This document shows positions 1-64,000 of a stretch of 64,000 bases of DNA, one piece after another. The position numbers and the translations under genes were made by a program. Origin of the DNA: Kineococcus sp. TRM81007 (GTDB lineage: Bacteria > Actinomycetota > Actinomycetes > Actinomycetales > Kineococcaceae); the NCBI RefSeq assembly GCF_022669155.1, contig NZ_JALBVB010000056.1, forward strand, positions 221,998-285,997, written 5' to 3'. Under the pieces are notes generated by a model. The model saw only the letters and a program-made list of their open reading frames with translations, made no database searches and was not told the origin of the DNA. Position 1 is the stretch's first letter. Each line of letters begins with the position of its first letter.

Positions 1-6
1 CGCGGG

Positions 7-1131
7 GTGCCGGCGGACCCCACCACCTGCGCCGCCCCCGCGGCCGCGCCCCGGCGCTCGCTGCTGGTGCTCACCGTGGCCGTCCTGGCGGTCTGCGGGA
101 CGCTGAGCCTGGGGGCCGTGGCGATGGAGGTGGGCCTGTCGGGCGCGCTGCCCGCGCTGGCCCTGGCGGCGGTTCCGGTGGGGCCCGTGCTGGCGGCCGT
201 GGTGTGGCTGGACCGCCACGAGGCCGAGCCGCCGCACCTGCTGGCCTTCGCCTTCGGCTGGGGCGCGTGCGTGGCCAGCCTGGGCGCCCTGGTGCTGAAC
301 TCGCTGTCCTCCCGCCTGCTGGAGCGCGCCGTCGGGGACGTGACCAGCTCCTCCGTGCTCGTCGCGCCCGTGGTCGAGGAGGTCCTCAAGGGCCTGGGCG
401 TCCTGCTGCTGCTGCTCAAGCAGCGCCGCCAGTTCGACGGCGTCGTCGACGGCATCGTGTACGCGGCGTTCGTCGGCGTGGGTTTCGCCTACCTGGAGAA
501 CGTCCTGTACCTGGGGCGCGCCCTGGGCGACGAGGAACCGGCGGCGCTCGTGACGGTGTTCGTGCTGCGCTGCGTGGTCTCCCCGTTCGCGCACCCGCTG
601 TTCACCATGGCCGTCGGCGTCGGGCTGGGCCTGGCGGCCGAGCGCCGGCCGGTGCGCGTGCGGGTGGCGGCGCCGCTGCTCGGGCTCCTGCTGGGCGTGG
701 GGCTGCACTCGCTGTGGAACGCCAGCGCCGGGGCGGGCACGGCGGCGTTCGTGGAGGTGTACCTGCTGCTGCAGGTCCCGGTGTTCGTCGCGGCGCTGGG
801 CGTGGCGCTGGCCGCGCGGGCGCGCGAGGCGCGGCTGGTGGGCCGCTACCTGGAGGTGTACGTGCGCACCGGCTGGCTGCGCGAGGAGGAGGTGCGCGTC
901 CTGGCGTCGCCGTCCGCGCGGCGCTGGGCCCGCGCCGGCGCCCGGGACGCCGGCGGGCGCGAGGCCGCCCGCGCGGTGCGCGACTTCCAGGAGGCGGCCA
1001 CCGCGCTGGCGTTCCGGCGCGAGCGCGTGCGCCGCGGCACCGACCCCGGCTCGCCGGAGGAGGAGCTGGCGCTGCTGCGGCGCCTGTCCGCCGAGCGCTC
1101 CCGGGTGGTGACGCTGGTGCCGGAGCGGTGA
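7..1131 (+). CDS. PrsW-family intramembrane metalloprotease
   Basis: Predicted multi-pass membrane protein of 374 aa, close to the usual length of actinobacterial PrsW-like proteases. The family hallmarks are visible: an EEVLKG motif at residues 124-129, FAYLEN at 160-165, and conserved His at about 196 (SPFAHPLFT) and 234 (HSLWN), which in this family are metal-binding or catalytic. About eight hydrophobic segments lie between residues 15 and 275. The last 100 residues are Arg/Ala-rich and probably cytoplasmic. Family members cleave membrane-bound substrates such as anti-sigma factors, but no anti-sigma gene is nearby, so the substrate is unknown. The GTG start lies seven bases into the window, so an earlier start cannot be excluded. 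Confidence 0.85.
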   Translation: MPADPTTCAAPAAAPRRSLLVLTVAVLAVCGTLSLGAVAMEVGLSGALPALALAAVPVGPVLAAVVWLDRHEAEPPHLLAFAFGWGACVASLGALVLNSLSSRLLERAVGDVTSSSVLVAPVVEEVLKGLGVLLLLLKQRRQFDGVVDGIVYAAFVGVGFAYLENVLYLGRALGDEEPAALVTVFVLRCVVSPFAHPLFTMAVGVGLGLAAERRPVRVRVAAPLLGLLLGVGLHSLWNASAGAGTAAFVEVYLLLQVPVFVAALGVALAARAREARLVGRYLEVYVRTGWLREEEVRVLASPSARRWARAGARDAGGREAARAVRDFQEAATALAFRRERVRRGTDPGSPEEELALLRRLSAERSRVVTLVPER

Positions 1132-1134
1132 GAG

Positions 1135-1152
1135 GCGTCTCACGTGTGACGC
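1135..1152. promoter_or_regulatory. 18-bp inverted repeat with CACGTG core, possible operator ahead of mqo
   Basis: The 18 bases form an inverted repeat with a single mismatched pair (T against T), reading GCGTC-T-CACGTG-T-GACGC. It sits just after the PrsW stop codon and about 48 bp before a TAGCCT hexamer (1200-1205) that could be the mqo -10 box. The arms are short with no loop, so a protein-binding site is more likely than an RNA hairpin. The regulator is unknown. Confidence 0.35.
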
Positions 1153-1215
1153 GGGACACCGTGGCGCCTCCCCGGCGACGACCGCCGCCCGCGAGGCCGT
1201 AGCCTTCCCTGGTCG

Positions 1216-2739
1216 ATGTCCACGGTCGACGCCGTGGTCGATGGAGCCGCACGAGAGACGAGGGTGAGCCCGTTGCCCGCTGCTGACAGGTACGACGCCG
1301 TCCTCGTCGGGGGCGGTGTGATGAGCGCCACCCTCGCCACCGCCCTCACCGAGCTGGAACCGGACTGGTCGGTGCTGGTCCTGGAGAAGCTGGACACCAT
1401 CGGCGCCGAGAGCTCCGACGCGTGGAACAACGCCGGCACGGGCCACTCCGCGCTGTGCGAGCTGAACTACACGCCCGCCAGGCCCGACGGCACCGTCGAC
1501 ATCGCCAAGGCCGTCGCGATCAACGAGCAGTTCCAGGTCAGCCGGCAGTTCTGGGCGCACCTGGTGGAGCAGGGCGTGCTCGGCGACCCGGGCGGGTTCA
1601 TCAACCCCGTCGCCCACATGAGCTTCGTGCGCTCGCGCGACGTGGAGTACCTGCGCACCCGCCACGAGGCGCTCTCGCAGCACCCGCTGTTCGCGGGCAT
1701 GCAGTGGTCCACCGACCACGCCGAGATCGGGGAGTGGGCGCCGCTGCTGGTCGCCGGCCGCGACCCGGGCGAGCGGGTCGCCGCGACCCGGTCCACCGCG
1801 GGCACCGACGTCGACTTCGGGGCGCTGACCCGCGCGCTGCTGACCGGCGCCGCCGGCCGCGGCGTGGAGCTGCTCACCGGGCACGCCGTCACCGACCTCA
1901 CCCGGCGCGGCTCCGGGTGGACGGTGAAGGGCACCGCCGCCGGCGGCGGCTCCTTCGAGGTGTCCACCCCGTTCGTGTTCGTCGGCGCAGGCGGCGGTGC
2001 GCTGCACCTGCTGCAGCGCAGCGGCGTGCCCGAGGGCAAGGGGTTCGGCGGCTTCCCCGTCAGCGGCCAGTGGCTGCGCTGCACCCGCCCGGAGATCGTC
2101 GAGCAGCACGCCGCGAAGGTGTACGGGCAGGCCGAGGTCGGCGCCCCGCCGATGTCCGTGCCGCACCTGGACACCCGCGTCATGGACGGCCGCCGCTCGT
2201 TGATGTTCGGTCCCTACGCCGGTTTCTCGCCGCGGTTCCTGAAGAAGGGCTCGCTGCTGGACCTGCCGCTGTCCGTGAAGCCGGACAACCTGCTGCCGAT
2301 GCTCGCGGTGGCCCGCGACAACGTCCCGCTGATGACGTACCTGGCCAAGCAGCTGACGCAGTCGACGGAGCAGCGGATCGAGGCGCTGCGGGTGTTCTAC
2401 CCGCAGGCGCGCCGCGAGGACTGGGAGCTGCTGACCGCCGGTCAGCGCGTGCAGGTCATCAAGAAGGGCCCGCGCGGCGGGGTGCTGCAGTTCGGCACCG
2501 AGCTCGTGCACGCCGCGGACGGCTCCGTGGCGGCGCTGCTGGGTGCCTCCCCGGGCGCCTCCACGGCCGTGGACGTCGTGCTGCGGCTGCTCGCGCAGTG
2601 CTTCCCCGCCCACCAGGACGCCTGGCGCGAGCGCCTCGTCGGCATGGTCCCCTCGTACGGGCGCAAGCTCTCCGACGAGCCGGACCTGCTCGCGAAGACG
2701 CTGGCGCGCACCCGCGGCGCCCTGCACCTGGCCGCCTGA
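1216..2739 (+). CDS. mqo: Malate:quinone oxidoreductase
   Basis: FAD-dependent, membrane-associated enzyme that oxidises malate to oxaloacetate and passes electrons to quinone, serving the TCA cycle and respiratory chain. The N-terminal dinucleotide-binding motif (VGGGVMSATL, about residues 31-40) is followed by the family-specific block WNNAGTGHSALCELNYTP (about 70-87). KVYGQAEVGAPPMSVPHLDTR and LLGASPGAS come later. At about 500 aa it matches the Corynebacterium-type enzyme over its whole length. The start is uncertain. ATG at 1216 lies 10 bases after a TAGCCT box, while GTG at 1264 would give a protein starting VSPLPAAD, closer to the conserved region. ogt follows after 11 bp and may be cotranscribed. 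Confidence 0.95.
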   Translation: MSTVDAVVDGAARETRVSPLPAADRYDAVLVGGGVMSATLATALTELEPDWSVLVLEKLDTIGAESSDAWNNAGTGHSALCELNYTPARPDGTVDIAKAVAINEQFQVSRQFWAHLVEQGVLGDPGGFINPVAHMSFVRSRDVEYLRTRHEALSQHPLFAGMQWSTDHAEIGEWAPLLVAGRDPGERVAATRSTAGTDVDFGALTRALLTGAAGRGVELLTGHAVTDLTRRGSGWTVKGTAAGGGSFEVSTPFVFVGAGGGALHLLQRSGVPEGKGFGGFPVSGQWLRCTRPEIVEQHAAKVYGQAEVGAPPMSVPHLDTRVMDGRRSLMFGPYAGFSPRFLKKGSLLDLPLSVKPDNLLPMLAVARDNVPLMTYLAKQLTQSTEQRIEALRVFYPQARREDWELLTAGQRVQVIKKGPRGGVLQFGTELVHAADGSVAALLGASPGASTAVDVVLRLLAQCFPAHQDAWRERLVGMVPSYGRKLSDEPDLLAKTLARTRGALHLAA

Positions 2740-2750
2740 CCGGCCCGCCC

Positions 2751-3242
2751 GTGCGCCACGGGGTGCTGCCGTCCCCGCTGGGGGAGCTCACGCTCGCGCG
2801 CGACGAGCGCGGCCTGGTGGGCATCTGGTACGAGGACCACCGCGGCGGTGCGCCCGCGGACCTCGGTGCGCGCGACGACGCCGCGTTCGGTGACGTCGCC
2901 GCCCAGCTGGCGGAGTACTTCGCCGGCGAGCGCACCGCGTTCGACCTGCCGCTCGCCCCGCGCGGGGACGCCTTCGAGGCGCGCGTGCGGGCGGCGCTGC
3001 TCGAGATCCCGTACGGCGCCACGCGCACCTACGGCGAGCTGGCCCGCGCCCTGGGCGGGCCGGGGTACGCGCAGGCCGTGGGCGCCGCCAACGGGCGCAA
3101 CCCGCTGTCGGTGGTGGTGCCCTGCCACCGGGTCGTCGGCGCGGACGGCGCCCTGACGGGCTACGCGGGCGGGCTGTGGCGCAAGCGGTTCCTGCTGTCC
3201 CTGGAGGAACCCGCCGCCGACGCGGCCGGTCGCCTGTTCTGA
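2751..3242 (+). CDS. ogt: Methylated-DNA--protein-cysteine methyltransferase
   Basis: DNA repair protein that removes methyl groups from O6-alkylguanine by irreversible transfer to its own cysteine. It is 163 aa. The catalytic PCHRVVG motif is at about residues 124-130 (acceptor Cys about 125), preceded by the GYAQAVGAAN segment and followed by GYAGGLWRKRFLL, all standard for the Ogt DNA-binding domain. The N-terminal region is short and there is no AdaA-type domain, so this is the stand-alone type. The GTG start at 2751 is 11 bases after the mqo stop, and an in-frame GTG at 2763 is an alternative. It ends in a convergent intergenic region with a large palindrome. Confidence 0.92.
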   Translation: MRHGVLPSPLGELTLARDERGLVGIWYEDHRGGAPADLGARDDAAFGDVAAQLAEYFAGERTAFDLPLAPRGDAFEARVRAALLEIPYGATRTYGELARALGGPGYAQAVGAANGRNPLSVVVPCHRVVGADGALTGYAGGLWRKRFLLSLEEPAADAAGRLF

Positions 3243-3268
3243 ACCCCCGCCCCGCTCGGCCTCCCGCA

Positions 3269-3346
3269 CCCACCCGCTCCCTCCCGCCGTGATCTTGCGC
3301 GGTTGAACGTTGAACCGCGCGAGATCGCCGAGGGGGAGCGGGTGGG
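3269..3346. terminator. Large nested inverted repeat between convergent ogt and LMW-PTP genes
   Basis: Two nested stems share one axis. The outer stem pairs 3269-3281 with 3334-3346 (core CACCCGCTCCC against GGGAGCGGGTG). The inner 14-bp stem pairs 3291-3304 with 3313-3326 and has one T-G pair; its loop is 8 nt. There is no T-run on either side. Its place between two converging genes fits a bidirectional, U-less terminator. The same architecture would also fit a dispersed palindromic (REP-like) element. Confidence 0.6.
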
Positions 3347-3366
3347 CGCGGGAGGGGAGGGGGGCC

Positions 3367-3900
3367 TCAGGGGCGGGAGGCGAGTTCGCGGCGCACGTGC
3401 TCGACGATCCCGTCGGCGGCCGCCTCGACCTGCGCCAGGGCCTCCTCGAAGTCGCCGCGGTCGCCGTACCAGGGGTCGGCGATGTCGAGGGCCGACTCGT
3501 CGGCCACCGCACCCGGCCCGCCCACGTCGGGCGCCGCCGGGTCGAAGGAGCGGTACATCGCGACCCTCGCCGCCGAGGCCTCGTCGGGCGCCTGGGTGCG
3601 CAGCCAGCGAGCGTGCCGCGACGTCATGGCCAGCAGCAGGTCGCGGGAGGCGATCTCCTCGACGGTGACCCGGTGGGCGCGGTGGTCCGGCACGTCGTAG
3701 CCGGCCTCGGCCAGGACCGCGCGGGCGCGCCGGTCCACGGGGTTGCCGTCCTCCTCGTCGCTGATCCCGGAGGAGTCCACGACCACCTGCCCGTCCAGGC
3801 CCGCCTCGGCGAACCGGCGGCGCAGCACGGACTCGGCCATGGGGGAGCGGCAGATGTTCCCGGTGCACACGGTCATCACGCGGTAGGGCACGGGGTTCAT
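3367..3900 (-). CDS. Low-molecular-weight protein tyrosine phosphatase
   Basis: Cytoplasmic phosphatase of 177 aa. The P-loop CTGNICRS begins at Cys12 (C-X5-R with Arg18), and the general-acid loop DPWYG is at about residues 142-146. Both are diagnostic of the LMW-PTP family. The ATG start at 3900 is supported by a GGCGG stretch just upstream. Such enzymes often oppose a bacterial tyrosine kinase in polysaccharide export. The exopolysaccharide locus in this window is 37 kb away and has no visible kinase, so a link is only speculative. It converges with ogt and is divergent from the secreted protease gene. Confidence 0.92.
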   Translation of the reverse strand: MNPVPYRVMTVCTGNICRSPMAESVLRRRFAEAGLDGQVVVDSSGISDEEDGNPVDRRARAVLAEAGYDVPDHRAHRVTVEEIASRDLLLAMTSRHARWLRTQAPDEASAARVAMYRSFDPAAPDVGGPGAVADESALDIADPWYGDRGDFEEALAQVEAAADGIVEHVRRELASRP

Positions 3901-4015
3901 CCTGCCGCCCCCGTCCGATGGTCGCGCGTGGGGCCTTGTGCACGGACTGTGACGCAGTGGATGCTTCAGCGCACCGGTGTCGGAGCAGGCGCCGGAGATC
4001 CCCAGGAGGACACGC

Positions 4016-6304
4016 ATGGGTCTGGACCCCTCGCGCGGCGGTCGCATCGCGGTCGCCGCGCTCTCGGCGACGGCTCTGGCCGTCCCGGCGGCTGCGGCGG
4101 CATCGCCCGCCGCCACCCCTCAGCAGGCCCCCGCCCCCGACGTCCGCCTCCTCGACGGCGAGTACCGCGACGGCGCGCCGCTGCCCGTGCTGGCCCCCGA
4201 CGCCGCCGGGTCGAGCGCCGCGGGAGCACGCACCACCCTGGCGGCGCCCACCGACGGCGGTGCCGGCGACGGCCCGGTGCAGGTCGGCGACCAGCGGGAC
4301 TGGCCGTCCCTCGTCGACGGCGGCGTCACGCCCGACGGCGAGGTCGTCGAGAGCGCGGTCACCGTGCAGGGCTACACGCTGCGCGGCCTCGGCGACAACA
4401 TCGAGGTGTGGGTCGCCGACGACCTCTCCTTCCCCGAGGGCGACTGCCGCAACACCACCGGCGGCGGCGAGCTGGTCGTCGTCACCGACGAGCAGGTCGC
4501 GGGCTTCGTGCAGGAGTTCGACGAGACGATCTACCCGGTGGAGTCCGAGGTGTTCTCCGTCGCCCCGCTGCGCGACGGTTCCGGTGCGGTGCTCGGCGAA
4601 CTGGTCGAGCAGCCCGACGGCGGCACCTACCCCGAGGGGTACTGGACCGGCCAGGGCGACCGCACCGTCGTGCTCGTCGACAACGTCCGCGACCAGAACT
4701 ACTTCGACCCGACGGACGAGAACGGCCGCACCTACATCGCGGGGTTCTTCTACTCGCTGTTCAACGACCTCGTCGACCGCAACGTCATGACGATCGACGG
4801 GTTCGACTGGGTGCACCGCACCGGCGAGAACCCGCCGGACGACTCGCAGGAGCCGGACTACCTGGAGTGCGCCGACTACCTGCAGCGCTCCGGCCTCGGT
4901 GAGCCGGCGGCGCGCACCTACGAGGGGACGTTCGCGCACGAGTACCAGCACCTGCTGGAGCACTACGCCGACCCCGACGAGCTGTCGTGGGTGAACGAGG
5001 GCCTGTCGATGTGGTCCGAGGCCCTGCTCGGGTTCTCCGACCCCGCGCCCGCGCCGAACACCGACGAGGCGGACAGCTACCTCGCCACGTTCCTCGGGTT
5101 CAACGACCAGCCGGAGTACGGCGGCCCCGAGCAGTCCGTCACCCTGTGGGGCGACCAGGGCGACCCGGAGATCCTCGCCGACTACGGCAGCGCCTACGCG
5201 TTCATGCTCTACCTGCACGGCCGGTTCGGTGGCGACGAGTTCATGACGGCCCTGCACAACGAGCCCGAGGGCGGCCTGGCCGGCCTCGACGCGGTGCTGC
5301 GCGAGCGCGGGTACGACGTCCGCTCGCAGGACGTGCTGCACGACTTCCTCGCCGCGATGGCCGTGGACGCGGCCCTCGACGCCGGTGCGAAGGTCAAGCG
5401 CGGGGACGCCGGGGCGCTGCAGGTGGAGGCGATGACCGCGCGCGTGAACTGGGACTCGCCGCAGTCCTACGACTCCCCGGGGGCCCCGGTCAACGGCGCC
5501 GACTTCGTGCGGCTGCGCGACCCCGCCGGTTACGTCGACCGCGGGCTGATCACCTTCAAGGGCTCGAACACCTACCCGACCACCCCGGTGGAGTGGGAGC
5601 AGGACGGCGAGGAGCTGTACTCCGGCAGCGGCGACAACCTCGACCGCGGCGTCGTGCGCGAGTTCACGATCCCGGCGCAGGACCCGACGATCGGCGTGGA
5701 CCTGCAGGTGGACACCGAGGAGGGCTGGGACTTCGCGGTCGTGCAGGTGTGGGACGAGGCCGCCGGCGACTGGGTGTCGCTGTCCAGCGAGGCCACGACC
5801 ACCGAGGCCGACCCCGGCGCCGACCCGCGCATCACCGCGGAACTGCCCGGCCTGACCGGTGAGGTCTCCGGCACGCAGACCTTCGACGCCTCCGCCTACG
5901 CCGGGCAGACCGTCGACGTCGCGATCCGCTACCTCACCGACGGCGGCGTGGCCGAGCCCGGCGTGCGGGTCAGCGGGGTCTCGGTGGGTGGGCAGCCGGT
6001 GGCCGACGCCACCGACCTGTCGACCTGGAGCTCGCTGAGCGAGGCGCACCCGACCGAGGTGGCCGGCTGGACCGTGCAGGTGGTGGGCACCTCCGGGAAG
6101 AGGGTCTCCGTCGTGGAGCTGCCCGTGGTGCGCACCCCGTGGGGCTTCACCACGGTGACCAGCGTCAAGCACGCGCTCGGGTTCACCCCGGAGGTGGCCG
6201 CCGTCCTGGTCACCGCCGACGACCCGAGCGAGAGCATCACCTCGTACGCCACGTACGAGCTGTGCGTGAACGGCGTGCTGCAGCCGGGCGGCGGCACCGC
6301 CTGA
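4016..6304 (+). CDS. Secreted zinc metalloprotease, immune-inhibitor-A (M6)-like
   Basis: Predicted exported protease of 762 aa. An Arg-containing N-terminus and an Ala-rich hydrophobic segment (about residues 10-32) form a signal peptide. The zinc-binding HEYQH lies at about 308-312, followed by NEGLSMWSE at about 327-335, which supplies the third ligand region in M6-like peptidases. The C-terminal half (about 440-760) is rich in Asp/Gly and beta-strand patterns, probably accessory substrate-binding domains. The ATG at 4016 follows an AGGAGGA ribosome site by about seven bases; an in-frame GTG at 3977 lacks one. The substrate is unknown. A strong hairpin follows the stop codon. Confidence 0.82.
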   Translation: MGLDPSRGGRIAVAALSATALAVPAAAAASPAATPQQAPAPDVRLLDGEYRDGAPLPVLAPDAAGSSAAGARTTLAAPTDGGAGDGPVQVGDQRDWPSLVDGGVTPDGEVVESAVTVQGYTLRGLGDNIEVWVADDLSFPEGDCRNTTGGGELVVVTDEQVAGFVQEFDETIYPVESEVFSVAPLRDGSGAVLGELVEQPDGGTYPEGYWTGQGDRTVVLVDNVRDQNYFDPTDENGRTYIAGFFYSLFNDLVDRNVMTIDGFDWVHRTGENPPDDSQEPDYLECADYLQRSGLGEPAARTYEGTFAHEYQHLLEHYADPDELSWVNEGLSMWSEALLGFSDPAPAPNTDEADSYLATFLGFNDQPEYGGPEQSVTLWGDQGDPEILADYGSAYAFMLYLHGRFGGDEFMTALHNEPEGGLAGLDAVLRERGYDVRSQDVLHDFLAAMAVDAALDAGAKVKRGDAGALQVEAMTARVNWDSPQSYDSPGAPVNGADFVRLRDPAGYVDRGLITFKGSNTYPTTPVEWEQDGEELYSGSGDNLDRGVVREFTIPAQDPTIGVDLQVDTEEGWDFAVVQVWDEAAGDWVSLSSEATTTEADPGADPRITAELPGLTGEVSGTQTFDASAYAGQTVDVAIRYLTDGGVAEPGVRVSGVSVGGQPVADATDLSTWSSLSEAHPTEVAGWTVQVVGTSGKRVSVVELPVVRTPWGFTTVTSVKHALGFTPEVAAVLVTADDPSESITSYATYELCVNGVLQPGGGTA

Positions 6305-6320
6305 GCGTCCCGCGCGCCCG

Positions 6321-6356
6321 CGACGCCGCTGCGACCGACCGGTCGCGGCGGCGTCG
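6321..6356. terminator. Bidirectional terminator hairpin between protease gene and aztB
   Basis: A 16-bp stem (6321-6336 with 6341-6356, one T-G pair) is closed by a 4-base loop. It sits 16 bases after the protease stop and 17 bases from the aztB stop on the other strand. No T-run is present, as is common for hairpin terminators in very GC-rich actinobacteria. Confidence 0.75.
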
Positions 6357-6373
6357 TCGCGTCGGGGCGCCGC

Positions 6374-7219
6374 TCAGGACGCCGCGACCACCCGGGCCCG
6401 GCGCACGCGCCCGGACCCGGCCCGGACCGCGGCCACGAGCGCGAACACCGCCAGCGCCAGCAGGACGATCGTGCCGCCGGAGGGCGTGCCCACCACGGCG
6501 GAGGCCGCCACCCCGCCCACGCCGACGGCGGCGCCCAGGGCGCTCGCGGTGAGCAGCAGGGCCCCGAAACCCCGGCACAGCCGCTGGGCGGTGGCGACGG
6601 GCACGACGAGCAGGGCGCTGACCAGCAGCAGCCCCACGGTGCGCATCGAGAGCACGACCGTCACGGCGGTCAGGACGGCCAGGGCGCAGTTCAGCCGGAA
6701 CACCGGCAGGCGCACGGCGCGGGCGTGCTCCTCGTCGCTGCCCGCGGCGAAGAACCACGGCCGCAGCACCAGCACCGCCGCGACGACGACGACGGTGAGC
6801 GCGGCGAAGGCGCGCACGTCCGCGGCGCTGGTCGTGGTGATCGCCCCGAACAGGTAGCTCTCGAGGTTCGCCCCGCCAGCCGGCGCCAGGCTCAGCAGGA
6901 CCGCCCCGCCGGCGATGCCGCCGTAGAACAGCAGCGCGAGCGCGACGTCGCCGCCGGTGCGGCCGCGGTGGCGGACCAGCTCGATCAGCAGGGCCGCGCC
7001 CACGGCGGCGACCAGCGCGGCCCACACCGGGCTGCGCCCCGTGAGCACCCCGACCCCCACGCCGGCGAGGGCGACGTGACCCAGCCCGTCGCCCACCAGG
7101 GACAGCCCGCGCTGGACGAGGAACGCGCCGACGAGCGGGGCGGCCAGGCCGACCATCGCGGCGGCCAGCAGGGCGCGGCGCAGGAACGCGTAGTCCAGGA
7201 GCTGCAGCAGCTCAGGCAC
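6374..7219 (-). CDS. aztB: Zinc ABC transporter permease AztB
   Basis: Integral membrane subunit of a manganese/zinc-type (ABC-3 family) importer, 281 aa with about eight hydrophobic segments. Family signatures include the N-terminal stretch GAFLVQRGLSLVGDGLGHVA with its conserved His, and the later TVGLLLVSALLVVPVATA. Its GTG start overlaps the end of aztA by 8 bp, so the two are translationally coupled. The partner genes fit the AztABCD set: the ATPase is directly upstream, and the binding protein and metallochaperone are on the divergent arm. ZnuB is the generic alternative name. Confidence 0.9.
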   Translation of the reverse strand: MPELLQLLDYAFLRRALLAAAMVGLAAPLVGAFLVQRGLSLVGDGLGHVALAGVGVGVLTGRSPVWAALVAAVGAALLIELVRHRGRTGGDVALALLFYGGIAGGAVLLSLAPAGGANLESYLFGAITTTSAADVRAFAALTVVVVAAVLVLRPWFFAAGSDEEHARAVRLPVFRLNCALAVLTAVTVVLSMRTVGLLLVSALLVVPVATAQRLCRGFGALLLTASALGAAVGVGGVAASAVVGTPSGGTIVLLALAVFALVAAVRAGSGRVRRARVVAAS

Positions 7220-7928
7220 CGGCCGCCACCCGCCCCCGCTGCTCGCAGGCGCAGCCGCCCTCGACCCGCACGACGCGGTGCAGCACGGGGGCGAGGGCGG
7301 CGGTCTCGTGGGTGACGAGGACCACGGCGGTGCCGGCGTCGAGCTGCCGGCGCAGGACGGCGGCGACGGTGCGGGCCGCGGCGGCGTCGACGCCGGCGGT
7401 GGGCTCGTCCAGCAGCAGCAGGCGCGGTGCGCCGGCCAGGGCGCGGGCCAGCAGCACCCGGCGCTGCTGGCCGCCGGAGAGCTCGGCCAGGGGGGCGCGG
7501 GCGCGTGCGCGCAGCCCCACCAGGTCGAGGGCGTCGAGCACGGCGGCCCGGTCGCGGCGGCGCTGCGCCGGCAGCAGGCGCCGCAGGGGGCCGGTGCCCC
7601 CCAGGCGCCCGCCGGCGACGACCTCGGCGGCGGTGGCGGGCACGGCGGTGGCCACCGTGTGCCGCTGCGGGACGTAGCCGAGACCCGCGCCGGCGGGCAG
7701 CCGGTCGTGCCGGTGGCCGAGCACCTCGAGGTGCCCGGAGTGCACCCGGGCCAGGCCCAGGGCGGCGCGCACCAGGGTGGTCTTGCCGGCACCGTTCGGC
7801 CCGAGCAGGGCGACGCACTCGCCGGGGGCGACCTCCAGGTCGACGTCGCGCACGACGGGGCCGTCGGCGTAGCCGGCGCAGCAGCCGCGGTAGGCGAGGG
7901 CGGGGGAGCGGTGGGGAGGCGCTGACAC
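7212..7928 (-). CDS. aztA: Zinc ABC transporter ATP-binding protein AztA
   Basis: Cytoplasmic ATPase powering zinc uptake, 238 aa from the chosen start. Walker A GPNGAGKTT is at about residues 43-51, the signature LSGGQQRR at about 150-157, and Walker B LLLLDEP at about 170-176, with the switch His in VTHE downstream. The GTG at 7928 lies seven bases after a TATCAT hexamer, consistent with a leaderless message. A longer GTG start at 7946 falls inside the proposed Zur box and has no ribosome site. The sequence GCCAGYADGP before Walker A is typical of metal-type ABC ATPases. Zinc-dependent repression by Zur is inferred from the palindrome. Confidence 0.9.
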   Translation of the reverse strand: MSAPPHRSPALAYRGCCAGYADGPVVRDVDLEVAPGECVALLGPNGAGKTTLVRAALGLARVHSGHLEVLGHRHDRLPAGAGLGYVPQRHTVATAVPATAAEVVAGGRLGGTGPLRRLLPAQRRRDRAAVLDALDLVGLRARARAPLAELSGGQQRRVLLARALAGAPRLLLLDEPTAGVDAAAARTVAAVLRRQLDAGTAVVLVTHETAALAPVLHRVVRVEGGCACEQRGRVAAGA

Positions 7929-7936
7929 GGTGTTGA

Positions 7937-7951
7937 TGATAATCACAATCG
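7937..7951. promoter_or_regulatory. Zur-box-like palindrome in the aztA/aztD divergent promoter
   Basis: TGATAATCACAATCG resembles the 7-1-7 TGANAAT-N-ATTNTCA operators bound by the zinc repressor Zur in actinobacteria; the left arm is complete and four of seven bases of the right arm match. On the minus strand it overlaps TATCAT (7936-7941), the likely aztA -10 box. On the plus strand CTGACA (7922-7927) with CACAAT (7944-7949) could form the aztD promoter. One bound repressor would therefore block both arms. Confidence 0.6.
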
Positions 7952-8011
7952 TTTGCTAGCTTCCGGACCGCCCCGCTCGGGGCGCGACCCCCCACGGAAC
8001 CGAGGACCGCC

Positions 8012-9322
8012 GTGCACCACCCGCTCGCCCACCTGCCCACCCGCCCGCTCGCCGCCGGCTCGCTGCTCTCGCTCCTGCTGCTCACCGGCTGCGGTTCCGG
8101 GACCTCCGAGCCCGCCGCCAGCGCCGAGGACACCCCCGAACCCGCCGCGGCCGCCACCGAGGTCGCCGCCGGCACCCCGCGCCTGGCCCTGACCCACGAC
8201 GGCGGGGTCCAGGTGCTCGACGCCTCCACCTTCGAGCTCCTCGCCGACCTGCCCGTCGAGGGCTTCAACCGCCTCAACGCCGCCGGCGACGGCCGCCACC
8301 TGCTGCTGTCCACCACCGGCGCCTTCCAGGTGCTCGACGCCGGCACCTGGGCCGAGCCGCACGGCGACCACTCGCACTACTACACCGCCGAACCGGAGCT
8401 GACCGACGTGCGCTTCGACGCCGTCAAGCCCGGCCACGTCGTCGTCCACGAGGGCCGCACCGCCCTGTTCGACGACGGCACCGGGGACGTCACCGTCTTC
8501 GACTCCGCCGACGTGGAGGACCCCGACCGCGCCCAGCGCGAGCTGACCACGCCCGCCGCCCACCACGGCGTCGCCGTCGAGCTCTCCGACGGCAGCCTGG
8601 TCGTCTCCGAGGGCACCGAGGAGGAGCGCACCGGCACCCGCTGGCTCGACGCCGACGGCACCGAGATCGCCGCGAACTCCGGCTGCCCCGGCGTGCACGG
8701 TGAGGCCGTCGCCGCCGGTGAGGCCGTCGTCATCGGCTGCGAGGACGGCGCCCTCGTCCACCGCGACGGCACCATCACCGAGGTCACCGCCCCCGACCCC
8801 TACGGCCGCATCGGCAACCAGGCCGGTTCCGAGGTCTCCCCGATCGTCCTGGGCGACTACAAGACCGACCCCGACGCCGAGCTGGAGCGCCCCACCCGCG
8901 TCTCCCTCATCGACACCCGCGACGCCTCCCTGCGCCTGGTGGACCTGCCCGCCTCCTACTCCTTCCGCTCCCTGGGGCGCGGCGAGGACGGCGAGGCCCT
9001 CGTCCTGGGCACCGACGGCGCCCTGCACGTGATCGACCCCGAGGCGGGGGCGCTCGTGCGCTCGATCCCCGTCGTCGAGCCGTGGGAGGAGCCGATGGAG
9101 TGGCAGGAGCCGCGCCCGACCCTGCACGTCCTCGACGGGACCGCCTACGTCACCGAGCCGGCCACGAAGGAGCTGCACGCCGTCGACGTCGCCACCGGCG
9201 AGGTGTTCGAGACCGCGCAGCTGGACGTCGTGCCCAACGAGCTGAACGGCGTGACCGGCGACGCCGGGCACGAGCACGCCCACGAGGGCGAGCACGAGCA
9301 CGAGGAGGCCGGGACCGCGTGA
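8012..9322 (+). CDS. aztD: Zinc metallochaperone AztD (lipoprotein-type beta-propeller)
   Basis: Extracytoplasmic protein of 436 aa thought to hand zinc to the binding protein AztC. The N-terminus is a lipoprotein signal with LLLTGC (Cys27). The rest is built of repeating beta-strand blades (for example GGVQVLDASTFELLADLP and GALHVIDPEAGALV), as in AztD propellers. A HGDHSHYY cluster at about residues 116-123 and a His/Glu-rich tail (HEHAHEGEHEHEE, about 420-432) are likely metal-binding. The GTG start follows a CGAGGA ribosome site. The stop overlaps the aztC start as GTGA, and the pair diverges from aztAB across the Zur-like box. Confidence 0.85.
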   Translation: MHHPLAHLPTRPLAAGSLLSLLLLTGCGSGTSEPAASAEDTPEPAAAATEVAAGTPRLALTHDGGVQVLDASTFELLADLPVEGFNRLNAAGDGRHLLLSTTGAFQVLDAGTWAEPHGDHSHYYTAEPELTDVRFDAVKPGHVVVHEGRTALFDDGTGDVTVFDSADVEDPDRAQRELTTPAAHHGVAVELSDGSLVVSEGTEEERTGTRWLDADGTEIAANSGCPGVHGEAVAAGEAVVIGCEDGALVHRDGTITEVTAPDPYGRIGNQAGSEVSPIVLGDYKTDPDAELERPTRVSLIDTRDASLRLVDLPASYSFRSLGRGEDGEALVLGTDGALHVIDPEAGALVRSIPVVEPWEEPMEWQEPRPTLHVLDGTAYVTEPATKELHAVDVATGEVFETAQLDVVPNELNGVTGDAGHEHAHEGEHEHEEAGTA

Positions 9323-10221
9323 GCCCCGCGCGCCGCTGGGCCGCCGCCGCCCTCGCGCTCACGGCCCTGACCCCCGCCGCCTGCTCCACCGGGGCGGCGG
9401 GGGGCGAGGGCGGCGACGGCCGCCTCGACGTCCTGGCCTCCTCGCCCCCGCTGCAGCACGTCGCCGAGGTCGTCGGCGGCGAGCACGTCGACGTGACGGG
9501 CCTGGTGCCGCCGGGCGGCGACAGCCACGACGTGGAGCTGACCGCCGCGCAGGTCGGCGCCCTCGGCGAGGCCGACCTGCTCGTGCACCAGTCCGGCCTG
9601 CAGCCGTCCACCGACGACGCGCTGGAGGTCTCGCCCCCGGGGCGGGTCGTCGACACCGCCGGGCTCGCCGACCTGGACGCCGACCCGCACTTCTGGCTCG
9701 ACCCGCTGCGCCTGGCCGAGGCGGGCGAACTCGTCGCCGACGCCCTCGCCGAGCTCGACCCGGCCGCCGCCGCCGACTACGCGGCGGGCGCGGAGGCGCT
9801 CGCGGAGCAGGCCGCCGCCCTGGACGCCGAGCACGCCCGGGCTCTGGCACCCTGCCGCGGGGCCACCCTCGTCACCTCCCACGAGGCGTTCGGGTACCTG
9901 GCCGGCCGCTACGGGCTGCGGCAGGTCGGGATCGCCGGCATCGACCCGCACGTGGAACCCACCCCCGCCCGCGTGCGCCGCGTCGTCGACGTCGTCCGCG
10001 ACGCCGGGGTGCGCACCGTCTTCTTCGAGGTCTCCACCAGCCCGGAGGTCACCGAGGCACTGGCGCGCGAGCTCGGCGTGGGCACCGGCGTGCTGAACCC
10101 GATCGAGCGCGCCGGAGAGGACGAGGACTACCCCTCGCTGGTGCGCCGCAACCTCGACGCCCTCACCTCCGGGCTGGTCTGCGACGGCCCGCCGGGCGCG
10201 GGGGAGCCCTCGAACTCGTAG
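9319..10221 (+). CDS. aztC: Zinc ABC transporter substrate-binding protein AztC
   Basis: Lipid-anchored zinc-binding protein of 300 aa delivering zinc to AztB. The signal peptide ends in LTPAAC (Cys22). Candidate metal ligands in cluster A-I binding proteins are His70 (GGDSHDVE), His124 (DPHFWLDP) and His188 (TSHEAFGYL), plus a C-terminal acidic residue. It lacks the long His-rich loop of ZnuA, which is typical of AztC; the metallochaperone AztD supplies the His-rich region instead. The GTG start overlaps the aztD stop and has a GAGGAGG ribosome site. The last 94 bp overlap the convergent GNAT gene. Confidence 0.9.
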   Translation: MSPARRWAAAALALTALTPAACSTGAAGGEGGDGRLDVLASSPPLQHVAEVVGGEHVDVTGLVPPGGDSHDVELTAAQVGALGEADLLVHQSGLQPSTDDALEVSPPGRVVDTAGLADLDADPHFWLDPLRLAEAGELVADALAELDPAAAADYAAGAEALAEQAAALDAEHARALAPCRGATLVTSHEAFGYLAGRYGLRQVGIAGIDPHVEPTPARVRRVVDVVRDAGVRTVFFEVSTSPEVTEALARELGVGTGVLNPIERAGEDEDYPSLVRRNLDALTSGLVCDGPPGAGEPSNS

Positions 10222-10751
10222 AACACGCTGCGCGAGGCGCCCGCGGAGTCGTCCGCGACGACGCGGGCGCCCAGCGCCTCCCAGAACGCCACCGCGCCGG
10301 GGGAGTGGCGGTAGGTGTGCAGGGCCAGGCGCTCGTAGCTGCCGTCCGCCGCGGCGCGCTCGCGCACCGCCGCCACCAGGCCGCGGGCGATGCCCCGCCG
10401 GCGGGCGCCGGCCGCCACGTACACCCGCACGAGCTGTCCGGTGCGGTCGTCGGCGTAGCGCTCGACCAGGTGCTGCGGGCTCGCGCCCGGCCGCAGCCGC
10501 CCCTCGCGCAGCCCCGCGGTGCCGAGCACCTCGCCGGTGGCGTCGTCGACCGCGACGAGCAGGAACGCCTCCGCGGTGCCCGGGTAGCGGCGCAGCGGGT
10601 CGTCGACGTCGGCGTGCACCACCGGGTCGTGGGCGTCGCCGAAGTCGCGGGCGATGCAGGTGCGCATCACCTCCTGCGCGCCGGCGAGCGTCGCGGGCGA
10701 GAGGAGCTGCGGGGACCAGGGGTGGGACGGGGAGCGGGGCGCGGCGTGCAC
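10128..10751 (-). CDS. GNAT-family N-acetyltransferase
   Basis: Cytoplasmic acetyltransferase-like protein of 207 aa. The acetyl-CoA-binding motif is visible as [20 protein letters not shown] (about residues 107-126, with the R-x-x-G-x-A pattern), followed by [20 protein letters not shown]. The substrate cannot be inferred. Its 3' end runs 94 bp into the end of aztC on the other strand, so roughly the last 31 codons are shared by both genes. The start is GTG; the N-terminal 15 residues are poorly structured and a shorter start is possible. Confidence 0.8.
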
Positions 10752-10815
10752 GGTGGTGACTCTGCCACCGCCCGCCGCGCTCCCGTCCCCCAGCCGGTCC
10801 GTTCAGGCGGTCCGC

Positions 10816-11967
10816 TCAGCCGGCGTGGTGCTCGCCGTCCTGCTGGGCCAGGAAGCGGTCGCGGGCCACGACACCCAGGTCGGGGGAGTCGGTGAAGATG
10901 CCGTCGATGCCGGCCTCGAAGTACACCTGGGCCAGGTCCAGCACGCGGCCGAACTCCGCCGGGTCCTCGCTGCTGCGGTAGTCCACCGGCAGGAACTCGT
11001 TCTCCGGGCGCAGCGTGTAGGGCACGACCTCGAGACCGGCGGCGTGCGCGTCGGCCACCAGACGGGTCTCCTCGCCCAGCGTGCCGTCCTCCTCCAGCGC
11101 CACCACCTGGGTCAGCGACGGGCCGATGGCGTCCACGTAGCGGGCGATGTCGCGCAGCGTGGAGGGCAGCAGCAGGTCCGCGTACTGGCGCGGGTCACCG
11201 GCCGCCACCAGGTCCGCCGGGGCGCCGGAGGCGGAGGTGAGGAACACCGAGTCGGCGCGCAGGCCCAGCTCCGTGCGCAGCTCGACGAGGTTCGTCAGCT
11301 CGAACGACTGCACGGTCGCGCCCGAGCCGGGACGGTTCAGGCCGTGCTCGGTCAGCGCCTCGACGACCTCCTCCTCCATCGGCAGCCCGATGGACTGGAA
11401 GTACGTGGAGTGCTTGATCTCCGGGATGATCCCGATCTCGCGGTCCAGCTCCTCCGAGAGGCGCTCGCGCTCGTCGAGGACCTCCTCGAAGGTGGGCACC
11501 TCGTAGGCGCCGTCGAAGATCGTGCTCTCCTGGCGCAGCTCCGGCAGGCGCTCCTCGGCGCGCAGCGTCTTCAGCTCCGCCAGGGTGAAGTCCTCGGTGA
11601 ACCAGCCGGTCAGCTCGACGCCGTCGATCGTCTTGGTCGCCTGGCGGTCGGCGAACTCGGGGCGCTCCTCGACGTCGGTGGTGCCGGAGATCTCGTTCTC
11701 GTGGCGCACCACGAGGACGCCGTCCTTGGTGGCGACCAGGTCGGGCTCGATGACGTCGGCGCCGAGCTCGGCGGCCAGCTCGTAGGCGGCCAGGGTGTGC
11801 TCCGGCCGGTAGGCGGAGGCGCCGCGGTGGCCCACGATCAGCGGGGCGGCCTGCTCGTGGCCGTGGCCGTGGCCGGGGTGGGTGTCCGGCGCGGCGGAGG
11901 CGGCGGTCAGGGGGGTCAGGACGGTGGCGGCGGCCAGGGTGGCGGCGGCGACGGTACGCGATCTCAC
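10816..11967 (-). CDS. Secreted glycerophosphodiester phosphodiesterase
   Basis: Exported enzyme of 383 aa that hydrolyses glycerophosphodiesters to glycerol-3-phosphate and an alcohol. The signal peptide ([17 protein letters not shown]...ASAA) occupies residues 1-26, followed by a short His-rich stretch HPGHGHGHE. The catalytic region starts with [13 protein letters not shown] (His47, Arg48, Glu56), continues with [10 protein letters not shown] and [11 protein letters not shown], and ends with [11 protein letters not shown], all standard for GlpQ-type enzymes. The GTG start is seven bases after a CAGACT hexamer with no ribosome site. Upstream direct repeats resemble a PHO box, so phosphate-starvation control is likely. 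Confidence 0.93.
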
Positions 11968-11997
11968 CCGGCGGAGTCTGTCGACGGCTCCACGCGC

Positions 11998-12019
11998 TCT
12001 CAACGAACCCTCAGCGAAC
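11998..12019 (-). promoter_or_regulatory. PHO-box-like 11-bp direct repeat upstream of the glycerophosphodiesterase
   Basis: On the minus strand two adjacent 11-mers, GTTCGCTGAGG and GTTCGTTGAGA, agree at 9 of 11 positions. This matches the architecture of PhoP direct-repeat units in actinobacteria. The near edge is 17 bases from a possible -10 box (CAGACT, 11975-11980), so the repeats cover the -35 position as in PhoP-activated promoters. The target gene, a secreted phosphodiesterase, is a classic PHO-regulon member. Confidence 0.6.
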
Positions 12020-12180
12020 AGCCGGTGACGACAGGGCGGCGCCGGTGGGGGGCTGTGCCCGCCGCGCCGCCGGCGGCCGGCTCCGCCGGACGGCTGACGA
12101 CCCCCTCCAGCCGCCGCTCCCGGCTGCCGATGACACCGGGAGCAGTCCGCAGGAGGCTGCCCCAGCGAGGGAGCTGCACC

Positions 12181-13761
12181 GTGAAGGGCATCAACGTCAG
12201 GTCGATCGCCGCGCGCCTGCTGGTCATCGTCGTGGTCGCCGCGATCGCCATGGCCGGCATCACCGTCATGGCCGGCCTGCAGACGCGCGACCGGATCCTC
12301 GCCGAGCGCCAGGCCGCCACGCGAGCCGTCGTCCAGACCGCCCTGGGCGTCGTCGAGCACCACGCCGCCGAGGCCGAGGCCGGGCGCCTCACCGAGGCCG
12401 ACGCCCAGGCGCAGGCCCTGGCGGCGCTCGCCTCCCTGCGCTACTCCGGCCAGGAGTACTTCTGGGTCAACGACATGGGCCCCACCATGCTCATGCACCC
12501 CGTCAAGCCCGAGCTGAACGGCACGGACCTGTCCGCGAACACCGACCCCGACGGCAAGGAGCTGTTCGTGGAGATGGTCGACGTCGTGCGCCGCGACGGC
12601 GCCGGGTTCGTCGACTACCAGTGGCCCAAGCCGGGCGAGGAGGACCCGCAGCCGAAGACGTCCTACGTGGCCGGCTACGAGCCGTGGGGCTGGGTCGTCG
12701 GCTCCGGCGTCTACGTGGACTCCGTCTCCGCCACGGCCCTGGCCGACGCCCGCCGCCTGGCCCTGGGCGCCGGCGCCCTCCTGCTCGCCTGCGTCGCGCT
12801 GTCCCTCGTGGTCGGCCGCAGCATCGTGCGCCCCGTCCGGCGCGCCACCGACGTCCTGGCCCGCGGCGACCTGTCCGCGCGCCTGGACCCGGGCCACGGC
12901 CGCACCGAGCTGGAGCAGCTGGCGGTCGCGCTGAACGCCACCCTGGACCGCGCCGCCGGCGTCGTGCGCGACGTCACCGACGCCGCCGGGGACCTGGACG
13001 CGGCCGCCACCCGGCTCGTCACCTCCAGCGACCAGATCGCCGAGCACGCCGCCGGCACCAGCGCCCGCGCCGTCGAGGCGGGCGGCACCGCGCAGGAGGT
13101 GACCAGCCGCATCGCCGAGGTCGCCGACGGCGCCCGCCGCACCGGCGAGGCCACCGGCGAGATCAGCCGCAACGCGCAGGCCGTCGCCCGGATCGCGCAG
13201 GAGGCCGTCGGCGTCGCCTCGGAGACCAGTCGGGCCGTCGCCGAGCTGGGCCGCTCCTCCTCCGAGATCGGCAGCGTCGTGAAGGTCATCACCGCCATCG
13301 CCGAGCAGACGAACCTGCTGGCGCTGAACGCCACCATCGAGGCCGCGCGGGCGGGGGAGATGGGCAAGGGGTTCGCCGTCGTCGCCGGGGAGGTCAAGGA
13401 GCTGGCGCAGCAGACCGCCACCGCCACCGAGGACATCACCGGGCGCATCAGCGACGTCCAGCAGGCCGTGGCCGCAGCCGCCACCCGCATCGCCGAGATC
13501 AGCGACATCGTCGCCCGCATCGACGACTACCAGGGCACCATCGCCGCCGCCGTCGACGAGCAGAGCAGCGCCACCGGTGAGGTCGCCGGTCAGGTCGCCG
13601 CCGCCGGTGAGTCCGGGCGCGTCATCGGCACCACCCTGGAAGGGGTGGTGCAGGCCGCCGAGCGCACCTCCCGCGACCTGGTGACCGTGCGGGAGGCCGC
13701 CCGCGGGATCGCCGAGACGTCCGCGCAGCTCCAGCGGGCCGTGGGGGTGTTCTCCGGCTGA
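12181..13761 (+). CDS. Methyl-accepting chemotaxis protein with single Cache domain
   Basis: Membrane chemoreceptor of 526 aa. Transmembrane helix 1 (about residues 12-32) is followed by an extracytoplasmic single-Cache (sCache_2) domain with the family phrase [16 protein letters not shown] (about 95-110). Helix 2 is at about 195-215, then HAMP to about 265 and a cytoplasmic signalling coiled coil. The highly conserved hairpin tip [20 protein letters not shown] is at about 375-394. A GAGGGAG ribosome site precedes the GTG start. No che or flagellar gene is present in the window, so the receptor is an orphan here and its ligand is unknown. Confidence 0.93.
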
Positions 13762-13791
13762 CCCCGGCCCGCGGCGTCAGCCGGCGACGCG

Positions 13792-14754
13792 TCAACCGGC
13801 GACGGTGACGTCCTTGGAGTCCACGGCGACCACGGACCCGTCGCGGGCGGAGACGCTGAACGCGCGGACGGTGTGCTCGCCCGGCCCCAGCGGCACCTCG
13901 ACCGACCACGCACCGCGGCCGGGGGCGCCCTCGGCCGCGGTGGTGAACCCGTCGGCCACCACGGCGCCGGAGGCGTCCAGCACCTCCCAGCCCACGGTGG
14001 CCTCGAACACCGACGCCTCCCCGCCCAGCGTCACCGGGGAGGTCACCTCGGCGCCCTGCGCGGGGCCCAGCACCCACACCGGGCCCAGCACCGAGGACGC
14101 CTCCGCCCGCGCCAGCGCCTCCCCGGCGTGAGCGCCCAGGCCCCACAGGTCCGGCACGCGCGAGCCGTCGATCATCAGCTGCACCCCGGCCACGGACGGG
14201 TCCGCCGCCGTGACCGTGTGCACGACCTGCTGCAGCGCCGCCTGCGCCTGGTCCTCGCCGGCACCCGGTGGTGCCGTGGCGGCCTCCGCGGACAGCTCCA
14301 CCGTGACCAGGTCCTGCATCCGCTCCACGCCGAGCACCTCCGTGCCCTCCGGCCACGGCACGAAGTAGTCCGGGTCGCGCGGCGGCTGCAGCATCTCGCG
14401 CAGCGCCGTGGAGACCGGGTCGCCCGCCGAGGGCACGTCGTGGAACTCCCGGTAGAGCGCGACCTCCAGACCGCCCTCCATGCCGGTGCGGCCGGCGTAG
14501 TACGCGGGGACGGTGATCGTCCCGGCGGGGGAGGTGCTCGTGCCGGAGCCGGTGGGCGTGCCGGTGGTCGTGGCCGTGGAGGTGGCGGCCGCGGGACCGG
14601 CGGGGGCCTCGGCCGAGCCGCACGCGCTCAGCAGCAGGGCGGCGGCCAGGGCCGTGCCCGCCGCTCCCGCCCTGCCGGGCCGGTGCGCGGCGCTCCTGCC
14701 ACCGGGCGTTGCCGCCGGGGTTCCGGACTGCGGTACGCGGTTCACAGCACCCAT
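13792..14754 (-). CDS. GerMN/Gmad2 domain lipoprotein
   Basis: Predicted cell-surface lipoprotein of 320 aa. A long, Arg-containing N-terminal region leads into LLLSACGS (lipid-attachment Cys45) and a Thr/Pro/Ser-rich linker. A GerMN-like domain follows (about residues 80-205; RMQDLVTVELSAEA and QAALQQVVHTVTA fit its pattern). A C-terminal Gmad2 immunoglobulin-like domain (about 222-320) ends in HTVRAFSVSARDGSVVAVDSK. This combination occurs in actinobacterial envelope proteins of unknown role. It lies 52 bp downstream of the membrane-protein gene and may be cotranscribed with it. Confidence 0.8.
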   Translation of the reverse strand: MGAVNRVPQSGTPAATPGGRSAAHRPGRAGAAGTALAAALLLSACGSAEAPAGPAAATSTATTTGTPTGSGTSTSPAGTITVPAYYAGRTGMEGGLEVALYREFHDVPSAGDPVSTALREMLQPPRDPDYFVPWPEGTEVLGVERMQDLVTVELSAEAATAPPGAGEDQAQAALQQVVHTVTAADPSVAGVQLMIDGSRVPDLWGLGAHAGEALARAEASSVLGPVWVLGPAQGAEVTSPVTLGGEASVFEATVGWEVLDASGAVVADGFTTAAEGAPGRGAWSVEVPLGPGEHTVRAFSVSARDGSVVAVDSKDVTVAG

Positions 14755-14806
14755 CCCCCCAGCATCGCAGGGGGCGGGCCGGGCAGCAGGGCGGGCGCGC
14801 GGCGGC

Positions 14807-15991
14807 TCACGCCGGCGAACGCTCCACCGCGGGGGTGCTCCGCGCGCCGTGCTCCCCGGTCAGGACCAGGAGGACGCCCAGCGCGCCGAGCGCCAGCAGC
14901 CCCCCGGCGCCGGTCGTCGGGAGGCCGTCGTAGTTGACGTACGCCCCCGCGGGTGCGGTGAGGGCGAGGCCGAGCATCCCGCCGACGACGACCACCGGCA
15001 CCAGCAGCGGCAGCGCCGCCGTCGAGACGGCCGCCGCCCCGGTCAGCACGAGCGCGGTGGTCAGCACCCGCCGCCGGGACGGGGCCCGCAGGCCCGGCCC
15101 CGCCGCCAGGAGGAACGGGGCCAGGGCCGCGACCAGTGCCGGGCCCACCGCCCGGGACAGGTCCCGCGGTCCCGGCACGAACCCGGCCGGGTCCAGCAGC
15201 AGCACCACCGCCAGCGCGGTCGGCAGGACCACGAGGACCGCACGGGTGGGCGCGCCGACGGCGCGGGGCGCCGGGCCGCTCCCCGCGCCGGCGGGCGGGG
15301 CGGCGGCCGGGCGCAGCGCGCCGGCGCACGCACCCGAGACCAGCAGCAGCGTCAGCGTCACCAGCGCGTCGGCGGTGGACAGGTCCCCGGGGGTGAAGGT
15401 GGCGTAGCGCTCGCCGCCCAGGTCCTGCACCGCTACCGCGCACGCGGTGCCCGCCGCCAGCGAGCCCGCTCCCGCCAGCCACCACCAGCGTGCCCCGCCC
15501 GCCGGCGGAGCGGGACGCCCCGTGCGCCAGCCCCGCGAGATCGCGGTGCCCGCCGCCGCACCCACCGCCGCTCCGGCACCGACCGCCGCGAGCACGAGCA
15601 CCGCGGCCAGGGCGGGGGAGCGGCCGTCCACGGCCCGGCCGAGGACCGCGTTGGCGAGCACGACCGCGGCACCGGCCCCCAGCCAGGACGCGACCGGCAC
15701 CGGCGGGGCGCCGCGCCACGTCGCCCGGCCCGCAGCCCGGCCCGCGGCCCGGTGCGCGGGGCGGGCCGGCAGCAGCGGCAGGGCGCACCACATCGCGGCC
15801 ACCGCGGCCAGGCGCACGTCGTGGGCGATCAGCGCGAGCTCGTCCTCACCGGGCACCTGCGCGGTGTGCCCGGGGCCCAGGGCCCGCGCCTCCGCGGCGT
15901 GCACCGCCGACATGGCCGTGGCCGCCAGCGCCCAGGACACCGCCCCGCCCACCAGGGCCGTCCCGCCGATCGCGGTGCTCAGCCAGCGCAT
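14807..15991 (-). CDS. Polytopic membrane protein of unknown function
   Basis: Not recognised. The 394-aa protein is almost entirely hydrophobic Ala/Val/Leu/Gly segments, about ten helices, broken by short Arg/Pro loops. There is no clear catalytic motif. The N-terminus MRWLSTAIGGTALVGGAVSW looks like a first membrane helix. The ATG start lies six bases after TAGCGT (minus strand), the same hexamer found ahead of sepX, and there is no ribosome site, so the message is probably leaderless. The lipoprotein gene follows 52 bp downstream, hinting at an envelope unit of two genes. Confidence 0.65.
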   Translation of the reverse strand: MRWLSTAIGGTALVGGAVSWALAATAMSAVHAAEARALGPGHTAQVPGEDELALIAHDVRLAAVAAMWCALPLLPARPAHRAAGRAAGRATWRGAPPVPVASWLGAGAAVVLANAVLGRAVDGRSPALAAVLVLAAVGAGAAVGAAAGTAISRGWRTGRPAPPAGGARWWWLAGAGSLAAGTACAVAVQDLGGERYATFTPGDLSTADALVTLTLLLVSGACAGALRPAAAPPAGAGSGPAPRAVGAPTRAVLVVLPTALAVVLLLDPAGFVPGPRDLSRAVGPALVAALAPFLLAAGPGLRAPSRRRVLTTALVLTGAAAVSTAALPLLVPVVVVGGMLGLALTAPAGAYVNYDGLPTTGAGGLLALGALGVLLVLTGEHGARSTPAVERSPA

Positions 15992-16098
15992 GCCGCCACG
16001 CTACGGGCCCGCGGCGCACGCGGGCCAAGTCCTCGGCGCGGGCGGCGGGGTGTTCACGGGCGGTTCGCCCGCCCGTCCCCGTCCGCGGCTGTGCTGGG

Positions 16099-16171
16099 TG
16101 CCCCCGGCAGGATTCGAACCTGCGACACACGGTTTAGGAAACCGATGCTCTATCCCCTGAGCTACGGGGGC
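16099..16171 (-). tRNA. tRNA-Arg (anticodon CCT)
   Basis: A 73-nt cloverleaf folds on the minus strand. It has a 7-bp acceptor stem (GCCCCCG with CGGGGGC), a 4-bp D stem (GCTC/GAGC), anticodon loop TTCCTAA with CCT reading AGG, a 5-nt variable loop, a T arm GCAGG-TTCGAAT-CCTGC and discriminator A. The outermost anticodon-stem pair (27-43) is a T-T mismatch. The 3' CCA is not encoded. Confidence 0.95.
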
Positions 16172-16231
16172 CCGCCCGCCGGCGCTCGCCGCGGGCCCTG
16201 GGAGTCTAACCGGACCCGCCGAGCCGCCGGC

Positions 16232-17302
16232 CTACGCGGTCCGCCGTCGCGGCAGCGGCGCCTCGACCCACGCGGCGTCCTTCAGCCGCAGGGCGGGGCT
16301 CTCCACCAGCAACCACGAGGCCGCTGCGGCGGCGCAGGCCAGCAGCAGGCTGAGCGCGACGAAGCCGGCGGTGCCGAGCGCGGCGGCCCCCGCCAGGGCC
16401 AGCAGCAGCTGGATCGGCCAGTGGTAGACGTACAGGCCGTAGGAGAGGTCCCAGCGGGGGTCCTGCCGCAGCGGCAGGCGCACCGCCGCCCACAGGAACA
16501 GGTAGGCGAACGCCGGGCCGGCCAGGGCGCGGTGGTCCGGCAGCAGGTGCAGGCCCGCGACGACCAGCGGCACGCACGCGGCGGCCAGCAGGCCGCTGAC
16601 CGGGACCCGGTCGGCGAAGACGTGCCCGGCCGCCCCCAGCAGGAAGACGAACAGGAACCGCAGCATCAGCTCCGTGCCCAGGTCCACCCCGGCGGCCGAG
16701 GCGATCGTCGCGGCCCACAGCAGCCCGCAGGCCAGGAGCAGCCAGCGGCGCCGGCGCAGCACGCCCAGCACCCCCAGCGCGGCCACGGCCCCGTAGCAGC
16801 AGGCCTCGAAGAACAGCGTCCACAGCGACCCGTCGAGGACCGCCTGCCCGCCCTCGACGGGGTCGGTCACGGCGCTGACGCCGAACTGGCGCATGAGCAG
16901 CGCGGCGTTGGCGGTCACGTACGACACCGCGGTCTCCGGCCCCTCCAGCACCGCGGTGGCCGGCCTGCCCGACAGGACCGCGGCCAGCGGCGCCACGACG
17001 GCCGCGGTGACCAGCAGGCACACCCAGAAGCCGGGCGCGATGCGCAGGAAGCGGTGCCAGGCGTAGCGGCGCAGCGAACCCAGCCGCAGGAAGCTGCGGG
17101 CCACGAGGAAGCCGCTGATGACGAAGAAGCCGTCGACGGCCAGGCTGCCCAGGTCGGTGGAGCCGACCTGGGGCTGGTGGCCGAAGCCGTTCTCCATCCC
17201 GTGCACGACCGCCACGGTCACGGCCAGCGTCAGCCGCAGGACGTTCAGCGAGTTGCTGCGCGGGTCGAACAGCGCCGCCAGGGTCGGGTACCTCCCGGGC
17301 AC
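16232..17302 (-). CDS. Acyltransferase 3 family membrane protein (OafA/YrhL-like)
   Basis: Membrane acyltransferase of 356 aa with about ten helices, of the type that O-acetylates surface glycans. The family H-motif region is seen near the N-terminus (LRLTLAVTVAVVHGMENGFG). GSLAVDGFFVISGFLVARSF and, towards the C-terminus, SYGLYVYHWPIQLLLAL follow as expected. The GTG at 17302 is chosen because a G-rich ribosome site precedes it and homology-like sequence begins there. The frame stays open to an ATG at 17521, but the extra 73 residues are low-complexity and look non-coding. The polysaccharide target is not evident from its neighbours. Confidence 0.85.
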   Translation of the reverse strand: MPGRYPTLAALFDPRSNSLNVLRLTLAVTVAVVHGMENGFGHQPQVGSTDLGSLAVDGFFVISGFLVARSFLRLGSLRRYAWHRFLRIAPGFWVCLLVTAAVVAPLAAVLSGRPATAVLEGPETAVSYVTANAALLMRQFGVSAVTDPVEGGQAVLDGSLWTLFFEACCYGAVAALGVLGVLRRRRWLLLACGLLWAATIASAAGVDLGTELMLRFLFVFLLGAAGHVFADRVPVSGLLAAACVPLVVAGLHLLPDHRALAGPAFAYLFLWAAVRLPLRQDPRWDLSYGLYVYHWPIQLLLALAGAAALGTAGFVALSLLLACAAAAASWLLVESPALRLKDAAWVEAPLPRRRTA

Positions 17303-17659
17303 CCGCCCCCCGCGAGGGGGTGCGACGACCCGAGGGTCGTCCCGCTCCCCGGTGCTCGCACCTCCGCCGCCGATGGTCCTGCCCCGCCCCACGCGCGCCC
17401 CCGGATCCGTGCCCCGTCTGCTCGGCCGGCGGTCGGCGCAGCCCCCCGCGCCGTCCGCCGCCGGTCCTCCCGGGTGCAGCGCGCCGCCCGGGGAGACCGT
17501 CCCGCAGGACCCTACCCTCACGTGACAGGAGGGTTGAGGGGCCGGACCCCCGTCCTCGCCGACCGCGACGACCCCCCACCGGGCGCGACGGGGGAGCGGG
17601 GAGGGGTGCCGCGGGACCTACGACGCCGTGTCGTTGACTCGCGTTGCGCCGCAGGCGAA

Positions 17660-17696
17660 CACCCGGCCCCCGTGTCCGGAGGGGGCCGTCCGGGTG
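17660..17696 (+). promoter_or_regulatory. Bulged hairpin upstream of the 137-aa gene
   Basis: CACCCGG (17660-17666) pairs with CCGGGTG (17690-17696), and CCCCC (17667-17671) pairs with GGGGG (17681-17685), leaving a four-base bulge on the 3' side. It could be a terminator or part of a leader; its position before TACACT (17699-17704) means it may also lie upstream of the transcript. Confidence 0.35.
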
Positions 17697-17739
17697 CCTA
17701 CACTCAAGTCGCAAGACACGCCGACCGATGCCGTCTCCT

Positions 17740-17775
17740 GGGTGTCGGGCCGAGTCGAGGGGGACTCCGACACCC
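17740..17775 (+). promoter_or_regulatory. Stable leader hairpin just upstream of the ribosome site of the 137-aa gene
   Basis: GGGTGTCG (17740-17747) pairs perfectly with CGACACCC (17768-17775). Inside it GAGTC (17752-17756) pairs with GACTC (17763-17767) around a six-base loop, with GGCC bulged. The hairpin ends 18 bases before the GAGGAGAA ribosome site, so it may be a 5' UTR control element. Confidence 0.4.
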
Positions 17776-17806
17776 GGCCGACGTCGTCTCCCGAGGAGAA
17801 TCCCGG

Positions 17807-18220
17807 ATGTCCGTTCAGACCGTCCGCACCGAAGCCCGCGCGAGCGTCCCCGCGCCCCGCCGTGCTCCCCGCGAGAGCGCCGCCCTCGCAGCCATCGACG
17901 CGGCCCTGGCCGAGACCGGCTGCATCCTCGTGGCCACCTCCGCCACCGAGGCCGGCTGCAGCATCGCCTTCTACGACGCCCGCTCCCTCAGCCGCGCCGT
18001 CGACGTCATCGCCTCCGCGGCCACCCGCTGCGGGGACGACGCGCTCGCCGCCCGCGCCCGTCAGCGCGGCGCCGGCGCCTGGAAGGTCACCGCCGAGCCG
18101 CAGGCCTGGTCCGGCCCCGACGGCGACCCGCACACCGCCGGGCAGCGCTCCTCCACCACCTGGAACCTCCAGGTGCCGCAGTCCGACGTGGTGCCCGCCG
18201 CCGCCGCGCTCCTGGCCTGA
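17807..18220 (+). CDS. Hypothetical protein, 137 aa
   Basis: Not recognised. This is a small, probably cytoplasmic protein with a charged N-terminal 25 residues, then a mixed alpha/beta pattern (AIDAALAETGCILVATSATEAG, SLSRAVDVIASAATRCGDDA). It ends in PQSDVVPAAAALLA. There is no signal peptide or membrane helix. A strong GAGGAGAA ribosome site sits six bases before the ATG, and coding character is clear, so it is a real gene. A structured leader precedes it, and its stop codon lies in a 17-bp tandem duplication. It is transcribed alone, converging with nnrD. Confidence 0.75.
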   Translation: MSVQTVRTEARASVPAPRRAPRESAALAAIDAALAETGCILVATSATEAGCSIAFYDARSLSRAVDVIASAATRCGDDALAARARQRGAGAWKVTAEPQAWSGPDGDPHTAGQRSSTTWNLQVPQSDVVPAAAALLA

Positions 18221-18244
18221 CGCGGCACCTGGCCTGACGCGGCA
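18211..18244. repeat. Perfect 17-bp tandem duplication covering a stop codon
   Basis: CCTGGCCTGACGCGGCA occurs twice head to tail (18211-18227 and 18228-18244). The first copy contains the TGA stop of the 137-aa gene. It looks like a recent slippage duplication with no effect on the protein. Confidence 0.9.
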
Positions 18245-18261
18245 CCGGGGGCGCCGGCCGC

Positions 18262-19167
18262 TCACACCTCGATCTCGGCGAGCACCCGCGGCACCTCCGC
18301 GGGCAGCTCCCGGGCGAGGAACCCCAGCCGGCCCACCGAGCTGGCCAGGCGGTCCCCGGCCCGCCCGTGCAGGTGGCACGCCCACACCGCCGCCTGCACC
18401 GGGTCCGCGCCCCGCGCGCACAGCCCCGTGACGATCCCGGCGAGCACGTCGCCGGAACCCGACACCCCCAGCCCGGCGCCGCCGGACACGTCCAGCCACA
18501 GCCGCCCGTCCGGCGCCGCGATCCACGACTCGCCCCCGCCGGCGGCGACCACGCACCGGCTGCGGCGGGCCAGCTCGCGCGCCGCGGCGGCCGCGTCCCG
18601 CTCCACCTCCTCCTCGTCCACGCCCAGCACGATCGCCAGCTCCTGGGGGTTGGGGGTGAGCACGGCCCGGCCGTCGAGGTGGTGCAGGAACGACGCGTCC
18701 CGCGTGACCGGCGCCAGGCCCAGCGCGTCCAGCACCACCGTCTGCCGCAGCGGCGGCACCAGCACCTCCAGCAGCTCCACCACCGCCGCCTCGCCGACCG
18801 TGCCCACCCCCAGGCACACCGCGTGCGCGCCCTGCGCCAGCTCCGCGAGCTCCGAGCCCTCCGCGCCGCACGAGGGGTCGATGCCGCCCTCGTCGTTCGC
18901 GGGCAGGGCCAGCACCAGCGCCTCGGGCAGCGCCACCCCCAGCGTCGGTGCCGTCGAGGCCGTCGTCGCCACCTGCAGCTTGCCCGCGCCGCAGCGCAGC
19001 GCCGCCTCCGCCGCCAGCAGCACCGCGCCCGGCGTGCGCTCGCTGCCACCCACCACGCACGTGCGCCCGCGCGACTCCTTGCCCACGCCCGGCGGCGGCA
19101 GCGGCCACTCCCGCAGCACCGCCGACGTGACCGTCACCGCGTCCGCCGCCGCGTCCCGCGGGCTCAC
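18262..19167 (-). CDS. nnrD: ADP-dependent NAD(P)H-hydrate dehydratase
   Basis: Repair enzyme of the ribokinase-like (YjeF C-terminal) fold that dehydrates damaged NAD(P)HX using ADP. It is 301 aa, the size of the stand-alone dehydratase; the NnrE epimerase domain is absent. Visible motifs are the N-terminal GKESRGRTCVVGGSERTPGA, the middle AVLTPNPQELA, and the catalytic/phosphate-binding GVSGSGDVLAG near the C-terminus. The GTG start overlaps the stop of the histidine phosphatase gene as GTGA, so translation is coupled. No epimerase gene is visible in the window. Confidence 0.9.
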   Translation of the reverse strand: MSPRDAAADAVTVTSAVLREWPLPPPGVGKESRGRTCVVGGSERTPGAVLLAAEAALRCGAGKLQVATTASTAPTLGVALPEALVLALPANDEGGIDPSCGAEGSELAELAQGAHAVCLGVGTVGEAAVVELLEVLVPPLRQTVVLDALGLAPVTRDASFLHHLDGRAVLTPNPQELAIVLGVDEEEVERDAAAAARELARRSRCVVAAGGGESWIAAPDGRLWLDVSGGAGLGVSGSGDVLAGIVTGLCARGADPVQAAVWACHLHGRAGDRLASSVGRLGFLARELPAEVPRVLAEIEV

Positions 19168-20057
19168 CGCGCCACCCGCGCCGTCCCGGCCCGCGCGCCG
19201 TCCCCCGGGTCGTGGGCCGCGTCGTCGGAGCCGTCGCCGGAGCCGTCGCCGGAGCCGTCGCCACCGGGGTCCTCGTCACCGGGGTCGTCGCCGGGGTCGT
19301 CCGTGACCCGCACGTCCGCGACCGCCCGCGCGTCCCCGGCCAGCCGCAGCCGCAGCGCACCGCCGTCGCGCTCGTAGGAGGTCACCGAGCAGTTCGCCAG
19401 CGGCTCGCGGTCGTCCAGCTCCAGCACCGCCCGCTCGTCCAGGCCCTCGAGCACCAGCCGGAAGTTCATGACCACCGCCTGGTGGGAGACCACCAGCACG
19501 TGCCGGTCGGCGTGCTCCTCGCGCAGCGACGCCAGCACGCTGCGCACCCGCAGCGCCACGTCGCACCAGCTCTCACCGCCCGGCGGGCGGTAGTAGAACT
19601 TCCCCAGCCGCGCGCGCCGCTCCGACTCCTCCGGGAAGCGCGCTCGCACCCCGGCGCCCGTCAGCCCGTCCCACCAGCCCAGGTCGCGCTCGCGCAGCCG
19701 CTCGTCCGTGCGGACGTCCGGCACGTCCAGCCCCGCCGCGCGCGCCCCGCGCACCACCTCCTGCGCGGTCCGCAGCGCTCGGCGGTACGGGGAGCTCAGC
19801 ACCACCTGCGGTGCCGGCGGAGCACCCGCCCCGCCCGCCAGCCACGTCCCCACGGCCGCCGCCTGCCGCCGGCCCAGGTCCGACAGCGGCACGTCCGCGT
19901 CCCGCTCGCCGACGTCCACCACCTCGGCCTGCGCGGCTCGCGCCCGCGCGTCGGCCACGTTGCCGGTGCTCTGCCCGTGACGGACCAGCACCAGGGAGGC
20001 GGGCCAGCGCAGTCCGGGTGATCCGGGGGAGTCCAGGGGATCGGGGGAGTCGGCCAC
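19164..20057 (-). CDS. Histidine phosphatase (phosphoglycerate-mutase-like) family protein
   Basis: Cytoplasmic phosphatase or mutase of 297 aa. The catalytic LVRHGQST motif is at about residues 24-31. The second conserved segment LSSPYRRALRTA follows at about 90-101, ERDLGWWDG at about 124-132, and HQAVVMNF supplies the second His. The C-terminal 35 residues are an unusual low-complexity acidic Gly/Asp/Ser tail encoded by short direct repeats around 19224-19260. The exact substrate is not predictable. It is upstream of and coupled to nnrD. The GTG at 20057 is chosen to include the segment before the motif; it lacks a strong ribosome site. Confidence 0.85.
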   Translation of the reverse strand: MADSPDPLDSPGSPGLRWPASLVLVRHGQSTGNVADARARAAQAEVVDVGERDADVPLSDLGRRQAAAVGTWLAGGAGAPPAPQVVLSSPYRRALRTAQEVVRGARAAGLDVPDVRTDERLRERDLGWWDGLTGAGVRARFPEESERRARLGKFYYRPPGGESWCDVALRVRSVLASLREEHADRHVLVVSHQAVVMNFRLVLEGLDERAVLELDDREPLANCSVTSYERDGGALRLRLAGDARAVADVRVTDDPGDDPGDEDPGGDGSGDGSGDGSDDAAHDPGDGARAGTARVAR

Positions 20058-20186
20058 CCGCCTACGTCTATCGCAGCGGCCCGGCCCGTGCGCGGTGAGC
20101 CGTGCCCGTCCCCACCGGGAGGTGACAAGGTGTGACGATGCGGTCCCGGCGGGCGCAGGTCCCGCCGCCGGAGGAGGAGGTGCACG

Positions 20187-21860
20187 CTGAAGCGGCTCGT
20201 GCGGCGCTGGCACCACCTCATGCTGCGCACCACCCTGCAGCGGCGCGTCTCCGTGATGGCGGGCGTCTTCCTGCTCATCTCCCTCGCCCTGACCGTCGTG
20301 CTCGCCCAGAGCCTGCTGGGTCCGGAGCGGGACGGCGATCAGCACCGCGCCGAGCAGCGGCAGTGGGAGGCCGCCGGCGAGGGGCTGCGCGACCTGCGCG
20401 GCGACTTCGTCGAGCTGCACGCCGTCCACCAGCAGTACGTGCTGTCGACCGACCCCACCCAGACCCCCCGCCTCGCCCGCGAGCGCGAGCAGCTGGCCGA
20501 GCAGCTCACGCAGCGCGAGGACCAGCTGCGCGAGGAGTTCGCCGTCCTGGAGCCGACCGCGCTCACCGGCCGGCTGGAGGAGGCGCTGCGGGACGTCGAG
20601 GAGTGGCGGACCGTCGCCGACAGCCAGGCGGACGTCAAGGCCACCGGGGACGAGGACGGCCTGCGCAGGGCCCTCGCCAACGCCCCCGCCAGCCGGGAGT
20701 TCCGCACCGCCTACCTCGACATGGAGTCCCTGGCGCGGGAGCTGCACCAGGAACGCACAGCCGACGCCGAGCTGGCCGAGGAGGACCTGAACCGCTTCCG
20801 GCTCGTGCAGGTCCTCGTCCTGGGCATCGCCCTGCTGATGGTCCCCACCGTGCTGCACCTCGTGCGCCGCTGGGTCCTGCGCCCCCTCGACCAGCTCTCC
20901 CACCAGATGCTGGGCGTCGGCGGCGGCGACCTGCAGACCCCCGTGGGGCTGGCCGGGCCCCCGGAGCTGGCCGCCGTGGCCCACTCGGCCGAGACGATGC
21001 GCCGGCGCATCCTCGACGAGCTCGCCGACGCCGTCTCCGCCCGCGAGGCCCTGGCCCAGGGCCAGCCCCTCGTCGCCGAGGTGCGCGACCAGCTCGCCGC
21101 CCACGAGCTGCCCGTCCTCGCCGGGTGGTCCGCCGCCGCCGCGCTGCGCCCCGCCGAGGGCCTGCTCGCCGGCGACTGGTACGACGTGCTGCCGCTGCAG
21201 GACGGCCGCTACGCCGTCGTCGTCGCCGACGTCTCCGGGCACGGGGCGCGCGCCGGCATCGTCGCCATCCAGCTCAAGCGCCTCCTGGAGGCCGCGCTGC
21301 ACCTGGCGCCCGAGCCGGACCTGGCGCTGGCCATGGCCGCGCGCGTCTTCACCGACGAGGCCGAGCGCTTCGCCAGCTGCGTGGTCGCCGTCGTCGACCC
21401 CGACTCCGGGCTGGTGCGGTACGCCAACGCCGGGCACCCCGCCCCGCTGGTGCTGCGCTCCGACGGCGGGGCCGTGCGCCTCGTCGCGGAGCTGGAGGCC
21501 ACCGGCCCGCTGCTGTCGTGGCTGCACCTGGACGTGCCCGGCGCCTGGAGCACCGGCACGGTCTCCCTGGCGCCCGGTTCGATGCTCGTCGTCTACACCG
21601 ACGGGCTCACCGAGGCCCGCCCCAGCGGCAGCACCGACGAGCTGGGCGTCGAGGGCGTCCTCGAGGCGCTCTCCGGCCTGCCCGAGCTGACCCCCCAGAC
21701 CCTCGTCGACGAGGCCCTCGACGTCGCCCGCCGCTTCAGCGGCGGGCGGGCCCGCGACGACGTCACCCTCGTCGTCCTCGCCCGCAGCACCACCCCGGCC
21801 CCGAGCGCCCCGCCCGCCGCCCCCTCCGCCCCGGGCGGCTCGCCCCTCCCGGCCGGCTGA
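20187..21860 (+). CDS. Membrane-anchored PP2C-type (SpoIIE/RsbU) serine phosphatase
   Basis: Signalling phosphatase of 557 aa. Two helices (about residues 20-40 and 205-225) flank an extracytoplasmic helical sensor region rich in Glu/Arg, then a HAMP-like linker (WVLRPLDQLSHQM). The C-terminal SpoIIE domain shows GDWYDVLPL, VVVADVSGHGARAG, YANAGHPAPLVL and MLVVYTDGLTEAR, with the metal-binding aspartates in place. Such proteins usually dephosphorylate anti-anti-sigma factors, but none is encoded nearby. The start is probably CTG at 20187: a GGAGGAGG ribosome site lies six bases before it and would give MKRLVRRW. The next candidate, GTG at 20199, is 18 bases from that site. Confidence 0.88.
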   Translation: MKRLVRRWHHLMLRTTLQRRVSVMAGVFLLISLALTVVLAQSLLGPERDGDQHRAEQRQWEAAGEGLRDLRGDFVELHAVHQQYVLSTDPTQTPRLAREREQLAEQLTQREDQLREEFAVLEPTALTGRLEEALRDVEEWRTVADSQADVKATGDEDGLRRALANAPASREFRTAYLDMESLARELHQERTADAELAEEDLNRFRLVQVLVLGIALLMVPTVLHLVRRWVLRPLDQLSHQMLGVGGGDLQTPVGLAGPPELAAVAHSAETMRRRILDELADAVSAREALAQGQPLVAEVRDQLAAHELPVLAGWSAAAALRPAEGLLAGDWYDVLPLQDGRYAVVVADVSGHGARAGIVAIQLKRLLEAALHLAPEPDLALAMAARVFTDEAERFASCVVAVVDPDSGLVRYANAGHPAPLVLRSDGGAVRLVAELEATGPLLSWLHLDVPGAWSTGTVSLAPGSMLVVYTDGLTEARPSGSTDELGVEGVLEALSGLPELTPQTLVDEALDVARRFSGGRARDDVTLVVLARSTTPAPSAPPAAPSAPGGSPLPAG

Positions 21861-21917
21861 GCACCCCGGCGCGGCGAGGTCCTGGAGCGGCCCGCCCGCG
21901 CGCCTACTGTGGAGGGC

Positions 21918-24900
21918 GTGAACGACGCCGCACGCCCCACCGCCGACACGACCCGACGGCGGTGGTGGGCCGAGGCGGAGGCGCTCGGCGGCACGTCCAC
22001 CCTGCTGGACCACCCCGACGGGCCCGACGCGGGCCTGGACCTGACGACCGCGCACCCCTCCGGGCTGGCGCAGCTGCTGGCCGGCGGGCCGGCACCGCTG
22101 TCCAGCCTCGTGCGCGAGTCCGGAGCCTTCGCCGACGCCCGCCGCCGCGCCCGCACCACCCACCGCCGCGCCGCCGTCCTGCTCGCCCAGCGCGGCACCC
22201 GCGCCCTGGCCGTGGCCGTGGGCACCGTCACGTGGGTCCCGCCGCACGGCCCGGCGCGCCGCACCCCCCTGCTGCTGCGCCGCTGCTCCCTGACACCGGT
22301 GGACGGCACGCAGGACGACTTCGTCGTGCAGCTCGACGCCGGCGTCCTCGTCAACCCCGTGCTGGTGCGCACCGCGCGCGCCGAGCTGGGCGTGGAGCTG
22401 GACGCCCCCCGCGTGGCGCGCGCCGTGGGCAGCCACCGCGGTTTCGACCCCGACCCCGCCCTGGAGGAGGTGCGCCGCCAGCTGTCCGGCGCCCCGGGGC
22501 TGAGGGTGGAGCGCCGCCTGCTGCTGAGCACCTTCACCGACCCCGGCTCCGACCTGCTCGCGCACCTGCGCGACCACGGCGCGGACGTGCGCGGCCACCG
22601 GGTGGTGCGGGCCCTGGCCGAGCAGGTGCCCGTCGCCCCCGCCGGCGCGCTGCCGGCCGGTGGTGACGCCCCGGTCGCGGACCGCACCGGGCTGGCGCTG
22701 GACCCGTGGCAGCACCGCGCCGTGGAGCACGTCCTGGCCGGCGGCGACCTGCGCCTGGAGGCATCCGCCGGCACCGGCGCCACCCAGGTCGCCGCCGCGA
22801 TCGTGGCCGCCGGCGCCGCGGCGGGGCGCACCACCCTGCTCGTGGCCGACTCCGCCGCCGAGCGCCGCGCCGTCGATGAGCGCCTGCGCGAGCACGGCCT
22901 GGGGCGCCTCGTGCTGCACGTGACCGCCGAGCTCGACGCCGCCGCCGTGCTCGCCGCCGTGCGCGAGCAGACCCGCGCCGCCAGCGCCGAGGCCGCCGCC
23001 CGCGGCGGCGGCGCGGACCCGGGGTCCCCCCGACCGGAGGCCGCCGGCGCCGCCGCGGTCCTGGACGAGCACGCCCGCGCCCTGCACCGCCCGCGCGAGC
23101 CGTGGGGCGTCAGCGCCCACGACGCGATGGAGGCGCTGGCCGCGCTCGCCGAGCGCGACGTGCCGGCCACCACGACCCGGCGCCTGCGCGGCCGGGCGCT
23201 CGCCGAGTGCCGCCGCGAGGACCTGCCGGTGTGGGCGGCGCGGCTGCGCCGCGCCGTCGAGCTGGGCGCCTTCGAGGTCAGCGGGGCGAGCACCCCGTGG
23301 GCGGACGCGCCGCTGCGCAGCCCCCGCGCGGCCGAGGACGCCCTGGCGCGGGTGCGCTCGGCGCTGGAGCGCACCCTGCCCGCCGCCCGGGCCCTGATGG
23401 CCACCGTCTGCGACGCCGCCGGGCTGCGCGGGGCCGCCTCCGTGGCCGAGGCGAACGCGCGGGTGGAACTGCTGGAGGGGGTGCGCGCCAGCGTCGACCG
23501 CTTCGGGGCCGACGTGTTCACCGTCCCCCTCGGCGACCCGGCCGCCGCCACCGCGACCGCCCAGTGGCGGCGCGAGAACGGCGTGCGCATGGGCGCGCTG
23601 GCGCGCTGGCGGCTGCGCCGCCGGGCGCGCGCCCTGCTGCTGCCCTCCGCGGCGCCCGAGAGCACCGCCGAGCTGCACGACTGGCTGCAGCGGGCGCGCG
23701 CCCAACGGCTGGCCTGGCAGCGCGTCGCCGTGCGCGAGACCGCACCCCACGTCCCCGACGGCCTGGACGAGCTGTGCACCGCCGTCGCCGCCCTGCGCGC
23801 CGACCTGCTCGACCTCGAGCGCGTCCTGCCGGGGCGCCTGCTCGGCGACGTCAGCGCGGACCGCGTCGAGGACGGCTCGCTGCTGGCCGTGCCCCTGCCG
23901 GAGCTGACCGCGCTGCTGCGCTCCCTGGCCGCCGACGCCGCCGCCCTGGACGACCTGCCCGAGCGCACCGTGCTCCTCGACGAGCTCGCCGCCGCCGGCT
24001 GGCAGCCCCTCCTGGAGGACCTGGGCGCCCGCTGGGGCGGCGCGGGCAGCCTGGACCTGACCGCGGAGGTGGAGCGCGCCTGGTGGGCCGGCGTCCTGGA
24101 CGCCGTCTGCCTGGAGGACCACCTCGTCGGTGCGCCCGACGCCCCGGCGCTGCGCAGCGCGCGCGCCGGGCTGCAGCTGGCGGAGGCCGCCGCCCGCACC
24201 CACGACGCGCGGCGGGTGCGCCGCGCCGTGGACGCGCGCGTGCCGGTGGCGCCCGCCGCACCCGTCCGGGCCGCACTGCCCGCCCTGCGCGGTCCCGGCC
24301 GGCCCGCCGAGCCCCTGGGCCCGGAGCTGACGGCGGCGGCCGCGCTGCTGCCGTGCACGGCGCTGTCCGCGGCCGGTGCCGCCGCCCTGGCCGCGGACCT
24401 GCCGCAGGCCGACCTGGTGGTGGTGCTGGGGGCGCGCTCGACCGCCACCTCCTGGGCGCTGCCGGCGCTGGCCCGCGGCCGCCGCCTCGTGGTGGTGGGC
24501 GACCCCGCCCTGCCCGGGCCCCGCGACCTCGCCGACCTCGCCGACCTCACGGGGCGTGACGGCACCGGCGAGGCCGCCCCGCCGCCCCGCAGCCTGCTGG
24601 ACGACGCCGCCGGCGTGCTGCCCGGCCTGCGGCTGGAGCGTCAGCACGCCTGCCTCGACGACCGGCTGCTCGAGGGGGTCGTGCCGGTCACCGGCGACGA
24701 CGCGCAGGACGTGCTGCCCGGTTCCGGCCCCGACCCGCGCGCCGTGCACCGCACCTCGGCGCGCACCGGTGCCCGGCGCGGGCCGGACGCGTTGGTGGAG
24801 CTGACCCTGGGCGTCGTCGCCGACGCGCTGCACCGGTGCCCGGGGGAGTCGCTGGGCGTCCTCGTGCCCGACGCGGCCGGTGCCGACCTGCTGGGCGACG

Positions 24901-25799
24901 TCCTGCGCCGGCGCCTCGCCGAGCGGGGGCTGGGGCACGCGGCCGGGGAGCTGCTGGTCGCCGAACCGCCGCGCTGGGCCGGTGAGCGGCGCGACCACGT
25001 CGTGGTGCTCGCCGACCCCGTGACCGGAGGGGCCGGCCTGGGCGCCGGGCACGCACCCCCGCAGGAGGTCGTCCTGGCGCTGACGCGCTCGCGGCTGCGC
25101 ACCACCCTCGTGCTCGACGACGCCCGGTGGGAGGCGGCGGGGCACGGTGAGCCGGGCGGCTCGGCCGTGGACGGCCGCCCGCTGCTGCTGCGGACCGCGG
25201 TGGCGTGGGAGTCGCCCGCCCCGCACGGCGAGCGCACCACCAGCGCGCTGCAGCGCCGCCTGGCCGCCGCGTGCCGGGACCTGGGGCTGCCCGTGACGCT
25301 CGGCGCCGGGCGGTCCGGAGCCGTGCCGATCGCGGTGCGCCGCCCGGACGGGACGGGACCGGCGCTCGCGGTGGAGCTGGACGGCCCGGGGTGGGCCGCC
25401 GTCGGCGTGCTGGAGCGGGAGGTCGTCGCTCCCGCGCGCCTGGAGCGGCGCGGCTGGTGGTGCGTGCGCTCCCTGGAGGCTGACGTGCTGGCCGACCCCG
25501 CCGCCGAGGCGCACCGGCTCGCGCGGCGCTGGCGCGAGGCGGTGGCGGAGCTGGGCGAGCCGGCGGACCTCGTGCTGGACCTGCGCGCGGACGCCCCGGT
25601 GGGCCCGCCGCCGCGGGACCCGCGGGTGAGCGGACGCGACGAGCGGCACCGCGCCGGGCAGGACGCCGGGCAGGACGCCGTGCAGGACCTCGAGGGGGAC
25701 GTCGAGCGCGAGGCGCCGGACCGGCCCGGCGAGCCGGGGGAGCCTCGGCCGGTGGTCCGGTCCCGGCCGGTGCCGGTGCCGCGCGAGGAGGCGTCGTGA
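21918..25799 (+). CDS. Large helicase-like protein with C-terminal restriction-endonuclease-like domain and degenerate Walker A
   Basis: Protein of 1293 aa resembling actinobacterial superfamily-1 helicase-like proteins. LALDPWQHRAVEHVLAGG followed by ASAGTGATQ (about residues 282-290) aligns with a Q-motif plus Walker A, but the essential Lys is replaced by Ala. A helicase-like C-terminal segment appears near VVVLADPVTGGAGL and EVVLALTRSRLRTTLVLD. The last 100 residues (VELDGPGWAAVGVLEREV, LERRGWWCVRSL) look like a Vsr/MTES_1575-type nuclease fold. It may have lost ATPase activity. GTG at 21918 follows TACTGT (21905-21910) by seven bases, suggesting a leaderless start; GTG at 21909 is an alternative. 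The stop overlaps a 60-aa gene. Confidence 0.7.
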   Translation: MNDAARPTADTTRRRWWAEAEALGGTSTLLDHPDGPDAGLDLTTAHPSGLAQLLAGGPAPLSSLVRESGAFADARRRARTTHRRAAVLLAQRGTRALAVAVGTVTWVPPHGPARRTPLLLRRCSLTPVDGTQDDFVVQLDAGVLVNPVLVRTARAELGVELDAPRVARAVGSHRGFDPDPALEEVRRQLSGAPGLRVERRLLLSTFTDPGSDLLAHLRDHGADVRGHRVVRALAEQVPVAPAGALPAGGDAPVADRTGLALDPWQHRAVEHVLAGGDLRLEASAGTGATQVAAAIVAAGAAAGRTTLLVADSAAERRAVDERLREHGLGRLVLHVTAELDAAAVLAAVREQTRAASAEAAARGGGADPGSPRPEAAGAAAVLDEHARALHRPREPWGVSAHDAMEALAALAERDVPATTTRRLRGRALAECRREDLPVWAARLRRAVELGAFEVSGASTPWADAPLRSPRAAEDALARVRSALERTLPAARALMATVCDAAGLRGAASVAEANARVELLEGVRASVDRFGADVFTVPLGDPAAATATAQWRRENGVRMGALARWRLRRRARALLLPSAAPESTAELHDWLQRARAQRLAWQRVAVRETAPHVPDGLDELCTAVAALRADLLDLERVLPGRLLGDVSADRVEDGSLLAVPLPELTALLRSLAADAAALDDLPERTVLLDELAAAGWQPLLEDLGARWGGAGSLDLTAEVERAWWAGVLDAVCLEDHLVGAPDAPALRSARAGLQLAEAAARTHDARRVRRAVDARVPVAPAAPVRAALPALRGPGRPAEPLGPELTAAAALLPCTALSAAGAAALAADLPQADLVVVLGARSTATSWALPALARGRRLVVVGDPALPGPRDLADLADLTGRDGTGEAAPPPRSLLDDAAGVLPGLRLERQHACLDDRLLEGVVPVTGDDAQDVLPGSGPDPRAVHRTSARTGARRGPDALVELTLGVVADALHRCPGESLGVLVPDAAGADLLGDVLRRRLAERGLGHAAGELLVAEPPRWAGERRDHVVVLADPVTGGAGLGAGHAPPQEVVLALTRSRLRTTLVLDDARWEAAGHGEPGGSAVDGRPLLLRTAVAWESPAPHGERTTSALQRRLAAACRDLGLPVTLGAGRSGAVPIAVRRPDGTGPALAVELDGPGWAAVGVLEREVVAPARLERRGWWCVRSLEADVLADPAAEAHRLARRWREAVAELGEPADLVLDLRADAPVGPPPRDPRVSGRDERHRAGQDAGQDAVQDLEGDVEREAPDRPGEPGEPRPVVRSRPVPVPREEAS

Positions 25800-25978
25800 G
25801 CGTGCCGGGCGGGCAGCCGCGAGGAGGCGCCGGGCAGCGGCGCGAGGAGCCGGCGGGGACCGGCAGCTCCGTGGAGGACGAGCGCTCGGCCGACGACCGC
25901 GACGAGGGCTGGGGTGAGCGGGCCGGCGGGCTGGACGACGACTGGTACCTGTCGCAGCGGCCGCCCCACTGGGACTGA
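25796..25978 (+). CDS. Small hydrophilic protein, 60 aa, coupled to the helicase-like gene
   Basis: Not assigned a function. The GTG start overlaps the stop of the upstream gene as GTGA, so the two are almost certainly cotranslated. The protein is rich in Arg, Glu, Asp and Gly and probably disordered, ending in the distinctive DDDWYLSQRPPHWD. An Arg-Pro-Pro-His-Trp terminus looks like a short linear binding motif. Its fixed position suggests a partner or regulator of the helicase-like protein (inference). Confidence 0.65.
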   Translation: MSVPGGQPRGGAGQRREEPAGTGSSVEDERSADDRDEGWGERAGGLDDDWYLSQRPPHWD

Positions 25979-26059
25979 AGCGCTCGGTGCGCCAGGTGCG
26001 GGGCGCACCGCACCGCACCTCACGCAGCGTTCTGGTGCATCGCTCTCAGCGAGACCCTG

Positions 26060-27904
26060 ATGACGTCTCGTGGACCGCGCGTGACGGTAGGTCGAGATCT
26101 CGCGGTCTCCGCTGTCGCAGGGGTTCCTCGTGCGGTCGCGGGCCCACATGATGGGCGCCGATCAGCGGCCGCGACCCCACCCGGTCCGGCCGGGACAGCG
26201 GTCGAGACGACGGTCGGGAGGTGGGGTGTGCACGGGTACCGCGCTGCGACCGGCCCCGCCGCGGCACCGGTGAGCGTGCCCCGGCCGGGCGCGACCCCCA
26301 CCGGCGCCGGGTCCCTCGCCCGGCACCCGCCGCGCCGGCCCCCGCGGGTGGGACGCACCCCGTTGGTGCTCCTCGCCGCCGCCCTGGTCGGCATCACCCT
26401 GACGGCATTCGCGCCGCTGCCCGGGGAGCTCGCCGTGGGGGTGGGCGTGCTGGCCGGTGCCTCGGCCGGTGCGGTGGTCGGTGCCCTCCCGGGGCGCCCG
26501 GCGGCCCGCACTCGCCGGTTCCCCGGTCCGGACTGTGCGCGGGCGGGGCGCCGCGGGCGCGCGGCGCCGCGCGACCGGCTGACCGGGCTGCCCGAGCGGG
26601 AGGCGCTGCTGGCGGCCGTGGACCGCGCCCTGGTCGCGGCGGCCCCGGGAGGACCGGCCCCTGGCCTGCTCGTGGTGGACCTCGACCGGTTCCGGGACGT
26701 CAACGACGCGCTGGGGCACGACGGGGGCGACGACGTGCTGCGCGCCCTCGCCGGTCGGCTGCGCGCGCTGGCGCCGGCCGACGCGGTGGTCGGCAGGCTC
26801 GGCGGCGACGAGTTCGCCGTCCTCGTCCCGGACGGTGCCGGCGCGGAGGACCTCGCACGGCGCGTCGTGCACAGCGCCGGGCGGCCGCTGGACGCCGGCG
26901 GGCTGCGGGTGCTGCTGCCGGCGAGCGTGGGGGTGGCGCTGGCACCCCGGCACGGGTCGGTGGCGGCGGCCCTGCTGCGCAGCGCCGAGGCCGCTCTGCA
27001 CGAGGCCAAGCGGGTGCGCGGGTGCGCCTGCACCTACGGCGGCGAGCACGCTGCCACCGGAGCCCCCGGCGCCGAGCGCCTGCGGTTGCTGGGCGAGTTG
27101 AGCCGGGCGGTGGAGCGCGGTGAGCTGTTCGTGCACTACCAGCCGCAGGTCGACCCGGCGACCGGCGCGCTCGCGGGTGCGGAGGCCCTGGTGCGCTGGC
27201 GCCACCCCGACCTCGGCACCGTCGCACCGGACCGCTTCGTGCCGCTGGCGGAGGGCTCCGGCCTGGTCCACGCCCTGACCGGCGTGGTGCTGGGGCACGC
27301 CCTGGCCGACCTGGCGGGCTGGCGGGCGTGCGGGTGCGACGTGACGGTCTCCGTCAACCTCTCCGCGCGCTCGCTCGCCGAGACCGGTCTGCCCGCGCTG
27401 GTGGCCCGCGAGCTGGATCGCCACGGGGTGCCTGCTCGGGCCCTCGTGCTGGAGGTCACCGAGACGGCTCTGGTGGCGGACCCGCAGCGGGCCCGCACCG
27501 TCGTCGGCGAGCTCCGCGCCCTGGGGTGCTCCGTGGCGGTTGACGACTACGGCACCGGGCAGTCGTCGCTGCGCCGCTTGACGGGCCTGGACGTCGACGA
27601 GCTCAAGATCGACCGCTCCTTCGTGACCGCGATGACCACCGACCGCGCCCGGGAGGTGATCGTGCGCTCCACCGTGCAGATGGCCCGGGACCTGGGGCTG
27701 CGGGTGGTGGCCGAGGGCGTGGAGGACGCCGGCACGCTGCGGGCCCTCGCCGCACTGGGCTGCCACCTCGTGCAGGGCACCCACGTGGGTGAGCCCGCGG
27801 CGGCGGGGGACCTGCTGTGGTCGCTGGCCACGCGCGGCGGTGCGGCGCACCTCGGCGCCGCACCACGGCTCGTGGTGCGGCGCCGCCCTTCCGGCGCGCT
27901 CTGA
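26060..27904 (+). CDS. Membrane-associated GGDEF-EAL cyclic-di-GMP protein
   Basis: Bifunctional signalling protein of 614 aa. An Arg/Pro-rich N-terminus precedes two membrane helices (about residues 108-155). The diguanylate cyclase domain has an intact GGDEF (248-252) after DRFRDVNDALGHDGGD. The phosphodiesterase domain has an intact EAL (375-377), SVNLSARSL, VLEVTETAL, DDYGTGQSSL (from 495), LKIDRSF and AEGVED. Both catalytic motifs look complete, so it could make and degrade c-di-GMP. No sensory domain is visible. The ATG at 26060 has no clear ribosome site; GTG codons near 26230 are alternatives that keep both helices. Confidence 0.9.
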   Translation: MTSRGPRVTVGRDLAVSAVAGVPRAVAGPHDGRRSAAATPPGPAGTAVETTVGRWGVHGYRAATGPAAAPVSVPRPGATPTGAGSLARHPPRRPPRVGRTPLVLLAAALVGITLTAFAPLPGELAVGVGVLAGASAGAVVGALPGRPAARTRRFPGPDCARAGRRGRAAPRDRLTGLPEREALLAAVDRALVAAAPGGPAPGLLVVDLDRFRDVNDALGHDGGDDVLRALAGRLRALAPADAVVGRLGGDEFAVLVPDGAGAEDLARRVVHSAGRPLDAGGLRVLLPASVGVALAPRHGSVAAALLRSAEAALHEAKRVRGCACTYGGEHAATGAPGAERLRLLGELSRAVERGELFVHYQPQVDPATGALAGAEALVRWRHPDLGTVAPDRFVPLAEGSGLVHALTGVVLGHALADLAGWRACGCDVTVSVNLSARSLAETGLPALVARELDRHGVPARALVLEVTETALVADPQRARTVVGELRALGCSVAVDDYGTGQSSLRRLTGLDVDELKIDRSFVTAMTTDRAREVIVRSTVQMARDLGLRVVAEGVEDAGTLRALAALGCHLVQGTHVGEPAAAGDLLWSLATRGGAAHLGAAPRLVVRRRPSGAL

Positions 27905-27908
27905 CCCC

Positions 27909-27968
27909 GTCCCACCCGGCGTCCCACCCGGCGTCCCACCCGGCGTCCCACCCGGCGTCCCACCCGGC
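27909..27968. repeat. Five perfect tandem copies of a 12-bp unit
   Basis: The unit GTCCCACCCGGC is repeated exactly five times in the 65-bp gap between the stop codons of the convergent GGDEF-EAL and SAF-domain genes. Copy number is likely to vary between strains. It has no hairpin of its own, so it is a minisatellite rather than a terminator. Confidence 0.95.
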
Positions 27969-27969
27969 G

Positions 27970-28629
27970 TCACGGCGCGCGCAGGGCGAGCACCGTGCGC
28001 CCGGACGCCGCTGCCAGGCGCGCGGCCGTGGGCGGGTCCACCGCCACCAGCACGCTGCCCGGCCCGCCCGGTGCCGCGCCGAGGAACCCGCTGCCGGTGG
28101 CCGTGGTGGGCACCGCGAGGACCACGACGTCGGAGGCGACGCGCTCGGCGCCGGTGGGCAGGCCCGTGACGGGGTCGTCGGTGCGGGCCAGGACGTCGAC
28201 GCGGGCACCGGACCGCAGCCCGTCGAGGACCGCCGGGTCGCCCACGGCGACGGTGGTGGCCAGCGTGCCCGGCGGCTGCCCGGCCAGCAGGCCGGCGCCG
28301 GTGGTGCGCGCGTCCGTGAGGACCTCACCGCGGCGCACCGCGCCGGAGAGCACGGCACCCCGCGCGCCGGCGTCGTCCAGGGCGCCGTCGGGCACGGTGC
28401 CCGACGGGCGCTCGTCGCTGCGCACGTCGCCCACCGTCAGGGCCGCCCCGGCCGGCAGGTCGCGCGTCGCGACGAGCACCGGCCGCGTCGCCGGCTGCGG
28501 CGGCGCCAGCGCGGACACCGCCACCCCGGCGGCGGCGGCGGTCAGCCCGGCGCTGAGCCAGCGCCGGGCCAGCCTGCGCCGCCGCCGGTCGCGGGGCCCG
28601 GCGGGGCGGGGTGTCGTCTCGCGCAGCAC
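27970..28629 (-). CDS. SAF-domain protein, CpaB-like
   Basis: Membrane-anchored protein of 219 aa. An Arg-rich cytoplasmic N-terminus (RDRRRRRLARRW) is followed by one helix (about residues 26-45) and a SAF domain (about 50-115: LVATRDLPAGAALTVGDV, GAVLSGAVRRGEVLT). A second domain contains ARVDVLARTDDPVTG, as in the Flp-pilus assembly protein CpaB (RcpC). No other tad/flp pilus gene is visible here, so the role is open. The GTG start is chosen because it includes the whole basic segment. Its stop lies two bases past the 12-bp repeat array. Confidence 0.75.
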   Translation of the reverse strand: MLRETTPRPAGPRDRRRRRLARRWLSAGLTAAAAGVAVSALAPPQPATRPVLVATRDLPAGAALTVGDVRSDERPSGTVPDGALDDAGARGAVLSGAVRRGEVLTDARTTGAGLLAGQPPGTLATTVAVGDPAVLDGLRSGARVDVLARTDDPVTGLPTGAERVASDVVVLAVPTTATGSGFLGAAPGGPGSVLVAVDPPTAARLAAASGRTVLALRAP

Positions 28630-28733
28630 ACCCGGACGCTAGGGAGGCGCGGCCGCCCAGCCGGTCGCGTCCGTGCCCGGCTGTGGACCGCCGCGGCGGT
28701 GCGGCCGGTGTGGAGACCGGGTGAGCCGTCCAC

Positions 28734-29081
28734 TCAGGCGGCGGAGGTCGAGCCGCCCGACGCGGAGGAGGACGAGGACGAGGTGGACGACTTGGACGAG
28801 GACGAGCTCGTCGAGGACGACGAGTCCGAACTCTTGGCCGCCGAGCCGCCGGAGTCCTTGGACCCGCTCTTGGCGTCCGAGCCGCCGGACCCGTTGCCGG
28901 AGCCGCTGCGCGAGTCGGTGCGGTAGAAGCCGGAGCCCTTGAAGACGATGCCGACGTTGTTGAACAGCTTGCGCAGCTGCCCCGAGCACTCGGGGCAGGT
29001 GGTGAGGGCGTCGTCGCTGAAGGACTGGCGGACCTCGAAGCTGTGGTCGCACTGCTGGCACGCGTAGGCGTAGGTGGGCAC
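28734..29081 (-). CDS. FmdB-family zinc-ribbon protein
   Basis: Small protein of 115 aa. The N-terminal zinc ribbon MPTYAYACQQC...TTCPEC has Cys at 8, 11, 29 and 32, followed by LRKLFNNVGIVFKGSGFYRTD, diagnostic of the FmdB/CxxC_CxxC_SSSS family. The second half is a very long Ser/Gly/Lys tract, longer than usual, and probably disordered. The biochemical role of the family is not settled. The GTG start has a GGAGA ribosome site. A CIRCE operator 29 bp upstream suggests control by the heat-shock repressor HrcA. Confidence 0.9.
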   Translation of the reverse strand: MPTYAYACQQCDHSFEVRQSFSDDALTTCPECSGQLRKLFNNVGIVFKGSGFYRTDSRSGSGNGSGGSDAKSGSKDSGGSAAKSSDSSSSTSSSSSKSSTSSSSSSASGGSTSAA

Positions 29082-29109
29082 GTCGTCTCCAGGGAGGTCG
29101 AGACCCCGA

Positions 29110-29136
29110 CTGGCACTCGGGGAGTTCGAGTGCCAA
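29110..29136 (-). promoter_or_regulatory. CIRCE element (HrcA operator) upstream of the FmdB-family gene
   Basis: TGGCACTC, nine bases, GAGTGCCA form a perfect inverted repeat with the exact 9-bp spacing of CIRCE (consensus TTAGCACTC-N9-GAGTGCTAA; TTGGCACTC/GAGTGCCAA in GC-rich actinobacteria). On the minus strand a TAGGAT box (29136-29141) adjoins it, so the transcription start would fall inside the operator, the classical arrangement for HrcA repression. Confidence 0.85.
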
Positions 29137-29167
29137 TCCTACTCGCCGCGCGGACCCCGCGCGGCCC

Positions 29168-32100
29168 TCAGCGCGCCGCGCGCCCCCGGCGCACCACGGC
29201 CTGACCCAGCGGCCGGGCGTGCACCCGGAGCCAGCCGTCGTCGGCACCGGCCGGCAGCGCACCGGCGACCTCCGGCGGGCTCGGCGCGGCGGCGTCGACG
29301 GTGAGCAGGGTCCAGCAGCCGCTGCCGCCGCCGGGGGCGAGGGCCCGGGCGGCCCCCACCTCCAGCACCCCCTCGCGCCGGGTGACCGCCGGGGTGGCCC
29401 CGTCCGCCCGGCCCACCAGGGCGATCCGCCCGCCGGTCGCGGTGCGCCAGCGCGCCGCCCACCCGCGCAGCAGGGCCGACTCGTCCGGGTCCACCAGGTC
29501 GCCGGCCCCGCTGCCCGGGCCTCGCGCGGCGACGACCACGACCCCCGTGACGGCGCCGTCGGCGGCCGCCGCGTCCAGCTCGGCGCGCAGCCACGGCAGC
29601 TGGGTGAAGCCGGCGGTGCGCAGCGAGCCGCCGGTGGCGTCCAGCAGCACGTAGCGGGTGCCGGCCAGGTCGAGCCGCCGGTGCGGCGCCGCGGCGCCGC
29701 TGGACGCCGGCCCCGCGGCGGCGGCCGTTCCCGCCTCACCGTCGCCGGGCAGCCACGACCAGGAGGTGGCGGCGGGCAGCTCCTGCGCCAGCACCTCACG
29801 GGCCAGCGCCACGTCGGCGTCGGTGCCGGCCCGCCCCGGGGTGCCGACGACGTCCCCGGAGAGCAGCACGTGCTGCGCTCCGGCGGCGGCCGCGCCCCGC
29901 AGGGCCTCGCGCAGCGGCGTCTCGGTGCCGGGGTGCGCGGCGCGGACGTGGGTGGCGGCCACGAGCGCGACGCGGCCGGTGCGCGGGCCGGTGGCGGTGC
30001 CCGGGCCGAGGGCTGGGTCGCGCGGTGCGTCCACCGCCCCGGGAGCGGCCGGTGCCGTGCCGGCCTCCAGGGCGGCGAGGTCCAGCCGGCCCGCGGTGCG
30101 GCGGGCGGCGTCGGTCTGCGCCACGTACACCCGCTCCACGGCCACCTCGCGCGCCCCGGCGGGCACGGCGGCCGTCAGGCGGCGCCAGCCGGTGAAGTCG
30201 ACCCGCTCGGCGAACGTCACCGGCCGGGCGGCGCCGTCCACGCGCAGCACCGCCCGCAGCCAGCCGCCGGCTCCGTCGCCGCGCACCCGCAGAGCGACCT
30301 CGCGGGTGCCGGCGGGCAGCGCGACGGGCGGGTCGGCGACGGCGGCGGCCACGGACGTGCCGGTCGGTTGCTCGTGCGTGTCGTGGGTGAGCCGCAGCGC
30401 CGCCCGGACGCCGGCCAGGTCGTCCACGGTGACGGGGGCGAGGGCGGCGGTCGCGCGCGTGGCGGCGGCTCGCCAGCGGCCGGGGTCGGTGACGGGGTCG
30501 GCGAGCACCGTGCTCAGGCCGACGGCGACGGCGGTGGTGGTGCTCACCGCCCCGGCGCGCAGGACGACGGGCACCGCGGCAGGGCCCGTGCCGGCGGCGG
30601 TCAGCCGGAGGCGGCCGTCGGGCAGGGCGGCGACGCTCAGCAGGGCGGGGTCGGTGGTGACGGTGACGTCGGCGGCGTCGACGCGGGCGCGCCGGCCCTC
30701 GCCGTCGCGGCCGGTGATCTGCACGTCGGCGACCGCGCCCGCGGTGGTCAGCTGCGGGGAGGGGTCGAGCTCCAGGGAGGCGAGCGGGCCGAGCACCTCC
30801 AGCGCCAGCTCGCCCGAGGCGGCCCCGGCCCGGACGCGCAGCACCGTGCGCCCGGGTGAGCTGCCCCGCACCAGCACGCGGGTCCCGCCGTCGCCGGGCT
30901 CGACGGACTCGACGGCCGCCGTGGCGGGGGCGTCGGTGCTGAACGCCGGTGCCTCCAGCGGTGCGGGTGCCAGCGCGGCGTCGGTGCCCGCGGCCTCCAC
31001 GGCCAGCAGCAGGCCGGGCAGGACCCGGCCGCCCGGTCCGCGCCAGACGATCCCGGTGGCGCGCCCGTCCGCGGCCGGTGGCAGCAGCCCGACGGCGTGG
31101 GCGACGGCCCGCGGGGCGCCGTCGGACGGTTCACCGACGACTGCGACGTGCGCCTCGCCGGCGGGACGTGCCACGAGCTGCGCGGAGCCGCCGCCGTCGA
31201 GCACCACGGCACCGGCCGCACCGGCCTCGACCATCCGCTGCGCGGTCTCAACGGCGGTCAGCCCGCGCGAGCGGGCGGTGCCGCCGTCGGCGGTCAGCAG
31301 CAGCAGCTCCCCGGCGCGGGTCCACCCGAGCGCGGTGCGCGCGCGCAGGGCGGCCCAGGTGGGGTCGGCGGTGTCGATGGCGGCGACGGCGCCGTCGCGC
31401 ACGAGCTCCAGACGGGCGCCCAGGGCGAAGCCGTCCGAACCGGGGTCGAGGGCGCCGACGCGCACGTCGACGGCGGTGCTCGCGGGGGTGCCGACGGCGG
31501 TGCCGGCCAGGGCGGTGGCGACGGTGCCGGTGGCGACGAGGACGAGGCCGTCCGCGGGCACGGGGGTGCGCCCGGGGGAGCGCACGGCGCTGACGCGGCC
31601 GGCGCGCACCTCGACCTCCAGGCCGCCGGGGGCGGTCGGGGTCCGGTCCCCGGGACCCCAGGCGGGGGTGAACAGCGCCACCGCGTCGGCGGGGACGGTG
31701 CGGGTGGCGAGGGCGGCCAGCGGCCAGGTGCGCTCGCCGACGGTGGCGGTGCCGGTCAGCCGCACGTCGCCGAGGCGACCGGCCCAGCCGGTGGGGGTGT
31801 CGTCGACGCCGACGGCGCGCTGCACCGCGGCGTCGGCCTTGAGGGCGTGGCCGTCGACGACGACGGGGCCGTCGGGCGTGCCGGTGCGGTCGATGTCGTA
31901 GAAGTCGCCGTTGACGGCGGCGACCGCGCCGGCGGCGGTGGCCAGCTCGGCGGGGGTGCGCGGTTCGGACAGGCTGCGCTGCAGCAGCGCGGGCCGGGTG
32001 CCGGTGCCGGGGGCCAGGCGCAGCAGCGAAGTGCGCTGGGAGCCGGCGGCGTCGAGGGTGGCGAGCCGCTCCAGGGTCAGGCCGGGGGCGACGGTCGTCA

Positions 32101-32257
32101 GCGTGCGCTCCAGCTCGACGCGGCCGGGGGCGGCGGCCAGCGCCCGCGGGTCCGGCAGGCCGGCGGCGCTGCCGGCGGCGTCCGCGCGGGTGGCGGGCGA
32201 GGCGGCGGGGACGAGCAGGCTGGCGAGGCCCCCGGTGAGGACCGTGCGACGGCGCAT
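29168..32257 (-). CDS. Secreted phosphodiester-glycosidase (NAGPA-like) protein with degenerate metallophosphoesterase domain
   Basis: Exported protein of 1029 aa. The N-terminus MRRRTVLTGGLASLLVPAAS has a twin-arginine-like signal. Residues about 75-430 form a phosphodiester-glycosidase domain, with AAVNGDFYDI, ARTALGWTRAGELLLLTADG and VVLDGGGSAQLVA. A central all-beta region (about 440-800) has Ig-like and carbohydrate-binding character. The C-terminal 220 residues resemble a calcineurin-like phosphoesterase (LLSGDVVGT), but the DxH and GNHD metal sites are missing (ATHV and LPGDGE instead), so it is probably inactive. It may trim wall or polysaccharide phosphodiesters. The ATG at 32257 is chosen to open the signal peptide. 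Confidence 0.8.
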   Translation of the reverse strand: MRRRTVLTGGLASLLVPAASPATRADAAGSAAGLPDPRALAAAPGRVELERTLTTVAPGLTLERLATLDAAGSQRTSLLRLAPGTGTRPALLQRSLSEPRTPAELATAAGAVAAVNGDFYDIDRTGTPDGPVVVDGHALKADAAVQRAVGVDDTPTGWAGRLGDVRLTGTATVGERTWPLAALATRTVPADAVALFTPAWGPGDRTPTAPGGLEVEVRAGRVSAVRSPGRTPVPADGLVLVATGTVATALAGTAVGTPASTAVDVRVGALDPGSDGFALGARLELVRDGAVAAIDTADPTWAALRARTALGWTRAGELLLLTADGGTARSRGLTAVETAQRMVEAGAAGAVVLDGGGSAQLVARPAGEAHVAVVGEPSDGAPRAVAHAVGLLPPAADGRATGIVWRGPGGRVLPGLLLAVEAAGTDAALAPAPLEAPAFSTDAPATAAVESVEPGDGGTRVLVRGSSPGRTVLRVRAGAASGELALEVLGPLASLELDPSPQLTTAGAVADVQITGRDGEGRRARVDAADVTVTTDPALLSVAALPDGRLRLTAAGTGPAAVPVVLRAGAVSTTTAVAVGLSTVLADPVTDPGRWRAAATRATAALAPVTVDDLAGVRAALRLTHDTHEQPTGTSVAAAVADPPVALPAGTREVALRVRGDGAGGWLRAVLRVDGAARPVTFAERVDFTGWRRLTAAVPAGAREVAVERVYVAQTDAARRTAGRLDLAALEAGTAPAAPGAVDAPRDPALGPGTATGPRTGRVALVAATHVRAAHPGTETPLREALRGAAAAGAQHVLLSGDVVGTPGRAGTDADVALAREVLAQELPAATSWSWLPGDGEAGTAAAAGPASSGAAAPHRRLDLAGTRYVLLDATGGSLRTAGFTQLPWLRAELDAAAADGAVTGVVVVAARGPGSGAGDLVDPDESALLRGWAARWRTATGGRIALVGRADGATPAVTRREGVLEVGAARALAPGGGSGCWTLLTVDAAAPSPPEVAGALPAGADDGWLRVHARPLGQAVVRRGRAAR

Positions 32258-32288
32258 GCACGAAAGGTATCCGCTGGGGCACGCGGAG

Positions 32289-33800
32289 TTACCGGCTTGG
32301 GGGGTGGCGCCAGTCCGCCAGCTTGCCGTGCCGGCTGACCTGCTGCAGCCGCTCCTCCACCACCGAGCGCTCCGCGGTGCCCGTGACCACCAGCACCTCG
32401 TCACCGCGGCGCAGGGCGGTGCGCGTCCCCGGCACGAACGTCGCCCCGTCGCGCGCCACCAGCGTCACGTTCGCGCCCGGCGGCAGCCGCAGCTCGAACA
32501 CCTCCACCCCGTGCAGCCGCGAGCCGTCCCCCACCCGCACCCGCACCACGTCCGCCGACAGCGTCCCCAGCGGGGAGACCTCCACGTCCAGCTCGGCCGT
32601 GGTGGTCGTCGGCACCAGCCGCAGCACCCGCGCCAGCGGCCGCAGGGTGGGCGCCTGCAGCAGCGTGAACACGACGACCAGGACGAGCACCACGTCGAAG
32701 AGCTGCTCCGTGCCGGGCACCCCCGCCACCGCCGGCACGGTCGCCAGCACGACCGGCACCGCGCCCCGCAGCCCCGCCCACGACAGGAAGGCGAGCTCCG
32801 CCGCGCTGGAGCGCTGCGAGCCCCGGAACGGCAGCAGGCTCACCAGCACGGACAGCGGCCGCGCCAGCACCGTCAGCACCAGCCCGACGAGGAGCGCGTC
32901 CAGCACCACGCCCGGCAGCCGCGACGGGCTCGCCAGCAGCCCGAGCGCCACGAACAGCCCGATCTGCGCCAGCCACCCGGCGGACTCGGCCACGCCCCGC
33001 GTGGTGTGCCGGTGCGGCAGCCGGGAGTTGCCCAGCACCAGGGCGCACAGGTACGTCGCCAGGAAGCCGGAGCCGCGCAGCAGGTCGGCGCCGGCGTAGG
33101 CGCCCACGGTCAGGGCGAGGACCGCCACCGGGTACAGCCCGGAGCTCGGCAGCGCGGTCCGGCGCAGCAGCCACGCCCCGGCGAAGCCGCCGCCGACGCC
33201 GACGGCGGTGCCGACGGCCAGCTGCAGCACCGCCTGCCCGACCGCGGCCCACCACGTCGGCGCGGCACCACCGCCGGCGACCTCCGTCAGCGTCAGCACG
33301 GCGATGACGACGGGCGCGTCGTTCAGACCCGACTCCGCCTCCAGCACCCCCGTCAGCCGCCGCGGCAGCGGCACCGAGCGCAGCACCGAGAAGACCGCGG
33401 CCGCGTCGGTGGAGGAGACCACCGCCCCGATCAGCAGCGACACCGGCCACGACGTGCCCAGAAGCAGGTGCGCCCCCACGCCCACCACGGCCGTGGACAC
33501 GGCGGTGCCGACGGTCGAGAGGACCGCCGCCGGCGCCAGGACCCCGCGGATCGTGCCCCAGCTGGTGGTCAGGCCGCCCTCGGCGAGGATGAGGATGAGC
33601 GCGCCGTAGCCGAGCACCTGCGCCAGCTCGGCGTCGGAGAAGAGCACCCCCAGGCCGCCCTCGCCGACGAGCAGCCCCAGCCCCAGGTACAGCAGCAGCG
33701 ACGGCAGCCCGGTCCGGGCCGACAGCCGCACCGCCAGGACCGCCAGGAGCAGCACGGCGGAGGAGAGCAGCAAGACGGCGCTGAGCTCCTCGACGGTCAT
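32289..33800 (-). CDS. Cation/proton antiporter, CPA1 NhaP2-type with TrkA-C domain
   Basis: Membrane antiporter of 503 aa with about thirteen helices that exchanges K+ or Na+ for protons. CPA signatures are VSSTDAAAVFSVLR (about residues 128-141), ESGLNDAPVVIAV with the ion-binding Asn-Asp, and SWAGLRGAVPVVLAT. After about residue 400 a soluble TrkA-C (RCK_C) domain follows (VVRVRVGDGSRLHGVEVFEL ... RRGDEVLVVTG), which in NhaP2-like proteins regulates transport. The ATG start is at 33800. It is followed after 31 bp by the phosphodiester-glycosidase gene on the same strand. Confidence 0.92.
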   Translation of the reverse strand: MTVEELSAVLLLSSAVLLLAVLAVRLSARTGLPSLLLYLGLGLLVGEGGLGVLFSDAELAQVLGYGALILILAEGGLTTSWGTIRGVLAPAAVLSTVGTAVSTAVVGVGAHLLLGTSWPVSLLIGAVVSSTDAAAVFSVLRSVPLPRRLTGVLEAESGLNDAPVVIAVLTLTEVAGGGAAPTWWAAVGQAVLQLAVGTAVGVGGGFAGAWLLRRTALPSSGLYPVAVLALTVGAYAGADLLRGSGFLATYLCALVLGNSRLPHRHTTRGVAESAGWLAQIGLFVALGLLASPSRLPGVVLDALLVGLVLTVLARPLSVLVSLLPFRGSQRSSAAELAFLSWAGLRGAVPVVLATVPAVAGVPGTEQLFDVVLVLVVVFTLLQAPTLRPLARVLRLVPTTTTAELDVEVSPLGTLSADVVRVRVGDGSRLHGVEVFELRLPPGANVTLVARDGATFVPGTRTALRRGDEVLVVTGTAERSVVEERLQQVSRHGKLADWRHPPSR

Positions 33801-33858
33801 GCGGCACCGTACCGGCCGGGGCCCGCGCGGACGGCCGTGGCCTCAGCCGCCGCCGGCG

Positions 33859-34875
33859 TCAGGGCGCGACGGCGCGCGGCTCGCGCAGGTCCACCTCGGC
33901 GGGCGCGGGCCCGCGCACGGCGGCGACGGCGTCGGTGGTCCAGCCGGCGCCCCAGTCGCGGCGCTCGCGCCACAGCGGCGCCCAGGTCTCCTCGCCCCCG
34001 CCGCGCCCGGCCAGCGCCAGCGCGCGCTCCCCGACGGTGCGCAGCCCCACCCCGCCGGCCAGCAGCGCGGTGCCGGCCGCGGCGCGCGCGGGGCTCCAGC
34101 GCTTGCGGGCGAACTCGGCCTTGCCGCGCAGCACCATCCGCAGCTTGCCGGTGCGCGAGGCGGAGGACTTGCCGCCGGCGTGCACGACGACCGCGTCGGG
34201 GGTGACGGAGGGGTGCATGCCGCGGGCGATGGCGCGCGCGCTGAGGTCGGCGTCCTCGCTGTACATGAAGAACGCCTCGTCGAACCCGCCGAGCGCCTCC
34301 CACGTCTGGCGGGTGGCCAGCAGGAAGGCGCCGCTGACGACGCCGACGTCGCGCACGCTGTCGCGGTCCCAGCGCCCGAGCGACTCGGGGTCGAAGACGG
34401 GGGAGCGCTTGAACGCCGTGGACAGGCCGGTGGCGTAGCAGAACCAGCTCCACAGCGTCGGCTGGGCGAAGCAGGACGTCAGGGACACCGTGCCGTCGGG
34501 GTAGAGGACGCGCCCGCCGACGACGCCGCGCGTGGGGTCCTGCTCGAGGAAGGCCAGCAGGGCGTCGATCGCCCCGGGCAGCACGACGGCGTCGGGGTTG
34601 AGCAGCAGCACGTGCCGGCCGCTGCTGATCTCGGCGGCGCGGTTGCAGGCGGCGGCGAAGCCGAGGTTCTGCGGCGAGAAGCGCACGACCAGGTCCGGGT
34701 CGGCGGCGGCGCGCTCGGCGAGCAGGGTCCGGGTGGGCTCGTCGGAGGCGTTGTCCAGCACGACGACCTCGTGGGAGGCGGCGGGGCGCCCCTCGCCGGC
34801 CAGCGCGTCCAGGCACTGGGCGGTCCACTCGGGCGCGTTGTAGGTCACGACGACGACGGACACGTCCACGGTCAC
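33859..34875 (-). CDS. Glycosyltransferase family 2 (rhamnosyl-type)
   Basis: Cytoplasmic-facing GT-A glycosyltransferase of 338 aa. The N-terminal VDVSVVVVTYNAPEW opens the nucleotide-sugar fold, LLLNPDAVVLPGAIDALL carries the NPD metal-binding motif seen in rhamnosyltransferase-like GT2 enzymes, and GGFDEAFFMYSEDADLSAR is the acceptor-site ED motif. The GTG at 34875 follows a strong GAGGAGGAG ribosome site by about six bases; an upstream ATG would add 21 Arg-rich residues. It stands 6 kb before the exopolysaccharide locus and next to cyclo-ligase and antiporter genes, so its glycan is unclear. The dTDP-rhamnose genes in the window could feed it. Confidence 0.9.
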   Translation of the reverse strand: MTVDVSVVVVTYNAPEWTAQCLDALAGEGRPAASHEVVVLDNASDEPTRTLLAERAAADPDLVVRFSPQNLGFAAACNRAAEISSGRHVLLLNPDAVVLPGAIDALLAFLEQDPTRGVVGGRVLYPDGTVSLTSCFAQPTLWSWFCYATGLSTAFKRSPVFDPESLGRWDRDSVRDVGVVSGAFLLATRQTWEALGGFDEAFFMYSEDADLSARAIARGMHPSVTPDAVVVHAGGKSSASRTGKLRMVLRGKAEFARKRWSPARAAAGTALLAGGVGLRTVGERALALAGRGGGEETWAPLWRERRDWGAGWTTDAVAAVRGPAPAEVDLREPRAVAP

Positions 34876-35054
34876 GGGGGCTCCTCCTCGCCGGCGCCGC
34901 CGGGAACACCGGTCAGCACTCGGAGTCGATCTGGGCACAGCTCGCAGTCACCATCGGCGGGGCACAGTGAACCACGCCGGTGCCGGTCCCCGGCCGGGGC
35001 GCGGGCCCGGAGCGCGGGGGAGGTGCGTGCGCGCGGGGGCGGGGCGGGCGGCGG

Positions 35055-35747
35055 TCAGGCGGTGAACGGCATCCAGCGGGTGGGGGTGACCACGGCCTGC
35101 ACCGGGCGGTCGTGCGGCAGCACCGGCAGGGGGCTGACGGCGGCGTCGAACAGCTCGTCGTCGTGCACGAGCGCCACCACCGGCACCCGGGCCGGCACCC
35201 TGCGCAGCGCCCGGTCGTAGCTGCCGCCGCCCTGGCCGAGGCGGCGTCCGGCGGTGTCCACGGCCAGCGCGGGCACGACGACGACGTCGGCGGTGGCGAT
35301 GGCGTGCGGCCCCAGGGGGCCGTGGCCGTGCCCGCCGGTGGCGTCGCTGCGCACCGCGCGCACCTCCCAGTCGAGGTCGGCGTCGGGCAGCAGCACGGGC
35401 AGCAGGACCTCCACGCCGTGCCGGCGCAGCTCGCTCAGGGCCGAGCGGGTGCCGGGTTCGCCGGGCAGGGAGGAGTAGCAGGCGACGCGGTGGGCACCGG
35501 CGACGAGCGGGCAGGCCAGCAGGGTGCGGGCCACGGCGGCGTCGACCTCGGCGGCCTCGGCGGCGCCGCGGGTGCGGCGGCGGGCGCGCACCGCGGTGCG
35601 CAGGCCCAGCTTGCGCGCGCCCACCTCGACGGGGTCGTGGGCGACGTGCAGGCGCCCCGGGTGCGAGGTCGCGCGTGACGCCGCGTGCGGCGTCGTGCGC
35701 GACGTGGTGCCGGTGGTGGACCGCGCGTCGTCGCGGGTGGGGGGCAC
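35055..35747 (-). CDS. 5-formyltetrahydrofolate cyclo-ligase
   Basis: Folate enzyme of 230 aa converting 5-formyl-THF to 5,10-methenyl-THF with ATP. The signature GQGGGSYDRAL near the C-terminus is the ATP-binding motif. RVACYSSLPGEPGT and VEVLLPVLLPD match the family's substrate-site segments. The N-terminal 40 residues are Thr/Arg-rich and not conserved, so a shorter start is possible, but GTG at 35747 follows an AGGAG ribosome site. It is divergent from galU, with a 157-bp gap that contains the galU -10 candidate. Confidence 0.88.
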   Translation of the reverse strand: MPPTRDDARSTTGTTSRTTPHAASRATSHPGRLHVAHDPVEVGARKLGLRTAVRARRRTRGAAEAAEVDAAVARTLLACPLVAGAHRVACYSSLPGEPGTRSALSELRRHGVEVLLPVLLPDADLDWEVRAVRSDATGGHGHGPLGPHAIATADVVVVPALAVDTAGRRLGQGGGSYDRALRRVPARVPVVALVHDDELFDAAVSPLPVLPHDRPVQAVVTPTRWMPFTA

Positions 35748-35904
35748 GGCGGCTCCTGAGGCTCTCGGACGTGCCGCGCGCGCGGTTGCACGCGGGACGT
35801 CACCGCGTCCAGTCTGCCCCCGCGACGCCCGGAAAGCCATGCCCGCCGTGACCGCTTGGCTGCTCTCGGTGTCCCGGTTGAGCCGGGCGGTAGCCTCCGG
35901 CCCC

Positions 35905-36831
35905 ATGAGCGAACGCGACGAGCGTCCCGGCCGCACGGTCCGCAAGGCCGTCATCCCGGCTGCGGGCCAGGGCACCCGGTTCCTGCCCGCCACGAAGGCC
36001 ATGCCCAAGGAGATGCTGCCGGTGGTGGACACCCCGGCCATCCAGTACATCGTCGAGGAGGCGGTGCGTGCCGGCCTGACGGACGTCCTCATGATCACCG
36101 GCCGCAACAAGCGGTCGCTGGAGGACCACTTCGACCGCAACGTCGAGCTGGAGGTGGGCCTGCGGGCCAAGGGGGACGACGCCAAGCTCGCCCGCGTGCA
36201 GGAGTCCACGGACCTGGCGCAGGTGCACTACGTGCGCCAGGGCGACCCCAAGGGCCTGGGGCACGCGGTGCTGGTCGCCGAGCAGCACGTGGGCGACGAG
36301 CCGTTCGTGGTGCTGCTGGGCGACGACATCGTCGACTCCCGCGACCCCCTGCTGGACAAGATGATCGAGGTGCGCGAGCAGCGCGGCGGCAGCGTCGTGG
36401 CGTTCATGGAGGTCCCCGAGGACCAGATCCACCTGTACGGGTGCGCGGTGGCCGAGCCCACGGACGTCGAGGACGTCGTGAAGGTCTCCGGCCTGGTGGA
36501 GAAGCCCAAGCGCGAGGAGGCCCCCAGCAACCTCGCCATCATCGGCCGCTACCTGCTGGACCCGGCCGTGTTCGCGGTGCTGCACGAGACGCCGCCCGGC
36601 AAGGGCGGGGAGATCCAGCTCACCGACGCCCTGCAGGTGCTGGCGCGCTCCGACGCCCCGGGCGGCGGCGTGCACGGGGTGGTCTTCCGCGGCCGCCGCT
36701 ACGACACCGGCGACAAGCTGGACTACATCAAGGCCGTGGTGCGCCTGGCCAGCGAGCGCGAGGACATCGGCCCGGAGCTGCGCGAGTGGCTGGGCGAGTA
36801 CGTCGCGGCGGGGGCCGGCGCGTCCTCGTGA
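35905..36831 (+). CDS. galU: UTP--glucose-1-phosphate uridylyltransferase
   Basis: Makes UDP-glucose for polysaccharide, glycolipid and trehalose synthesis; 308 aa. The nucleotide-binding signature GQGTRFLPATKAMPKEMLPV is at about residues 21-40, followed by IQYIVEEAV, GLGHAVLVAE, LLGDDIVDS and GGEIQLTDALQ. The ATG is eight bases after TAGCCT (35891-35896) with no ribosome site, consistent with a leaderless message. The stop overlaps moeA as GTGA, starting a tightly packed run through moaC and mog. UDP-glucose from this gene is a likely precursor for the exopolysaccharide locus 5 kb on. Confidence 0.96.
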   Translation: MSERDERPGRTVRKAVIPAAGQGTRFLPATKAMPKEMLPVVDTPAIQYIVEEAVRAGLTDVLMITGRNKRSLEDHFDRNVELEVGLRAKGDDAKLARVQESTDLAQVHYVRQGDPKGLGHAVLVAEQHVGDEPFVVLLGDDIVDSRDPLLDKMIEVREQRGGSVVAFMEVPEDQIHLYGCAVAEPTDVEDVVKVSGLVEKPKREEAPSNLAIIGRYLLDPAVFAVLHETPPGKGGEIQLTDALQVLARSDAPGGGVHGVVFRGRRYDTGDKLDYIKAVVRLASEREDIGPELREWLGEYVAAGAGASS

Positions 36832-38129
36832 GCGCCGCCCCCCACCCCTCCTCGCACGGGGACGGGCCGTTCACCCCGGTCTCCGAGCACGCCGCCGCCT
36901 GCCTGGACCTGGTGCGCCCGCTGCCGCCGCTGGACGTGGCGCTGCGCGACGCGCTGGGGTGCGTGCTGGCCGAGGACGTGGTCAGCCCGCGCCCGCTGCC
37001 GGCGTTCGACAACTCCGGCATGGACGGCTACGCGGTGCGGGTGCGCGACGTGGAGGGCGCCTCGGAGGAGTCCCCGGTGGGGTTGCCGGTGGTGGCGGAC
37101 ATCGCGGCCGGCAGCGGCGACCCGATGCGCCTGCCGGGCGGTGCGTGCGCGCGCATCATGACCGGCGCGCCGGTGCCGGCGGGCGCGGAGGCCGTGGTGC
37201 CGGTGGAGTGGACCGACCGCGGGGTGGCGCACGTGACGGTCCGGCGCGCCCCGCGCCCGGGTCAGCACGTGCGCCGCGCCGGCGAGGACGTCGCCGCCGG
37301 CGTGGTGGTGGTGGAGGCCGGCACCCGCCTGCAGCCCCGGCACGTCGGCGTCCTGGCGGCGGTGGGTCGCGCCCGGGTGCGGGTGCGCCCGCGCCCGCGC
37401 GTGGTGGTGGTCTCCACCGGCGCGGAGGTCGTCGAGCCGGGCGCCGTGCTGGCGCCGGGGCAGCTGCACGACACCAACGGCTACCTGCTGACGGCCGCCG
37501 CGGAGGACGTGGGTGCGCTGGCCTACCGGGTGGGCGTGGTCGACGACGACGCCGCCGCGCTGGCGGCGGTGCTGGACGACCAGCTGGTGCGCGCCGACGT
37601 GGTGGTGACCTCCGGCGGGGTCAGCGAGGGCGCCTACGACACGGTCAAGGAGGTGCTGTCCGGGCCGCTGGGCGAGCGCGCCGGGCACCGGGTGCGCTTC
37701 GGGCGCGTGGCGGTGCAGCCGGGGATGCCGCAGGGCGCGGGCACCCTGGGCGAGCAGCGGGTGCCGGTGTTCACGCTGCCGGGCAACCCGGTCAGCTCGT
37801 TCGTGTCCTTCGAGGTGTTCGTGCGCCCCGCGCTGCGCCGGATGCTCGGCGCGGAGGGCCCCGACCCCGAGCGCCCGCGGGTGCGGTGCGTGGTCGCCCG
37901 GGGCTGGACGTCGCCGTCGGCGAAGGAGCAGTACGTGCGGTGCGCGTGGACGCGCGGCGAGGACGGCCGCCTGCACGTGGCGCCGGTGTCCGGGCACGGC
38001 TCGCACCTGGTGACCGCCCTGGCGCGCACGACGTGCCTGGCCGTGGTACCCGTGGGCACGTCCGAGGTGGAGGTGGGCGACGAGGTGGAGTGCGTGCTGC
38101 TGGGACCGCTGCCGGTGGGGCAGCCGTGA
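36828..38129 (+). CDS. moeA: MoeA/gephyrin-type molybdopterin molybdotransferase (possible divisome protein Glp)
   Basis: 433-aa protein of the MoeA family, which inserts molybdate into adenylated molybdopterin. Motifs are FDNSGMDGYAV (about residues 60-70), ARIMTGAPVPAGAEAVVPVE, VVSTGAEVVEPG, TSGGVSEGAYDTVKE and LPGNPVSSFVSFEVFVRP. In Corynebacterium the MoeA paralogue encoded next to GlpR (Glp) binds FtsZ and works in division. This gene has the same neighbours, with sepX four genes downstream, so a division role is a reasonable alternative. It overlaps galU and moaC by 4 bp each. Confidence 0.93.
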   Translation: MSAAPHPSSHGDGPFTPVSEHAAACLDLVRPLPPLDVALRDALGCVLAEDVVSPRPLPAFDNSGMDGYAVRVRDVEGASEESPVGLPVVADIAAGSGDPMRLPGGACARIMTGAPVPAGAEAVVPVEWTDRGVAHVTVRRAPRPGQHVRRAGEDVAAGVVVVEAGTRLQPRHVGVLAAVGRARVRVRPRPRVVVVSTGAEVVEPGAVLAPGQLHDTNGYLLTAAAEDVGALAYRVGVVDDDAAALAAVLDDQLVRADVVVTSGGVSEGAYDTVKEVLSGPLGERAGHRVRFGRVAVQPGMPQGAGTLGEQRVPVFTLPGNPVSSFVSFEVFVRPALRRMLGAEGPDPERPRVRCVVARGWTSPSAKEQYVRCAWTRGEDGRLHVAPVSGHGSHLVTALARTTCLAVVPVGTSEVEVGDEVECVLLGPLPVGQP

Positions 38130-38632
38130 GCGGGGACGCGGCGGCCGGGGAGCGGCTGACGCACCTGGACGAGCGCGGGCACGCCCGAGTGGTGGACGTG
38201 TCCGCCAAACCCGTCACGGTGCGCGAGGCGCGCGCCGAGGGGCGGGTCGAGTGCTCGCCGCGGGTGCTGGAGCTGATCGCCTCCGGCGGGCTGCCCAAGG
38301 GCGACGCGCTGGCCGTGGCGCGCATCGCGGGGCTGCAGGCCGCCAAGCGCACCCCGGACCTGGTGCCGCTGGCGCACCCGGTGGCCGTGCACGCCGTCGA
38401 GGTCGAGATCGACGTGGAACCGGACGCCGAGCGGCCGGGTGTGCTGATCCGCTCCGCCGTGCGCACCGCGGACCGCACGGGCATCGAGATGGAGGCGCTG
38501 ACGTGCGTGGTCGTGGCGGCGCTGACGTTCGTGGACATGGTCAAGGCCGTGGACAAGCGCACGGTCGTCACCGGGGTGCGGGTGACCGCCAAGAGCGGTG
38601 GGCGCTCGGGGGACTGGAGCGTGGATGACTGA
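38126..38632 (+). CDS. moaC: Cyclic pyranopterin monophosphate synthase MoaC
   Basis: Molybdenum-cofactor enzyme of 168 aa acting with MoaA to form cyclic pyranopterin monophosphate. Family segments are LTHLDERGHARVVDVSAKPV, LPKGDALAVARIAGLQAAKR, DLVPLAHPV (conserved His) and GIEMEALTCVVVAALTFVDM followed by VKAVDK with the catalytic Lys. Starts overlap the moeA stop as GTGA and the mog start by 8 bp. MoaA is not in this window, so the pathway is incomplete here. Confidence 0.96.
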   Translation: MSGDAAAGERLTHLDERGHARVVDVSAKPVTVREARAEGRVECSPRVLELIASGGLPKGDALAVARIAGLQAAKRTPDLVPLAHPVAVHAVEVEIDVEPDAERPGVLIRSAVRTADRTGIEMEALTCVVVAALTFVDMVKAVDKRTVVTGVRVTAKSGGRSGDWSVDD

Positions 38633-39146
38633 CGCGACGGCCGGTGGGGTGCGGCGCAGCGCCCTGGTGGTGACGGTCTCGAACCGCGCCTCCGCCGGCG
38701 TGTACGCGGACGACTCCGGGCCCGTCCTCGTGGACGGCCTGGGCTCCATGGGCTTCGCCGTGGACGGCCCGGTCGTGGTGCCCGACGGCGACCCGGTGGA
38801 GGAGGCGCTGCGCGACGCGGTCGCCGCCGGGTACGACGTGGTGGTGACCAACGGCGGGACGGGGCTGAGCCCGCTGGACCTGACGCCGGAGCGCACCCGG
38901 CGCGTCCTCGACTACGAGGTCCCCGGTGTGCCCGAGGCGATCCGCGCCGCCGGTGCCGCGAAGGGGGTTCCCACCGCGGTGCTCTCGCGCGGGTTGGCCG
39001 GCGTCGCGGGGCGCACGTTCGTGGTGAACCTGCCGGGTTCCCCCGGTGCGGTGCGCGACGGCGTGGAGGTCCTGTCGGGTTTCCTGCCGCACGCCGTCGA
39101 GCAGGTGCACGGCGGCGACCACCGCCGTGGTGGCGGTACCCCGTGA
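38625..39146 (+). CDS. mog: MogA/MoaB-type molybdopterin adenylyltransferase
   Basis: Enzyme of 173 aa that adenylates molybdopterin before molybdate insertion. It shows the fold's N-terminal ALVVTVSNRASAGVYADDSG, the substrate-binding VTNGGTGLSPLDLTPE (usually TGGTG...RDxTPE, so slightly divergent), and LSRGLAGVAGRTFVVNLPGSPGAV. The ATG lies in the last codons of moaC. The GNAT gene begins 7 bp after the stop, or overlaps the end if its upstream GTG is used. Confidence 0.93.
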   Translation: MTDATAGGVRRSALVVTVSNRASAGVYADDSGPVLVDGLGSMGFAVDGPVVVPDGDPVEEALRDAVAAGYDVVVTNGGTGLSPLDLTPERTRRVLDYEVPGVPEAIRAAGAAKGVPTAVLSRGLAGVAGRTFVVNLPGSPGAVRDGVEVLSGFLPHAVEQVHGGDHRRGGGTP

Positions 39147-39153
39147 GCCGGGC

Positions 39154-39753
39154 GTGACGGTGCCGTTCTGGCCGGCGGAACTGGTCGAGGGCTCGGTGCG
39201 GCTGCGGCCGCTGCGCAGGCGCGACGCCGCGCAGTGGCGGGCGGTGCGCGCCGCGAACGCGTCCTGGTTGCGGCCGTGGGAGGCGACGAGCCCGGACCCG
39301 GCCGGGCCGGTGCCGACGTTCGCGCAGATGGTGCGGGGTTTCTCGCGCGAGGCGCGCGCGGGCCGGATGCTGCCGTTCGTGGTGGAGCTCGACGGGCGCC
39401 TGGTGGGGCAGGTGACCGTCTCGGGCGTGACGTGGGGTTCGCTGCGCTCGGCGCACGTGGGGTACTGGATCGACCAGCGGGTCGCCGGCCGCGGCACGAT
39501 CCCGCTGGCGCTGGCGATGGTGGTCGACCACTGCTTCCGCGTGCTGCGCCTGCACCGGATCGAGGTGAACATCCGCCCGGAGAACGCGGCGTCGCTGCGG
39601 GTGGCGGCCAAGCTGGGCCTGCGCGACGAGGGGTTGCGCGAGCGGTACCTGCACATCGACGGGGCGTGGCGCGACCACCGCACGTTCGCGGTGACGGCGG
39701 AGGAGGTGCCGGAGGGGATGGTGACCCGGTACCGGAACTCCACCCGGTCCTGA
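39154..39753 (+). CDS. RimJ/RimL-type GNAT acetyltransferase
   Basis: Acetyltransferase of 199 aa similar to ribosomal-protein N-terminal acetyltransferases. SVRLRPLRRRDAAQWRAVR opens the domain, VGYWIDQRVAGRGTIPLALA (about residues 101-120) is the acetyl-CoA motif, and RLHRIEVNIRPENAASLRVA with LGLRDEGLRERYLHIDG matches the RimJ subgroup. The GTG start at 39154 is chosen; GTG at 39130, inside the end of mog, would add eight residues. It sits between mog and sepX, and this order suggests a modifying role in the same functional group (inference). Confidence 0.9.
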   Translation: MTVPFWPAELVEGSVRLRPLRRRDAAQWRAVRAANASWLRPWEATSPDPAGPVPTFAQMVRGFSREARAGRMLPFVVELDGRLVGQVTVSGVTWGSLRSAHVGYWIDQRVAGRGTIPLALAMVVDHCFRVLRLHRIEVNIRPENAASLRVAAKLGLRDEGLRERYLHIDGAWRDHRTFAVTAEEVPEGMVTRYRNSTRS

Positions 39754-39883
39754 ACGGATCCCCGGGAGGTGGTTTCACCGTGGGCACGAGGGGTAACCGG
39801 ACGGTGGCGGGGTGGGAAAGCGGTGCGGCGACACACCGTCGAGGTCCACGGTGTCGTGGACGGCGAGCCCTAGCGTTTCGCCC

Positions 39884-40771
39884 GTGCCCGCGAGCAGCCT
39901 GATCTTCCTCACCATCGTCGTCCTGTGGGCTGCCTACCTGGTGCCCTCGGCCATCCGGCGGCGCCGGCACGCCGGGGAGGCCCGCGTCGGCGACCGCGAC
40001 TCCGAGGCGCTGCGCGTGGTGGTGCGCCAGGGCTCCGCCCCCGCGGAGCGCCCCGGGGCCCTCGCCGCCTCCTCCAGCCGTCCCGTGCTCGCCGGGCCGG
40101 CGCCGCGGCCGCAGCCGGCCGCTCCGGCGGCGCCGGCCGCCGCACCCGCTGCCGCGCCGGCCGAGCCGCGCGTGCTGGTGCAGCAGACCCGCACGAGCCG
40201 GGTGGTGCGCCGGCGCCGCCGTCTGCTGGGGGCCGTGCTGGGCGCTGCGGCGGTGACGTGGGCGCTGGTGCTGGCGTCGGTGGCGCCCGCGTGGGCGGCC
40301 CTGCTGCCGACCGCCGCCCTGGCCCTGGTGGTGGTGGCGCTGCGCCGGCACGCCGCCGCCGCGCCGGCGCCGGTGCTGGTGCCCACCGCGGTGGTGCCCG
40401 CACCCGCGGCCCCCGCCGAGGACGCCGGCCGCGCGGGCGGCACGGTGCTGGACGACCTGACCGCGCAGCTGGAGCGCGAGCTCGCCGAGGAGCTGGCTGC
40501 CGCGCGGGCGGCCGCCGACGGCGCGGTCCCGGCGCCCCGGACGCAGCCGGAGGCGCCCGCCGCGGCTGCGGACGGCGCCGGCTGGGAGCCCGCGGAGGTC
40601 CCGCTGCCGACGTACCTGCTCAAGCCGCGCGCCCGCCTGGTGCGTCCCGCCCGCGCCGGTGCGCCGGTCGCCGGCCCGGTGGAGGTCGACGTGGAGGTCA
40701 CCCCGGCGCGGTCGGTGCGCGGGCACCGGGTGATCGACGTGCGCGAGCACTCCCGCGTCGTCAACGGCTGA
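39884..40771 (+). CDS. sepX: SepX/GlpR-like divisome membrane protein
   Basis: 295-aa membrane protein. The N-terminus begins directly with a helix (PASSLIFLTIVVLWAAYLVP), then Arg-rich IRRRRH and SEALRVV, the pattern of the actinobacterial SepX/GlpR family. Two further helices (about residues 118-158) follow an Ala/Pro-rich stretch. The C-terminal part ends in LLKPRARLVRP and RSVRGHRVIDVREHSRVVNG. In Streptomyces SepX stabilises FtsZ rings, and in Corynebacterium GlpR is the membrane receptor for the MoeA-like Glp. GTG at 39884 is seven bases after TAGCGT with no ribosome site, so a leaderless start is likely. Confidence 0.85.
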   Translation: MPASSLIFLTIVVLWAAYLVPSAIRRRRHAGEARVGDRDSEALRVVVRQGSAPAERPGALAASSSRPVLAGPAPRPQPAAPAAPAAAPAAAPAEPRVLVQQTRTSRVVRRRRRLLGAVLGAAAVTWALVLASVAPAWAALLPTAALALVVVALRRHAAAAPAPVLVPTAVVPAPAAPAEDAGRAGGTVLDDLTAQLERELAEELAAARAAADGAVPAPRTQPEAPAAAADGAGWEPAEVPLPTYLLKPRARLVRPARAGAPVAGPVEVDVEVTPARSVRGHRVIDVREHSRVVNG

Positions 40772-40814
40772 GCACCGGCGTCCGGGGTGGTGCCCCGGGC
40801 CTGGTAGTGTTCTT

Positions 40815-40841
40815 CTCGCTCCCGCGGCAACGGGGAGCGAG
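40815..40841 (+). promoter_or_regulatory. Hairpin immediately upstream of tRNA-Ala
   Basis: CTCGCTCCC (40815-40823) pairs with GGGAGCGAG (40833-40841) around a 9-nt loop, ending four bases before the tRNA. A TAGTGT box (40805-40810) could be the tRNA promoter -10, which would put this hairpin in the 5' leader of the pre-tRNA. It could equally be the sepX terminator. Confidence 0.55.
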
Positions 40842-40844
40842 CAA

Positions 40845-40917
40845 GGGGCTGTGGCGCAGCTGGTAGCGCACCTCGTTCGCAACGAGGGGGTCAGGGGTTC
40901 GAGTCCCCTCAGCTCCA
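40845..40917 (+). tRNA. tRNA-Ala (anticodon CGC)
   Basis: A 73-nt cloverleaf. The acceptor stem is GGGGCTG with CAGCTCC (one G-T pair). The D stem is GCGC/GCGC, the anticodon stem CCTCG/CGAGG with loop TTCGCAA (CGC reads GCG), and the T arm AGGGG-TTCGAGT-CCCCT. The discriminator is A. CCA is not encoded. Confidence 0.96.
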
Positions 40918-40924
40918 CATCACG

Positions 40925-40960
40925 GAAGAGGCCCCCGCCGGGTTCGGCGGGGGCCTCTTC
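40925..40960 (+). terminator. Strong hairpin terminator after tRNA-Ala
   Basis: A perfect 15-bp stem (40925-40939 with 40946-40960) and a 6-base loop begin eight bases after the tRNA. The 3' arm ends in CTCTTC followed by GTCGTT, a weak T-rich tail. It separates the tRNA from the exopolysaccharide locus. Confidence 0.92.
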
Positions 40961-41180
40961 GTCGTTGGCAGTGCCGGCGCGCTTGGTCGCCGAGAGTGAT
41001 CGCTGCTCGTGTTGCGCTCAACGATCCCTGTGGGAGGGTTGCGGAGAACAGGTGATGCCCAGCTACCATCCGTGGCAGAGGGTCACCCGAACGTACGCAC
41101 GCACTTCGCGGCGGTCGAGTGGCCCGGTGCCACACCGTCGTGGTCTCGATCATTCGCAGGACCTCGACGGGGGGAGAGGC

Positions 41181-42752
41181 ATGGCGGCGGAGGAACTGGC
41201 GGCAGGACAGGTGCGGGTCTTCCCGCACCAGCAGCGGAGGGTCATCGACGGCTCCACCGCTCCCACGGCGACCGCTCCCTTCCTCCCCGTCTCACGGCGG
41301 CGACCCGCACCGACGGGTGCGCACCGCGCCTCCCGCCGCGCCGTGTGGCAGCACGAGTACGTGCGCACCCTCGTCGCGAGCGACGCCGTGGCCGCGGTGA
41401 TGGGCGCCCTGCTGGGCTGGGCAGCCCGCTTCGGCGGCTCCCCGCTGCACCTGGGCACCGTCAGCGGTGCGTCGGTGCTGTGGCTGATGGCGCTGCTGCC
41501 GCCGATCTGGGTGGCCGCGATGGGCTTGATGCGCGCCTACGAGCCGCGCTTCCTCGGGGTGGGCTCGGAGGAGTTCCAGCGGGTCCTCACCGCCGGCACC
41601 ACCGTCGTGGCGCTCGTGGGCACCCTGTCGTGGGCGTTCAAGCTCGACCTGGCGCGCGGCTTCGTGGTCGTGGCGCTGCCGGCGGCGGGCCTGCTGACGC
41701 TGGCGGGCCGCCTGGTGGCCCGCCGCTACCTGCACCGCCGTCGCGCGGCGGGGGAGTGCGTGCAGTCCACGCTGGTGGCCGGGCACCCGCAGGCGGTGGC
41801 CGCCCTGGTGCGGCAGGTGCGCCGCGACACCGACCACGGCCTGCGCATCGACGGCGCCTGCACCCCCGGCGGTCGGAGCAGCGCCGAGCTGGAGGCGCTG
41901 GGCGTGCCGGTGTGCGGGACGCTCGACGACGTCGCCGCGGTGGCCCGCCGCACCGACGTCGACGTGGTCGCCACCCTCACCTGCCCGGAGCTGGACGGGC
42001 CGGTGCTGCGACGGCTCGGCTGGCAGCTGGAGGACACCCGCGCCGACCTCGTCGTCGCCCCGGCGCTGACGGACGTGGTGGGCCCGCGCGTGGTCATCCG
42101 GCCCGTGTCCGGGCTGCCGCTGCTGCACGTGGAGCGCCCCGAGCTGCGCGGGCTGCGCCACGTCGGCAAGGCGCTGCTGGACCGCGGCTCCGCGGCCCTC
42201 GCGCTGCTGCTGCTCAGCCCGGTGTTCCTGCTGATCGCCGCGATGATCAGGCTGGACTCCAAGGGCCCGGCGTTCTTCCTGCAGACCCGCGTGGGTCGCG
42301 ACGGCCGCGAGTTCACCATGGTGAAGTTCCGCTCGATGGTCACCGACGCGGAGAAGCTGCTGATCGACCTGCGTGAGAAGTCCGAGGGCAACGGGCTGCT
42401 GTTCAAGATGAAGCGCGACCCGCGGATCACCCGCGTCGGCGGGTTCCTGCGCCGCTACTCCCTGGACGAGCTGCCGCAGCTGTTCAACGTGCTGACCGGG
42501 TCGATGTCCCTGGTGGGCCCGCGGCCGCCGTTGCCGAAGGAGGTCGCCGAGTACGGCGCCGACCTGCACCGGCGGCTGCTCGTGAAGCCCGGCCTCACGG
42601 GGCTGTGGCAGGTCAGCGGGCGTTCCGACCTGGACCTGGACGAGTCGACGCGGCTGGACCTGCAGTACGTGGAGAACTGGTCCCCGGCGTTCGACGCGAT
42701 GATCCTGGCCAAGACGGTCAAGGCCGTGCTGGGTGGGCGCGGGGCGTACTGA
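41181..42752 (+). CDS. Polyprenyl-phosphate sugar-phosphate transferase (exopolysaccharide priming enzyme)
   Basis: Membrane enzyme of 523 aa that starts repeat-unit synthesis by moving a sugar-1-phosphate to undecaprenyl phosphate. After a variable N-terminus there are four helices (about residues 68-190), a CoA-binding-like cytoplasmic region, a fifth helix (LLLLSPVFLLIAAMI) and the catalytic domain with KFRSMVTDAE, YSLDELPQLFNVL, GPRPPLP and GLTGLWQVSGRSDLDLDE. This is the WbaP/CpsE-type layout. The ATG follows a GGGGAGAG ribosome site. TACCAT (41064-41069) with TTGCGG (41039-41044) may be its promoter. It is the first gene of the locus. Confidence 0.94.
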   Translation: MAAEELAAGQVRVFPHQQRRVIDGSTAPTATAPFLPVSRRRPAPTGAHRASRRAVWQHEYVRTLVASDAVAAVMGALLGWAARFGGSPLHLGTVSGASVLWLMALLPPIWVAAMGLMRAYEPRFLGVGSEEFQRVLTAGTTVVALVGTLSWAFKLDLARGFVVVALPAAGLLTLAGRLVARRYLHRRRAAGECVQSTLVAGHPQAVAALVRQVRRDTDHGLRIDGACTPGGRSSAELEALGVPVCGTLDDVAAVARRTDVDVVATLTCPELDGPVLRRLGWQLEDTRADLVVAPALTDVVGPRVVIRPVSGLPLLHVERPELRGLRHVGKALLDRGSAALALLLLSPVFLLIAAMIRLDSKGPAFFLQTRVGRDGREFTMVKFRSMVTDAEKLLIDLREKSEGNGLLFKMKRDPRITRVGGFLRRYSLDELPQLFNVLTGSMSLVGPRPPLPKEVAEYGADLHRRLLVKPGLTGLWQVSGRSDLDLDESTRLDLQYVENWSPAFDAMILAKTVKAVLGGRGAY

Positions 42753-42803
42753 GCCCCTCTGCCCGCTCCCCGGTCCGGCGCCCGGAGTTCACCACCGGGA
42801 CGA

Positions 42804-42840
42804 CCGTGACGATCAGCGTGGCGTGTAGCCTCCGTCACGG
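42804..42840 (+). promoter_or_regulatory. Inverted repeat bracketing a -10-like box ahead of the PP-loop gene
   Basis: CCGTGACG (42804-42811) and CGTCACGG (42833-42840) are perfect 8-bp inverted arms 21 bp apart. Between them TAGCCT (42826-42831) could be a -10 box. The GTG start of the PP-loop gene is 43 bp further. Possibly an operator for an independent promoter in the 130-bp gap after the sugar transferase. Confidence 0.35.
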
Positions 42841-42882
42841 CCAGTTCCGGCCGGCGTTCGAGGGCGAGGGAGAGTCACGCCA

Positions 42883-44049
42883 GTGCTCACGGGGACCAAC
42901 GACGGTGCCGGTCACGCGACGGCGGGGGGAGCCTCGTCACCGGAGCCCTCCGGCGACCTCTTCCGGGTGGAACTCCTCGGGACGACGCCCGGCCGGGTCG
43001 CGTACCGCGTCGACGGGCACGAGGTGTCCGTCGCGGCCCCAGCGGTGCCGCTGACGGCCTCGGGGGACGCGGAGGTGGCGCTGGGTCTCCTCCCCGCCCT
43101 GAAGACGGGACGTCCCCTCTCGGTCGACCTGGGGATCAGCCCTCGGCTCGGGCAGGGCGTCGGGCGGTTGCAGGAGGTCCTCGCCACGTGGCTGGACCTG
43201 CCGCCCGTGCCCGTCCACGCGGACACCGCCGAACCGCCCGGGGGGCGCGTCGCGGGGGTGGGCTGCTTCTTCAGCGGCGGGGTGGACAGCTTCCACAGCG
43301 CCCTGCGGCGCCGGGACGAGATCACCCACCTGATCTTCGTGCGGGGTTTCGACATCCCCGTCGACGACGACGTCCTGGGTGCCCAGGCCGCGCAGCACGC
43401 GCGGGAGGCCGCCGACGCGCTGGGCAAGGAGCTCGTCGAGGTCACCACCGACCTGCGCCGCTACCCGCTGCTGGACAAGAAGTGGGAGTTCACCCACGGT
43501 GCCGCGCTCGCCGCGGTGGCGCACTCCCTCTCCGGTGTCGTCGGCAAGGTCTACGTCCCGGCGTCCCGCACGTACAACGACGCCCGCCCGTGGGGCTCCC
43601 ACCCGCTCACCGACCCCTTGTGGAGCGGTGACGCCGTGGACCTCGTGCACGACGGCGCGGACGCCACCCGGGTGGAGAAGATCGGTTTCCTCGCCCGCGA
43701 GGACGTCGCCGCCCGGCACCTGCGGGTGTGCTGGGAGAACCGTGACGGGCGCTTCAACTGCTCGCAGTGCGAGAAGTGCACCCGCACCATGGTCGCGCTG
43801 CGCGCCCACGGGGTCCTGGACCGGTTCACGACCTTCAGCGGGGAGCTCGACCTGCGCCGGTTGCGTTCCAGCACCCCGCGGGCCCGCGCTCAGGAGGCGT
43901 TCACCCGCCAGACCCTGCGGCAGCTCGAGAGCACCGGGGCCGACCCGGAGCTCGAGTCCGCGCTGCGGTGGCAGTTGCGGCTGGGCCCCGCCCGACGGGT
44001 CGTGGGCAGGACGAGCCGGCGGATCCGGCACCGGCTGACCCGCCGCTGA
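42883..44049 (+). CDS. PP-loop ATP pyrophosphatase, QueC-like, in polysaccharide locus
   Basis: Not a known named enzyme. The 388-aa protein has an N-terminal domain of about 120 residues, then CFFSGGVDSFHSALRR (about residues 128-143), the SGGxDS PP-loop that adenylates a substrate carbonyl. A C-terminal CWENRDGRFNCSQCEKC (C-x9-C-x2-C-x2-C) resembles the zinc site of QueC. The last 50 residues are Arg-rich. No queuosine gene is near, so in this setting it may activate a sugar or uronic acid for amidation, like PP-loop sugar amidotransferases (inference). The GTG start has a GAGGGAGA ribosome site. It converges with a beta-helix gene. Confidence 0.75.
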   Translation: MLTGTNDGAGHATAGGASSPEPSGDLFRVELLGTTPGRVAYRVDGHEVSVAAPAVPLTASGDAEVALGLLPALKTGRPLSVDLGISPRLGQGVGRLQEVLATWLDLPPVPVHADTAEPPGGRVAGVGCFFSGGVDSFHSALRRRDEITHLIFVRGFDIPVDDDVLGAQAAQHAREAADALGKELVEVTTDLRRYPLLDKKWEFTHGAALAAVAHSLSGVVGKVYVPASRTYNDARPWGSHPLTDPLWSGDAVDLVHDGADATRVEKIGFLAREDVAARHLRVCWENRDGRFNCSQCEKCTRTMVALRAHGVLDRFTTFSGELDLRRLRSSTPRARAQEAFTRQTLRQLESTGADPELESALRWQLRLGPARRVVGRTSRRIRHRLTRR

Positions 44050-44085
44050 CGGCGGGCCGGCCGGTTCCGGCCACGTCATCAGCGG

Positions 44086-45312
44086 TCACCAACGGTCGCC
44101 CGTGACCTCCTGGCCGGTCCACCCCAGGACGTTCCCCGACACGGTGATGTCCTTGCCGTTCGGCATGATCATCGCCCCGTAGCGGCTGTTGTCCTCGAAG
44201 GTGTTGCCCCGGACGACCAGGCCGGTGATGCTCGCGTCGCCGCGCACGTTGATCGTGTAGGAGCCGCCGCCGAGGCGGTTGCCCTCGATGAGGACGTTCG
44301 ACAGCTTCCTCGTCCCCAGCTCGGTGCCGATCATGACGGCCGCGTTGAGGGGGTCCTTCCCGTTGGAGGGGTCGAGCACGTTGCCGCGCACGACGACGTT
44401 CGAGCCGGACGTGGTCTGCACCGCGTCGCTGTGCAGCCCCTCGACGCGGGTCATGCCGTGGATCCAGCTGTCCTCGATGACGACGTCGTGGCCGAAGCGG
44501 GCGCCGTCGGCGGAGCCGTGCAGGTTCACCCGGCGCAGCGTGTAGTGGCCCCAGCCGACGCCGACGTCGGCGCCGGTGGCGTCGATCTCGCTGTCCTCGA
44601 TCAGCAGGTTCCGCTTGCCCTCGGCGACCTTCACCGCCACCTGACGGCCCTTCTTCCGGCACACGACCTCGCTGTTGCGGATCACGACGTCGTCGGCGTC
44701 GACGACGACGCACCCGACGATCCGCACGCCGTCCAGCACGGTGCCGTCCCGGGTGATGGTCTGGTCGCCGGTCAGGGTGCGCTGCGTGCCCTTCCCCCGC
44801 AGGCCCGTGGTGAGCGGGCCGGGGCGGCCGTCGGTGACCTGCGCGCGCACCTTGCGGCTGGGGCGCTGCACGTCCACCGCGCCGCCGGACGTGCTCCCAC
44901 CGGCGCCGAGGCCGGCGGCCGGGTCCACCACGCGCAGCGTCTTCGCGACGCTGCTGCTGCTCCTGCCGCTGACCATCCGTGCGGTGAGGCTGATGCGCCC
45001 CGAGAACGCGGACAGGTCCACGTCGGCGGTGGCGGTCCAGTCCCCGTTCGCGGTGGCGGGCGGCGCGGCGGCCACGGTGGCGCTGACGGCCTCGCCAGCG
45101 ACCAGGTAGGTCAGGGTGTCGAACGCCTTCGGCGAACGGGTGGTGAGCGCCACCGTGGTGGCGGGCACGCGGGCGTTGTTCACGCTGGTGCCGGAGTAGG
45201 CGATCCACGGCGAGCTGCTCGCCGCCTGCGCGGGCAGGGTGCTCGCGGCGAGCACGACGCTCGTGCCCACGGCGGCCACGACGGCTTTCCAGGTGCGCTT
45301 CGTGCCGGCCAC
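44086..45312 (-). CDS. Secreted right-handed parallel beta-helix protein
   Basis: Exported protein of 408 aa. The signal peptide ends at about PAQAA (residue 30). An Ig-like/beta domain (about 35-130) precedes beta-helix coils from about 175 to the end, with successive N-V-x-I-x-x-N/S-x-I repeats such as VVDADDVVIRNSEVVC, NLLIEDSEIDA and DVVIEDSWIHGM, and the conserved LHSDAVQTTSGSNVVVRGN. This is the pectate-lyase/epimerase-like fold, so a polysaccharide lyase, epimerase or structural surface role is likely. GGAGG lies four bases before the GTG. It is a paralogue of the lipoprotein gene at 46900. Confidence 0.82.
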   Translation of the reverse strand: MAGTKRTWKAVVAAVGTSVVLAASTLPAQAASSSPWIAYSGTSVNNARVPATTVALTTRSPKAFDTLTYLVAGEAVSATVAAAPPATANGDWTATADVDLSAFSGRISLTARMVSGRSSSSVAKTLRVVDPAAGLGAGGSTSGGAVDVQRPSRKVRAQVTDGRPGPLTTGLRGKGTQRTLTGDQTITRDGTVLDGVRIVGCVVVDADDVVIRNSEVVCRKKGRQVAVKVAEGKRNLLIEDSEIDATGADVGVGWGHYTLRRVNLHGSADGARFGHDVVIEDSWIHGMTRVEGLHSDAVQTTSGSNVVVRGNVLDPSNGKDPLNAAVMIGTELGTRKLSNVLIEGNRLGGGSYTINVRGDASITGLVVRGNTFEDNSRYGAMIMPNGKDITVSGNVLGWTGQEVTGDRW

Positions 45313-45498
45313 GGGAGCCTCCGCTCGACTGTCTGAAGGGGACGTGCTGTCCCTTGAGACATCGGGTCGGAGCGGGTGTGAGCGCCATCCCCCCGTCGTG
45401 TGAGGCGAACGGGGCCGTTCCCCGGCCGAATCGTCACGCTGCGTGGCGGGACGGGGGAGCCGCCGGGCGCCGGTGCTCCGGGCGGGTGCCGGGCCGGG

Positions 45499-45957
45499 TC
45501 AGACCTGCGGCGCGACGGAGGGGTGCTCGGTGCGCACGAGCCTGCCGTAGGGCCCGACGACGATGTCGCTGCGGATCACGCGGGCGGGGGAGCCGGCCAC
45601 GATCGACGCCGGTGGGACGTCCTTGGTGACCACGGCGCCGGCCGCCACGATGGACCCGTCCCCGATCGTCACGCCGGGCAGCACGATGCTGCCGGCGCCG
45701 ACGAAGCAGTGCCTGCCGATGCGGGTGTGCGTCTTCTTCGCCCGCGTCATGTCGTGCGCGAGGACGATCGCCTCCAGCGCCACGTAGCTGCGCTCGCCGA
45801 TGTGGATGCCCTGCGGGTGGGTGCGGTCGAAGCGGGCGGACAGGCTGAACGTCGCCGTGGGGTGGATGTCCATGCCCCACACGTGCACGTTGACCGCCCT
45901 CTTGACCCCGACGATCCCCTTGCGCAGCCAGCGCAGCTGGTTCAGCGACCTCGGCAT
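45499..45957 (-). CDS. Hexapeptide-repeat (LbH) acetyltransferase, WcaF/WcaB-type
   Basis: Cytoplasmic O-acetyltransferase of 152 aa. The left-handed beta-helix runs from about residue 30 to 140, with hexapeptide repeats [20 protein letters not shown] and the closing [17 protein letters not shown]; His69 in [11 protein letters not shown] is a likely catalytic residue. It probably acetylates a sugar of the exopolysaccharide. The ATG at 45957 lies 28 bp after the glycosyltransferase stop on the same strand, so the beta-helix lipoprotein, glycosyltransferase and this gene probably form one leftward operon. Confidence 0.9.
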
Positions 45958-45985
45958 CGGCGGTTTCTCCTCGGGGCGTCGGCGG

Positions 45986-46903
45986 TCAGGCGGCGGGGGC
46001 GGTGCGGGAGGTGGTGTCGCGGTCCCAGGCGACCGGGGCGCCCGCGCTCAGGCGCTGCCGCGCGCGCAGCCGGGTCAGCACCCCGACGGCGGCGTACACG
46101 GGCAGTGACGGCCACAGCCCGGGCCGGCGGGCCAGCCGGCGGGCGGCGGAGGCGGGGCGCGGTCCGGCCCCGGAGGCCGCGGGGGCGGTGGAGGCGACGT
46201 GCTCGGCGACGCTGAAGCGGGCGCGCGTCTTGATCGCCAGCAGGGCGCCCAGGGTGCGCGGCGGGTGCACCGTGAAGGTGGTGCCCGGCACCGAGACCCG
46301 CTCACCGGGCGCGAACAGCGCCCGCACGAAGGTGTCGTCGCCGGTGGCGTCGGGGAAGCGGCCGAAGCGGGCCCGGCCCTCGCGGGACAGGGCGTACAGC
46401 CCGGAGCCGATCAGGTCGTCGGTGACGTACGGCAGGGCCGTCCACACCCGGTAGTAGGCGCGCACCGGCCAGGAGGAGCGGCTGACGTCCACGTGCAGCC
46501 GCGGGGCCGCCGCGAGGGCGGGGCCCCGGCGCAGGACGTCCAGCACGCGGCGCAGGTCGTCGCCGTCGACGGTGACGTCGGCGTCGAGGTACGCGCGCGG
46601 GAAGGTGGTGCACGCGTCGTCGCCGAGGTTCAGGGCGTTCGCCTTGCCCGGGACGGCCGTCTCCACCACGCGCGCACCGCGGGCGCGGGCTCGTGCGGCG
46701 GTGTCGTCGGTGCACGCGTTGGCGACGACCACGACCTCCAGGTCGTCCCCCGGGCGCAGGGCGCCCAGGCACCGGTCGATGACGGCGCCCTCGTCGTGCG
46801 CGGGGACGACGACGCTGCCGCGCAGCGCCCCCCCAGGGCTCGGCGTGCTCACGGAGCGCACCGTAGCAGTCACGCTGAGCCGGTCGGCGGGGTCGCTGCT
46901 CAC
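45986..46903 (-). CDS. Glycosyltransferase family 2
   Basis: GT-A enzyme of 305 aa. [21 protein letters not shown] starts the fold, [13 protein letters not shown] and AYLDADVTV (the DxD metal motif) follow, then [10 protein letters not shown] in the acceptor region. The C-terminal part ([18 protein letters not shown], then a basic/hydrophobic helix) suggests membrane association. The GTG at 46903 overlaps the stop of the upstream beta-helix lipoprotein as GTGA, which supports this start over the internal GTG at 46873. The sugar donor is not predictable. Confidence 0.88.
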
Positions 46904-47808
46904 GGCTCCACCACGCGCACCCTCGCTTCGGAGCGCTTGCCCGTGTTCGTGTCCGCCACCTGCACGCGCTCCTCCGGGGCGAGGACCGGCCCGTAGCGGG
47001 CGCCGCTGCCGAACACGTTGTCGCGCAGGACGACCCCGGAGATGCCGTCGTCGTCGCGGACGTTCACGCTGTAGTTGCCGCCGTCGAGGTAGTTGCCCTC
47101 GATGAGCACGTCGGACAGCTCGCCGGAGTCGTTCTCCGCCCCCAGCTGCACGGCGGCGTTGAGGACGTCGCCGTCGGAGGTGTCCGTCGGCACCAGGGTG
47201 TTGCCCCGCACGACGATGCCCGTGCCGCCGTTGGACTGCAGGGCGTCGCTGTGGGAGTCGCCGACCCGCACCATGTCGTGGACCCAGCTGTCCTCGACGG
47301 TGACGTCGCTGCCCAGGCGCGGCCCGTCGATCACGTCGTGCACCTCCACACCGCGCAGCGTGTAACCGCTCCAGCCCACGGCGACCTCGGTGCTGCCCAG
47401 CCCGTCGATCTCGGAGTCCTCGATGAGCAGGTCGCGGTCGGACCCCTCGATCACCACGGCGCGCTGCTGGTGGCCACAGCGGATCCGGACGTTGCGGAGG
47501 ACCACGTCGTCGGCCTGGACGGACACGCACCCCTCGATGTCGAGGTTCTCGACCACCCGGCCGTCCTCGGTGATCGTCAGCGACCCCGACGGCTGCAGCA
47601 CCGCGCCGAGCGGGACGCCGGTGTCGTGCGGTCCGGGGAAGCCCTCGGGGATGCCGAGGACGCGGGCCTGCTGCTCCAGGCGCGCGCGCTGGGCGGCGAA
47701 GCGGTCCTGCTCCTGCTCCTGCTCCTGCCCGCCGCTGCAGGCGCCGGTCGAGAGGGCCACGAGGGTGAGCAGGGCGACGGGGGCGGTGGAGCGGGGCAGC
47801 CGGGGCAC
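46900..47808 (-). CDS. Secreted parallel beta-helix lipoprotein
   Basis: Surface protein of 302 aa with a signal peptide ending near STGACSGG (probable lipid-attachment Cys). A QEQEQEQD spacer and an Arg/Gln helix precede beta-helix coils from about residue 75. These carry the same pattern as the 44086 gene: SVQADDVVLRNVRIRC, DLLIEDSEIDG, DVTVEDSWVHDMV and HSDALQSNGGTGIVVRGN. The two proteins look like paralogues with different anchors. GTG at 47808 has GAGAGG six bases upstream; GTG at 47814 is an alternative. The start of the leftward operon lies in the divergent gap shared with the Wzz-like gene. Confidence 0.8.
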   Translation of the reverse strand: MPRLPRSTAPVALLTLVALSTGACSGGQEQEQEQDRFAAQRARLEQQARVLGIPEGFPGPHDTGVPLGAVLQPSGSLTITEDGRVVENLDIEGCVSVQADDVVLRNVRIRCGHQQRAVVIEGSDRDLLIEDSEIDGLGSTEVAVGWSGYTLRGVEVHDVIDGPRLGSDVTVEDSWVHDMVRVGDSHSDALQSNGGTGIVVRGNTLVPTDTSDGDVLNAAVQLGAENDSGELSDVLIEGNYLDGGNYSVNVRDDDGISGVVLRDNVFGSGARYGPVLAPEERVQVADTNTGKRSEARVRVVEP

Positions 47809-47814
47809 GGGCAC

Positions 47815-48121
47815 CTCTCGGGGGTCGTCCGGCGTGCTCGCCCTCGAGGACACCGTGGCCGGGCGGTCGGGAGCCAGTCGGTGCTGGCGGCGCGGCCAGC
47901 ATACGGGCGGGTGCCGCGCGCACGGCCGTGCACGCAGGGTCACGACGAGCCGGAGCGGCGGAGAGATCCCCGAGATGCACGTTCCTGCTACCTCCGGTCA
48001 TTGTGCAATGCTCTGCGTCGTCAACCGAGGGCCGGACGGGTGTCGCCCGGCCTGACGAGGCCCGAGGACGCGCCCTCTCCCGTCCCGGGTGCGCGAGGGA
48101 CGACGAAGCCGAGGAGAAGCC
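47815..48121. other. 307-bp divergent intergenic region between beta-helix lipoprotein and Wzz-like gene
   Basis: No gene was found. On the minus strand TATGCT (47898-47903) could be the -10 box of the beta-helix operon. On the plus side CATTG-TG-CAATG (47999-48010) is a small inverted repeat of unknown use about 110 bp before the Wzz-like start. Confidence 0.5.
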
Positions 48122-48958
48122 ATGACCATCGGATCGCTGATGCGGGTGCTCGTGCACCGCTGGTACCTCACCCTCGTGGTCGTCGCCCTCGTGGCCTGGG
48201 CCGCGCGCGGGGTGTGGAACCAGGCGGAGCCGGAGTACGAGACCTCCGCGACCTTCCTGGTGACGCCCAGCGTCTCCCTCTCCACGCCCCGGCCGGAGCA
48301 GGAGCAGGGCACGCAGCCCGGACCCAGCAACCCCTTCTCGCTGTCCGGCGGCGCCAGCACGCTCGCCGCGACCGTCTCGACGGCCCTGAACACCGCGCCC
48401 GTGCAGGCCGGGGTGCTGGCGGCCTTCCCCGAGGCGGGCTTCGCCGCCGGCGAGGCGAGCAGCAGTTCCGGCAACCGCACCTACTTCCCCGTCGTGGTGA
48501 CGACGACCACCCCCGAGGCCGGCCCCGCCCTGGTCGACGCCGCCCTGCAGGCGGCGAGCCAGCAGCTGCTGGAGGTCCAGCAGCGCGTGCAGGCCCCCGC
48601 GGACGGGCTGTTCATCGTCATCCAGTCCACGCCGACCGACGGCCCCCGCGAGCTGTACCCGGACCGGGCCCGCGCCGTCGGTGCGATCGCCCTGGGCGGG
48701 CTCGCCGCCGGGATCGTGCTGATCGTGCTGGTCGACCTCGCGCTCACCTCGCTGAGCGAGCGCCGCCGTCGCCGCGCGGCCGGGTCCACGCCCGCCACGT
48801 CCGGCACCACGTCCGGCCGCACGTCCGGCCGTGCTGCCACCGGCGAGGGCGCCGGTGGCCCCGACCTGCGCGACGGGCAGCGCGGCGGGCAGCGCGCTGC
48901 CGGGCACCGCGCGGACCCGGTGCGGGAGCGGGCGGGCAGCTCCGCCCGGTCCTCCTGA
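48122..48958 (+). CDS. Wzz-type polysaccharide co-polymerase (chain-length determinant)
   Basis: Inner-membrane protein of 278 aa that sets polymer length. Helix 1 (about residues 14-30) follows a short basic N-terminus, the extracytoplasmic part contains YETSATFLVTPSVSLSTP, and helix 2 (about 190-212, GAIALGGLAAGIVLIVLVDLAL) is followed by an Arg-rich, Gly/Thr-rich cytoplasmic tail. The tail has no Walker motifs, so there is no fused tyrosine kinase, and none is encoded separately in the window. GAGGAGAAG precedes the ATG. It heads the wzz-wzy-pyruvyl-transferase run, overlapping the next gene. Confidence 0.85.
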   Translation: MTIGSLMRVLVHRWYLTLVVVALVAWAARGVWNQAEPEYETSATFLVTPSVSLSTPRPEQEQGTQPGPSNPFSLSGGASTLAATVSTALNTAPVQAGVLAAFPEAGFAAGEASSSSGNRTYFPVVVTTTTPEAGPALVDAALQAASQQLLEVQQRVQAPADGLFIVIQSTPTDGPRELYPDRARAVGAIALGGLAAGIVLIVLVDLALTSLSERRRRRAAGSTPATSGTTSGRTSGRAATGEGAGGPDLRDGQRGGQRAAGHRADPVRERAGSSARSS

Positions 48959-50361
48959 GCGCCTCCTCGGCGGCCGCGTCGATCGGTCGCGCCATCGCGG
49001 ACCCGCTGCGGTCCGTCGCGGCTCGCCCGCGGCCGCTGCGGATCTCCTGGCTGCCGATCGCGGTGGTCGTGTGCGCCTTCACGCTGCCCGGCAACTTCGT
49101 GCTGCCCGGCCCCCTGAAGTCCAACGGCGCCCCCGCCGGGCTGTTCTCCCTGGCCTGCCTCGTCCTGGCGGTCCTCACCGTCCTCGCCGCGCGACGCCGT
49201 CGCGCCGACGGCGAGGACCCGCGCTGGTCCCTCGTGGGCGCCGTCCTGGTGCTCAACCTCGCCGAGGCCTTCTGGACCTACGGCGTCGCGCTGACCAGCC
49301 CCCTCGACAGCGCCGAGGCCGCCGGGGCGCTGCGCTCCCTCACGGGCTCGCTCAGCGTGACCGGTGTCGGCTTCTACCTGTGGCTGGCGCTGCGCCGCCG
49401 CGACGACCTCGACCGGGTCCTCGGCTGGATCGTCGGCTGCGCGGCGTTCTCCGCCCTCGTGGCCGCCGCCAGCTGGGCTGGGCTGCTGCCGAGCTGGGCG
49501 TCGCTCGCGCGGGCGGTGGGCCTGGTGGAGAACACCCCCACCCTCGGCACCGTCAGCCGCCTGGACTTCCTGCGCGCCCGGGGCACCGGGGAGCACCCCA
49601 TCGAGTACTCCCTGGGCCTGACCGCGGCCCTGCCGATCGCCCTGCACCTCGCGCGGCACGCCCTCACCTCCCGCGCCCGCCGCTGGGCCTCGCTGGCCTC
49701 CGTCGTCATCGTCGTCGGCGTCCCCCTGTCGGTCTCGCGCACCGCCGTGCTCGGCCTGGTCCTCGGCCTCGCTGTCGCCGTGTCGGTGTGGCCGGCGCGG
49801 CAGAAGCTCGCCGCGCTCGTCACCGGCGCCGCCGGTGCCGTGCTCATGTTCGTCCTCGTGCCGGAGCTGTCGCGCTCCCTCGCGCAGATCTTCCTGCTGG
49901 CGGAGGAGGACAACAGCGTCACCGGGCGGCTGGACGACTACGTCCTCGTCGAGCAGATGTTCCGCGAGAACCCCTGGCTCGGGATGGGCGCCGGCGTGTA
50001 CCGCCCCGAGACCGGCGGGGTCTTCCTGGACAACACCTTCCTGGGCACCCTCGTGGGCGGCGGTGCGATCGGCGTGGCCGTGTTCGCGCTGCTGTTCCTC
50101 GTCGGCGGCGCCGTGGCGTGGGACCGCAGCGTGCTGGCTCCCGACGCCGCCGACCGCAGCCTGAACCGCTCGCTGCTGGCGGTCCTCGTCGTCGTGGCCA
50201 TGGGGGCGGCGACCAGCGACGTGATGTCCTTCCAGCACCCGCGGGTCCTGCTCGTGGTGGCGCTGGGGGTGCTGGCGTCCCGGGCGGGCGTCCTCCGGAC
50301 GCGGGTCGAGGACGGCGCGAGCGGGCCGGGTGCGCCCCGACCCGCCGTGGTGGCGCGGTGA
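48955..50361 (+). CDS. O-antigen-ligase/Wzy-type polysaccharide polymerase
   Basis: Polytopic membrane protein of 468 aa with about eleven helices that should link repeat units outside the membrane. The O-antigen ligase/Wzy_C region shows a large loop with RARGTGEHPIEYSLG and, later, GRLDDYVLVEQMFRENPWLG with GAGVYRPETGG. The start is unresolved. A CTG at 48955 would overlap the Wzz-like stop as CTGA, while the first in-frame GTG (within AVVVC, about residue 38) would cut the first helix. I prefer CTG or a coupled start. The stop overlaps the next gene as GTGA. Confidence 0.85.
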   Translation: MSASSAAASIGRAIADPLRSVAARPRPLRISWLPIAVVVCAFTLPGNFVLPGPLKSNGAPAGLFSLACLVLAVLTVLAARRRRADGEDPRWSLVGAVLVLNLAEAFWTYGVALTSPLDSAEAAGALRSLTGSLSVTGVGFYLWLALRRRDDLDRVLGWIVGCAAFSALVAAASWAGLLPSWASLARAVGLVENTPTLGTVSRLDFLRARGTGEHPIEYSLGLTAALPIALHLARHALTSRARRWASLASVVIVVGVPLSVSRTAVLGLVLGLAVAVSVWPARQKLAALVTGAAGAVLMFVLVPELSRSLAQIFLLAEEDNSVTGRLDDYVLVEQMFRENPWLGMGAGVYRPETGGVFLDNTFLGTLVGGGAIGVAVFALLFLVGGAVAWDRSVLAPDAADRSLNRSLLAVLVVVAMGAATSDVMSFQHPRVLLVVALGVLASRAGVLRTRVEDGASGPGAPRPAVVAR

Positions 50362-51431
50362 GCGGGGCGGTGGACCGGGTGGCGGGTGGCGACGGGTCGA
50401 GCGAGAGGGACGGGACGAGCGTGCAGGACGGGACGGACGTGCGGGACGGCGGCACGGTGGGTTCCGGCCCCCCGGTCGTGCAGGCGCTGCGCGCGCGGTT
50501 GCTGGACGACCTGGCGGAGGTCCTGCCGGCGCACCGGTCCTGGACCGCCCTGGACTTCCCCATGCACCTGAACTGCGGCGACTCCGCCCTGCACCTCGGG
50601 CTGGAGGCTGCCGCGGCCCAGCGCGGGGCACGGGTCACCCGGATCCTGGACCGCCGCTCGTACCGCCCGGAGCTGCTGGACCCCGGCTCGCTGCCCGTGT
50701 CCATGGCCGGCGGCACCTGGGGCGGGCTCTACCCCACCCACCACGAGCTGCGGCTGCGGTTCCTGCGCGACACCCGCGGCCGCGACGCGGTCCAGATGCC
50801 CCAGTCCATCGAGCACGTGGACGAGCGGCACCGCGAGGAGCTGCGCCGGGCCGTCGGCGAGCACGGGCGCTTCACCTTCCTCGTGCGCGACCGGCGCAGC
50901 TACGACATCGCGGTGCGCGACTACGACTGCGAGGTCCGCCTCGTGCCCGACCTGGCGTTCGCGCTCGGCCCCCTGCCGCGCGGCACCGCCACCCGGCCGC
51001 TGGCCGTGCAGGCCCGCACCGACCGCGAAGCCGGGGGCGTGGAGGGTTTCGAGGAGACCTTCGACTGGATCACCGCCCCGCCCCGCTCGCGCTCCGCGCT
51101 GCTGCTGCGGGCGGCGAGGAGGGCCAACGCCCAGCAGCGCCGCAGCGCCTCCCGGCCGGTCGCGGTCGCCGCCCGGGCCGCCATGCGCGCGCTGGCCCGG
51201 GCCAACCTGCAGCGGGCCTGCTCGATGCTGTCGGTGGGGGAGCGGGTCGTCACCGACCGGCTGCACGGGCACGTCATCAGCACCCTGCTGGGCATCCCGC
51301 ACGTGGTGGTCAACGACAGGTTCGGCAAGGTGCGGGCGCTGCACGAGACCTGGACGGCCGACGACCCGGGGACCTCGTTCGCGGCCTCCTGGTCCGACGT
51401 CCCCGAAGCGCTGGCGCGGCTGGGGCGCTGA
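50358..51431 (+). CDS. Polysaccharide pyruvyl transferase family protein
   Basis: Cytoplasmic enzyme of 357 aa that adds ketal pyruvate to a sugar of the polymer using phosphoenolpyruvate. Family features are LNCGDSALHLG (about residues 72-82), QMPQSIEHVDERH, FLVRDRRSYDIA, and near the C-terminus VVTDRLHGHVISTLLGIPHVVVND, the conserved catalytic/donor segment. The N-terminal 35 residues are Asp/Gly-rich and probably not structured. The GTG start overlaps the Wzy-like stop. Pyruvylation would make the product acidic. Confidence 0.92.
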   Translation: MSGAVDRVAGGDGSSERDGTSVQDGTDVRDGGTVGSGPPVVQALRARLLDDLAEVLPAHRSWTALDFPMHLNCGDSALHLGLEAAAAQRGARVTRILDRRSYRPELLDPGSLPVSMAGGTWGGLYPTHHELRLRFLRDTRGRDAVQMPQSIEHVDERHREELRRAVGEHGRFTFLVRDRRSYDIAVRDYDCEVRLVPDLAFALGPLPRGTATRPLAVQARTDREAGGVEGFEETFDWITAPPRSRSALLLRAARRANAQQRRSASRPVAVAARAAMRALARANLQRACSMLSVGERVVTDRLHGHVISTLLGIPHVVVNDRFGKVRALHETWTADDPGTSFAASWSDVPEALARLGR

Positions 51432-51463
51432 CCCCGTCCCCACCGGCGCCGGCTCCCCGTTCC

Positions 51464-51493
51464 TTGTGGCGCGGAGACGCCCGTCAGTACCCT
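51464..51493 (+). promoter_or_regulatory. Candidate promoter for the flippase gene
   Basis: TTGTGG (51464-51469) and TACCCT (51488-51493) are separated by 18 bp in the gap after the pyruvyl-transferase gene, pointing at the flippase gene. It would give a 5' UTR of about 60 or 110 bases depending on the start used. Confidence 0.45.
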
Positions 51494-51612
51494 GGGCCCG
51501 CGTGTGACGGTGGGGTCCAGTCGAGTGTGGTCGACCCGGCCTCGGCGCTGGGCGGAGAGAGGTGTCCCGTGCCCGTGTCGTCCCGTCCTGTCGCGCCCCC
51601 GCGGGTGGTGCG

Positions 51613-53196
51613 GTGACGTCCTCGCTGCGCGCGCGCGCAGCGTCCGGTGTGCTGTGGAGCGCGGCCCAGATGTGGCTGGTGCGCGCCACGACCGCCGGCG
51701 CGTTCATCGTCATCAGCCGCCAGCTCCAGCCCGCCGAGTTCGGCCTGGTCGCGCTGGCCATGTCCGTCATCGCCGTCCTGCAACTGCTCGGCGACAGCGG
51801 CATGGCGACCTACCTGATCCGGACCCCCGAGCTCGCCGAGCGGCACCGCAGCACCGCGTTCTGGACGAGCCTCCTGCTCGCCACCCTCCTCGCCGGGGCG
51901 CTCGCCGCGCTCGCCGGGCCGGTGTCCGCGCTGTTCGGCGAACCCGGCCTGGCGCCGGTGCTGCGCTGGCTCAGCCTCGCCCTCGTGCTCACCGGCCTGG
52001 GCAGCGTCCCCAGCGCGCTGCTGCGCCGCGACATGCGGTTCAAGCAGCTGGCCCTGCGCGGCACCGTCGCCACCCTCCTCGGGTCCGTGGTCGCCATCGT
52101 CCTGGCCCTGCTCGGTGCGGGGGTGTGGGCGCTCGTCGCCCAGACCCTGGTGCGCGGTGTCGTCAACGTCGCCATCACCTGGTCGGTGGTGCACTGGTGG
52201 CCGCGGTTCCTGCTGGACCTGCGCGAGGCCCGCGCGATGCTCGCGTTCGGGAGCAAGCTGCTGGGCATCGACCTGCTGCTGCAGGCCCGCACGCGCGGCG
52301 AGGAGTTCGTGATCGCCGGGGTGGCCGGCGCCACGACGCTGGGGTTCTGGTCGCTGGCGAGCCGGCTGGTGAGGATCATCCAGGAGACCGGCAGTTCCGT
52401 CGTGAGCACCGTGGCCACCCCGGCGTTCGCCAAGCTGCAGGACGACCGGCCGAGGTTGTTCCGCGCCTACGAGTCCGCGATGTCCACGGCCGGGCTCGTC
52501 ATGTTCCCCGCCATGCTGTTCCTCGCCGTCACCAGCACCGACCTGGTGCCGCTGCTGCTGGGCGAGCAGTGGGCCGTCACCTCCCGCGTCGCGCAGGTCG
52601 TCTCCCTGGGGGCCGCGCTGGGCGTGTTCAGCCAGTTCGACCGGGCCGTGTTCGTGGCCGTCGGCCGGCTGCGGCCGGAGATCGTCATGGTGAGCGCCAT
52701 CGTCGCCGTCCACCTGACCCTCGTGGTGGTCCTGATCCCGCACGGGCTCCTCTGGGTGGCCGTCGGGCTGCTGGTGCGGATCGCGCTGGTCGTCCCGGTG
52801 CGCCAGGTGGTGCTGCACCGCACCGTCGGGCTGCCGCTGCGCAGCTCCCTGAAGGCCTGGCGCGTGTTCCTCGCCGCGGTGGTGATGGCCCTGCTCGTGC
52901 AGGTCTCCTCCGTCCTGCTGGACGACGCCGCGGCGTGGTTGCGCGTGGTCGTCGCCGTCGCGGTCGCCGCCGTCACCTACCCGGTGGCGCTGTGGCTGGT
53001 GGCGCGCCCGGTCGTGCGCGCCGTCCTCGCGGACCTGCGCGGCCTGCGCCGCCGCCGGCGGCCGGCCGGCCCGCCGGCCCAGGCGCCGGCTGAGGACGCC
53101 GTCGCCGTCGGTGCCGCACCCGGCGCCGCCGTCACCCCGGACGTCCTCCCCACCGTCACCCCCACCCCAGGAGCTGACACCCGCCGTGAGCGCTGA
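51613..53196 (+). CDS. Wzx-type lipopolysaccharide/exopolysaccharide flippase
   Basis: Polytopic protein of 527 aa (about 12-14 helices) of the MOP/polysaccharide-transporter superfamily that flips lipid-linked repeat units. It shows the characteristic N-terminus SLRARAASGVLWSAAQMWLVR, then LQPAEFGLVALAMSVIAVLQ with GDSGMATYLI, and ALLRRDMRFKQLALR further on. The C-terminal 50 residues are a Pro/Ala/Arg tail. GTG at 51613 gives the usual MTSSLR-like start; GTG at 51562, with GGAG nearby, would add 17 residues. The end overlaps the following glycosyltransferase by 11 bp. Confidence 0.9.
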   Translation: MTSSLRARAASGVLWSAAQMWLVRATTAGAFIVISRQLQPAEFGLVALAMSVIAVLQLLGDSGMATYLIRTPELAERHRSTAFWTSLLLATLLAGALAALAGPVSALFGEPGLAPVLRWLSLALVLTGLGSVPSALLRRDMRFKQLALRGTVATLLGSVVAIVLALLGAGVWALVAQTLVRGVVNVAITWSVVHWWPRFLLDLREARAMLAFGSKLLGIDLLLQARTRGEEFVIAGVAGATTLGFWSLASRLVRIIQETGSSVVSTVATPAFAKLQDDRPRLFRAYESAMSTAGLVMFPAMLFLAVTSTDLVPLLLGEQWAVTSRVAQVVSLGAALGVFSQFDRAVFVAVGRLRPEIVMVSAIVAVHLTLVVVLIPHGLLWVAVGLLVRIALVVPVRQVVLHRTVGLPLRSSLKAWRVFLAAVVMALLVQVSSVLLDDAAAWLRVVVAVAVAAVTYPVALWLVARPVVRAVLADLRGLRRRRRPAGPPAQAPAEDAVAVGAAPGAAVTPDVLPTVTPTPGADTRRER

Positions 53197-54103
53197 GCCC
53201 ACCACCGCCCCCTCGCCCGCCGACGGCCCGGCCGGCCGGGCCGTCGACGTGTCCGTCGTCGTGCCCTGCCTGAACGTGGTCGGCGTGGTCGAGGAGCAGC
53301 TCGCCGCCCTCGCCGCGCAGGACTACGACGGCACCTTCGAGGTGGTCCTCGCCGACAACGGCAGCACCGACGGCCTGGCCGACCACGTGCCCGGGTGGGC
53401 CCAGCGGTACGGGCTGGACCTGCGGCACGTCGACGCCTCCGCCGTGCGCGGCGTCAGCCACGCCCGCAACGCCGGGCTGCGCGCCGCGCGCGCCGACCTC
53501 GTCGCCGTCTGCGACGCCGACGACGTGGTGGTCCCCGGCTGGTTGCGCGCCCTCACCGACGCCGCCCGCGACGCCGACCTCGTGGCCGGCACCATGGACG
53601 TGGTCACGCCCAACGACGCGGTGCGCCGCGAGTGGCGCCCGGGGCCCACCCCGGGACAGCTGCAGACCCGCTTCGGGTTCCTGCCGTTCGCGATGGGCTG
53701 CAACGTGGCCGTGCGCCGCGACGTGGCCCTGGCGGTCGGCGGCTGGGACGAGTCGTACGTCGCCGGTGGTGACGACGTCGACTTCAGCTGGCGCGTGCAG
53801 CTGGCCGGGCACCGCATCGCCCTGGCCGAGGACGCCGTCGTCCGCTACCGCTACCGCACGGACCTGAGGGGCACGGCGCGGCAGTTCCGCGACTACGCCC
53901 GCAACGAGGCGCGGCTGCTGGCGCAGTACCGCGAGCACGGCGCCGTCGCGCCCGACGGGGTCTCCCGCGCGGACCTGAAGTGGCTGCTGCGGCACTGCTA
54001 CCACGTCCTGCAGGGGCCGGGCCGCCGCGGCCGCTGGGTGTGCCGGGCGGCGCGCCTGCACGGCCGGGAGCAGGGCCGGCGCCGCTACCTGCGCGGGGCC
54101 TGA
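53186..54103 (+). CDS. Glycosyltransferase family 2
   Basis: GT-A enzyme of 305 aa. VSVVVPCLNVVGVVEEQLAA opens the fold, VVLADNGSTDG binds nucleotide, VAVCDADDVV carries the DxD metal motif, and GGWDESYVAGGDDVDFSWR is the acceptor-site motif. No membrane helix is evident. The GTG start inside the end of the flippase gene has an AGGAG ribosome site about 11 bases upstream. The linkage is not predictable. It converges with the next glycosyltransferase across only 11 bp. Confidence 0.92.
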   Translation: MSAEPTTAPSPADGPAGRAVDVSVVVPCLNVVGVVEEQLAALAAQDYDGTFEVVLADNGSTDGLADHVPGWAQRYGLDLRHVDASAVRGVSHARNAGLRAARADLVAVCDADDVVVPGWLRALTDAARDADLVAGTMDVVTPNDAVRREWRPGPTPGQLQTRFGFLPFAMGCNVAVRRDVALAVGGWDESYVAGGDDVDFSWRVQLAGHRIALAEDAVVRYRYRTDLRGTARQFRDYARNEARLLAQYREHGAVAPDGVSRADLKWLLRHCYHVLQGPGRRGRWVCRAARLHGREQGRRRYLRGA

Positions 54104-54114
54104 ACGGCCGCCGC

Positions 54115-54984
54115 TCAGCGGTGCTTCAGCGCCGCGGCCGCCCGTCCGTAGCGCATGTAGAAGGCCCCCACGACGTACGCCGCCCGGCTGCGCGCACCGC
54201 TCAGCTCGGGTGCGCGCACCGCGCGGGCCAGCGCGCCGACCGGAGGGGCGAACGCCTTCGCCGTCAGCGCCCCCGGGGGCTGCTCGCCGTCGCGCACGCG
54301 CCGCTGCCGGCCCTCCTGCACGCGGCACAGCTTCTTCCACGCCTCGGCGTAGGACTCGCGCGCGGGGTGGCGGACGACGGCGTCGGGCACGTACGTCAGC
54401 GGGTACCCGGCGGCCACGGCGCGGGCGCACCACTGCGCGTCCCCGCCGGAGAGCAGGCCGTCGTCGAAGGGGCCCACCGCGTCGAACACCTCGCGCGGCA
54501 CGACGAGGTTCGCGGTGACGGCGAAACCCCGCGGCACGGTGCGGTCCTGCCGGAACGCGTTGACCACCTCGAACGCCTCGACCGGGTGCGGGCGGCGCGC
54601 GTCGCGCGGGTACACCCGCACCCGGCCGGCGACGACGCGCGCGCCGGCGTCCAGGGCCCGCACCGCCGCCGAGACCCACGAGGGGTCCGGCAGGGTGTCG
54701 GAGTCGGTGAACGCCAGCACGTCCCCGCTCGCGCGCGCGACGGCGGCGTTGCGGGCCGCGTAGGAACCCGGGCGCGGCTCGCTGAGGAACTCGATGCGCG
54801 GGTCCAGCCCGGCGAGGTCGGTGCGCGGGTGCCGCGAGCCGTTGTCGGCCACGAGGATCCGCAGCTTCCCGGCCGGGTGGTCCTGCGCCAGCAGGGCGCG
54901 CACGCACGCCTCCAGGCGCGGGTCGTCCTTCACGGGGACGACGACGTCGACGGTGGGCGCGCTGGTCGGGGCGGCGCTCGGCAT
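54115..54984 (-). CDS. Glycosyltransferase family 2, paralogue of the divergent neighbour
   Basis: GT-A enzyme of 289 aa. VDVVVPVKDDPRLEACVRAL begins the fold, LSEPRPGSYAARNAAVA and AFTDSDTLPDPSW (DxD) follow, and GGDAQWCARAVAAGYPL is the acceptor motif. It shares the unusual PGSYxARN and RFAVTANL-like segments with the gene at 55088. The two are evidently paralogues pointing away from each other across a 103-bp gap, which suggests an inverted duplication. The ATG at 54984 has AAGGA about 11 bases upstream. Confidence 0.92.
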   Translation of the reverse strand: MPSAAPTSAPTVDVVVPVKDDPRLEACVRALLAQDHPAGKLRILVADNGSRHPRTDLAGLDPRIEFLSEPRPGSYAARNAAVARASGDVLAFTDSDTLPDPSWVSAAVRALDAGARVVAGRVRVYPRDARRPHPVEAFEVVNAFRQDRTVPRGFAVTANLVVPREVFDAVGPFDDGLLSGGDAQWCARAVAAGYPLTYVPDAVVRHPARESYAEAWKKLCRVQEGRQRRVRDGEQPPGALTAKAFAPPVGALARAVRAPELSGARSRAAYVVGAFYMRYGRAAAALKHR

Positions 54985-55087
54985 GGGGACGGGCGTCCTT
55001 CCGGGGGCGGGCGGCCTGGGGTGGCGGGCGCATCGTCGCACACCTGGCGTTGCGTCCCGGCGACCACGCGTAGCAGGATGCCGCTGC

Positions 55088-56026
55088 GTGAGCGCCCCCA
55101 GCGAGACCGCCGAGCCGGAGGCCGCGGCGCCTTCCCCGCCGCCCACCGCCAGCGTCGTGGTACCCGTGCACGACGGCGTGGACGACCTGCGCCGGTGCCT
55201 GACCGCCCTGCTGCACCAGGACTACCCCGCCGGCAGGTTCCGGGTGGTCGTCGTGGACAACGCCTCCCGCGAGGACGTCTCGGCGGCCCTGCCCGACGAC
55301 GAGCGGTTCGTCCTGCTGTCCGAGCCGGTGCCGGGTTCCTACCGCGCCCGCAACCGTGCGCTGACCGAGGCCGACGGCGAGGTGGTGGCCTTCACCGACG
55401 CCGACTGCACGCCGGAACCGGACTGGCTGCGCCGCGGCGTGGAGGCGCTGCGGCGCACGGGGGACCACCTGGCCATGGTGGGCGGCGCGGTCGAGCTGAC
55501 GTTCCCGGCGGGCCGCCCGCGCACCGCGTGGGAGCTGTACGAGGCGGCGCACGCGTTCCCGCAGAGCGAGTACCTGGCGAAGCAGCGCTTCGCCGTCACC
55601 GCGAACCTGTTCACCTGGCGCTCCGCGCTGGAGGAGATCGGCCCGTTCGACGCCTCGCTGGCCTCGCGCGGGGACGCCGAGTGGGGCCAGCGCCTCGCCG
55701 CCCGCGGTGGGGCGCAGGGGTACGCCCCGGACGCGGTCGTGCACCACCCGGCCCGCTCCACGTGGTCGTCGATGTGCACCAAGACGCTGCGGGTGGCGCG
55801 CGGGCGCCGCGACGTCGACCTGGCCCGGGGACGCGGCCGGCGGCACTTCCTCGGGGTCGCCGCGGCCCACGTGCGGCTCGGCGTGGTGGGCGTGGTCCGG
55901 CCCGCCGCACCGGCGCACCTGCGCACCACGCGCTCGGCCACGGCCCGGTACGTGGCCGCCTACTCCACCGCCAGGGTGCTGTACGTCGCGGTGAACCTCG
56001 CCACCGGCGTGCGGCCGGGTCTTTGA
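55088..56026 (+). CDS. Glycosyltransferase family 2, paralogue of the divergent neighbour
   Basis: GT-A enzyme of 312 aa. SVVVPVHDGVDDLRRCLTAL and VVVDNASRED open the fold, SEPVPGSYRARNRAL and AFTDADCTPEPDW carry the DxD region, RFAVTANLFTWR follows, and SRGDAEWGQRLAARGG is the acceptor motif. Compared with its paralogue at 54115 the C-terminus is longer and ends in hydrophobic/basic stretches (YVAAYSTARVLYVAVNLATG) that may sit on the membrane. The GTG follows AGGA by nine bases. The next glycosyltransferase starts 23 bp after the stop. Confidence 0.92.
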   Translation: MSAPSETAEPEAAAPSPPPTASVVVPVHDGVDDLRRCLTALLHQDYPAGRFRVVVVDNASREDVSAALPDDERFVLLSEPVPGSYRARNRALTEADGEVVAFTDADCTPEPDWLRRGVEALRRTGDHLAMVGGAVELTFPAGRPRTAWELYEAAHAFPQSEYLAKQRFAVTANLFTWRSALEEIGPFDASLASRGDAEWGQRLAARGGAQGYAPDAVVHHPARSTWSSMCTKTLRVARGRRDVDLARGRGRRHFLGVAAAHVRLGVVGVVRPAAPAHLRTTRSATARYVAAYSTARVLYVAVNLATGVRPGL

Positions 56027-56049
56027 CACCGGCTGCGCGGGACGATCAG

Positions 56050-57222
56050 ATGACCGGCGTGACGGACGTCCTGTTCTACGGCAGCAGTCCCTGGGACGAG
56101 ACCTGGCTCACCGAGCACTACCTGTCGGAGGCGCTGTCGCAGCGGGTCCGGGTCCTGTTCGTGGACCCGGCCTTCAGCGTCCTCACCCCGCTGCGCCGCC
56201 ACGGCGCCGTGGCGGGGACCCGCCGGGTCGCCGGGCTGCTCGCCCGCCCCAGGCGCCGCGAGGGCGACGTCCACGTCCTGCGCACGACGGCGCTGCCTCC
56301 CAAGGAGAACCCGTGGGCGCGCGCGGCGTCCGCGCCGTGGCGGCGCGCGCAGGTGCAGCGGGCGGTGCGAGCGGCGGGGCTGGACGTCGGCCTCGTGGTG
56401 ACGGCCGCCGCGTTCGACGACAGCACCTGGATCCCCGACGGCGCCGTCTCCGTCTCGATCGTCAAGGACTGGCTCGAGGCCGGCGCCCACCTGACGGGGC
56501 TGCCGGCCGAGGTGGTGCGCGAGCGGCAGCAGCGCACCTGGCGCACGGCGGACCTCGTCTGCGCCATCTCCACGCGGTTGCAGGACCGGCTGCGCGAGGA
56601 GGGCGTGGAGTCCGAGCTGCTGCGGCACGGTGCGCTGCCCGCCCGCACGGCCCCGGTCTCCGGCCAGCCGGTGCCGGCGGCGCTGAGCGCGCTGCCGCGG
56701 CCGCTCATCGGTGCGGTCGGCCGCATCGACGCCCGCTGGGACCACGCAGCGCTGGCGGCGGTGGCCGAGGAGAACCCCGGTGGTTCCGTCCTGCTCATCG
56801 GCCCGGTCAGCCCGCGCGCCGACCGCGGCGCGCTCGAGCGGTTGCGGCGGCTGCCGAACGTCCACCTGCTGCCCGCGGTGCCGAACGTGCAGCTGCCCGC
56901 CTGGGTCGAGGCCCTGGACTGCGCCACGGTGCCCTACGTCGACGACCCGTGGCAGCGCTACGCCTCCCCGCTGAAGATCTGGGACTACCTGCGCGCGGGG
57001 ACGCCGACCGCGGCGACGGGCTGCCCGGCGCTGGGGGAGTTCCCCGACGGGCTCGTCCACTTCGCCCTGCCGTCGCGCGAACTGCCGCGGCTGGTGCGCG
57101 AGGCGCTCGCCGAGCCCGCGGAGAACCGCCGGCTCCGCACGGGGTTCGCCGCCGCGAACACGTGGGACGACCGCGCCGGGCGGTTGCTGGAGCTCGCCGC
57201 GTCGCGCCGCCCGCTCAGCTGA
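56050..57222 (+). CDS. GT-B glycosyltransferase (family 1/4-like)
   Basis: Two-domain glycosyltransferase of 390 aa. The N-terminal domain begins TDVLFYGSSPWDETWLTEHY. The C-terminal donor domain shows LIGAVGRIDARWDHAAL, GSVLLIGPVSPRADRGAL, and YASPLKIWDYLRAGTPTAATG, like the TuaH-type enzymes of cell-surface polymers. The usual E-x7-E pair is not obvious. The ATG is 23 bp after the previous gene, probably cotranscribed. Its last 8 bp overlap the end of the leftward GT4 gene. Confidence 0.85.
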   Translation: MTGVTDVLFYGSSPWDETWLTEHYLSEALSQRVRVLFVDPAFSVLTPLRRHGAVAGTRRVAGLLARPRRREGDVHVLRTTALPPKENPWARAASAPWRRAQVQRAVRAAGLDVGLVVTAAAFDDSTWIPDGAVSVSIVKDWLEAGAHLTGLPAEVVRERQQRTWRTADLVCAISTRLQDRLREEGVESELLRHGALPARTAPVSGQPVPAALSALPRPLIGAVGRIDARWDHAALAAVAEENPGGSVLLIGPVSPRADRGALERLRRLPNVHLLPAVPNVQLPAWVEALDCATVPYVDDPWQRYASPLKIWDYLRAGTPTAATGCPALGEFPDGLVHFALPSRELPRLVREALAEPAENRRLRTGFAAANTWDDRAGRLLELAASRRPLS

Positions 57223-58426
57223 GGGCGGCGGCGCCGGGGCGGCGGGGCAGGAACTCCGGCAGCTCGGCGGCGCCCACGTCCACGCCGAGCCCCCGCACGA
57301 GGCGGCCCGCCAGCGCCGGCCACGTGAACAGCGGCGACCTCGACGCTGCGCGGGCCCCGGTCTCCGCCGCCGTCGCGGGGTCGCTGAACCTGCGCATGGC
57401 CTCCAGCACCGCACCGGTGTCGGTCGGGTCCACCACGACACCCCCGTCGCCGATGAAGTCCGCCGAGCCGCCGTTCGTGCCGCCGATGCTGGGCAGGCCG
57501 GCGGCGGCGGCCTCGGTGAACACCACGCCCGCGGGTTCGTACAGCGAGGGCATGACGAAGCACGTGGCGGCGTCGAAGAGCCCCTGCAGGCGTGCGCGCC
57601 CCTGCGGGGTGCCGCGCGGGATCCGCCCGTGCGTGCGGACCCCGGGCGCGGAGATCTCCGGGTGCCCGCCCACGACGTCGAGGGTCGCGCCGGGGTGCTC
57701 GGCGCGCAGCCGGGAGAACGCCTCCAGCACGCGGGGACCGTTCTTGCGGGTGAAGTCCAGGCCCACGAACAGGAACCTCGGGACGGAGAAGTCCCGTTCG
57801 GGGCTGCGGGGCACCTCGTGCGTGCCGGCCCCCACGACGCGGACGCGCGCGGCGGGCACGCCGTAGTCGGACTCGGCGGAGTCGGCCGCCCAGCTGCTCG
57901 TCATGCAGCACGTCGTGGCGGAGACGTACGCCTCGGCCTGCACGCGCAGCCGCGCCTCGACGTCCCGGCGGCGCATCGCGTCCCAGTTGGCGTACGGGTA
58001 GCGCAGGGCCTGCGCGACGGTCATGTCGTCGTAGACCACGCGCGGCAGCCCGGTGCGCACGAGGTACCCGGCGCCCAGCTGGACGACGCCGTCGAGGCCG
58101 CGCAGCGCGTCCAGGCGCCGCTGGCCGGTCCGGCTGCGCAGCGCGGCCAGGTGCGCGCCGACGAGCGCTGCGCTGTAGCCGCGCCGCAGGCGTTCGCGCG
58201 GCGGCAGGCCGCCACCGCCGCGGCGGTGCAGGGGGCTCATGGCCAGGGCGAGGGCACGTTCCAGCCGGGGGTCGGGCCGCACGTCGACCGGTACGACCTC
58301 GACGCCCCAGTGCTTCAGGCCCTGCAGGACCCCGTAGGGGGTGCCGGAGCGGACGGTGGGGTCGGTGGCGTCCCCGGGGAACAGCACCGCCAGGCGCAGA
58401 CGGAGGGAAGTGCGGTCGTCCGGCAT
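57215..58426 (-). CDS. Glycosyltransferase family 4
   Basis: GT-B enzyme of 403 aa. The N-terminal domain starts LRLRLAVLFPGDATDPTVRSG. The donor domain contains FLFVGLDFTRKNGPRVLEAF, MPSLYEPAGVVFTEAAAAGL (the E-x7-E region) and GGTNGGSADFIGDGGVVVDP, standard for GT4. The ATG at 58426 lies six bases after TACCCT (minus strand) with no ribosome site, consistent with a leaderless message. An upstream ATG at 58444 would overlap that box. It is convergent with and overlaps the preceding gene by 8 bp. Confidence 0.92.
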   Translation of the reverse strand: MPDDRTSLRLRLAVLFPGDATDPTVRSGTPYGVLQGLKHWGVEVVPVDVRPDPRLERALALAMSPLHRRGGGGLPPRERLRRGYSAALVGAHLAALRSRTGQRRLDALRGLDGVVQLGAGYLVRTGLPRVVYDDMTVAQALRYPYANWDAMRRRDVEARLRVQAEAYVSATTCCMTSSWAADSAESDYGVPAARVRVVGAGTHEVPRSPERDFSVPRFLFVGLDFTRKNGPRVLEAFSRLRAEHPGATLDVVGGHPEISAPGVRTHGRIPRGTPQGRARLQGLFDAATCFVMPSLYEPAGVVFTEAAAAGLPSIGGTNGGSADFIGDGGVVVDPTDTGAVLEAMRRFSDPATAAETGARAASRSPLFTWPALAGRLVRGLGVDVGAAELPEFLPRRPGAAALS

Positions 58427-58471
58427 GGCGTCAGGGTAGGCCATCGATCACGCAGGGTCGCCGATCCGGCG

Positions 58472-59107
58472 TCAGGAGGCGTCGCGGGCGGTCCTGCGCA
58501 GCGCGGAGCGGAACTCGTCCACCACGGCCAGTTCCGGCAGCGCCCCCGCCTCGCGCGCCTGCGCCAGCGTCGGCGCCTGCTCGTCCTTGCCGGACAGCGT
58601 GAACTCCAGCTCCCGCCCGTCGCGACCGGTGCGCGGCCACTCGATGCCCAGGTCGGCGTCCAGCGGGTGCACGCCGTGCTCGCGCTCGGGGGCGTACCCG
58701 GTCGAGCACAGGTAGACGACGGTGGAGCCGTCGGCCAGGGACAGGAACGCGTGCCCCAGCCCCTCCGACAGGTACACGGCGCGGCGGTCGACGTCGTCGA
58801 GGAGCACGGAGTCCCAGCGGCCGAACGTGGGCGAGCCGACCCGCAGGTCCACCACGACGTCCAGGACGGCGCCGGCGGCGCAGAACACGTACTTCGCCTG
58901 CCCCGGCGGCACGTCGGCGTAGTGCACCCCGCGCAGCACGCCGGCCGCCGAGACCGAGCAGTTCGCCTGCGCCAGCGCCAGGCCGTGCCCGGCGGCACCG
59001 GTGAACTCCGCCTCCTTGAACCACTCCAGGAACGTCCCGCGGTCGTCGCCGAACTGCCGGGGGGTGAACTCCCAGGCTCCGGGCACGCTCAACTCGCGCG
59101 TCTGCAC
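58472..59107 (-). CDS. rmlC: dTDP-4-dehydrorhamnose 3,5-epimerase
   Basis: Third enzyme of dTDP-L-rhamnose synthesis, 211 aa with the cupin fold. GTFLEWFKEAEF, GVLRGVHYADVPPGQAKYVF (catalytic His about 62, Lys about 72) and AVYLSEGLGHAFLSL (active-site Tyr region) are all as expected. The C-terminus is slightly longer than typical. The GTG start has GAGAGGAA about eight bases upstream. It diverges from rmlD across 150 bp that contain a 6-8-6 inverted repeat; TAGGGT (59160-59165, minus) may be its -10 box. Confidence 0.94.
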   Translation of the reverse strand: MQTRELSVPGAWEFTPRQFGDDRGTFLEWFKEAEFTGAAGHGLALAQANCSVSAAGVLRGVHYADVPPGQAKYVFCAAGAVLDVVVDLRVGSPTFGRWDSVLLDDVDRRAVYLSEGLGHAFLSLADGSTVVYLCSTGYAPEREHGVHPLDADLGIEWPRTGRDGRELEFTLSGKDEQAPTLAQAREAGALPELAVVDEFRSALRRTARDAS

Positions 59108-59195
59108 GGTGCTGTTCCTCTCCGCCGGCCACGGCCCCGGGCGGGGCCCTCCGGCCGCGACCCTACCGAGGGCGACCGGCGGCGGTGCGGGCTGT

Positions 59196-59215
59196 CGGTG
59201 AGGAACCGGTCACCG
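59196..59215. promoter_or_regulatory. Inverted repeat in the rmlC/rmlD divergent promoter
   Basis: CGGTGA (59196-59201) and TCACCG (59210-59215) flank eight bases. The repeat directly precedes TAGGCT (59216-59221), a likely rmlD -10 box, and lies 30 bp from TAGGGT (59160-59165, minus), a likely rmlC -10 box. A single regulator could control both. Confidence 0.4.
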
Positions 59216-59257
59216 TAGGCTGCGGCGCGTCGTGCCGGAGGAGGACGAGGGGGACGT

Positions 59258-60103
59258 GTGCGCTGGGTCGTGACCGGGGCCACCGGGATGCTGGGGACGG
59301 ACGTCGTGGCGGCGCTGCGCGAGCGCGGGGAGGACGTCGCACCCCTCGGGCGCGCGGACCTGGACGTCACCGACCTCGCCGCCTGCCGGCGCGCGGCGGC
59401 CGGTGCGGACGTCGTCGTGAACTGCGCCGCGCACACCGCGGTGGACGCCGCGGAGACGGAGGAGGCCGCGGCGTTCGCCGTGAACGCCGTCGGCGCGCGC
59501 AACCTCGCCCTCGCCGCCGCGGGCGCCGGGGCACGACTGGTGCACGTGTCCACCGACTACGTGTTCGACGGCGATGCCACCGAGCCGTACGCGCCGGACG
59601 CCCCGCAGGCGCCGCGCAGCGCCTACGGGCGCACCAAGGCCGCGGGGGAGTGGGCGGTCGCGGCCAGCGGTACCGACGCGCTCGTGCTGCGCACCGCGTG
59701 GCTGTACGGCGAGCACGGCGCCTGCTTCCCGAAGACGATGGCCCGTGTCGGCGCCGAGCGCGGCGCGCTGTCCGTCGTCGACGACCAGGTCGGCCAGCCC
59801 ACCTGGACGCGGGACGTGGCGCGCCTCGCGCTGGACCTCGTGGCCGCCGGCGCCCCGGCGGGCGCCTACCACGCGGTCTCCGCGGGCCGCTGCTCCTGGT
59901 TCGGGTTCGCCGCCGCCGTGCTGGCCTCGGCCGGGCTGGAGCGGGTGTCGCTGGAACCCGTCACCAGCGCGGAGTTCGTGCGGCCCGCGCCGCGGCCGGC
60001 GTTCTCCGTGCTGGACACCTCGAACCTGGCTGCGGTGGGCGTGCAGCCCGTCGGTGACTGGCGCGAGCGGTGGGAGGTGGCCGCCGCCGCGGTCCTGGGC
60101 TGA
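59258..60103 (+). CDS. rmlD: dTDP-4-dehydrorhamnose reductase
   Basis: Last enzyme of dTDP-L-rhamnose synthesis, 281 aa, short-chain dehydrogenase fold. NAD(P)-binding TGATGMLGTDV is at the N-terminus, NCAAHTAVDAAETEEA and LVHVSTDYVFDG follow, and the catalytic Y-x3-K is YGRTK (Tyr123, Lys127). LRTAWLYGEHG and DDQVGQPTWTRDVA also match RmlD. The GTG start follows a GAGGAGGACGAGGGG purine-rich site. It converges with rmlA, their stop codons only 9 bp apart. Confidence 0.95.
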   Translation: MRWVVTGATGMLGTDVVAALRERGEDVAPLGRADLDVTDLAACRRAAAGADVVVNCAAHTAVDAAETEEAAAFAVNAVGARNLALAAAGAGARLVHVSTDYVFDGDATEPYAPDAPQAPRSAYGRTKAAGEWAVAASGTDALVLRTAWLYGEHGACFPKTMARVGAERGALSVVDDQVGQPTWTRDVARLALDLVAAGAPAGAYHAVSAGRCSWFGFAAAVLASAGLERVSLEPVTSAEFVRPAPRPAFSVLDTSNLAAVGVQPVGDWRERWEVAAAAVLG

Positions 60104-60112
60104 ACGGAGCCC

Positions 60113-60985
60113 TCAGCGGACCCCGCGCGCGAGCAGCTCCAGCAGGTAGGCCCCGTAGCCGCTCTTGGCGAGGCGCTCCCCGCGCTCGCGCAGGGCGCCG
60201 TCGTCCAGCCACCCGTTGCGCCAGGCGATCTCCTCCGGGCAGCCGATCTTCAGCCCCTGCCGCGCCTCCAGGGTGCTGACGTAGTTCCCGGCGGCGAGCA
60301 TCTGGTCGAACGTGCCGGTGTCCAGCCACGCCGTGCCGCGCGGCAGCACCTCCACCCGCAGCGCGCCGCGCTGGAGGTAGGTGCGGTTCACGTCGGTGAT
60401 CTCCAGCTCCCCGCGCGCCGAGGGGCGCAGCTGCTTGGCGATGCCCACGACGTCGTTGTCGTAGAAGTACAGGCCGGGCACGGCGTAGTTGCTGGCCGGG
60501 TTCGACGGCTTCTCCTCCAGCGACAGGGCGTTGCCCTCGGCGTCGAAGGACACCACGCCGTAGGCGCCGGGATCGCTGACCCAGTACGCGAAGACGGCCC
60601 CGCCGGTCAGGCCGTCGAACCTCCGCAGCTGGGTGCCCAGACCGGGACCGTAGAAGATGTTGTCCCCCAGCACGAGCGCGACGGACTCGCCGCCGATGAA
60701 CTCCTCGCCGATGACGAACGCCTGCGCCAGGCCGTCGGGGGAGGGCTGCACCGCCCAGCTGATCGAGATGCCGAACTGCGAACCGTCGCCGAGCAACCGC
60801 CGGAAACCGTCGGCGTCGTGCGGGGTGGTGATGACCAGGACCTCGCGGACGCCGGCCAGCATGAGCGTGGACAGCGGGTAGTAGACCATCGGCTTGTCGT
60901 AGACGGGCACGAGCTGCTTGCTGATCCCCTGCGTGATGGGGTGCAGCCGGGTGCCGGATCCACCGGCGAGGATGATTCCGCGCAT
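60113..60985 (-). CDS. rmlA: Glucose-1-phosphate thymidylyltransferase
   Basis: First enzyme of dTDP-L-rhamnose synthesis, 290 aa, normal length. [20 protein letters not shown] (residues 6-25) is the nucleotide/pyrophosphate site, [15 protein letters not shown] follows, then [24 protein letters not shown] and [12 protein letters not shown]. The ATG start is eight bases after CATACT on the minus strand with no ribosome site, so a leaderless message is likely. It shares its promoter region with the divergent rmlB. Confidence 0.96.
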
Positions 60986-61005
60986 GGCACCGTAGTATGA
61001 CGCTC
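60986..61005. promoter_or_regulatory. Twenty-base divergent promoter between rmlA and rmlB
   Basis: Only 20 bases separate the chosen start codons. TAGTAT (60993-60998, plus) is seven bases before the rmlB ATG, and CATACT (60999-60994, minus) is eight bases before the rmlA ATG. The two -10-like boxes overlap by five bases, so transcription in the two directions would be mutually exclusive at any moment and both messages would be leaderless. Confidence 0.55.
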
Positions 61006-61995
61006 ATGAGACTCCTGGTCACCGGCGGTGCAGGTTTCATCGGGAGCCACTACGTGCGCTCGGCCCTGACCGGGGTGCACGGCGCGAGCGGGGTGGAGTC
61101 CCTGGTGGTGCTCGACAAGCTCACCTACGCGGGCAACCTCGCGAACCTCGACCCGGTGGCGGACGACCGGCGCCTGGAGGTCGTCGAGGGCGACATCACC
61201 GACGCCGCCACGGTGGACGCGCTGATCGCCCGCACCGACGTCGTGGTGCACTTCGCCGCCGAAAGCCACGTCGACCGCTCCATCACGGGCGCGGCGGGTT
61301 TCGTGCACACCAACGTGGTGGGCACCCAGACGCTGCTGGACGCGGCGCTGCGCCACGGCGTGGACAAGTTCGTGCACGTGTCCACCGACGAGGTCTACGG
61401 CAGCATCGACTCCGGCTCCTGGTCCGAGGACCACGCGCTGGAGCCGAACAGCCCGTACTCGGCCTCGAAGGCGTCCAGCGACCTGCTGGCGCGCGCCTAC
61501 CACCGCACGCACGGCGTGCCCACCGTGGTCACCCGCTGCTCGAACAACTACGGGCCCTACCAGTTCCCGGAGAAGGTCGTCCCGCTGTTCATCACCTCGT
61601 TGATGCGCGGTGGCACGGTGCCGCTGTACGGCGACGGGCTGAACGTGCGCGACTGGCTGCACGTGGACGACCACTGCCGCGGCATCCAGCTCGTCCTCGA
61701 GGGGGGTCGCGCGGGTGAGGTGTACAACATCGGCGGCGGCACGGAGCTGACCAACCGCGAGCTCACCGAGCGGATCCTGGACGCCTTCGGCGCCGGCTGG
61801 GACCGGGTGCGCGAGGTCGAGGACCGCAAGGGGCACGACCGGCGCTACTCGGTGGACATCTCCAGGATCCGCACCGAGCTGGGGTACGAACCCCGCCACA
61901 GCTTCGACGAGGGGCTGGCCGCGACGATCGCCTGGTACCGCGAGAACGAGCAGTGGTGGCAGCCGCTGCTGAAGCACCTGTCCGTGGTGCGCTGA
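61006..61995 (+). CDS. rmlB: dTDP-glucose 4,6-dehydratase
   Basis: Second enzyme of dTDP-L-rhamnose synthesis, 329 aa, extended short-chain dehydrogenase fold. The NAD site LLVTGGAGFIGSHYVR starts at residue 3, VVHFAAESHVDRSI and FVHVSTDEVYGSI follow, and the catalytic YSASK and RCSNNYGPYQFPEKVVPL are in place. I chose ATG 61006 rather than ATG 60997 because TAGTAT lies seven bases before it and no ribosome site exists for either. A GC-rich hairpin follows the stop. Confidence 0.96.
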   Translation: MRLLVTGGAGFIGSHYVRSALTGVHGASGVESLVVLDKLTYAGNLANLDPVADDRRLEVVEGDITDAATVDALIARTDVVVHFAAESHVDRSITGAAGFVHTNVVGTQTLLDAALRHGVDKFVHVSTDEVYGSIDSGSWSEDHALEPNSPYSASKASSDLLARAYHRTHGVPTVVTRCSNNYGPYQFPEKVVPLFITSLMRGGTVPLYGDGLNVRDWLHVDDHCRGIQLVLEGGRAGEVYNIGGGTELTNRELTERILDAFGAGWDRVREVEDRKGHDRRYSVDISRIRTELGYEPRHSFDEGLAATIAWYRENEQWWQPLLKHLSVVR

Positions 61996-62016
61996 CCCCG
62001 GGCGGGCGGCCCGGGG
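61996..62016. terminator. Terminator hairpin between rmlB and the GT28-like gene
   Basis: CCCCGGGC (61996-62003) pairs perfectly with GCCCGGGG (62009-62016) around a 5-base loop, starting at the first base after the rmlB stop. It serves two converging genes and has no T-run. Confidence 0.65.
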
Positions 62017-62038
62017 CCAGGTGCCCCGGCCGGCCGCC

Positions 62039-62980
62039 TCAGAGCGCCAGGGGCTGGGCGTCGCCGCGCAGGTCCACGGCGCTGGAGGCCGCGGCGAGGA
62101 AGTCGTCGTGGCCGAGCGCGTCGGCCTCCCGGACCACGGCGAGGCCGCGCGAGCGGAGCATCCCGGCGATCTGCTCCTGGTGGTCGTCGATGTGCTCGGC
62201 GAACTCCGCGCGCCGCGGCACGAGGATCGGCAGCTTGCCGGCCTGCAGCGCCTCCAGCGCCACGCCGGTGCCCGCGTGCGCGACCACCAGGTCGGCCTCG
62301 CGCATGGCCGCCCCGAGCTCGGCGGCGGGCACGGCGGGACGGGGGTCGACCACCGGCAGCCCGCTGGTGTCGGTCGTGCCGGTCTGCCACAGCACCTCGG
62401 CGCCCGCCTCCTGGAGCATGGGCGCCAGGTGCTCCAGGAGCCGGCGGAAGCCGTAGGTGCGCGAGGTGCCCAGGGACACCACCACCTTGGAGACCTTCCG
62501 GGCCTGCTCGACCGGTCGCACCTGCCACCCGTCGAAGACGGAACCGGCGTACTTCCAGCGCCGCGAGGCCCAGGAGGAGTTCTGGGTGTACAGCTCCACG
62601 CCGGGCACCCGGGACAGCAGCCGGCCGCTCAGGGACGGCCCGTCCGTGCGGGTGGCGCTCTCGATGTAGTAGGCGGGCGCCCCGTGCAGGCGCGCCTGCG
62701 GCAGGACGGAGACGGCGAGGCTGGAGCCGGTGCTCACCACGGCGGAGACCTTCCGGCGCTTGAACAGCGGCGAGGCGAGCAGCGCGTTGTGCACGGCGGC
62801 CCTGACGTCGCGGGTGGGCCCGGGCTTGACCCAGGTGACGTCCTCGCCCTCCAGCAGCGACAGCGACTGGGGGGTGGGGACCGTCACCCAGTGGAAGGTG
62901 TCGTGGAGGGGCAGCCTCCTCGCGAGGGTCTTCAGTTGCATGAGGTGTCCGCCGTCGTTGGCGACGAGCAGTGCTGTCAT
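62039..62980 (-). CDS. Glycosyltransferase family 28-like (Alg14/Alg13-type fusion)
   Basis: GT-B enzyme of 313 aa. The N-terminal half begins TALLVANDGGHLMQLKTLARRL, like Alg14/EpsE membrane-anchor subunits. The C-terminal half resembles Alg13/MurG donor domains: VVVSLGTSRTYGFRRLLEHL and ADLVVAHAGTGVALEALQAGKLPILVPRR. It is thus a single-chain version of the two-subunit type. It probably adds a second sugar to the lipid-linked primer (inference). The ATG at 62980 has GAGG eight bases upstream. A 15-bp palindrome lies 75 bp before the start. Confidence 0.88.
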   Translation of the reverse strand: MTALLVANDGGHLMQLKTLARRLPLHDTFHWVTVPTPQSLSLLEGEDVTWVKPGPTRDVRAAVHNALLASPLFKRRKVSAVVSTGSSLAVSVLPQARLHGAPAYYIESATRTDGPSLSGRLLSRVPGVELYTQNSSWASRRWKYAGSVFDGWQVRPVEQARKVSKVVVSLGTSRTYGFRRLLEHLAPMLQEAGAEVLWQTGTTDTSGLPVVDPRPAVPAAELGAAMREADLVVAHAGTGVALEALQAGKLPILVPRRAEFAEHIDDHQEQIAGMLRSRGLAVVREADALGHDDFLAAASSAVDLRGDAQPLAL

Positions 62981-63054
62981 GAGCGAGACCTCGTCCGGAT
63001 CGCGGCCACCCGGTCGGAGCAGCCTGTGACAGCGCGCACTGTAACCATCTCCCA

Positions 63055-63069
63055 ATGTGACTGTCACAT
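63055..63069. promoter_or_regulatory. Perfect 15-bp palindrome overlapping a candidate -35 box
   Basis: ATGTGAC-T-GTCACAT is a perfect 7-1-7 inverted repeat. On the minus strand GTGACA (63067-63062) and TACAGT (63043-63038) are 18 bp apart and could be the promoter of the GT28-like gene, so the palindrome would cover its -35 box. The half-site TGTGACA recurs at 63025-63031. The binding protein is unknown. Confidence 0.5.
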
Positions 63070-63128
63070 GACGATCACCACACGCACGCCGCGGCGTGCT
63101 CCGCGTCCACCCCCGGTTCTCGCCCGGA

Positions 63129-64000
63129 TCACACCCAGCTGGGCAGCCACATGCGGTCCTGCCACGCCTCGTACGGGACGACCTGGCCCGTGTACACGGG
63201 CCAGAAGAAGGCGAAGCACGCCACGCACGCCACCACCACGACCCCCGCGGCCAGCGCCCCCCTGCGGCGGCGCCGCAGCGCGGCCTCCACGCCCACGCCG
63301 CCGCGCAGCACCGCCGCGCCCGGGTCCGGCCCCAGCAGCAGCCCCAGCGCGAAGACCACGCCGAGCACCACGAACGGCACGAGGACCACCGCGTAGAAGG
63401 TGAAGATCGTGCGGTGCTGGTACTGGAACCACGGCAGGTACGTCGCGGCGTACCCGGCCAGCACGGCCCCGGCGCGCCAGTCGCGGCGCAGCGCCCACCA
63501 CCACAGCAGCACCACCAGGGCCACCACCCCGGCCCACCACAGCACCGGCGTGCCCAGCGAGGTGATCGCCTTCGAGCACTCCGCCACCTCGCAGCCCTGC
63601 TGGCCCAGCTCCGGCGCCTCGTAGAAGAAGGACGTCGGCCGGCCCTGCACGAGCCACGACCACGGGTTCGCCGAGTACGGGTGCGGGCTGTCCAGACCGA
63701 CGTGGAAGTCGTACGCCTGCTGGTGGTAGTGCCACAGCGAGCGCAGCGCGTCCGGCACCAGGTCGCCGGGACCGGACGACGGGTGCTGCGCGCCCCACTG
63801 CCGGTCCCAGCCGTCGTCGGAGGCGAACCAGCCCGCCCAGGTGGCGACGTAGACGGCCACCGCCACCGGCACCATCGTCAGGAAGGCGGGCACGCCGTCG
63901 CGCCAGGCCGCCGCCGGCAGCCAGGAGCGCACCCCCACCGCCCGCCGGGCGCCGGCGTCCCACAGCACCGTCATCAGGCCGAAGACCGCGAGCACGTAGA
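63129..64000 (-). CDS. Protein O-mannosyltransferase (Pmt), C-terminal part, truncated by window edge
   Basis: Membrane enzyme that mannosylates secreted proteins from polyprenyl-phosphate-mannose. Only the C-terminal 290 residues are inside the window; the frame runs past base 64000 (the last codons read Y-V-L-A-V-F). Seen are a long extracytoplasmic loop with YDFHVGLDSPHPYSANPWSW and GRPTSFFYE, then helices and YLPWFQYQHRTIFTFYAVVL, diagnostic of the PMT 4TMC region. The protein ends EAWQDRMWLPSWV. It may be unrelated to the polysaccharide genes, lying at the border of the locus. Confidence 0.9.
   Translation of the reverse strand, partial: YVLAVFGLMTVLWDAGARRAVGVRSWLPAAAWRDGVPAFLTMVPVAVAVYVATWAGWFASDDGWDRQWGAQHPSSGPGDLVPDALRSLWHYHQQAYDFHVGLDSPHPYSANPWSWLVQGRPTSFFYEAPELGQQGCEVAECSKAITSLGTPVLWWAGVVALVVLLWWWALRRDWRAGAVLAGYAATYLPWFQYQHRTIFTFYAVVLVPFVVLGVVFALGLLLGPDPGAAVLRGGVGVEAALRRRRRGALAAGVVVVACVACFAFFWPVYTGQVVPYEAWQDRMWLPSWV

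Follow-up and report, generated by a model that had tools for sequence, protein, structure and literature searches.

A near-universal relative of the anti-phage protein ProA in one actinobacterial order has probably lost its motor and is paired with a PPHW-tailed small protein

Why would a bacterium keep a 1293 amino acid helicase-nuclease-like protein whose P-loop lacks its lysine, and why is it encoded together with a protein of only 60 amino acids? The question arises from a 64,000 nucleotide stretch of Kineococcus sp. TRM81007 DNA (contig NZ_JALBVB010000056.1; hereafter the window). A preliminary description of the locus proposed a defence-like pair whose ATPase core has become a scaffold; literature searches found no description of such a helicase-like/tail pair, in agreement with its suggestion that the pair is undescribed. 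The explanation we favor, with a probability of roughly 0.55, is that an anti-phage-type enzyme has been domesticated as a motorless, RecC/AddB-like scaffold that works with the PPHW peptide.

The large open reading frame is free of stops and frameshifts when translated, as had been claimed. It starts with the GTG at 21918, which has a GGAGG 5' of it, and a second in-frame GTG lies at 21909. Its features are as follows.

21918 to 25799, forward strand: pseudo-helicase/pseudo-nuclease gene, 1293 amino acids, with a DUF4011-like N region, an SF1 helicase-like core and an MTES_1575/Vsr-like C domain
22041 to 22115, forward strand: N-terminal block LTTAHPSGLAQLLAGGPAPLSSLVR (consensus from 12 rows of alignment A1)
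22140 to 22637, forward strand: DUF4011-like region spanning residues about 75-240, with a Pfam score of 12.7 bits, below cut-off
22761 to 22787, forward strand: Walker A position, ASAGTGATQ instead of GPPGTGKSQ
24420 to 24440, forward strand: Walker B position, VVLGARS instead of VIDEASQ
24495 to 24524, forward strand: motif III position, VGDPALPGPR instead of VGDxxQLPPT
24639 to 24659, forward strand: motif IV position, RQHACLD instead of WHYRSRx
24978 to 24995, forward strand: motif V position, AGERRD instead of QGDERD
25068 to 25094, forward strand: motif VI position, VVLALTRSR instead of LNVAITRAK
25320 to 25526, forward strand: MTES_1575/Vsr-like domain, residues 1135-1203, with the IDLAI Asp replaced (VPIAV) and ELDGPGWAAV for ECDGxxYHSS

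The HPSG form of the N-terminal block is absent from some members of the order, for example L066. The P-loop does read GTGAT in place of GTGKT, as first described, and judged by its residues the window protein would not qualify as an active SF1 enzyme at the Walker A lysine, the Walker B DE or motifs III to VI. The claim that the rest of the helicase scaffold is kept therefore stands in part: some residues are invariant among relatives, whereas Walker B and motifs III to VI have changed too. Similarly, a C-terminal restriction-endonuclease-like domain is indicated by the match to MTES_1575 (PF18741; Vsr-like REase), which 10 of the 12 rows of our profile also hit at E 0.01 or better, but the window protein scores 24 bits and does not reach the Pfam gathering score of 38.2, and the nuclease Asp is changed. 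The conserved residues of this domain, as read in intact relatives, are the IDLAI Asp and the ECDGxxYH motif; the window protein lacks the Asp and the YH, for which we assume a catalytic role. The motor, and the nuclease site with it, have probably been lost.

Comparison with curated profiles shows that the window protein is related to ProA, an anti-phage protein of the DUF4011/SF1-helicase/Vsr type. It matched the ProA model (NCBIfam NF058533) at 131.9 bits (E 1.6e-38, best stretch residues 75-599) and PADLOC PDC-S37 at 97.6 bits (best stretch residues 75-525); the 131.9 bits are far below the curated ProA cut-off of 1500 bits, which an intact Azospirillum relative exceeds with 1570.4 bits. 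Hits to Hhe were lower (37.1 bits for NCBIfam NF042953, 30.8 bits for PADLOC) and fell far short of its 2000-bit cut-off; all 12 profile rows matched ProA and Hhe in NCBIfam as well as PDC-S37 and Hhe in PADLOC. Among solved structures, the 12-row profile, which includes one intact row, matched SMUBP-2, UPF1 and DNA2; the window protein alone produced no match at E 1. AlphaFold modelled it poorly, with a mean pLDDT of 45.5, and the Foldseek matches of that model, although they include SF1 helicases, have TM values by query length of at most 0.1 and were not relied on.

A local mutation or a sequencing error can be ruled out as the source of the Walker A change, since the same GTGAT occurs in all 10 readable copies from the genus (one more, L035, lacks the P-loop region and is not among the 10). 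Motifs were counted in 141 rows, comprising order loci, the window protein and A. oris; the P-loop could not be read in two of them. Families f30, f17, f28 and f37 were excluded, and some loci come from outside the 149 order genomes searched for matches. The Walker A lysine was missing in 131 of the 139 readable copies, nearly all of them from the same order. None of these 131 kept the Walker B DE and, for the motif forms tested, none had a YRS-type motif IV, a QG(D/E)E motif V or an N(V/I)xxxR motif VI; GDxxQ of motif III persisted in three and the nuclease Asp in 25. Eight of the 139 copies are homologues that retain an intact GK[ST], within the order confined to families f5 and f9, yet the trees speak for repeated change and not for a local mutation: a tree built from 38 hand-picked rows and another built from 73 rows each require at least three changes between intact and lost motors.

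It might be argued that the motor still functions with an unusual P-loop. Many copies keep the GxGxT frame with the lysine replaced (by A, G, R, Q, H, L, M, V, N or T), and the Q-motif Gln is retained in 87% of the degenerate set; nonetheless, the remaining ATPase motifs are changed too and in many copies the P-loop frame itself is missing, which makes a working motor very improbable. The degenerate set is defined by loss of the Walker A lysine, so retention is 0.00 at that column by construction, the other columns being unaffected. Mean retention in this set was 0.48 over 53 motif-block columns conserved in the intact set and 0.64 over 127 conserved columns outside the blocks. The motif-block columns are thus not wholly erased, which counts against the explanation we favor.

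Repeated loss of motor and nuclease residues could also mark a relic that is slowly dying under relaxed selection, and dN/dS does climb to 0.50-0.79 for the more distant pairs. Against this, near pairs gave values of 0.16, 0.23, 0.25 and 0.38, frames of 1198-1731 amino acids are open in 99 of 100 loci (the remaining one reaches a contig end), and some residues are invariant across families: W106, P117 and N146 of the DUF4011-like region, together with W461, D832, D1155, G1179 and W1180, are the same in all 23 degenerate genus representatives. We regard decay as scarcely credible.

The second gene of the pair is described by two features.

25796 to 25978, forward strand: gene of the 60 amino acid PPHW-tailed protein, its start overlapping the helicase stop (GTGA, 25796-25799)
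25871 to 25975, forward strand: conserved core and tail of the small protein, VEDERSADDRDEGWGE...DDDWYLSQRPPHWD

The coupling and the sharp C-terminal motif that were reported for this protein were both confirmed: the overlap with the helicase stop is 4 nt, a GAGGAGG lies 5' of the start, and the product ends in RPPHWD. The association is conserved as well. Taking the 135 order loci with a flank of at least 700 nt and requiring a stop within 11 codons, we found a PPH[WYFH]-tailed open reading frame 3' of the helicase-like gene in 124, compared with 0 of 135 on the reverse strand and 1 of 135 in an equal segment inside the helicase gene, which rules out a small frame arising by chance. A start that gives the 4-nt overlap is available in 23 of 38 loci. 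Moreover, the tail is fused in frame to the helicase-like protein in 25 loci from five families (G064, G295 and 23 of a set of 100). The 73-row tree carries eight changes of fusion state, a number that depends on the choice of rows, eight having been added with their fusion state already known. Two of the 100 loci (L282 and L264) lacked flank and were set aside; nine of the other 98 have no tail. In family f58 (eight loci), a PPH tail was absent nearby in all seven that could be checked.

Six peptides of the tail protein were searched against Pfam and six against NCBIfam, and no model was matched. For the small protein, a hit in Nonomuraea (E 0.2) was dropped, as its gene surroundings offered no support. 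In the class, 186 of 296 genomes have a match to the tail protein, and 139 of these 186 are without a full-length helicase-like protein, so that the scaffold cannot be its sole partner. We also asked whether the tail gene has a conserved partner upstream, and rejected the idea: for ten upstream frames (nine from genomes without the full-length helicase-like protein and one from an f30 genome) the Pfam hits were mixed (nitroreductase, LytR_cpsA_psr, epimerase, CBS) or absent.

The surroundings of the pair in the window are these.

20199 to 21860, forward strand: HAMP-SpoIIE phosphatase gene, upstream
26060 to 27904, forward strand: GGDEF-EAL gene; many relatives have a convergent mscL at the same place
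28006 to 28479, reverse strand: SAF-domain gene, part of the conserved locus
28851 to 29078, reverse strand: FmdB-type zinc-ribbon (Zn_ribbon_8) gene, part of the conserved locus

By eye, a similar HAMP-SpoIIE protein is encoded upstream in K. indalonis (L002). Of 38 order loci that were tested, 36 have SAF/FmdB/mscL genes close to the helicase-like gene. Since the entire neighbourhood is conserved, the two genes might share only an address, as unrelated core genes near mscL whose order is kept by vertical descent with no joint function; the tail protein does exist without the helicase-like one, and many f30 genomes carry the tail motif at least 0.7 kb past the helicase stop, one of them with an intervening CBS-domain gene. 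The 25 in-frame fusions in five families and the start/stop overlap at many loci argue the other way, as do the Kineococcus loci, in which the pair is intact though no mscL was found beside it, and we judge mere proximity to be improbable.

Nor does the distribution look like that of a defence system. The helicase-like protein was matched in 19 of 19 nearest relatives and in 146 of 149 order genomes, a few weaker matches (e.g. G311, G325, G316, G328, G341) being possibly other DUF4011 proteins; the three that gave no match are draft assemblies, one of them 62% complete. When the class was searched, each of the 27 order genomes among those listed matched strongly; a further 125 genomes had no match, and that none of these belongs to the order is judged from the sorting of a list that names 20 of them. 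One peptide-pattern scan of viral contigs found no relatives of the family. Genes for defence are usually patchy in occurrence. Anti-phage systems would be expected to be patchy and mobile, whereas this gene is near-universal at a shared neighbourhood, and the "defence-like pair" of the preliminary description is therefore unsupported. A role in defence could persist if the protein were an ATPase-free sensor or decoy for phage DNA or a phage inhibitor and the PPHW protein served as its adaptor or effector. The uniform profile matches to ProA, Hhe and PDC-S37 and the intact Azospirillum relative above the ProA cut-off are consistent with this; the near-universal presence, common neighbourhood, low dN/dS among near relatives and spread of the tail partner across the class all tell against it, and we consider it unlikely.

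A gene that has probably lost its motor, yet is kept by nearly all relatives examined, points to an ancient enzyme of defence type that has become a structural component of the cell. Under the domestication that we favor, an ancestor common to the order and to family f30 would have captured an SF1 helicase-nuclease of the ProA type, with anti-phage kin, at the locus of the PPH-tail gene, mscL, SAF and FmdB, and the captured gene would have become near-universal and vertically inherited in the order. We infer that the change was one of loss, in which the ATPase motor disappeared on three or more occasions and a large part of the nuclease site went as well, while many other residues were kept. 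The protein would then act without ATP hydrolysis as a scaffold, after the manner of RecC and AddB, and the acidic PPHW peptide, co-made or attached at its C terminus, would serve as a tail for docking, by which the scaffold reaches some partner that actinobacteria have in common. That it is a scaffold with a tail we hold to be highly probable, much firmer than DNA binding, to which we give somewhat less than even odds. More tentatively, and rather doubtfully as a whole, the PPH[W/H] peptide may be an actinobacterial C-terminal docking tag with a conserved receptor, and a captured anti-phage helicase-nuclease, repeatedly stripped of its motor and tagged either by a neighbouring gene or by fusion, may be a new kind of motorless nucleic-acid scaffold in the core machinery of the order.

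Pseudo-helicases of the RecC/AddB type illustrate how a motor fold can take on a new job as a reader. Here the trees show three or more changes of motor state within a single near-universal gene, and intact relatives persist in the same order, so the proposed conversion of an engine into a scaffold can be compared step by step. The fusions provide a direct, testable link between the two proteins, and the small one, matched in so much of the class, hit no Pfam or NCBIfam model.

Among known systems, ProA/PDC-S37 share with the window protein a homologous helicase core followed by a Vsr-like domain; the window protein differs in its replaced motor and nuclease residues and its PPHW partner, and its family in occurring at a shared locus in nearly every genome of the order. 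Hhe (NF042953/PADLOC) likewise has a homologous core, but the window protein is shorter and its catalytic motifs are changed. The HEPN-transglutaminase-SF1-Vsr-wHTH giants, in the part of the account consulted (MTES_1575; PMC3710099), also place an MTES_1575-type Vsr fold after an SF1 helicase, whereas Pfam finds no HEPN, transglutaminase or wHTH in the window protein and its active-site residues are replaced. Pseudomonas aeruginosa cDHS1 (PMC10250203) resembles our locus by description only, having a core DUF4011 gene beside a conserved small hypothetical gene; motor loss and a PPHW tail are not reported in the sections consulted of that paper. Finally, RecC and AddB are described, in the portions consulted of two reports, as inactivated SF1 helicase folds that read or guide DNA, RecC having an inactivated nuclease-like domain in addition (PMC1185551, PMC4824097). 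The window protein, on the strength of its sequence, would share such an inactivated SF1 fold, and differs from them, as they are described there, in its helicase kin, its profile matching SMUBP-2, UPF1 and DNA2, and in its short tail peptide.

The helicase-like gene and the small gene that overlaps its end lie in the window as follows.

21918-25799, + strand: helicase-like gene, an ORF of 1293 aa
25796-25978, + strand: PPHW-tailed gene, a 60-aa ORF that starts within the helicase stop (GTGA), with GAGGAGG ahead of it and RPPHWD at its C terminus

The host genome of 4.2 Mb contained a single match to the 1293-aa protein, and the only named close relative in the first search was Kineococcus indalonis, whose copy was 79% identical in its best segment, with a match spanning residues 1-749. 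Searches with this protein gave a sub-threshold MTES_1575 nuclease-like domain and traces of AAA_30 and DUF4011 in Pfam, anti-phage ProA (E 1.6e-38) and Hhe in NCBIfam, and PDC-S37 and Hhe in PADLOC. The protein fell under the ProA, Hhe and MTES_1575 cut-offs; an intact Azospirillum relative passed that of ProA (1570 vs 1500). Descent from a defence gene is still the best account of how the protein arose. Two related loci (L037 and L003) encode helicase C termini with an additional wHTH/DUF3320-like end, judged by eye, that is seemingly missing from the window protein, and an IMG/VR contig (L165:418-5988) carries a DUF4011 helicase of Hhe/ProA type, a relative whose C terminus has a GreA-like match below cut-off. 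As a single query, the window protein matched no solved structure. A 12-row family profile, one row of which was intact, matched SMUBP-2 (1.9e-12), UPF1 and DNA2; its match to Vsr was no better than E 0.5-0.7. The AlphaFold model was poor (mean pLDDT 45.5), with a RecA-like look, by eye, only around residues 263-335 and 831-861.

Motor motifs were read against four intact DUF4011/DUF3320 proteins of named plasmids from Haloferax, Azospirillum, Thioclava and Cylindrospermopsis. Relative to these, Walker A, Walker B, motifs III-VI and the nuclease-domain Asp were all altered in the window protein and in its Actinomyces oris relative, and Walker A was altered likewise in the K. indalonis copy, which is truncated by the contig end. 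GTGAT was present in all 10 readable copies of the genus. The preliminary description had the Walker A lysine lost and the rest of the helicase scaffold kept; the lysine is indeed lost, but the remainder survives only in part, as Walker B and motifs III-VI are altered too. Once 100 further loci of the order were added, there were 139 readable P-loops; eight were intact, all from families f5 and f9, and 131 had lost the lysine, with at least 60 distinct five-letter replacements. The Walker B DE was absent from all 131, as were motifs IV, V and VI in the forms tested; motif III (GDxxQ) was found in three and the nuclease Asp in 25. Walker B, motif IV and the nuclease Asp were present in all eight intact copies, motifs III and V in seven each, and motif VI in six. 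The His after the Tyr of the YHSS block, presumably catalytic in the nuclease, was replaced even in these eight, and thus the nuclease site may have eroded ahead of the motor. Locus L262 (genome G376, f9g153) is a possible intermediate, with GKT and DE present and motifs III, V and VI already altered.

On each of two trees, one of 38 rows with the motif columns taken out and one of 73 rows, the intact or lost state required at least three changes. Intact rows lay at the base (outgroups, genomes G265 and G061) and within the f5/f9 clade, and since the outgroups are intact we infer that the motor was lost rather than gained. The basally branching loci L097 (G061) and L081 (G265) have intact motor motifs; neither mscL, SAF, FmdB nor a PPH tail was found in their available flank.

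Of 149 genomes of the order, 146 had a match to the helicase-like protein, as did each of the 19 nearest relatives and all 27 genomes of the order listed among 296 class genomes. In that class search, matches above 600 bits beyond the order came from 22 f30 genomes and three others. Its occurrence is unlike that of a defence gene, and the earlier suggestion of a defence-like pair is not borne out by this distribution. W106, P117, N146, W461, D832, D1155, G1179 and W1180 were invariant in 23 degenerate genus representatives. For columns conserved in the intact set, mean retention in the degenerate set was 0.48 in 53 motif-block columns versus 0.64 in 127 outside them, a contrast of degree. Retention was lowest at catalytic columns: 0.04 for the Walker A Ser/Thr, 0.22 and 0.09 for the D and E of Walker B, 0.13 for the motif III Gln and 0.00 for the motif VI Asn. 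The dN/dS of near Kineococcus pairs was 0.16, 0.23, 0.25 and 0.38, and two near pairs split by region showed the strongest constraint in the first 240 residues (pN/pS 0.12 and 0.25). At larger distances dN/dS reached 0.50-0.79, but synonymous substitutions are less easily counted there.

Of 135 loci of the order with enough flank, 124 had an ORF with a PPH[W/Y/F/H] tail that ended soon after the helicase stop (PPHW in 109), compared with none on the reverse strand and one in a segment of equal length within the helicase gene. In the first set 36 of 38 loci followed the strict tail rule, the other two having longer tails, and in the second the ORF was present in 89 of 98 loci whose flank measured 300 nt or more. 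No PPH tail was found near the pseudo-helicase in the seven checkable f58 loci of eight (L256, L257, L258, L261, L263, L287 and L288), or at the G329 and G349 loci. In 23 of 38 loci the ORF has an available start that shares 4 nt with the helicase stop. Fusion was seen in 25 loci, with the tail encoded in frame at the helicase-like C terminus: in genome G064, whose motor is intact, in genome G295, whose motor is lost, and in 23 of 100 further loci, the 23 falling in families f6, f9, f51 (10/10), f54 and f55. Within f6g7 the genes are separate in G016 and fused in G295 and G368. Assembly error is unlikely behind the f51 and f55g143 fusions, because every genome read (10 and 4) had the fusion. 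The association proposed for the 60-aa protein is upheld, and adjacency, overlap and fusion support the pairing of the two proteins. In one f30 genome a gene with two CBS domains (L113:8597-9079) separates the pseudo-helicase from the PPHW gene.

A 34-position profile found the small, acidic tail protein (core DDxDxGWGE...RPPH(W/H/Y)) in 186 of the 296 class genomes, with a single match in nearly every one; Pfam and NCBIfam had no model that matched it. Of these genomes, 139 had no full-length helicase-family match, matches near the 0.01 limit being uncertain, and in genomes of this kind the tail was often PPHH. Of 20 regions (L145-L164), all but one came from genomes that lack the full-length protein, and in 11 of the 20 an MscL-cluster gene faced the tail gene within 100 nt; the identities rest on two examples for MscL and one to two each for SAF and Zn_ribbon_8. 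In the order the tail gene has the helicase-like gene on its upstream side, and in 36 of the 38 loci tested it is followed, on the opposite strand, by one or more of mscL, SAF and FmdB, as in 19 of 22 f30 loci. The A. oris annotation at this locus reads MscL, SAF and 5-FCL. The window has both SAF and FmdB, with a GGDEF-EAL gene between the PPHW gene and this pair (26060-29078), and no mscL was found within the 64 kb. The helicase-like and tail genes stayed together despite these altered surroundings.

We propose that the helicase-like protein would act as a motorless scaffold, whose ligand may be DNA, RNA or protein, with the acidic PPHW peptide as its putative docking tail. The tail protein exists without the scaffold, which argues that its receptor would be something common to the class. 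RecC and AddB are described as having inactivated SF1 helicase domains that serve Chi recognition and DNA guidance, RecC having an inactivated nuclease-like domain as well (PMC1185551, PMC4824097); the helicase-like protein resembles them in that its motor motifs changed in concert and other residues were retained. A core DUF4011 gene adjoining a small gene is likewise described in Pseudomonas aeruginosa (PMC10250203).
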